NCBI GenBank assembly: GCA_027577415.1
Contig: JANBQS010000162.1
Coordinates: 1-29,990, forward strand
DNA: 29,990 bases
Origin: Coemansia sp. RSA 922
Taxonomy: Eukaryota; Kickxellomycota; Kickxellomycetes; Kickxellales; Kickxellaceae
Direction: 5' to 3'
Shown here: piece after piece, positions 1 to 29,990 of the stretch
How the letters are laid out: every line of letters starts with the position of its first letter
Position numbering within the stretch: position 1 is the stretch's first letter
Program-made: the position numbers and the translations under genes
The notes under the pieces: generated by a model
Databases searched by the model: none
What the model was told of the DNA's origin: nothing
The model's input: the letters and a program-made list of their open reading frames with translations, nothing else

Positions 1-6
1 AAAGTG

Positions 7-597
7 TCAATAAAAGGCCATCGTGTATAGCAAACGATGAGGCATTCTTTTTTGAACATCTTCGATAATACCGTCCATATCGCGCTCCAAATCCTTCGAG
101 GCCACAATGCACTTTGCCAACTCGACAATAGTCTTTCCACCTGTCTGCGACTCTTTATGATTATCCTCGATTTCGATATTAATAACATGAACAGGTCTGC
201 TTTGTACGCCCGCGCGATTCAACAGCTCTTCGCATACCAGCTCAAAAACGCGCTCCTCGCAAGTGAAAATAACGTCGTAGGACATGTGTTCTTGTTGGAA
301 TTTTTCGGGCGCCAGTTTTACGGTCATATTGCGGTCAATCATTGCGAAAAGACCGAGACGAGTGTAATGAGTGTGTAGTCTTTCTTCTCCCTTGGCTTGT
401 GTCCTGAGATCGTTGTTTATCTGAGCGTAGGGTGTGCCAAAGTCGTAGTTGTTGGACCGGTTTTGTGAAGGTCCTGGTAGCCGGACCTGAGGACCTGTAC
501 CGTAGGATTGTACGTTGTAGCCGTGCTTTTTCAACTGGTAATGGCCCTCCATACTCCGGTTCATGTTACTCATACAAATTACGGCAAACTTTACCAT
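7..597 (-). CDS. ssu72: Ssu72, RNA polymerase II CTD phosphatase
   Basis: This 196-residue protein matches the Ssu72 family over its full length. The phosphatase P-loop is CMSNMNRS at residues 8-15 (C-X5-R-S, nucleophile Cys8, Arg14), and IEDNHKE around 143-149 carries the conserved Asp (D145) expected to act as general acid. The ending LLYTMAFY corresponds to the family's usual aromatic C-terminus, and TCEERVFE (112-119) is also typical. Ssu72 removes phosphate from Ser5/Ser7 of the polymerase II C-terminal repeat and is part of the cleavage and polyadenylation factor, acting in 3' end formation and termination in the nucleus. The start at 597 has a good context (gccATGg) and leaves no N-terminal extension. 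The stop lies at 7-9, so the 3' UTR runs off the window. No intron is needed. Confidence 0.97.
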   Translation of the reverse strand: MVKFAVICMSNMNRSMEGHYQLKKHGYNVQSYGTGPQVRLPGPSQNRSNNYDFGTPYAQINNDLRTQAKGEERLHTHYTRLGLFAMIDRNMTVKLAPEKFQQEHMSYDVIFTCEERVFELVCEELLNRAGVQSRPVHVINIEIEDNHKESQTGGKTIVELAKCIVASKDLERDMDGIIEDVQKRMPHRLLYTMAFY

Positions 598-995
598 GGC
601 TACTGTTTTTTTTTCGCGCTTTGAAGAAGTTATAATAAATAGATATTTTTAAAAAAGATATTAATATTGAGAGGAAAAAATATCGACGACAAAGGTATTT
701 AATTTCTTTGAGTCTGTCTCCATTTCCACGACTCGTATGGGCACCTGTCTCAAGGAAAGTTAGCCGATGATTAAGTGCAGGTTCGTGTGTGGACATATGA
801 CCTCGGGAGTTGATATATGCCTGTACAGAACACATCAAACTAACGACCATTAGAGCACTCGAGGCTTAAGCGAAAGCTCTCCATTGCCATATAAAAGGGG
901 TTAACATCTGCTCCAATATCGCAAATGCTGACCACAGTTTTTTTCTTATTTTTTTTTACTCTCAATCTTTCCATTTTTGCTTTCTACTGAAGGAA
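598..995. other. Divergent intergenic region between ssu72 and the RZ-finger gene
   Basis: This 398 bp spacer must hold both promoters. The ssu72 side (600-690) is AT-rich with T and A runs and no clear TATA box. The right side carries a strong TATA box at 890. Short open frames in it show no family resemblance or coding character. Confidence 0.6.
890..897 (+). promoter_or_regulatory. TATA box (TATAAAAG) of the RZ-finger gene
   Basis: TATAAAAG lies 106 bp before the ATG at 996, followed by a T-rich stretch and pyrimidine-rich leader. The spacing matches the TATA boxes in the secreted-protein cluster further right. Confidence 0.65.
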
Positions 996-1577
996 ATGAT
1001 TACGCGCGCTCAAGCTCGTAACAACAAGGGTATTTCTAGCGTTCAGCAGACATCATCCACACGCGTCACTAAACCCAAGGCAAAGCCCAAGGCAAAGCCC
1101 GTGAGCAAGGCCAAGACCAAAGCTAAGCCCAAGGCCAAACCTACGTCCAAGACTTCAGATTCCACTATGCGCTTGTTTGGCAAATCATCAGAGAAGGATA
1201 TAATTGAGACTGCGGCTCGCAAGGCGGCTGAGAACCACATGCACCTGAATATCCACAAGTTTACGCCGACGATTAACCAAGCCGTCAGGATCTCTGTAAA
1301 CCAGGCGCTGGAACAAGCCGTCCCCAAGATCGTCGAGCAGGTAGTCAAGGAGATTGAGGCCAAACAGATCGCCAACCAAGTGGGTCCTTCCACTTCACCA
1401 GCCAGCAATGAAGTCGTGTATCGGGCTGTTACCGCGTGTGAGATACAAAAAGTGAAGGCTGCGGTGCCTGCTGTAAAGTGGCGCGGATGTCCCAAGGGTC
1501 ACCAGTACGCGGTTACCGCCTGTGGAATACCAATTGTGCCAGGAAAGTGTATTGAGTGCAAGGCGAACCTCAGTTGA
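996..1577 (+). CDS. Small Lys-rich protein with C-terminal RZ-type zinc finger
   Basis: The product is 193 residues. Residues 25-52 are a basic low-complexity segment of KPKAKPKAK-like repeats, probably a nuclear or nucleic-acid-binding tail. Residues 65-127 are predicted mainly helical with regular hydrophobic spacing (INQAVRISVNQALEQAVPKIVEQVVKEI is read at about 93-120). The C-terminus has CPKGHQYAV...CG...C-x2-C with ligands Cys165, His169, Cys176, Cys185 and Cys188. This matches the RZ-type finger known from RNF213, ZNFX1 and related NFX1-like helicases, where it sits in very large proteins. Here it stands alone without helicase, AAA or RING parts. The start at 996 follows a TATA box by 106 bp. 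It converges with the C2-domain gene, with 81 bp between stops. Family and substrate are unknown; the zinc-finger call is from motif reading. Confidence 0.82.
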   Translation: MITRAQARNNKGISSVQQTSSTRVTKPKAKPKAKPVSKAKTKAKPKAKPTSKTSDSTMRLFGKSSEKDIIETAARKAAENHMHLNIHKFTPTINQAVRISVNQALEQAVPKIVEQVVKEIEAKQIANQVGPSTSPASNEVVYRAVTACEIQKVKAAVPAVKWRGCPKGHQYAVTACGIPIVPGKCIECKANLS

Positions 1578-1658
1578 GGCTCATTTCTCTCTATTTAGCA
1601 AATGTATCACTATTAACATCATTACTCGCGATAGAAAAAAAAGGTGTAAAGTATGTTG

Positions 1659-3640
1659 TCACTGGTAAGACTGGTTGCCGTACGCGCTTCCAGGAGCGTA
1701 CATTTGCTGCTGCTGTTGCTGTTGCTGATACTGCTGCTGAGACAAGTACTGGCCCTGCGGATTGCTATAGGCCACCATAGGCGCTGACGGCTCCATAGAC
1801 ATGCCCATTTGATCCATAGCATAACCTGATTGCGGGTGCATCATCTGCTGGTTCATCGGGTACTCGCCAGGGTACGCCATCTGTTGCTGATAAGCCATCA
1901 TCTGTTGCGGTTGCTGCTGAGAGTATGGCTGTGACATGGACGATGGCCCCATGGATCCATAGATCATCTGCGGCTGCTGCTGCTGTGGAGACATGGCAAA
2001 CTGCAAGCCAGGTGCGTTGGGATCGTGCATAGGTTGTTGAGCCATTTGTAACTGCTGCTGCTGCTGATGCTGGGAGTACGCCATATCGTGCACGTTATCG
2101 GACATCGACTGGTACATGTAATTGCCGGGTGGCTGCTGCTCCATTACGTATCCCTGGTTATTGTATTGAGACTGAGACTCGGCCGCATTACCCATGGATT
2201 GCGACGCTGACGGAGGTGCGGGAAGATTCTTTCCAGGTTGAGCTTGCTGCGGCTGAGACGCGTTGTTAGCAAAGGCGGGGTTGTATGCCGGCGTAAACGT
2301 AGGCATCACAGACTGAGGAGGCGGATTCGGAAGTATTTTAGACTGTGGCGAGCTCTCTGTTCCAGGCGGTGGAGCAAACAAGTTCATCAGAGGCGGCTCT
2401 TGTTGCTGATACTGTTGGTATTGGGGCTGCTGCTGTTGCTGCTGCTGCTGGGGTTGATACATCTGTTGCTGCTGTTGGTACTGGCTCAATTGCTGACTCA
2501 GCTGCTGGTTCTGCGGTAACATAGTACCCATGGCTATTCCGCTATCCAACGACACTGGCCGCATACCATTTCCATATGGCAGTGTCTGCTGCTGCTGCTG
2601 AGGCGAATGCTGGTACTGTTGCTGGCCTTGCAGCAACGGCGGAAGCAGCGGCGGATGGGCGTACTGCTGTTGCTGGTTGGCCTGGAAGAACTGACCCGGC
2701 ATCATGGTCTGATCGTATCCTTGCTGTGGCAAATGTTGAGATGCAGGTGGAATCCCGCCAGAATTGTCAAAGCCCATAGACATTGTAGCGGGGCTTGGCG
2801 CAGCAGGCAATGGCTTCTTGCCATGCTTATTTGCGTACTTGATAGCCAATTCGGGGTTATACATGGACGCCGAAGAATAAGGACGCAGATCAGACGTCGA
2901 CGGCCGATTACCCAGGGCGGCTAGACCTCCAGCCGGAACGGTTTGAGAACCGGATAAGCCGACTATGGCGCTCTGCGGACGAGCCATGGTCATGCCAACA
3001 TAGGGGGCGGGTGGCAAGCTGGGCGCGGAAGCTGTGGCAGCACTGAAGTTACCGACTTTGGGCGCAACCTGCAAGCGGACGTCGTCGTCATCTTCGCGGG
3101 GCGGCTCAACGTGTAATCGCTTGCGACCAGTCTTGGGAGTAAATGTAAACTCGAGATAAACGTCGCCTGCTGCCTTTTCCTTAAACTTTAGCGCATACCA
3201 GCCTATAAACCAAAAAAAACCCCCCACCAGGCAATGGTAGTTAATAACAAGCGGACTCGCATGTGATAAAAAAAAAGAGAGATATGTGTGCCAAGCTACG
3301 TTCTCCAAGAGAAAATTAACGACATACCGTCAACCTCCTCTTCTTCGAAGATTCTCACTAGGTCAATAACACAAGACCCAATGTCCTTGGAGCTGACCGA
3401 GCTCTCGACCTCAATAGCGCGGACCAGGAGCTGGGTTTTGCCCAACCCAGCAACAGTAAAAATTACATGGTCATTCCATTCTGGGTTAGCTCCGCCCTTT
3501 TTATCGACCTGGGTACGCTTTTTCGATGTTCCCAGACTCAGTTCTACGGCAGAGTCTTGGCGACCGAATATACCGCGCTTGGGTAACTCGCGTCCTGCCA
3601 CTACTTGGATCTCTAGCCGACCCTCGTACTGGTGTACCAT
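1659..3640 (-). CDS. C2-domain protein with long Gln/Pro-rich tail (Inn1/Fic1-like), two exons
   Basis: The gene is join(3640..3328, 3202..1659), giving 618 residues. Exon 1 starts MVHQYEGRLEIQVV and carries most of a C2 domain: GRELPKRGIFGRQDS (16-30), RTQVDKKGG (42-50), NPEWNDHVIF (52-61). The domain is completed only after splicing, where DG|WYALKFKEKAAGDVYLEF is restored (residues 104-122). The remaining 490 residues are low complexity: poly-Gln runs, PPxP and Met/Tyr/Gln-rich blocks, likely disordered. A C2 domain of this kind followed by a Pro-rich tail recalls the fungal Inn1/Fic1 cytokinesis proteins, which bind SH3 partners through PxxP motifs; that link is inference. Several acidic loop residues of calcium-binding C2 domains are not obvious, so lipid or protein binding without calcium is possible. 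Gln runs are encoded by CAG/CAA mixtures. Confidence 0.86.
1680..2640 (-). repeat. Imperfect CAG/CAA trinucleotide tracts encoding Gln runs
   Basis: Seen as CTG/TTG-rich stretches on the plus strand, for example 1704-1740, 1972-1985, 2052-2070, 2425-2500 and 2580-2625. In the gene's frame they encode poly-Gln. The tracts are interrupted rather than pure. Confidence 0.7.
3203..3327 (-). other. Spliceosomal intron in the C2-domain gene
   Basis: On the minus strand the 125-nt intron starts GTATGT (3327-3322) and ends TTTATAG (3203). It has a T-run before the acceptor and a TATTAAC branch-point candidate about 38 nt upstream of it. Removing it joins GAC-G to GC-TGG in frame and restores the C2 domain's last strands. 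It is the only intron I can support firmly here. Confidence 0.9.
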
Positions 3641-4124
3641 GTATGTTTCGCGTGTCGTGAGACCTTTTTAGATTATAGATTATAAAGAACAGAAAAAAAG
3701 AGTGCCCAAATTGAAAGAGAGAAGGAAGAAAAAGGAAGAGAAATAGCCCGGGAGAAGGGAATCGAAATACTCCGTGTAATCAGAAGGAAACTCACATCCC
3801 CAGCTGCATCAGTTGCTGCCACTGGCATCGCCACACCTTTTTTTTTTCTTCGCCGCCACTACTCTACAAAGCGTCTCTCGCACAGTCACCAGAAAGGGAA
3901 AGATGTGAGGAGATGAGTTAAGATGAGCACACCTTACAAAACATGGCCCGTGCGCGAATACAGTAGTTAGTCGACAGACCTGGCACTAATCCCATATACA
4001 CTCTCTCACACTTTGCTGTGCCTGCTGTCAGCCTGTTCCTGAGCGGCTTGATTTTGCTTTGGTCTACCAAATATTTCCCTTTCTCCCTGCATATCGCAAC
4101 ATAAAAAAAATCAGCATCGCAATT
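3641..4124. other. Divergent intergenic region, C2-domain gene / mitochondrial EF-P
   Basis: This 484 bp spacer is rich in purine and pyrimidine tracts (GA-rich at 3710-3765, T-run at 3838-3848). No TATA box stands out. An in-frame upstream ATG at 4059 exists before the EF-P start but would place a non-presequence extension in front of a good presequence. Confidence 0.5.
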
Positions 4125-4766
4125 ATGCTTCGCTTGGCTGCCTCTCGACTCACAACTCGTCTCCCAGCGCACGTGCTCACCGCCCAGCGCTGGTACAAAG
4201 TCGGGCCCAATGCAGCCCGCCTAGGCATGGTAATCGACCACAACGGCAGTCCCCAAATAGTCGTAGGCAAGGACCATGGAGGCACAGGTCGCGGGCAAGC
4301 GGTGATAAAGCTAACATTTAAGAACGCTATCACGGGAGCCAAATCGCAAGACCGGTTCCGAGCCAACGACTCGTTAGAAGTCATGCTAATGGTACAGAAG
4401 GAGTACCAATTCTTGTACACGGACTCTGGCAAAGTCCATCTCATGGATATGACCTCCTTTGAAGAGTTGTCGATGGATATGGATTCATTCGAGGGCGACA
4501 AAGATCGGCTGGCGCTTTTGGAAGACGGTATGGCTATTACTGTGCAGACGTTGGAGCCGGAACCTGGACCCATCTCATGGCGCTTACCTGCTCGACATGT
4601 TTTTAAAGTCAAGTCGGTCGAGTCTAGAATTGCCAAGGACAAGGGTGCTACCTATCTGCCGGCTCTTTTGGAAAACAACGCAAGGGTCATGGTTCCCGAC
4701 TTTATAAAGCCTGGCGAGTCTATCACTGTTGATTTGGAAAAGGCAGAGTATGTTGGTCGGGCGTAA
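4125..4766 (+). CDS. efp: Mitochondrial translation elongation factor P (EF-P)
   Basis: The product is 213 residues if translation starts at 4125, where MLRLAASRLTTRLPA begins a typical Arg-rich mitochondrial presequence; an ATG 22 codons upstream at 4059 is less likely. After the presequence the three-domain EF-P fold is recognisable: N-terminal KOW-like domain with the tip loop HGGTGRGQ (51-58), FLYTDSGKVHLMDMTSFEELS (96-116) in domain II, and ATYLPALLENNARVMVPDFIKPGESITVD (175-203) in domain III, which matches bacterial EF-P closely. EF-P relieves ribosome stalling at consecutive prolines and here would act on mitochondrial ribosomes. The tip residue aligned with E. coli Lys34 is Arg56. 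AATAAA occurs about 40 bp after the stop. No intron. Confidence 0.92.
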   Translation: MLRLAASRLTTRLPAHVLTAQRWYKVGPNAARLGMVIDHNGSPQIVVGKDHGGTGRGQAVIKLTFKNAITGAKSQDRFRANDSLEVMLMVQKEYQFLYTDSGKVHLMDMTSFEELSMDMDSFEGDKDRLALLEDGMAITVQTLEPEPGPISWRLPARHVFKVKSVESRIAKDKGATYLPALLENNARVMVPDFIKPGESITVDLEKAEYVGRA

Positions 4767-5208
4767 GCGTCACATAGCAAATATTTAGCTTAGAACTACG
4801 ACCAAATAAAGAGAACTCGACATCTTGTATTAGTCGTAAGCGCATTTTTTGTTGTGCTGCTCATGATCAGGATCTCCTAGTTCTCCTGATATCGTCCTAT
4901 TGTCGAGAGAGCAAGTCGATCCGGCTGTTCCTACCCAAGACTAAGGATGAAGATCCTTCTTTGCGCGTGCCAGGTCTGGTGATACTAGAGATTAAGGGGA
5001 GAGAGCGAGAGAGTGAGAGAGCGTGAGAGAGTGAGCAGAAAAGATCATTTCTATATCGTGGGAATATGCGACACATAATGCTCCCTCAATGTTGTCAACG
5101 AGCGAGAGGGCTACATACTGTCTTCGTCTTGTCGTCCTTCCTCTCTTTCTTTCCAAAGCTTCAACAGTAAAAACATCCCATCTTCGCCTCTTTTTCTGAA
5201 TATCAACC
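4767..5208. other. Intergenic region, EF-P to dihydropteridine reductase
   Basis: Holds the EF-P 3' UTR (AATAAA near 4805) and the promoter of the next gene. A GA-rich simple repeat lies at 4995-5036 and a pyrimidine-rich leader at 5125-5205. I see no gene in it. Confidence 0.5.
4995..5036 (+). repeat. GA-rich simple sequence (GAGAGA / GTGAGAGA)
   Basis: Imperfect repeats of gagagagcgagagagtgagagagcg lie about 170-210 bp upstream of the dihydropteridine reductase ATG. It may be only a microsatellite, or a nucleosome-excluding promoter element. Confidence 0.6.
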
Positions 5209-5907
5209 ATGGCTTCACCATTTGTTATTGTCTACGGCGGCAGCGGTGCGCTAGGCAGCGTCGCCGTGCGCCTATTCAAGCAGCGCATGTACCAGGTAAT
5301 CAACATCGACCTATCCTCCAACGACTCCGCCGACCACAGCATAGCAGTCCCATCCAGTCTCCAGACCCTCTCTGAGCAGAGCACCTACATTGCAGACAAA
5401 GTATCCGTGATCCTAAACGACAACAAGGTCGACGCCATCGTCTGCGTAGCCGGTGGCTGGCAGGGCGGTAACGCTGCAAGCAAAGATTTTATCGGCAGCG
5501 CGGACAAGTCCATCAAGCAGTCTGTAAACACCTCGTTGATTGCGTCCAGTCTGGCTGCTCGCCACCTTAGTTCCAACGGATTGCTGGTTTTGGCTGGTGC
5601 CGCCCCGGCTCTCAAGGGCACGCCAGGAATGATCGGGTATGGAATGGCAAAGGCCGCTGTCCACCATCTAGTTACTAGTCTGGCCATGCCTGGAAGCGGT
5701 GTCGATGGCCGCGTTGTAGGCATCTTGTCTGTTACGCTGGACACTGAGGAGAACAGATCGGCAATGCCCGCAGCTGACTTTTCGTCGTGGACGCCTCTGA
5801 CCACAGTCGTCGAGAAGATCTACACGTGGCTTACGTCTCCAGCTGAATGCGAGTCTGGCAAGCTATACAGCATTACTACCGAGAACTCTGTTACCAAGTT
5901 CGAGTAA
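5209..5907 (+). CDS. QDPR: Dihydropteridine reductase (quinonoid), QDPR
   Basis: This 232-residue short-chain dehydrogenase matches quinonoid dihydropteridine reductase over its whole length. Landmarks are the dinucleotide-binding motif YGGSGALG (9-16), the acidic NIDLSS (32-37) after the second strand that favours NADH, VDAIVCVAGGWQGGNA (74-89), and the catalytic YGMAK with Tyr144 and Lys148. DFSSWTPL (190-197) is near invariant in the family. The enzyme reduces quinonoid dihydrobiopterin to tetrahydrobiopterin in the cytosol and so recycles the cofactor of aromatic amino acid hydroxylases. The start at 5209 has an excellent context (accATGg) and no extension. AATAAA is at 5947-5952. The gene converges with uS11m, with only 56 bp between stops. 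No intron. Confidence 0.95.
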   Translation: MASPFVIVYGGSGALGSVAVRLFKQRMYQVINIDLSSNDSADHSIAVPSSLQTLSEQSTYIADKVSVILNDNKVDAIVCVAGGWQGGNAASKDFIGSADKSIKQSVNTSLIASSLAARHLSSNGLLVLAGAAPALKGTPGMIGYGMAKAAVHHLVTSLAMPGSGVDGRVVGILSVTLDTEENRSAMPAADFSSWTPLTTVVEKIYTWLTSPAECESGKLYSITTENSVTKFE

Positions 5908-5963
5908 ACAGGCCAGATATAGCTAAATTATCTTTCATTAGGAACAAATAAACTTTTCTTCTT

Positions 5964-6653
5964 CTACAGACGCCGGGCCTTCCTTGGACGGCATCCATTA
6001 AACGGAATAGGAGTAGTATCGACAATACGCATAACGACCCAGTTAGTAACGCTGTGCACAGCCTTAAACGCAGCCTCTCTTCCGGTTCCGAACCCCTTCA
6101 AGCGCAGTTCCACGGCCTTTACATTAATCCCGCGCTCCTTAACAGTAGCCGCGATCGATGCTGTAGCCTGGTACGCCGCCTCAAACCCAGCTCTCTGTGC
6201 CTTTTTGAATCCCACCGTGCCGCCGCTAGCATTAACGATGACTTTGCCATTAGCATCTGTCAAAGAAAGAATGGTGTTGTTTGACGAGGCGTGGACATGG
6301 AGTATCAAAAGACTCATGGGATCCTCAGCCTCCTCCTTCGCCAAACGACCGCCATACATGCCCGATCCAATGAAGCCAGAGAAATCGCCTTTCACGGGCT
6401 TGTCACTGTTTAGCATCTGACTGAACTTTGGCATCTTTGTCACCGGTGTGCCGGGCCGCTGCGTGCTTAGCATGTCGAGGAGAGAGGAGAGTGGTGCCTC
6501 CTTTTTGTCCTTGTTTGGTGAATTGCCAGGAGCACCCGAAGGTGGTGCTGGTGGTGGAATGCTATCGGAGGAGTATGGCGCAATGAGTCGGTGAGCCACA
6601 CGGTGACTGACGCCAACTGTCCGCGCCGTTCTAGTCGCTAGTCGGTTAAACAT
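5964..6653 (-). CDS. MRPS11: Mitochondrial small-subunit ribosomal protein uS11m
   Basis: The product is 229 residues. The C-terminal 110 residues are a complete uS11 domain: ASSNNTILSLTDANGKVI (122-139), NASGGTVGFK (141-150), KGFGTGREAA (186-195), and the ending DTTPIPFNGCRPRKARRL (212-229). The first 30 residues (MFNRLATRTARTVGV...) form an Arg-rich mitochondrial presequence, followed by a Pro/Lys-rich linker to about 115. uS11 sits on the platform of the small subunit next to the E-site and mRNA exit. I start at 6653 because it gives a good presequence; the open frame continues to 6749, but that extension is hydrophobic and AT-rich and reads as leader sequence. No intron. Confidence 0.95.
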   Translation of the reverse strand: MFNRLATRTARTVGVSHRVAHRLIAPYSSDSIPPPAPPSGAPGNSPNKDKKEAPLSSLLDMLSTQRPGTPVTKMPKFSQMLNSDKPVKGDFSGFIGSGMYGGRLAKEEAEDPMSLLILHVHASSNNTILSLTDANGKVIVNASGGTVGFKKAQRAGFEAAYQATASIAATVKERGINVKAVELRLKGFGTGREAAFKAVHSVTNWVVMRIVDTTPIPFNGCRPRKARRL

Positions 6654-7087
6654 TGTATGTCCACTAAGGATCCAATCGATAAGTGAAAATAAAATAAATT
6701 GCTTTTTGAGAAGTAAGAATTCAAAATTCGAAAAAAAAACCGATAGCACTCTAAAGCTGATCGAGATGGGATTTGGCTGCTTAATCGATCAAGCCTTGCT
6801 CGCCATTTACACGTATCAATTGCCAGTTGACATCTGATTCAGATGACGTATGGAGTGTCCTTTGCTCAAACGGTGGACGTCGCCTTTGCCCCTTTGGCGA
6901 CAAGTCTCTTTTCTTATAATAATGATGCCAAAGAACGGGTGGAAAAATTCCGCCAAGGGCTGATGCTGCTGTAAAAGAAAATTCTGGAGCTTTCGTCAGG
7001 CGTCATTTTCTTTCTCTTTTACCTTCAACCATTATTCTCCAAGCTACTCAACGCTATATATTTTTTGTCAACCACCATTAGCAACCC
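6654..7087. other. Divergent intergenic region, uS11m / F-box-like gene
   Basis: This 434 bp spacer must hold two promoters. AT-rich stretches occur near 6680-6740 and 7045-7070 (tatatatttttt). No other feature is evident. Confidence 0.45.
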
Positions 7088-8741
7088 ATGTCTAACAGTA
7101 CCTCACCAGCTCAGGTTATTCCCTCCATTATCCTACGTAAAGTATTGGAGTATGCGGTGAATGGGTTGAGAAAGAAATATGGCTCTCCCATTGTTCATAA
7201 CGCTGTTGTTAAGGAGCTTCTGTCCGTGTGTTCTACGTGGCGACAGGCAGCTAGGGAGTACTTGTGGAAGTCAACTAACCTCATGATTGACAGTAAGAAT
7301 GCTGACATTTATTTTGTGCACCCAGAGTGGGCCAAACGTTTCGAACTACCACACGATGCTGCTGACATGATCAGGGAGTTTCAGGTAATTATCCCTCGTG
7401 CCAGTATATTTGATGGCGCCGCTTACAAGGCACTGCTCAAGTACATGGGAGAAACGAAGAATCTGCCATTAGTGAACAGATTAATTATTTGGATCACTGA
7501 CGACTTTGTTGCTATGGAATACCCAATGGAGAATGCTACTATCAACGCTCTCGAATATGCTCAGCTACTAAAGTCGTTGATTGTGGATACTACGCAGATA
7601 AAAGTAATGTGCGGTGGTAAGCCCTGGGTATTTAGAGAATCTGAAGAAGGTACTTTTGGTGAATTTCTTAGCTCGCTTTTTAGCAACGCCAAGAAAGAGC
7701 TCGTTTCTCGGCATGAGAACCGTTGACTTTAACAACCCGTTAACTATCGGTTACATTTCCCAGCTTTCCTCGCTAACAATAAGATGTGAACAATCGCCTG
7801 GCGTGAACTTAAGCTTGATTCACAACTGTGCCAGCACATTAATTGATTTGGTCATCTGGATAAGTGATGTTAAAGCGCTATTCTATGACACAAACAGCAA
7901 TGCAGTTGTCTACCCGAATTTGCAGGAATTGCTGCTGACTCTAGTCCTCTGTAATGACCCCATTGAACGAGTATCTGTTCCAAACATTGTGCCATTTCCT
8001 TCATTAGAAGGTCTAAAGATCAACATGCCATATCCATTCGCCGATGAAGTTTTGCTTCGAGGCAATCGTGCCACCCTGAGGTCTCTGAGTCTCAGATTAG
8101 ACAGGACCACTGTGGCTATGCTTAATAGCAACCGTGTGTTTGAAGAGAAACACAACAATTTTAAAGTGAGCATTAGCAAGGATATTCGAGCTAACGATAT
8201 TCATCTTGTCTCCAAAGTCGATATGAACCAATTTATCGGCAACATGGTGGGCTCTGCTCAGTCATTGGAATTATACCATATGATCCCTTTCAACGAGTTG
8301 ATAGCAGCGGCGCCACAAGTCCATGGCTTTAAGCACCTCCAGAATCTTTATGCAGACTGGCTCGAGCTGTCTGTATTTGATATGTTGTGCCTATTTAAGG
8401 CAGCCCCAGCGCTTGTAAAGATTACATGTGGTATTTTTAATCTAGGCACTGAGCTCGAAAGCATTGCCTCTGGCGATCTGCCTGACTATATAGCTTCTAC
8501 GTATGGCAATACTGGTAAACACTTTCAAGTCTGGAACAAGTCCTCCTATAAGGGTACAGGCTGTAAGGATACTATAGAGCCTGTAATCCTTCTGGCGCTG
8601 GCGTGTCCAAAGTTCTGCCGTATTGAGATGTCATCAGGTTTTGTTTCTGATTATCGCACCAGAATGGCCGAAGCGCTCCTCAGTGACAAGTATAGCAAGT
8701 ACGCCTCAAGGGTCAGCAAGGTGCGTAGTTATGTTTGCTAA
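7088..8741 (+). CDS. F-box/LRR-like protein with a reading-frame break near 7617-7700
   Basis: Two overlapping frames together look like one protein. The first (7088 to a stop at 7724-7726) has an F-box-like start (PSIILRKVLEYAVNGLR, SVCSTWRQAAREYLWKS). The second (frame of 7614, to 8741) has LRR-like strands such as LQELLLTLVL, SLEGLKINMPYPF and LRSLSLRLD. It resembles a large family of divergent F-box-like proteins I associate with Kickxellales; that is recollection, not a search. Two explanations fit. A short intron from GTAAGC at 7617 to AG at 7671 or 7683 would join the frames and give 532 or 528 residues. Alternatively, there is one extra base near 7692-7700 (aagaaagagc), since the first frame still looks coding up to NAKK and the second resumes as SSFLGMRTVDF. 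If the latter, it is a pseudogene or a sequencing error. A role as a substrate receptor is inference. Confidence 0.6.
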
Positions 8742-8947
8742 TTAGGCAAAAACTACAAGCTGAAGGCCACTCTATCGCCATGTGGCCAGCTTTAATATCG
8801 ACATCTGTTTGTCTATTGACATTCAGTCACACTTAACCATGGCAGCCAAGCACACTTCTTTTTTTCAAGTATAACTTCATTTCATAAATATATTTATATA
8901 TAGCTTTGTAGTGTTTTTTCGAGAGAAACGCATGCCAATAATAGTGT

Positions 8948-11698
<2,751 letters not shown>

Positions 11699-13618
11699 AT
11701 GGCGCTTGACGACTCGTCGCAGCGAAACCTGGACAAGGTGGGCGGCATCATTGCTGCCATCCTTTTTGGTATATGCTTTATAGCACACATGTGGCAGTGG
11801 CTTCGGCACAAGTTCCACCCGTTCGCCGCCACATCCGTGTTCCTCCTACTGCGAACCATCGGGTGGCTTTTGGCATCTATAGGTGCCATGCGGGACGACA
11901 GCTTGCTGAATAAGCGCGGCTACATTGTCAACGCAGTATCATTCTGGCTAATGGCCCTCGGCGCCGCCATATTGCTAGTGCGCTGGGATGTATGCTGTCG
12001 AGGCAAGACCTGGAACTCGCGAGCATGGAGCGCAGTCAGTCTCGCCTCTATTCCTTGCGTAGCCATGGGTGCTGTAGACGCCGCCGGCCAAATAGATTGG
12101 CTCAACAACCCTGCAGATGACCCCAAGGCGACGATAAAGGCAGCCAGCATCGGGTTCCTAGTCATAGTCAGTATTTGCGCCTTGCTCTCGCTGTTCATGA
12201 TATTCCGCAGCCAGCTTATTTACCAGCGGCCACTCGTCCGACTATCGTTCTTCCTCTCTGGAGCGTTCCTCGTTCTAAGGTGCCTCTTTTGGATGCTCGT
12301 CGCCATGGATATTGTGCATTTTGAAGAGCCTAACCGGTTGATTTTCCTGTATTGCTTGGCTACATCGTTTGAGGTGCTTACAGCTGCAGCTTGGGGATTT
12401 TTACCCATCGCCAAGAACCTCAAACTGTCCAAGCATGAGCCTGACAATCTGCTCGATTTGCCCAGTGTAAAGATCGTAGACGATAACACCAGTCGTCCTG
12501 CTCGCACTCAGTCGAGTCCCACGGCTACAGCAAGCGATCTGATTAGAGCGCCTAGTTTGAACGCAGTGTTCGGTCGGAATGGCAGTAGCGATGACAACGA
12601 CGATATAGAGCAAGAGCCGGGACATGCCGCCACCGCTACGACGCAGTATGTTACCAATCCTGGGATGCACAGCTATAGAATTCCACAGCCTGGCGTCGCA
12701 CCAAACAATAATAGCTACGGTAATCCGCAACCGGGCTTGGCGCCGAACAGCTACAGCTACGGCAATCCTCAGCCTGGTATCGCGCCAAACAGCAACAGCT
12801 ATGGCAGCCCACATATAGGCATCCCCGCCAACAACGCCAGCTTCAGAGATAGCTACCAGAACAGCTACAACATGCCACAAGCGGGCGCCGGACTCGGCCA
12901 TGCCCACATTGGCAACCAGTATGATGGCCGAGTCAGCGGAATCTCCAGCATCTCGGGAGGAGTACATGACTCTTTTTACAACAGCAATCCGAGCGCGTCT
13001 CATGAGATGAACTCCTGGACACCAGCTACCATTTCCGCTAGCCCGGTTCTCAATGCCGGCTACAGTCCTCGTCCTCATTCATATCTGCCGCAGGGCTCAC
13101 ATGCTTCAATGCAGATTCAGGCGACGCCCATTCTTCCTCAGCACCCGCCGCGCGTCCAGCACTTGCAGACATTTAGTGCTCAACAAGGGTCCGCTGGTGG
13201 ACCTGCTCCTCACATGCTCAATTCTTCGGTCAGCTTTTCCACACCGAACCAGTCGCCGTATATTGGCATGCCCGGTCAGCAGCAACAGCTGCAGCCACAT
13301 GCTTCGTTTGCAAAGACGCCGTACCCAGCTATGGCCGCAAATCCGCGTGAACAACCGCCATACGCGGACGCGCCTCAGCCTGCATTTACCGCGGACTACT
13401 TTAACGACGACAATGCCATTTCGCTGAGCAGAGATGTGCAAACAGAGGTCTCACAGCAACCGCTGACCCAGGGACAACCTGAACCAGAGACTACAGCAGA
13501 GCCGCAGGTGGTGCCACAGGTAGAGCCGCTGGCGACAGTGGAGCCTCAGCTGGCCGAACCTCAAATGCCGCTCACTCACGGAACGGTGGCCTCACATTCC
13601 GACCAGCAAGCACACTAG
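11699..13618 (+). CDS. Seven-helix membrane protein with long Pro/Gln/Asn-rich tail
   Basis: The product is 639 residues from the ATG at 11699 (tcATGgcg), which follows a pyrimidine-rich leader; the open frame extends 97 codons further left but that part is not membrane-like or conserved in character. Seven hydrophobic segments lie at about 14-34, 44-63, 74-94, 109-129, 146-169, 180-204 and 213-236. The remaining 400 residues are disordered, with an acidic patch (298-306), four tandem units of about 14 residues related to PQPGxAPNxxSYGN (329-384), Ser/His/Pro-rich stretches and a Pro/Glu/Gln-rich end. Topology recalls fungal RTA1-like or DUF7702-like 7-TM proteins, but I cannot match signature residues, so no family is assigned. 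A cytosolic tail with a signalling or sensor role is only a guess. Confidence 0.75.
   Translation: MALDDSSQRNLDKVGGIIAAILFGICFIAHMWQWLRHKFHPFAATSVFLLLRTIGWLLASIGAMRDDSLLNKRGYIVNAVSFWLMALGAAILLVRWDVCCRGKTWNSRAWSAVSLASIPCVAMGAVDAAGQIDWLNNPADDPKATIKAASIGFLVIVSICALLSLFMIFRSQLIYQRPLVRLSFFLSGAFLVLRCLFWMLVAMDIVHFEEPNRLIFLYCLATSFEVLTAAAWGFLPIAKNLKLSKHEPDNLLDLPSVKIVDDNTSRPARTQSSPTATASDLIRAPSLNAVFGRNGSSDDNDDIEQEPGHAATATTQYVTNPGMHSYRIPQPGVAPNNNSYGNPQPGLAPNSYSYGNPQPGIAPNSNSYGSPHIGIPANNASFRDSYQNSYNMPQAGAGLGHAHIGNQYDGRVSGISSISGGVHDSFYNSNPSASHEMNSWTPATISASPVLNAGYSPRPHSYLPQGSHASMQIQATPILPQHPPRVQHLQTFSAQQGSAGGPAPHMLNSSVSFSTPNQSPYIGMPGQQQQLQPHASFAKTPYPAMAANPREQPPYADAPQPAFTADYFNDDNAISLSRDVQTEVSQQPLTQGQPEPETTAEPQVVPQVEPLATVEPQLAEPQMPLTHGTVASHSDQQAH
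12683..12850 (+). repeat. Four 42-bp tandem repeats inside the 7-TM protein gene
   Basis: Each 42 bp unit encodes a variant of PQPGVAPNNNSYGN; the first three are close, the fourth (PHIGIPANNASFRD) has diverged. The repeats keep frame, so length changes would alter only tail length. Confidence 0.75.
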
Positions 13619-14469
13619 CAGCAGAGCGCCCATGTATAGATTACTTTTGCTCTATCGTGTATGTGCCTTATCTGACACCGTCTACTAGCTTTTACAAAGA
13701 AGTGGGCACGGTTTCAGCGCTAATTACAATATATTTTCCGCTTACCCTCGCTACTATTTCTTCGCTGACGTCAAGCCCTCCCCCATTCAGACGTCGTTGT
13801 GCTCAACGGCTTTGAGCTTGTAACTATAGGTCGATCTTTTTGCGATTAGGCTGGTGCCGTGGCATGTACAAAGAGCAAATGTGGAGTCGCCCTCCCCCCC
13901 GCAATGGCTTCTCTCTCGCGTTCTCAGGGGCTATAGCCGACTAATCTGCGCTACTGCTGTTTGTCGCAACCTTGTCATATCGCGTGGCAATGCGCGACAT
14001 GACTTCTTAACCGATATTGCTATTGGGACTGCTGCTCGTTTGCCCACGTCATTATGCCAACTCTCAAGCGCTGTATTAGCATATTTGTGAGAACTTTTTA
14101 TTTATTTATTACTTCCCCAGCAATATACAATTATGCAACGAAAGGGCCAACAACGCCTATTCAAGTCAAGACTTTTAACACGCATTATTCAAATATGCAG
14201 CGTGCTTGTTGACTAGACTGTGGAGATCAGTATTACCTTCCGGTACTGTCCATGAGAGAAATATCGTAATAAATAAGGCTAGCGCACATCCTCCAAAGTA
14301 CATCTTGTACGCCATTATTTAAAAAAATTATTATTATTATTTCTGGCTCTCAATATTTCCTAAAAAAATTTCGGTCTCTTTTTTTTGTTTACTTTCTGAT
14401 AGTCTCGACTTGCACAGTCTGTTATTCCTTTATTAGCGTCATCGTTTTTGTCGCATCACAACTGCAGAA
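13619..14469. other. Intergenic region at the border of the secreted-protein cluster
   Basis: In 851 bp I see no gene. The left part is the 3' flank of the 7-TM gene. The right part (14,300-14,440) is AT-rich with (TTA)n-like sequence and no clear TATA box. A run of C residues lies at 13,895-13,902. Small open frames here lack coding character. Confidence 0.5.
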
Positions 14470-15528
14470 ATGCTCACACATCGTTGCCTCGTTGTGCTAT
14501 CCTTGCTCGTAGTAGCCATTACGACTTTGGCATCCGCTAACAATGGCGAGTTAGCATGCACTTCCTCGGCGCCCGCTTCTCAAGACGAACTGCTCGACAC
14601 TATGGTCAATGGACATCGGCGGCTAGCTTTTGATCCTGACCTAAACGGGCCAAACACCGACAGCGCGAAAGCGGCCTTTCCCACCAATGACAGCAACATG
14701 GGAGCAAACGAACACGTAGAGGGACATAATCGGCGCTTCAAGAGCGACGACAAGGGCGACACAGATGGCGATAAAGACGGTGACAAGGGCGATGACAAGG
14801 GCGACAAGGGTGACAAGGGTGACAAGGGCGACAAGAAAGAAAAATGCGACTGCGGCAAAAAGGGAGGAAATAAGGACTGCTGCCACAACCAACCCGCCAC
14901 GCCGACATACCACATAAGTCTTGGTAACGAGGACAAGAGATACCAGACCATCTCGCTCCCCTCCCAGGGCTGTCCATTTGTATACGGAGACGATTTACGC
15001 AGCTCGCTTCCTCCACTGATCAAGCCTGGCTGCTGCCAGAGATACTGCTACAACCCTTGTTGCCAGCCCACGTGTGGCGCGTATGGCGCTTGTCCGGCTC
15101 AGAGAGTATGCTACGATCCCTGCAACCCTTACTGTCACCATTTGGAACCATGCTGCCAGAACCCGCCACCTCATTGCAACGCTCCTCCGTGCGGCTGCCC
15201 ACCTCCTTGCGGCTGTCCGCCACCTTGTTGCCCGCCTCCTTGCGTCTATCCACAGCAGTGCTGTCCTCCGCCTTGGAACTGTGGAGGCGGCTGCAATGGC
15301 TGCAATGGTTGCAATGGATGTGGCGGCGGATGTTGCAATGGCTGTGGTGGTTGCTGTAATGGCGACTGTCCCCCGCCTCCTTTTGTTTACGACGAATCTT
15401 GCGACCACACATGCGACCAAAAGAAGAATAAAAAGAAGAAAAAGGGCCACGGTTCCAAGTCGCATAAGAAATCTAATGGGCGCAACGCTGACAACTTTGA
15501 CAATGATTCTAACGACTACAACGGGTAG
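14470..15528 (+). CDS. Secreted Cys/Pro-rich protein with GDK repeats and Lys-rich end
   Basis: The product is 352 residues and not assignable to a named family. A signal peptide (MLTHRCLVVLSLLVVAITTLASA) is likely cut before Asn24. Two dibasic sites (GHRRLAF at 48-54, HNRRFKS at 86-92) could be Kex2 sites. Residues 94-123 are GDK/DGD repeats, highly charged. Cys-rich parts follow: CDCGKKGG...CC (126-138), then from 188 on CC/CP/CNGC patterns with PPC repeats (CGCPPPCGCPPPCCPPPC, 241-258) and NGCNGCNGCGGGCCNGC (276-292). The end is strongly basic (KKNKKKKKGHGSKSHKK) and then Asp/Asn-rich. It is the first gene of the cluster and converges with the Gly/Cys gene. No canonical TATA box is seen. 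A cross-linked wall or extracellular matrix role is inferred from composition only. Confidence 0.85.
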   Translation: MLTHRCLVVLSLLVVAITTLASANNGELACTSSAPASQDELLDTMVNGHRRLAFDPDLNGPNTDSAKAAFPTNDSNMGANEHVEGHNRRFKSDDKGDTDGDKDGDKGDDKGDKGDKGDKGDKKEKCDCGKKGGNKDCCHNQPATPTYHISLGNEDKRYQTISLPSQGCPFVYGDDLRSSLPPLIKPGCCQRYCYNPCCQPTCGAYGACPAQRVCYDPCNPYCHHLEPCCQNPPPHCNAPPCGCPPPCGCPPPCCPPPCVYPQQCCPPPWNCGGGCNGCNGCNGCGGGCCNGCGGCCNGDCPPPPFVYDESCDHTCDQKKNKKKKKGHGSKSHKKSNGRNADNFDNDSNDYNG

Positions 15529-15867
15529 AATAATTTAAAACTCTTTACATTTATATTACCTCTATACACATCATTATGTACGACATATTCACAAGAGATA
15601 CCTTGTCTCTAAATTGTACATTTACATGTGCTATTTTATATTAAGTGTCATAGACATAGTGCTAAAAAATAGTTGTGTATACAAAATGAATCATTTTGCG
15701 AAAATATATATATTGAAAGAAAATATAACGCTGTAAACAACTAAAATATGACTAGTGTCAGCCATAGACGCCGAGGTATCCAAATAAACCCGAGACGACA
15801 ACGACAAACAAATGTTAAAGTTGCGATAGCAAAGTGTAAAAGCAATGCGTAGCTCGACCAAACCGCT
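15529..15867. other. Convergent AT-rich intergenic region
   Basis: This 339 bp lies between two convergent stops, with AT-rich 3' UTR-like sequence on both sides (15,530-15,740) including poly-A signal-like motifs. I see no gene. Confidence 0.5.
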
Positions 15868-16845
15868 TTAACGGCATCCGCAGCCACCGCAACCGCCACA
15901 GCCACCGCAGCCTCCACATCCGCCGCATCCACCTCCGCAGCCGCCACATCCTCCACCGCAACCTCCACAGCCTCCACCGCAGCAGCCGTTTCCACCGTAT
16001 CCACCGCCGCCATATCCACCATATCCACCACATCCGCCTCCACAGCATGGCCTCTGGCATCCACAACCGCCACATCCTCCACAGCCGCCGCCTCCACAGC
16101 CGCCGCCATAGCCGCCATAGCCTCCGTTTCCGCCATACCCGCCATAACCTCCACATCCGCCGCAGCCTCCGCAGCCTCCACCACAGCATGGTCTCTGGCA
16201 GCCACATCCGCCGCAACCGCCACATCCTCCGCAGCCATTGCACCCACCACATCCGCCACAGCCTCCACCGCAACCACCACCTCCACAGCCGCCACAACCG
16301 TTACATCCGCCACATCCACCGCAGCCGTTACATCCGCCACAACCGCCACAACCACCGCCACAACCACCGCATCCGCCTCCACAGCCGCCGCACCCGCCAC
16401 AACCGTTACATCCACCGCAACCTCCGCAACCTCCACCGCAGCCGTTACATCCACCGCAACCGCCACAGCCGCCACAGCAGCAATGAAGATCTTTGGCTTG
16501 GGTGTGTGCAGCTAATGGGTTAGAAGTTGTCTTGGTGCCTGGAGCGACAAAGGCAGATTTACCGGGAATTGGAGCAGCGATAGATTGGGGATATGTTGCT
16601 GTCTGAGCTGGCGTGTCGCATTTTACGAGGATGTTTGATTGCACGGGGATTTGGGCCAACACGGGTGTTGCAGCCGGCGCAAAACTATGCAAGCTAGCCA
16701 TAGTGACAACTGGCGCAGCCACGGCAGGCGCGACGGACACACAACAATGGTCATTCTCGGGTGCAACCTGACCGGATGGGGCGGCAAGCGTGCCTGTAAA
16801 TATGGTAAGAAGGGCAAGCGCTAAGAGAATCCTCGGCGAAAACAT
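15868..16845 (-). CDS. Secreted Gly/Cys-repeat protein (GGC repeats)
   Basis: The product is 325 residues from the ATG at 16845; an in-frame TTG at 16857 is not a credible start. Signal peptide [21 protein letters not shown] is probably cut before Ala22. Residues 22-115 are Ala/Pro/Val-rich with a few Cys. After AKDLHCCC (118-124), which resembles the GKNLCC junction of neighbouring genes, the rest (about 204 residues) is nearly all Gly and Cys in GGC and NGC triplets with Gly/Tyr stretches (GGYGGYGG). The element [13 protein letters not shown] occurs twice, 141 bp apart, marking an internal duplication. It is transcribed opposite to its cluster neighbours, with TATAAA 88-93 bp upstream. Composition mixes the high-sulfur and glycine/tyrosine types seen separately in hair keratin-associated proteins. 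Function is unknown. Confidence 0.85.
15870..16480 (-). repeat. GGN/TGY low-complexity tract encoding Gly-Gly-Cys repeats
   Basis: A 9-bp-periodic, degenerate repeat (GGC/GGT-GGN-TGC/TGT) across the 3' two-thirds of the gene. Codon third positions vary while Gly and Cys are kept, so the repeat is held at protein level. A 141-bp internal duplication is visible from the two GCQRPCC blocks at about 16,043 and 16,184. Confidence 0.75.
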
Positions 16846-16932
16846 GGCGTGATACAACTATGGATATATTTGTATATAATGTAAGCGATTGTTTAATGAC
16901 CCACCGGAGGGAGTTGAGCGGAGCAAGCAGCA

Positions 16933-16938
16933 TTTATA
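16933..16938 (-). promoter_or_regulatory. TATA box of the Gly/Cys gene
   Basis: TATAAA on the minus strand, about 90 bp upstream of the ATG at 16845. Confidence 0.65.
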
Positions 16939-18137
16939 AGTTGACCAAACACTGCGTGCTTTTTGCCACTGAGTGACGTGTAGATAGCCGCTTCAGAATT
17001 AGGTAGAAGCTGACAAAGACAAGTAGACAAGAAAAAAATAACATACCTCTGAGCTCATGGGTACATTTAGAATCGCTTTTTGAAATCTTTCGAGATCATA
17101 TTTTGACCACGCTTGACATACGCCTATGTTGGCCACAGAGTTGCAGTCTCGAAAAAAATGAGATGTCTCGGAGCTTCTAACCCGTGGGAAGTGCAGTTGG
17201 TGCAAACGGTGCTCGCATTGGTATTCAGGATATATTTTTTATGACCAAGGGCACTTGCTTTGGGTGGTTCGTGTGGGGAAAATGGTTTGTCCGTTGTAGT
17301 TGGCTCTCAGCAAGCGGGGTATAAAGAAAGGTGACCTGCTACCGTGTGAGACTTTGCACACATTTGGTGCAGTAACAATCTGCCACTCCATTCTGAGCTT
17401 AATTTTGATCATATGTAATGTCTGGTGGAGGTGCTAGTATTTGCTTTGACAGCTTTTGCTGCAGGTTAGCGCGAGCTCTGTTGGAACAAGCGACCTTTGA
17501 AGCCTCGACATACGAGAAAACAAGCGCTAATTGGAAAAAGATGTGTCCCTCTTCGCAATGAGCTGCCAATTGGATTCAAGTTTGCGTCCAGTAAATAGAC
17601 AACGACAAAGTTGACTTTAAATACGGGTTGAGCAAATCAGTTCCTATAAAATCACCTCGACCACAAGTGCTGATTAGCCACTTGATCCCAGTTGTAGTTC
17701 ATTATCGACTAAGAGCACAATAAACAGCCATATACGCGTGAGCATGCCAGCGTATTTGCGCGTGGGCGTGGGCGTGGGTGTATGTACGTTTGAGTGCATT
17801 TTCCCTTAAATTGTGGACACGAACTTCAATCGTATGAGGTGTTTGCGACAAACTCCCACACGCTAAATGTCTGTGAGTGGAGGCGCCGTGGAAACTCACC
17901 ACCTCTTACCCCGCAAGCTGGCTCGTACACTAAATGAGATGCAGACCCTTGTCATCGGTAATAATTGATATCCCGTACGCCGGTATGATTATACAGGTAT
18001 TGCCAATTAGAGAACTACACACTAGATTACTTTGCGGAGCAATATTGAATGAGATCGGAGACATTCCAGTAGCACACTAACTTGCCCGTACTTTCTTCGA
18101 TTGTTTACAAGTCGTCGAGTAATGGCACAACGCCTAA

Positions 18138-18143
18138 TATAAA
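18138..18143 (+). promoter_or_regulatory. TATA box of the CCC-HHEP repeat gene
   Basis: TATAAA about 125 bp upstream of the ATG at 18264. Confidence 0.6.
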
Positions 18144-18263
18144 TGAAAGGACATCCCGCTGGCTGTCAAAGAAAAAGTTAAACAGAGCATTGTTAGTATC
18201 ATTTACCTAATTTACTCTTTGATAGTCGCACTCTACCAATAATATCGCGGCCACTTTTTGCTA

Positions 18264-19013
18264 ATGTTCAAGTCGATCTTTCTTGCGCTTGTCGCGGTCA
18301 TGGCGTTTGCCATGATGGTGATGGCTGCCCCTGTTGCATCTCCCGGATCCAAGGATGCCAGCATCGCCTCGGCCTCCGTCAATTCTGCCCTGCCGCTTAT
18401 TCCTCTACCACCCCCACCTGTCGGCCATTTTGCCTCGAACGTCGTCTCGGACCCTGCTAACAACGGAAAGGCCCTTTATGAAGGCGGTTACCAACGTGAC
18501 TCGTGCTGCTGCTGCCATCGTGAGCCGTGCTGCTGCGCACCCCCTTGCTGTTGCCATCGCGAACCCTGCTGCTGCGCTCCTCCTTGCTGCTGCCACCATG
18601 ACTCGTGCTGCTGCCACCACGAACCTTGCTGCTGTGCGCCTCCTTGCTGCTGCCATCATGAGCCTTGCTGCTGCCATCATGAGCCTTGCTGCTGCCACCA
18701 CGAACCCTGCTGCTGCCACCACGAGCCTTGCTGCTGCCACCACGAGCCTTGCTGCTGCGCTCCTCCGTGCTGCTGCCACCATGATTCGTGCTGCTGCCAT
18801 CACGAGCCTTGTTGCTGCGCGGCGCCTTGCTGCTGCCATCACGAACCCTGCTGCTGTGCTCCTCCTTGCGGCTGCTGCCGTGCGGCTCCTCGGTGTGGCT
18901 CGTGCTGCGGACCATGCTGCTACCATACCAAGCGGACTGCCATCTACAAGGACGGCTGCCTCCAGCACGTCTGGTGTGACTCGTGCTGCAACAGCAACAC
19001 CTGCGGTCTGTAA
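18264..19013 (+). CDS. Secreted CCC-HHEP heptad-repeat protein
   Basis: The product is 249 residues from the ATG at 18264; an in-frame TTG six bases earlier is not used. Signal peptide MFKSIFLALVAVMAFAMMVMA is cut near Ala21/Ala22. Residues 22-80 are Ser/Ala/Pro-rich. Residues 81 to about 200 are a regular array of CCC triplets separated by HHEP, HREP, HHDS, APP or AAP: 18 spacers in all, giving seven- or six-residue periods. The C-terminal 45 residues have spaced Cys (RCGSCCGPCCYH, GCLQHVWCDSCCNSNTCGL) and may fold. About 68 residues are Cys. Alternating Cys and His-His-Glu suggests Zn/Cu binding or a disulfide mesh; both are inference. It lacks the PAGKNL junction of its downstream neighbours. 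AATAAA is at 19112-19117. Confidence 0.85.
   Translation: MFKSIFLALVAVMAFAMMVMAAPVASPGSKDASIASASVNSALPLIPLPPPPVGHFASNVVSDPANNGKALYEGGYQRDSCCCCHREPCCCAPPCCCHREPCCCAPPCCCHHDSCCCHHEPCCCAPPCCCHHEPCCCHHEPCCCHHEPCCCHHEPCCCHHEPCCCAPPCCCHHDSCCCHHEPCCCAAPCCCHHEPCCCAPPCGCCRAAPRCGSCCGPCCYHTKRTAIYKDGCLQHVWCDSCCNSNTCGL
18504..18870 (+). repeat. 21/18-bp coding tandem repeats (CCC-HHEP / CCC-APP)
   Basis: Units alternate between 21 bp (TGC TGC TGC CAY CAY GAR CCN) and 18 bp (CCC-APP). Five consecutive HHEP units occur at about 18,650-18,755. The array is direct, without unique spacers. Confidence 0.85.
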
Positions 19014-20086
19014 ATTGGACCTAAATACAGGAGATCAGTCAAAATAGTCTCGCTACAAATGTGTAGAATTACTCTGTCTCCGTTGTCTTTGATATTTTAT
19101 ATATAGCATATAATAAACAATTTTTACAACATTTCTCGTCTAAAATGCTGGTTGCTAATCTTCCATTTGCGACTAAAAACAATTAATTCATATGTCGAGT
19201 TGCTTTGAGGGATCCAACATATTAAGGCGACTGAATACAAACGATGCCGTCAGCTAGCCGCGATAGTGCCGGTCCAAAGCTAACGCAAAATATATTGCTA
19301 TCTATTTACCATAGTCATTGAGAGACTTGACGCTGCGGTAACAAAAAAACATGCCGGGCCAATCAATATGTGCCGTATACAACTTTGCCTCAGCAGCACA
19401 GTCAGCATCACTACTAACCACACCAGGAGCAAACTATTATGCGTGTATGTCTTCTTCGGCTCGGGCGGCTCTGGGCGGGTTTCTGTTGCTCCACAGTTTA
19501 TTTTTTTTCTCCACTTTTTGATATCTCTCCCCTTCAGTTTCACACGCCCGTATATGAGTTTGACATTGCAATTGTACAAATCCTCTTTGAAGCGGATTAG
19601 CCACTCTAGTCTGTTATATCCTCCACATAGTGGCCCTCTCCCCTCTTCCTCCAGTTTTCGTTTAGGTTTCCTCCGCTTAAATATATGGCGCTAATAAATG
19701 TTGTCATCAATTCTACTAATTGGAGTGTGCGTTTGACCCTCTTAACCTGTCAGTGTATTTGCAAGAGGAAATTATATCCACCGCATTGGTCTCCGCATTG
19801 GTCAAGTATGCTAATAGCAAATGAAGCCAATATACCCCGTGCCAAATGAGTACGGGGATGCTATTTGGAATAGACGCAAGCTCTGCTACGAATACATTTG
19901 TCATTTTAGAGTGGCGGTGACTGCACGCAGCCTGCTTGACCGAAAGTTAAGCATTGGAGCACCTTCTGCCTTTCAATGGTTATAAGTAGAGTCCAGCTGG
20001 CCGCTATCCACATTCGAGTGCAATCTATATTGTACCGCACAGTTCTATTCTGATAATCCTTATCCGCTCTAATCGCTAATATCACC
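19014..20086. other. Intergenic region
   Basis: In 1.07 kb I see the 3' UTR of the HHEP gene and the upstream region of the next gene. It includes two direct copies of CCGCATTGGT at about 19,780-19,802, an inverted pair CCCCGT/ACGGGG (19835-19840 and 19852-19857), and a TATA box at 19981. No gene is supported. Confidence 0.5.
19981..19988 (+). promoter_or_regulatory. TATA-like box of the mixed Cys/Gly gene
   Basis: TATAAGTA lies 106 bp before the ATG at 20087. Confidence 0.5.
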
Positions 20087-20941
20087 ATGACCAACTTGAA
20101 AAGGTCACTCATCTCGCTGTTTTTCGCAGTCGGTCTCGCCTCGGCCACCAATTCCGCAGGAGCTAGTCAGCATGAGGGAGCAGCTATAGTCGCCCAGCAC
20201 GCACCAGCCTTTGTGCCGCAGGCTCCATCGTTTGACTCGCCAGCCAAGAAGTTCAACCATGCCGTTGTTAGCGCAGCCCCCGTGCCAGGCGCCTTTGTGA
20301 CCCCCACGCTGTTTGCTCACAGCATGCCCACTCTCGCACCTTCTACTGGCAGATCGCAGCAGCCTCTGGCTGGTGGTGCTCCGGCTCGCATGCAAAGCAA
20401 TCGTGGGTCTCGCCCGAATGGCAATGCTCCGGCCACTACTGCTATCAAGTCGACTCAGCGCGCACCTGTGGCTAACTCCGCCGGTGTTGCCAAGCACCCC
20501 GCCGGAAAGAACCTGTGTTGCGGCTGCTGCTGCCCCTGCTGCCAACCCTGCTGCCATTGCTGTTGCTGCCCTTGCTGCAAGTGCTGCAAATGCTGCAAGT
20601 GCTGCTGCTGCCCTTGCTGCTGCTGCAATCATTGCTGTGGATGCGGATGCGGCGGCGGCGGCGAAGGAGGTGGATATGGCGGCGGGTATGGTGGTGGATA
20701 CGGTGGTCACGAAGGTGGATGCGGATGCTGCGGATGCGGTTGCGGTGGGTGCTGCCACCACTGTTGCGGACCTTGCGGCGAGTGCTGCCACCATTGTTGC
20801 CACCACTGTGGCCCATGCGGCTGCCACCACGAGGAGTCGTGCTGCCACCACTGCGGCTGCTGCGGCTGTGGTTGTGGATGTGGTTGCGAGGGTGGAAATG
20901 GCGGATACGGTGGATATGGTGGTGGGTACGGCGGGTATTAA
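20087..20941 (+). CDS. Secreted mixed poly-Cys / Gly-Tyr protein
   Basis: The product is 284 residues. Signal peptide MTNLKRSLISLFFAVGLASA is cut near Ala20. Residues 21-137 are an Ala/Pro/Ser-rich, mostly uncharged region. HPAGKNLCC (137-145) is the junction motif shared with the genes at 22,164, 23,678 and 25,293. The Cys block (144-188) reads CCGCCCPCCQPCC... with KCCKCCKCC, then a Gly/Tyr/Glu block (189-210, GGGYGGGYGGGYGG), a His/Cys block (212-267, CCHHCC, CGPCG, CHHEESCC, CGCGCGC) and a Gly/Tyr end (268-284). It thus combines modules that are separate in its neighbours. Start 20087 has a good context (accATGa). Function unknown; a cross-linked surface or matrix protein is inferred. Confidence 0.86.
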   Translation: MTNLKRSLISLFFAVGLASATNSAGASQHEGAAIVAQHAPAFVPQAPSFDSPAKKFNHAVVSAAPVPGAFVTPTLFAHSMPTLAPSTGRSQQPLAGGAPARMQSNRGSRPNGNAPATTAIKSTQRAPVANSAGVAKHPAGKNLCCGCCCPCCQPCCHCCCCPCCKCCKCCKCCCCPCCCCNHCCGCGCGGGGEGGGYGGGYGGGYGGHEGGCGCCGCGCGGCCHHCCGPCGECCHHCCHHCGPCGCHHEESCCHHCGCCGCGCGCGCEGGNGGYGGYGGGYGGY

Positions 20942-22163
20942 CGCCTGACACATTTATTCACTTATTACTTTTGATACCTCTTTATGCTTAGAATGCACAG
21001 ACGCACAAGCACATCTATTCGTTTAATAATATGGTCATCTACACTTTACCTATAACACAACTGCTCTCACTTTGATACAGCAGTGACGTGCCTTGAGGCT
21101 CATACCAGCTTTATATCCATTTTGCAACATTATAGAGAATCCGCCAGCATGCGATATTATACATTTTTAGATGCTGGCAACACTTGTGAGGTGCTGTTAA
21201 ATTATCCAAGAACCTGAACTGGGTGATAGCGCGCAATAGATAGTCCGCTTTTAGGAAATTTCTTTACTTGGAGACAGCGATAGAGCCTAATGTTTTTGCA
21301 AAGTAGTTAAAATGGTAGCTTCTGTGCACATTCCGATACAAAAACTAAAGAACACTAGGCGATTCCATGCCAACGCCGTCAACATTGAGCGAGCTCTAGT
21401 TCGTATTTTTCCAAGCGCTCTCGCGCTGGCAGGCTAGGTAAAGGGGCTTGAAGGAGCCTGAAAAGACATATGTAGGCACGGTGGTGCCGTCGAGGGAGCC
21501 ATAGAGATCTTTGATACCTGGCTTCTCTAGTACAGCGGCGTGTACGCTGGCTCTGGGCATCAGCGATACAACGACCACCGCAAACTCACGGCAGCTCAAC
21601 AACACACTTCGTGATGCAGCACTCGGCCAACTAGATTTCCTTTTTTGAAGTGCGCGGAGAGGTTTTGGCTTGAAGCAGTAGTGGATGCCACGGTTATCTA
21701 AGCGGCACGGATTAAACCCCTCAATACTCGCATGAAATTATATTTCTTTCATTTCTAGGCAGTTTTCTTGATTTGGCGGGTGATTTCCCACCATATATTT
21801 TATGAAAGCCCGAGAGCTTGGAGAGAATTATATTGCCCGCTCCCGCTATCCCGCACCTGTATATCGAGTAATTCATTTAAAGTAATATCTGGCGGACCCC
21901 AGAGTTTACCAATGTCGTGTATTTTATTACCGCTGACTGACGGCGTACATTGTGAGGCGGGCTTAGAGCACCGCTTAGATTATTGATATTGAGGGTATTA
22001 ACGCGCTGGAGCTTTCCACTGGTTATGCGTGACTAGCAAACGACTCTATAAAAGCGAGCACATTGCTACCTAATTTCCCTTTAGGTGCTTTCTACGCTCA
22101 TCTCTCTTTTACTACTCGTCTTAGCTGCTAACATTAATTTACTATAACTTTTAATCAGCTACA
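20942..22163. other. Intergenic region
   Basis: In 1.22 kb I find no supported gene; a 69-codon minus-strand frame at 21,396-21,605 has no signal peptide or family resemblance. The right end has the TATA box at 22047. Confidence 0.5.
22047..22054 (+). promoter_or_regulatory. TATA box of the poly-Cys gene at 22164
   Basis: TATAAAAG, 117 bp upstream of the ATG, identical in sequence to the boxes of the two tandem copies downstream. Confidence 0.7.
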
Positions 22164-22853
22164 ATGGTTCGTCTCAACATGCGCTCCTTCGCCTTCATGG
22201 CTTTGGCCATGGTCGCCGCCGCATCGCCCGTTCTTAACGCCGCCAAAGATGCCGCCGCGCCCGCTGCTTTAAGCGTGCCAGCAGCCCCAGCCCCAGCCCC
22301 GGTTGCTCCCGTAGCGCCCCTTGCCGACGCAAACCGCAAGCAAGGAGTTGCGGTGGCCGATGCCCACAGTGCGCAGCAGCTTCAGGCACCTGCCAGCGGC
22401 AACGTCGCTCAGAACGAGAACATCGATGTGTCCAAGATGGGCATTTGGGTTCCGTGCACAGAGAGCGAGTGCATGAGGGACATGACTCCCGAGCAGAAAG
22501 AGGCTTTCAAGCGCGACTGCGAGAAGATGCAGCTGGCTCATAAGAACGACTCTGTCGACGGAAAGAGCCGCGTTGCAGACCCCACTGCCCTCAACTACTT
22601 CCAGATGATTATCCCCGAGAAGGACGCTGCCAGGCTTGCCCTCAACAATCAGCGCGTGACTACCATCCCGAGCCTTCATGTTCTCAACGAAAATGCCGTC
22701 GGAAACCGTCCTGCCGGCAAGAACCTGTGCTGCTGCTGCTGCTGCCCATGCTGCTGCCACTGTTGCTGCTGCCCGTGCTGCTGCTGTTGCAAGTGTTGCT
22801 GCTGCAAGTGTTGCTGCTGCTGCCCATGCTGCTGCCACTGCTGCTGCTGCTAA
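22164..22853 (+). CDS. Secreted poly-Cys-tail protein, first of three relatives
   Basis: The product is 229 residues. Signal peptide within MVRLNMRSFAFMALAMVAAA, cut near Ala20 or Ala26. An Ala/Pro/Val region (27-80) is followed by a charged, probably helical domain (86-165) containing VPCTESECMRDMTPEQKEAF and three Cys. RPAGKNL (182-188) leads into a 41-residue tail (189-229) with 34 Cys, interrupted only by Pro, His and Lys in runs of three to six Cys. CCPCCCHCCCC occurs both near the start and at the end of the tail. The MTPE helix resembles repeats in the genes at 23,678 and 25,293, and its 3' UTR is homologous to that of the 23,678 gene, so the three genes are related. Tail codons are mostly TGC with some TGT. 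Function unknown. Confidence 0.86.
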   Translation: MVRLNMRSFAFMALAMVAAASPVLNAAKDAAAPAALSVPAAPAPAPVAPVAPLADANRKQGVAVADAHSAQQLQAPASGNVAQNENIDVSKMGIWVPCTESECMRDMTPEQKEAFKRDCEKMQLAHKNDSVDGKSRVADPTALNYFQMIIPEKDAARLALNNQRVTTIPSLHVLNENAVGNRPAGKNLCCCCCCPCCCHCCCCPCCCCCKCCCCKCCCCCPCCCHCCCC

Positions 22854-23677
22854 GTAGCAGTCTAGAGCTTGGCTCATTAGTCTCTTTTACTTTTTGGACT
22901 ACGCAAAATACGTCATTGATTATATATACACCGACTTTTTTTTACTTTATTGACATTCAGCCTGGTCTCTTTGGATGGTGTACCCGCCAAAAGCTACAAG
23001 TGCCCGGCGAATTTACTCTGCTGACATCGCTGTTCCACATCCGCGCGTTTGTAAAGTACTAGCTGCGCGCCGTTAAACTTGGATCAGTGGCCTTTTGATC
23101 GCGTTGAAAATAGAAATTAGGGCCCATCCAAGATAATCCCAGTCAATGTTAAATTGTGAGCGTGTGTACTCGTATACCCCAGTTCACGCGCACCCAGATA
23201 ATATAGCCTGGGGATTAATTTAGGGCAATCCCCGCACTGACGGCCTTACTTTGGTGTCTGTAGCCCTCTACTGCTCAGATATGCTACTCTCGCTATATGG
23301 TCAAGCGCTGCCCTGGGTATTTCCGGCTGCAACATACTTTACTAAGGCTGCTAGGCTTCTGGGAACCTTTTTTGGCTTGCGGATTGGCTTTACACAAGCA
23401 ATGCGCTTGTAAAATACGAGCTAGGAAATGCCTCATTTGCCGTAGTCGCGTAATTAAAGAGATATGTCTGAAACACATGAGAACTTGAACTTTGCCATGC
23501 TTGCGCAAAGACCTAAAGCACAACTATCTCATTCTGTGAGATCTATAAAAGCTACCACACGAGCATTGGCACATTACAAAATGCCTCAACACATATCTTG
23601 GAATTCGTTCATTATTGCTTTCAATTGCTTACTTGGAGTGTATACCAAACATTTTAGCCGATCTCTACATTTTCCCC
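22854..23677. other. Intergenic region, homologous to 24503-25292
   Basis: Contains the 3' UTR of the 22164 gene (22,854 to about 23,040, similar to 24,503-24,710) and the promoter and leader of the next gene. CCCCGCA is at 23230-23236 and TATAAAAG at 23544. From 23,465 on it is identical to the second copy. Confidence 0.65.
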
Positions 23678-24500
23678 ATGCGCTCGCTTTGTTTTGTCCC
23701 GCTAGCCTTGTTGCTCCCATTGGCATTAGCAAATAATGTACCCAGTATATCGTCAGCCGTAGGCATGCCGGCAACGGCGGCTGAGTTGGCCAACATCCCG
23801 ACAGTTGTCGCCGATGCGTTCGCCGGTGCTGCTCGTAGAGATTTGGTGACCCCCACCATGCCTCACGGCGCGCCCACAAACTTGCCACACGATTTCAACG
23901 GCGGCCACAGCGCTGGTTATGCACCCATGAGTGCACCGGTGAATCACGCTTTCGGCCACGGACCTAATCAACAGGAGGTTCGTCGTGAACAGGCGTCCAC
24001 GCAGCCTCAAGAGGACAACGCAGTTGCCGTCCCGGTGCCCGACACGACCAGCGCGGGTGACAAGTCCAAGATGCAGCAGATGATGCTATTCTTCCCTGAT
24101 CCTAACAGCAAGTTGACGCCGGCGCAGCAGCAGGAGTGGAGCCACAACTTTCAGCACTCCATGTCGCTCATGACACCAGAGGAGCGCAATGACTGGATGC
24201 AAAAAGTTCAGCGTACGATGGGCCAACCTTCACAGTCTCCTAACGCGGCAACGCACGACGGCCACCAAGCAGTTGAAGCCAACCAGCGGTCCGAGAACCA
24301 GATGGGCATTGTTCCAGCCCATTTGCTTCACTCCTTAGTTGCGCACAAGGATGGCGGCGACCATCGCCCAGCCGGCAAGAACCTGTGCTGCTGCTGCTGC
24401 TGTCCGTGCTGCTGCTGTTGTTGCTGCCCTTGCTGCTGTTGCTGCTGTCATTGCTGCCACTGCTGCCACTGCTGCTGTTGCTGCCCTTGCTGCTGCTGCT
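23297..24500 (+). repeat. Tandem duplication, copy A (gene at 23678)
   Basis: Direct repeat of 24,912-26,135, at a constant offset of 1,615 bp until a 48-bp insertion in copy B. By eye 23,465-23,745 is identical in both copies. Weaker similarity continues left to about 23,190 and into the preceding gene's 3' UTR. Confidence 0.92.
23544..23551 (+). promoter_or_regulatory. TATA box, tandem copy A
   Basis: TATAAAAG, 134 bp before the ATG at 23678. An upstream ATG at 23581 lies 37 bp downstream of it and opens a 51-codon frame that overlaps the main start. Confidence 0.7.
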
Positions 24501-24502
24501 AA
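23678..24502 (+). CDS. Secreted poly-Cys-tail protein, tandem copy A
   Basis: The product is 274 residues from the ATG at 23678; the open frame to the left starts at a TTG and lacks a signal peptide. Signal peptide MRSLCFVPLALLLPLALA, cut before Asn19. The N-terminal half is Ala/Pro/His-rich with dibasic sites (AARRDL at 51-56, VRREQ at 101-105). Residues 130-181 form a helical domain with two related repeats, LTPAQQQEW (146-154) and MTPEERNDW (165-173), each followed by Q and M at matching positions. HRPAGKNL (229-236) precedes a 38-residue tail (237-274) with 32 Cys, broken by Pro and by HCCHCCHCC. No other Cys follows the signal peptide, so the charged domain is Cys-free. Near-identical to the 25,293 gene. 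Confidence 0.88.
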   Translation: MRSLCFVPLALLLPLALANNVPSISSAVGMPATAAELANIPTVVADAFAGAARRDLVTPTMPHGAPTNLPHDFNGGHSAGYAPMSAPVNHAFGHGPNQQEVRREQASTQPQEDNAVAVPVPDTTSAGDKSKMQQMMLFFPDPNSKLTPAQQQEWSHNFQHSMSLMTPEERNDWMQKVQRTMGQPSQSPNAATHDGHQAVEANQRSENQMGIVPAHLLHSLVAHKDGGDHRPAGKNLCCCCCCPCCCCCCCPCCCCCCHCCHCCHCCCCCPCCCC

Positions 24503-24763
24503 GTAGCTTTCTAGATCTTGGCTTATTGGCCCTCTTTGCTCTTTGGATTGAGCAACTTAATTTTATCGATTTTCATATACACCGACTTTTTATTTCATTG
24601 ACATGTATCTGGGCCGCCTCAGATGGTGAGCCAGCCAAAACCATTTGGCAGCTGTGGATATGCTCAGGAATCAAGCGCCCAGCAAACTTCCATTGCTGAC
24701 GCTAATTTCTAGAAATTCTACGCAATCAAAGATGTTCCCAGCCTTAACTCGATATGCAATATT

Positions 24764-24795
24764 GTGTGTGCGTGTGTGCGTGTGTGCGTGTGTAC
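24764..24795 (+). repeat. GTGTGTGC/GTGTGTGT microsatellite
   Basis: Roughly 32 bp of gtgtgtgcgtgtgtgcgtgtgtgc. It is followed within 25 bp by a complementary acacgcacac stretch at 24,810-24,822, so a hairpin is possible. Copy A has only a short gcgtgtgtactcg remnant. Confidence 0.65.
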
Positions 24796-25158
24796 GCCTA
24801 TATCTCTTCACACGCACACCCAAACAATATAGCCTGAGCAACTTCCCCGCATTGGCGCTCTTACTTTGGAATTTGTTGCCCTCTACTGCTTGGACATGCT
24901 ATTTTTGCTGGATGGTCAAGCGCTGCCCTGGGTATTTCCGGCTGCAACATACTTTACTAAGGCTGCTAGGCTTCTGGGAACCTTTTTTGGCTTGTGGATT
25001 GGCTTTACACAAGCAATACGCTCGTAAAAGACGAGCTAGGAAATGCCTCATTGTTTGCGGTTGCGTAGTTCAAGAGATGTGTCTGAAACACATGAGAACT
25101 TGAACTTTGCCATGCTTGCGCAAAGACCTAAAGCACAACTATCTCATTCTGTGAGATC

Positions 25159-25166
25159 TATAAAAG
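25159..25166 (+). promoter_or_regulatory. TATA box, tandem copy B
   Basis: TATAAAAG, 134 bp before the ATG at 25293, in identical context to copy A. Confidence 0.7.
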
Positions 25167-25292
25167 CTACCACACGAGCATTGGCACATTACAAAATGCC
25201 TCAACACATATCTTGGAATTCGTTCATTATTGCTTTCAATTGCTTACTTGGAGTGTATACCAAACATTTTAGCCGATCTCTACATTTTCCCC

Positions 25293-26138
25293 ATGCGCTC
25301 GCTTTGTTTTGTCCCGCTAGCCTTGTTGCTCCCATTGGCATTAGCAAATAATGTACCCAGGATATCGTCAGCCGTAGGCATGTCGGCAACGGCGGCTGAG
25401 TTGGCCAACATCCCGACAGTTGTCGCCGATACGTTCGCCGATGAGTTCACTAGTGAGTTCGCTGGTGAGTTCGCTGGTGAGTTCGCTGGTGCTGCTCGTA
25501 GAGATTTGGCGACCCCCACCATGCCTCACGGCGCGCCCACAAACTTGCCACATGATTTTAGCGGCGGCCACAGCGCCGGTTACGCACCCATGAGTGCACC
25601 GGTGAACCACGCCTTCGGTCATGGACCTAACCAGCAGGAGGTTCGTCGTGAACAGGTATCCGTGCAGCCTCAAGAGGACAACGCAGTTGCCGTCCCGGTA
25701 CCCGACACGACTAACACGGGGGACAAGTTCAAGATGCAGCAGATGATGCTATTCTTCCCTGATCCTAACAGCAAGTTGACGCCGGCGCAGCAGCAGGAGT
25801 GGAGCCACAGCTTTCAGCACTCCATATCACTCATGACACCAGAGGAGCGCAATGACTGGATGCAAAAAGTTCAGCGTACGATGGGCCAACCTTCACAGTC
25901 TCCTAACGCACCAACGCACGACGGCCACCAAGCAGTTGAAGCTAACCAGCGGTCCGAGAACCAGATGGGCATTGTTCCAGCCCATTTGCTTCACTCCTTA
26001 GTTGCGCACAAGGATGGCGGCGATCATCGCCCAGCCGGCAAGAACCTGTGCTGTTGCTGCTGCTGTCCGTGCTGCTGTTGTTGCTGTTGTTGCTGTTGCC
26101 CGTGTTGCTGCTGCTGTTGTCCATGCTGCTGTTGCTAG
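25293..26138 (+). CDS. Secreted poly-Cys-tail protein, tandem copy B
   Basis: The product is 281 residues, with the same layout as the 23,678 gene: identical signal peptide (MRSLCFVPLALLLPLALA), Ala/Pro/His-rich region, paired LTPAQQQEW / MTPEERNDW helices, HRPAGKNL, then a poly-Cys tail (253-281). Two differences stand out. A 16-residue insertion (DEFTSEFAGEFAGEFA region) comes from four 12-bp repeats at 25,443-25,490. The tail is shorter and purer: 26 Cys in 29 residues with only three Pro, in runs of 6, 10, 6 and 4. Its 26 Cys codons mix 15 TGC and 11 TGT, so it is not a simple slippage product. Both the promoter and uATG are conserved with copy A. Function unknown. Confidence 0.88.
   Translation: MRSLCFVPLALLLPLALANNVPRISSAVGMSATAAELANIPTVVADTFADEFTSEFAGEFAGEFAGAARRDLATPTMPHGAPTNLPHDFSGGHSAGYAPMSAPVNHAFGHGPNQQEVRREQVSVQPQEDNAVAVPVPDTTNTGDKFKMQQMMLFFPDPNSKLTPAQQQEWSHSFQHSISLMTPEERNDWMQKVQRTMGQPSQSPNAPTHDGHQAVEANQRSENQMGIVPAHLLHSLVAHKDGGDHRPAGKNLCCCCCCPCCCCCCCCCCPCCCCCCPCCCC
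25443..25490 (+). repeat. 12-bp minisatellite, four units, encoding EF(A/T)(G/S)
   Basis: GAGTTCACTAGT followed by three exact GAGTTCGCTGGT units. The 48 bp correspond exactly to the insertion that distinguishes copy B from copy A and keep the frame. Confidence 0.92.
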
Positions 26139-26912
26139 TTTGGTGGCGATGTTGCGCCACATAGATGAACGTTCAAGCCATGTAAAGTCATTTGCTACCG
26201 TCGGTTCTGTTGTGCGCCTAATATTTGTTAATTTTCGTTAATTTTCGTTTTTCTCGTCTTTAAGTATACCCTATCTTGTTATGAAACCATTTTAAAACCT
26301 GTGAGCTCGTGTGCCCATTCAAAACTCTTGCCCACAACACTGACGCGGGGATGGAGAACAGGTTACTGTCCACCTCGGAATGCTCTCACTCGACTCCCCG
26401 CCCCTCCAGAGATGACTAGCACTATTCACACCGTTTGGAATATCCCCGCACAATCACAGTCAAGCGGTCTTCATTATATGCATGCTGCTTGCGACACCTT
26501 GCGCGCCATGGACCGGCTATGAAGTTCAGCAGGGTGCGTGGGAAAACTATGAGCAAGTAGCAGCTACGCTTACAAAGTGCTTGCAAGTTATTCTTATATA
26601 CGGGGTCCAATGAACTGCATGTTCCACACTTTGTTTTAGCGTGCAGAAACATTGCAGGCACACAGCCGCTAGACACTGATCATGATGTGCAATTCCAGAA
26701 GCGATTGAAATGTGCTTACTCTCTCTCCGGTACCTTTGACTCTGGTGTTTGCCTTAAATTACTTGTTTCCGCCTATTGCAGCATACATGCTCGCGCACTT
26801 GGTATATAAAATTTTGCCACCACTATTTTTTTTTTTGTCTTTTATTTTGCCATCGCCACACTTTAGTACTTTTATTTTTAATTATCGCTGCCGCAGCGAC
26901 TTCACAGCTCGC
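26139..26912. other. Intergenic region
   Basis: In 774 bp I see no gene. It has several CCCCG elements (26,345 on the minus strand, 26,396, 26,444) and the TATA box at 26803. The open frame of the next gene extends left to 26,712, past the TATA box, so that part cannot be in the mRNA. Confidence 0.5.
26803..26810 (+). promoter_or_regulatory. TATA box of the large mosaic poly-Cys gene
   Basis: TATATAAA, 110 bp upstream of the ATG at 26913. Its position inside the extended open frame argues for the downstream start. Confidence 0.7.
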
Positions 26913-29084
26913 ATGACACATCCTGGTGCACGCAGGCGGCGGATCACGCATTTTCCACTGTTACTTGCCACTGTAGCATTCGCATGTTTGACTTCATGCG
27001 CTTGGTCGCTGCCCGAATCGTTGGTAGCCGTTCCAAGCCTCAGCTCGGTTCAATCAATAGCCGAAGTATGTCCTTCGGAGTCGGTCGTCCTGGTGCCGAG
27101 TACTCTGGCGGCAATTCCACTGCAGCGAATTGTCACGAGTATATCAGAGATCGACGCCAGCGCATCGGCAGTACATGAGCAAGTGATGACTGCGGACTCG
27201 CAGCTAGGCTTGACAGTAAGTCTAAACACACAAGACGAGATTACTGACTCGGAGCTGGAAGTTACCACGACCTCGCTTACCACCAACTATGTGTCATCCG
27301 CTGTTACGCTCGTTCAGTACATCCAATCGCCAGTTCTCTATCAGCCCCTCTCCAGCGACGTCACCATACCTCTAATAGCGTCGCCGACTTTGCAGATACA
27401 GGCGTCATTGGATCCCTTGTCTTCGACGTCCAGTGATATATCCACTTACTCGATTGCTCCCGTAGACCCATCCTCAGTAACCGCTGACGCACTAGTACCT
27501 AGCCCGAGTTTACAAACTCCGCAGCTTAACAATGCCACTTTGGCAATGCCACGCATACGCTATGGATCGGCGCCGCCACCTGCCAAGCAGCGCAAGTGCA
27601 GTCGGCACATGCGACCATGGGCAGGGATGCCCAAAATTGTCTACCACCCGGGCGTCAATCGCACGCTGGGCTACTGGGGTCCGCAGGGCATGTACCCCTA
27701 CGACAACATGCTCATGCACTACGGCGACAAGAATCAGTTTACGTCATACGGCACCATGTTTATCAACGACACTGTCGTGAACGGACTGCATCCCTACTTG
27801 TTCATGGGTAACGGTACTATTCTCGACGGCTGGATGGAAGCCGGTAACGATACGACGGCGCTCAACAAGGTACTCAATGGCACGACGGTGCGCGGAAATA
27901 GCCTTTGTTGTTGTTGTTGCTGCCCATGTTGTTGTTGCTGCTGTCCGTGCTGCTGCTGCTGCTGTCACTGTTGTCATTGCTGCCACTGTTGCTGCTGCCA
28001 CTGCTGCTGTTGCCATTGCTGCCATTGCTGCTGCCATTGTTGCTGTTGCAAGCCTTGCTGCTGCTGTTGCCATCCGTGCCACTGCAAACCCTGTCATTGC
28101 TGTTGCCAACCTTGCTGTCAACAAGGTTGTTGTGGGGGCGGTGAGGGTGGAGAGGGTGGCGGTGAGGGTGGCGAAGGCGGCGAGGGCGGAGGTGAGGGCG
28201 GAGAAGATGGAGAAGGCGGCGGTGAAGGAGAGGGCGGTGGCGGCGAGGGAGATGGTGGCGGCGGCGAAGGAAGCCACGAAGGCGAAGGCGACGGCGGCGA
28301 AGGTGGTGGAGAGCAAGGTGGCGGAGAGCAAGGTGGCCCTGGCGGTGGTGGCGGCTGTGAGGGAGGCAACGGCGGATGTCAAGGCAATGGCGGATGTCAA
28401 GTCAATGGCGGGTGTCAAGGCAACGAGTGCCCCAATGGAAATGGACCTGTAAATAATGGCGGATGCTGCCCGCCTCCTCCTCCTCCTCCTCCTTGCGAGT
28501 ATCCGGCTCCTCCGTCTACAGTGTATCTTGCTGGCAACCACACTCCGATTCACCAGACCATTGTGATCAACAGAGTCTCTCGAGTTGTACCAGCGCCTCG
28601 GGCACCGATATACAGACCCCCGACCCCTGTTGCGGCGCCCCGCGCCGTTCAAACACACGTTACGATTTACAACGTTGAGGGACAACCACCGGGCTACGCT
28701 AAGCCAAATACGCGCTATCCTGCGCCGATTGCCAGACCGGCCGGATATTTACCAATGCGGTGTGGCCCTGGTGGTGTGCCTGCGAGCAATATCCAACGTG
28801 TTGTGCCACGTCCAGTGGCTATGGCGGGTGGGGCCAACGCCGTTGTTCGGGCGCCTCCAGCTGCGCCTCTGCCCACTGTACGTCTACCCGCTGCACCAAT
28901 CTATAGGCCAGCCGGTCTCGTCAAGAATGCTGCGGTTGCTAGGCCTATGGCAGCTCCTATTCCTGTGGCAGTTGCTGGACCGATGGCAGCTCCTATTCCT
29001 GTTGCAGTTGCTCCTCCTCAGGCGCGAGCAGCCTGCGCTGCAAATGTAGCACCAGTTCCAATTCGCCTGGGTGCAAGCGCCTAA
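26913..29084 (+). CDS. Large mosaic secreted protein: glycosylated domain, poly-Cys, Gly/Glu polyanion, Pro/Ala/Val tail
   Basis: The product is 723 residues from the ATG at 26913, which follows a TATA box by 110 bp; an ATG 67 codons upstream lies before the TATA box. Signal peptide MTHPGARRRRITHFPLLLATV...SCAWS has a basic start and a hydrophobic core. Residues 33-210 are Ser/Thr/Val-rich, likely O-glycosylated. Residues 228-325 are a Tyr/Trp/Met-rich domain with sequons at Asn249, 285, 300, 312 and 322. RGNSLCC (327-333) replaces GKNLCC. Residues 332-407 hold 54 Cys of 76, including the HCCHCCHCC pattern of the 23,678 gene. Then come a Gly/Glu polyanion (408 to about 515), a GGCQGN repeat segment, poly-Pro (PPPPPPPP) and a Pro/Ala/Val/Arg-rich C-terminus with PMAAPIPVAVA repeated. 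It appears built by module fusion. Function unknown; a matrix or adhesive protein is plausible. Confidence 0.85.
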   Translation: MTHPGARRRRITHFPLLLATVAFACLTSCAWSLPESLVAVPSLSSVQSIAEVCPSESVVLVPSTLAAIPLQRIVTSISEIDASASAVHEQVMTADSQLGLTVSLNTQDEITDSELEVTTTSLTTNYVSSAVTLVQYIQSPVLYQPLSSDVTIPLIASPTLQIQASLDPLSSTSSDISTYSIAPVDPSSVTADALVPSPSLQTPQLNNATLAMPRIRYGSAPPPAKQRKCSRHMRPWAGMPKIVYHPGVNRTLGYWGPQGMYPYDNMLMHYGDKNQFTSYGTMFINDTVVNGLHPYLFMGNGTILDGWMEAGNDTTALNKVLNGTTVRGNSLCCCCCCPCCCCCCPCCCCCCHCCHCCHCCCCHCCCCHCCHCCCHCCCCKPCCCCCHPCHCKPCHCCCQPCCQQGCCGGGEGGEGGGEGGEGGEGGGEGGEDGEGGGEGEGGGGEGDGGGGEGSHEGEGDGGEGGGEQGGGEQGGPGGGGGCEGGNGGCQGNGGCQVNGGCQGNECPNGNGPVNNGGCCPPPPPPPPCEYPAPPSTVYLAGNHTPIHQTIVINRVSRVVPAPRAPIYRPPTPVAAPRAVQTHVTIYNVEGQPPGYAKPNTRYPAPIARPAGYLPMRCGPGGVPASNIQRVVPRPVAMAGGANAVVRAPPAAPLPTVRLPAAPIYRPAGLVKNAAVARPMAAPIPVAVAGPMAAPIPVAVAPPQARAACAANVAPVPIRLGASA
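28134..28365 (+). repeat. GGN-GAG low-complexity tract encoding a Gly/Glu polyanion
   Basis: Degenerate GGY-GAR-GGN repeats with variable third positions encode GGEGGEGGGEGG-type sequence of about 75 residues, immediately after the poly-Cys block. The frame is kept throughout. Confidence 0.8.
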
Positions 29085-29939
29085 GGCTTGTGCATGCCAG
29101 TCGTTTTACCGGCTCATTGCTGTATCTTGGCAGTGAGTTGTTGTTTTTATGTTACTCTTGTCTGTTATTCATAATTCTATTGAATGTACTATTTAAACTT
29201 TTATGGATCCGCTGCCTACTCGTCTAGAAAGCGAATATTGGCGACAAGTCGTCGTGTAGACAGTTGACATGCTATATTAGCAACTAATCAATCAAAGCGT
29301 ATTAGTGATAGTGATCTGACGTGGAGGGCAGATAGAATTTGTAAATGCTTTAGAAATATGTGTGTGAGAAGCTAATAAACACCTGTGGAGCAATTGCTAG
29401 TAAAGCTATCCTTCACTTGGCTCGCACATCTGCTCAGTCCGCTCGACTAAATGTGGTTTTATTTTTTTGCCGCGTCATAGCCCCTTTCCCTACTCATAGT
29501 TTGAAGCGAGCTTTATCAACCAATCAATATTTGAATGAATTACAGCAAAGGAACACGAGTTATTGGCACAGCAATACCCCGGATGATAAAGATTTGGCGT
29601 GAGTCAAATTGCAACAGAAATTAATCAAATATACGGTGTGTGTGTGGGAATCAATCATCCGCAATTTTGGCAAATATTTGTGGATGGGAACTGAGGGGGG
29701 ATATTGGAAAGCAGTCACTCAAAGGGTGAGGACCATGTCTTGCTCGGTGTGTTAATTGGTATTGTACTTAAACACTTGTACTGGCCACGGTGAGGCGCCT
29801 CCCAGCATCTCCTTGTTATAGACCTTTTATGATCACTTGGGCGCTAATATTCTAATCTACAGCCCACACTCTTTTCATTTCTTTCTTTGTTAAACGCGGT
29901 ACCTGTGGTCGCTATACGTTCTAATAATCGCATACTCCC
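29085..29939. other. Intergenic region
   Basis: In 855 bp I see the 3' flank of the mosaic gene and the presumed promoter of the partial gene at 29940, with TATAGA-like sequence at about 29,817. An 80-codon open frame at 29,360-29,602 has no supporting features. Confidence 0.45.
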
Positions 29940-29990
29940 ATGAATCGTGCTCTCGCTAGTGCACTAGCGGTGCTGCTAGCATTTGCCTGC
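29940..29990 (+). CDS. Start of a ninth secreted protein gene, cut by the window edge
   Basis: An ATG at 29940 opens a frame that reads MNRALASALAVLLAFAC to the last base of the window without a stop: a basic residue followed by a hydrophobic core, as in a signal peptide. A TATA-like TTATAGA at about 29,816 lies 124 bp upstream, the same distance as in the other cluster genes. Orientation and spacing fit the array. The rest is outside the window, so neither the Cys-rich content nor the product can be confirmed. Confidence 0.55.
   Translation, partial: MNRALASALAVLLAFAC

Follow-up and report, generated by a model that had tools for sequence, protein, structure and literature searches.

Clustered genes for Cys-rich structural proteins are already known from hair and the insect eggshell. 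The keratin-associated proteins (KRTAPs), reported to be unique to mammals, fall into Cys-rich and Gly/Tyr-rich classes and give hair its rigidity through disulfide cross-linking, with subfamilies 28 and 30 reaching 39.5% and 50.1% Cys, respectively (PMC2528016). The silkmoth HcA/HcB chorion genes are also clustered, and their Cys-rich products penetrate and cross-link the extracellular coat; the genes are described mostly as tight divergent pairs with a common promoter and two exons (PMC4639761). A nematode Cys/His-rich protein with a signal peptide, Ts-PCHTP, binds Fe, Ni, and Zn, carries a poly-His tail and is placed by its describers in cuticle and tissues and not among excreted products (PMC2954182). 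Poly-L-cysteine of 6–11 residues has cross-linked lysozyme in vitro with urea and at 60°C (PMC5613652), and 5xCys tags have been used for electrobiofabrication (PMC8250426). In the papers searched no fungal system of the form described below was found, in keeping with the first-pass annotation of this DNA.

The window, 29,990 nucleotides of Coemansia DNA, is an entire contig (C162), and the last of its genes (g9) is therefore truncated. Positions 14470–29084 contain eight uninterrupted ATG-to-stop open reading frames (ORFs), every one opening with a signal-like stretch and including a region rich in Cys. The earlier description of nine neighboring genes for secreted-type proteins, the ninth cut short, was borne out, a hydrophobic N-terminal stretch being present in 8/8 complete proteins (best 10-residue Kyte-Doolittle mean 2.46–3.37). 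The features, with GenBank relatives where named, are as follows.

14470..15528, plus strand: g1, ORF of 352 aa with 42 Cys; signal-like start, DKG/GDK-rich stretch, Cys/Pro and Gly/Asn/Cys-rich region, Lys-rich C-terminus (relatives P0015, P0016, P0022).
15868..16845, minus strand: g2, ORF of 325 aa, 40% Gly, 61 Cys; signal-like start, then a long Gly/Cys repeat (GGCGGC) with GYGGYGG.
18264..19013, plus strand: g3, ORF of 249 aa with 68 Cys (27.3%); signal-like start, then CCCHHEP/CCCAPP repeats.
20087..20941, plus strand: g4, ORF of 284 aa with 57 Cys; signal-like start, HPAGKNL junction, CCx runs, Gly/Tyr/Cys/His-rich region.
22164..22853, plus strand: g5, ORF of 229 aa; the signal-like start is followed by a conserved region with three Cys, the RPAGKNL junction, and a poly-Cys tail (relatives P0017, P0018, P0020, P0021, P0023–P0026).
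22728..22850, plus strand: poly-Cys tail of g5, 34/41 Cys, C6-P-C3-H-C4-P-C5-K-C4-K-C5-P-C3-H-C4.
23678..24502, plus strand: g6, ORF of 274 aa; the signal-like start is followed by a region with TPAQQQEW/TPEERNDW, then by the HRPAGKNL junction and a poly-Cys tail (relatives P0001–P0003).
24386..24499, plus strand: poly-Cys tail of g6, 32/38 Cys.
25293..26138, plus strand: g7, 281 aa, paralogue of g6 with the same junction.
26049..26135, plus strand: poly-Cys tail of g7, 26/29 Cys, with one run of 10.
26913..29084, plus strand: g8, ORF of 723 aa; behind the signal-like start come a beta domain with sequons, an internal poly-Cys block, an acidic region rich in Gly and Glu, and a C-terminal arm rich in Pro (relatives P0004–P0013). 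The start was set at ATG 26913, where P0004–P0006 begin; the ORF list has a longer start at 26787.
27585..27896, plus strand: conserved domain of g8, predicted to be beta-rich, with five N-glycosylation sequons.
27906..28133, plus strand: poly-Cys block of g8, 76 aa with 54 Cys, its first 57 positions sharing one register with relatives.
29940..29990, plus strand: g9, first 17 codons with a signal-like start (MNRALASALAVLLAFAC), cut by the contig end.

Seven of the eight complete genes lie on the plus strand; g2 alone is on the minus strand, pointing toward g1 and away from g3, from which about 1.4 kb separates it. The PAGKNL-polyCys junction is common to four proteins; these represent three N-terminal types, since g6 and g7 are tandem duplicates (NG86 dN 0.026, dS 0.129 over 236 codons; dN/dS about 0.2). 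A structure model of the g8 domain (m0198d7e87354) has a mean pLDDT of 67, with blocks of 69–84 over residues 11–80. All 24 named homologues come from Coemansia, in agreement with the earlier assignment of the locus to Kickxellomycotina, and fused GenBank models in three relatives, in which gene 5 stands beside gene 8 (P0009, P0010) or gene 6 (P0024), indicate that these genes are apparently adjacent there also. The host fungi of this genus are culturable and mostly saprotrophic in soil and dung.

Together the eight proteins contain 393 Cys in 2717 residues, and their whole-protein Cys content is 9.4–27.3%, whereas nine ORFs from the window's left half have 0.0–2.6%. In the real region eight ORFs reach 151 aa or more together with 9% Cys or more, and they are identical to the eight genes, whereas 100 first-order Markov resamplings of the region yielded one such ORF altogether; the densest 60 residues hold 46 Cys in the real sequence and 10 in the resamplings. 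The label of ultra-high cysteine, earlier given to all complete genes, holds regionally for the g5–g8 tails (71–90% Cys) but not for whole proteins. In the ultra-high-Cys class of KRTAPs, whole-protein Cys is about 30% or more, a level that no whole cluster protein reaches and that the tails alone exceed.

Searches of the same genome returned clustering, as far as tested, and not the singly scattered homologues that the first-pass annotation had named as evidence against its reading. All four matches to a GKNLCC codon pattern lie inside the cluster, as do 8/12 matches to CCCCCCP, in frame of its genes, the remaining four lying opposite Gln- or Ser-rich ORFs of the other strand. At a CCCCCCP site on C233 the Cys frame is open (132-aa ORF) but sits inside a longer opposite-strand Gln-rich ORF, of which it was taken to be the complement. 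The GGCGGC pattern has 24 of its 30 matches in g2, and the other six, counted but unopened, equal the six of a reversed-pattern control. At the protein level, in a search that left out g2, g5, and g7, g1 and g3 each matched only themselves; a weak match of g8 to C10 (E 5.7e-4) lies opposite a Ser/Pro-rich stretch of another ORF, presumably chitinase-like, and was rejected as chance. The broad patterns CCCxCCC (405 matches) and CCxCCxCC (290) were uninformative, mostly recovering CTG-type repeats among the matches listed. The stricter CCxCCxC gave 28 matches, eight of them in the cluster, against 11 for its reversed-pattern control; of the 20 outside, at 18 places, the six that were opened, at four places (C695, C794, C98, and C691), revealed no signal-like Cys-rich ORF. 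The open frame at C695 has 118 aa and 17 Cys but no Met. As a control, the exact C6-P-C6 codon pattern was sought in a prokaryote collection, which had five occurrences, and in viral contigs, which had one, and since each of the six sites, with Cys-frame ORFs of 15–194 aa, has a longer ORF in another frame or strand, none is a convincing poly-Cys gene.

Upstream of the genes, a TATA-like box was detected 93–134 bases before the ATG in 6/8 regions and 1/8 control genes, a range chosen post hoc, and anywhere within 220 bases in 6/8 and 3/8, respectively. No upstream word was common beyond resampled expectation, so that co-regulation of the cluster genes is weakly supported by sequence.

The likeness to KRTAPs that had been proposed stands at the level of composition and arrangement, both being tandem clusters that mix Cys-rich members (here g3 and g5–g8) with Gly/Tyr-rich ones (g2 and g4, Gly/Tyr/Cys-rich), but it is an analogy only: no homology to KRTAPs was detected, none of the eight proteins matching any Pfam family at E ≤ 1. 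The cluster further differs from KRTAPs in being fungal, in its signal-like starts, and in the long non-repetitive N-terminal parts and Cys runs of 6–10 in g5–g8. The Gly/Cys repeat of g2 presumably resembles the Gly-Cys arms of the silkmoth Hc chorion proteins; unlike the chorion genes, 7/8 cluster genes are on one strand, all are single ORFs, and there is no divergent pairing with a common promoter. A secretion-type start and Cys/His richness are shared with Ts-PCHTP, although its motifs CxCCC[HPY]x[PN]x[PN]x5C and CGxCS occur in 0/8 cluster proteins. Metallothioneins are short proteins of high Cys content with spaced CxC/CC motifs and no signal peptide; high Cys and possible metal-thiolate chemistry would be common ground, whereas the cluster proteins are 229–723 aa long and have signal-like starts. 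Profiles of CYSTM, hydrophobin, and CFEM, candidate fungal Cys-rich families, likewise found no match in the eight proteins (Pfam, E ≤ 1). The synthetic poly-Cys and 5xCys tags are man-made, whereas the cluster runs occur in nature and, in the case of g8, show conservation.

By inspection, 19 named GenBank models extend into the Cys region and 17 of them lose it, 16 through a frame shift and one through excision, and searches of annotated proteins would consequently miss most of the tails. This loss had gone unremarked in the first-pass annotation. P0018 and P0025 were deposited with the g5 tail in the Cys frame, and its layout recurs in the former with one extra Cys and in the latter with shifted spacers. 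Throughout the g5–g8 tails the most variable codon position is the third of the Cys frame, g3 being an exception in this respect; judged from this variation, the Cys frame is the best reading of the poly-Cys tails.

The 57-residue stretch of g8 (C6-P-C6-P-C6-H…) was compared with eight GenBank records, seven of them distinct; frame-shifted models can be decoded at codon positions 2 and 3 alone, a limit that does not apply to the g5 relatives P0018 and P0025. All 352 Cys positions (308/308 in the seven distinct rows; 312/312 when register-setting positions are excluded) can be read as Cys; the TGC/TGT differences, all silent, number 129, silent variation affects 36/44 Cys columns, and the 57 columns contain no indel. 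Pro is kept at 32/32 positions with 18 silent differences and His at 54/64 with 20, the non-silent changes in the Cys frame comprising 10 His positions and one Lys position. On this codon evidence the g8 block is under strong purifying selection. Its register, kept to the residue over 57 positions, had also been overlooked earlier. A fixed register is not general, since the g6 tail has 38 residues and the g7 tail 29, P0025 differs from g5 in spacers and Cys number, and the g8 block diverges over its final 19 residues.

By analogy with the systems above, we consider it moderately probable that these proteins are components of an insoluble, disulfide-rich extracellular material of Coemansia, cross-linked via the poly-Cys modules and most likely belonging to a septal plug or to a wall layer, be it that of the spore, of the sporangiolum or another, both location and stage being guesses. 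The chains would enter the secretory pathway and, because 6–10 consecutive Cys would probably not all find partners inside a single run, would pair with one another after secretion, so that the runs serve as nodes of cross-linking. The matrix could be formed by g2 and g4, with their Gly/Cys and Gly/Tyr composition, and by the His/Cys repeat protein g3, while g8 may bridge or anchor it through its sequon-bearing domain, internal poly-Cys block, acidic arm, and Pro-rich arm, its fixed run lengths setting the number and register of bonds. The exact run lengths of g8 exceed the need of a loose cross-linker and might be the sign of a defined metal site. In the window, whose left half carries no tool annotation, no cross-linking enzyme or partner filament was recognized. 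A more specific version is put forward tentatively: the poly-Cys tail may be a new module with a defined polythiol code, either fixing disulfide nodes between chains or hardening the wall through a metal-thiolate cluster of set stoichiometry, and spread onto different N-terminal domains via the PAGKNL-type junction; such a module would have stayed hidden because gene predictors shift the tails into another frame.

The main rival to a cross-linked material is that the proteins are secreted or wall-bound metal-thiolate proteins, whose poly-Cys/His blocks bind Cu(I), Zn or Cd clusters in sequestration, detoxification or wall hardening. The exact g8 run lengths with their Pro/His/Lys spacers and the CCCHHEP repeats of g3 would suit such a role, for which Ts-PCHTP, Cys/His-rich and binding Fe, Ni, and Zn, offers a precedent (PMC2954182). 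Against it, 10 of the 64 His positions of the g8 stretch changed in relatives while Cys showed no visible change, it is not obvious what the Gly/Cys- and Gly/Tyr-rich partners would do with metal, and no metal transporter or metal-regulator gene was recognized in the window, the left-half ORFs being without tool annotation. The secretory pathway is moreover oxidizing, and on balance we regard a metal-thiolate role as rather unlikely. Secreted-type starts, Cys richness, clustering, and the lack of Pfam matches would also be expected of effectors or antimicrobial-type peptides aimed at other organisms, but such peptides have spaced disulfide frameworks, which homopolymeric Cys runs do not fit, and the g8 register is conserved across species. 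The Kickxellales are in addition described as mostly saprotrophic (PMC10386755), and an effector role appears improbable. That the Cys frame is untranslated, real introns shifting translation into the Ala/Val frame read in 16/19 of the named Coemansia models reaching the Cys region, is most improbable of all, as the joins differ within one conserved stretch (after LNKVLN in P0004, LNK in P0006, and DGWM in P0012), reading g5–g7 in the Ala frame would make their second codon position the most variable one, the g8 Cys and Pro differences (A/V, H/R/L/P) are all silent in the Cys frame, P0018 and P0025 retain that frame, and the window ORFs continue unbroken into the tails.

What would be new here is a fungal set of apparently independent origin with natural Cys runs of 6–10, under near-absolute constraint in the g8 block, the one block tested across species. 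An annotation fault is also exposed, the tails being mostly misread in GenBank models. The protein set would represent a new natural route to an extracellular material hardened by cross-links (or by metal), and engineered poly-Cys tags would have in it their counterpart in nature.

The window spans contig C162 from end to end. From position 14470 onward, it holds eight uninterrupted ORFs (g1 to g8), each with a signal-like start and a Cys-rich region, followed by the opening 17 codons of a ninth (g9), which is cut by the contig end:

g1, + strand: DKG-rich, then Cys/Pro/Gly
g2, - strand: Gly/Cys repeat, 40% Gly
g3, + strand: CCCHHEP/CCCAPP repeat, 27.3% Cys
g4, + strand: CCx runs, then Gly/Tyr/Cys/His
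g5, g6 and g7, + strand: longer ordinary N-terminal part, with a tail of 83-90% Cys at the end
g8, 26913-29084, + strand: 723 aa, including an internal block of 71% Cys, with a domain carrying sequons on one side and an acidic Gly/Glu arm on the other

Together g1 to g8 contain 393 Cys in 2717 residues, and Cys content is 0.0-2.6% in nine ORFs of the left half of the window, where the genes look ordinary (7-597, 8948-11272 and neighbours) and are presumably Ssu72-like, a Prp43-like DEAH helicase and mitochondrial ribosomal proteins. The set of Cys-rich ORFs is beyond chance, since 100 first-order Markov resamplings gave one comparable ORF in total vs eight in the real region, these eight being g1 to g8 themselves. 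The cluster of neighbouring Cys-rich genes with signal-like starts proposed in the first-pass annotation is thus confirmed, and the conservation test described below strengthens it.

The homologues had also been predicted to be clustered rather than scattered singly, and searches of the organism's own genome (20.4 Mb, 960 contigs) agree. Matches to the codon pattern for GKNLCC fall in the cluster in 4/4 cases, those for CCCCCCP in 8/12 (the remaining four lie opposite Gln- or Ser-rich ORFs on the other strand) and those for GGCGGC in 24/30, and protein searches of the same genome with g1, g3, g4, g6 and g8 found no convincing extra copy outside the cluster. g6 and g7 are a tandem segmental duplication of coding and upstream DNA (23229-24482 and 24844-26136, 92.5-94.5% identity) and are under coding constraint, with dN of 0.026 vs dS of 0.129 (236 codons); their tails are 38 and 29 residues long, respectively. 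An additional EFAG-type repeat of 16 residues is present near the g7 N-terminus. The PAGKNL-type junction that precedes poly-Cys is common to four proteins (g4 to g7) with three N-terminal types, and a profile comparison of g5 with g6 aligned the junction and tail exclusively.

A TATA-like box 93-134 bases before the ATG was found in six of eight upstream regions (g2 to g6 and g8, with g1 and g9 lacking it and g7 excluded as a duplicate of g6) vs one of eight control genes, a difference that narrows to 6/8 vs 3/8 when the box may lie anywhere within 220 bases. No longer upstream word in common exceeded its resampled expectation, and the box signal is weak evidence of regulation.

Protein searches matched 26 GenBank proteins (P0001-P0026), and all 24 with a named source are from Coemansia; P0017 (Coemansia sp. 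RSA 455) is 100% identical across 82% of g5, which places the window in Coemansia (Kickxellales) or very close to it. P0014, judged an unrelated low-complexity match, and P0019 are left out of the named-model counts. This restriction to Coemansia is a lower bound on spread, because the search requires shared 5-residue words and scored the best 7,980 and 7,998 candidates in two of the searches. Two models (P0009, P0010) start with the N-terminal part of g5 and continue into g8, and a third, P0024, continues from g5 into g6, which we read as conserved adjacency of cluster genes in three relatives, as seen through fused models rather than DNA.

Most of these relatives do not display the Cys frame, which makes its reality the central test. 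By inspection, 19 of the 24 named models reach the Cys region, the other five (P0002, P0003, P0005, P0023 and P0024) ending before or at the tail. The frame is kept in two (P0018 from C. furcata and P0025 from RSA 2706), the region is excised in one (P0015) and another frame is used in 16 (P0001, P0004, P0006-P0013, P0016, P0017, P0020-P0022 and P0026), 14 of which show Ala/Val-rich strings; in the g1 relatives P0016 and P0022 the region is likewise out of frame, one base on. The frame used in these 16 of the 19 models is taken as a mis-annotation of the Coemansia Cys tracts. The joins fall at differing residues within one conserved stretch, and this scatter fits a gene predictor steering clear of an unusual composition better than it fits real introns.

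The shifted models were decoded back for an ungapped comparison of eight records (P0004, P0006, P0007 and P0009-P0013) with the opening 57 residues of the g8 block, which read C6-P-C6-P-C6-H-C2-H-C2-H-C4-H-C4-H-C2-H-C3-H-C4-KP-C5-HP. In this decode, which reads codon positions 2 and 3 alone and whose length of 57 was picked after an earlier decode had been seen, 352/352 Cys positions are Cys-compatible, with silent TGC/TGT differences from the window at 129 of them and silent variation in 36/44 Cys columns. Pro is kept at 32/32 positions (18 silent), His at 54/64 (20 silent) and Lys at 7/8, with no indels across the 57 positions. P0009 and P0011 are identical within this stretch, and counting distinct rows once gives 308/308 Cys (112 silent); without the register-setting positions (five Cys and two Pro columns) the count is 312/312 (103 silent). 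No visible Cys-replacing change was seen, although the codon table makes most visible single-base changes Cys-replacing. The domain directly upstream (27585-27896), predicted to be beta-rich and carrying five N-glycosylation sequons (NRT, NDT, NGT, NDT and NGT), has 64-91% identity in those relatives and is thus less well conserved than the Cys stretch. A gapped count over all 76 residues of the block in seven records gave 335/354 Cys positions, 14 of the 19 misses arising in P0013, where the alignment slipped, and the others in P0009 (3), P0010 (1) and P0012 (1); beyond the first 57 residues, the spacers and order in the decoded tails of the relatives depart from those of the window. Inside the window itself, codon position 3 varies most in the Cys frame of the g5 to g8 tails, but not in that of g3. 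The g8 block is under strong constraint.

From the signal-like starts, clustering, Cys frame, g8 constraint and shared junction, we infer that the poly-Cys tracts would serve as inter-chain disulfide nodes and the cluster products as a multi-component extracellular material. This most likely reading is supported by analogy: hair KRTAPs comprise two classes, Cys-rich and Gly/Tyr-rich (PMC2528016), and synthetic poly-Cys chains 6-11 residues long were able to cross-link lysozyme, with urea and at 60 C (PMC5613652). Its main rival is metal-thiolate binding by the Cys/His tracts, favoured by the fixed register of the Cys runs and by the His spacers, and a mixture both metal-hardened and cross-linked is possible.

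Pfam gave no family at E<=1 for any of g1 to g8, and the C6-P-C6 codon pattern occurs at six sites in the prokaryote and viral collections, none with a convincing Cys ORF. Open-licence papers on Kickxellomycotina and Coemansia (among them PMC10386755), fungal spore walls, septal plugs and polycysteine, screened by title and the start of the abstract, yielded no description of such proteins. The cluster is analogous to known Cys-rich coat-protein clusters, rather than a member of them, and the conserved poly-Cys module is the part of the finding that may be categorically new.
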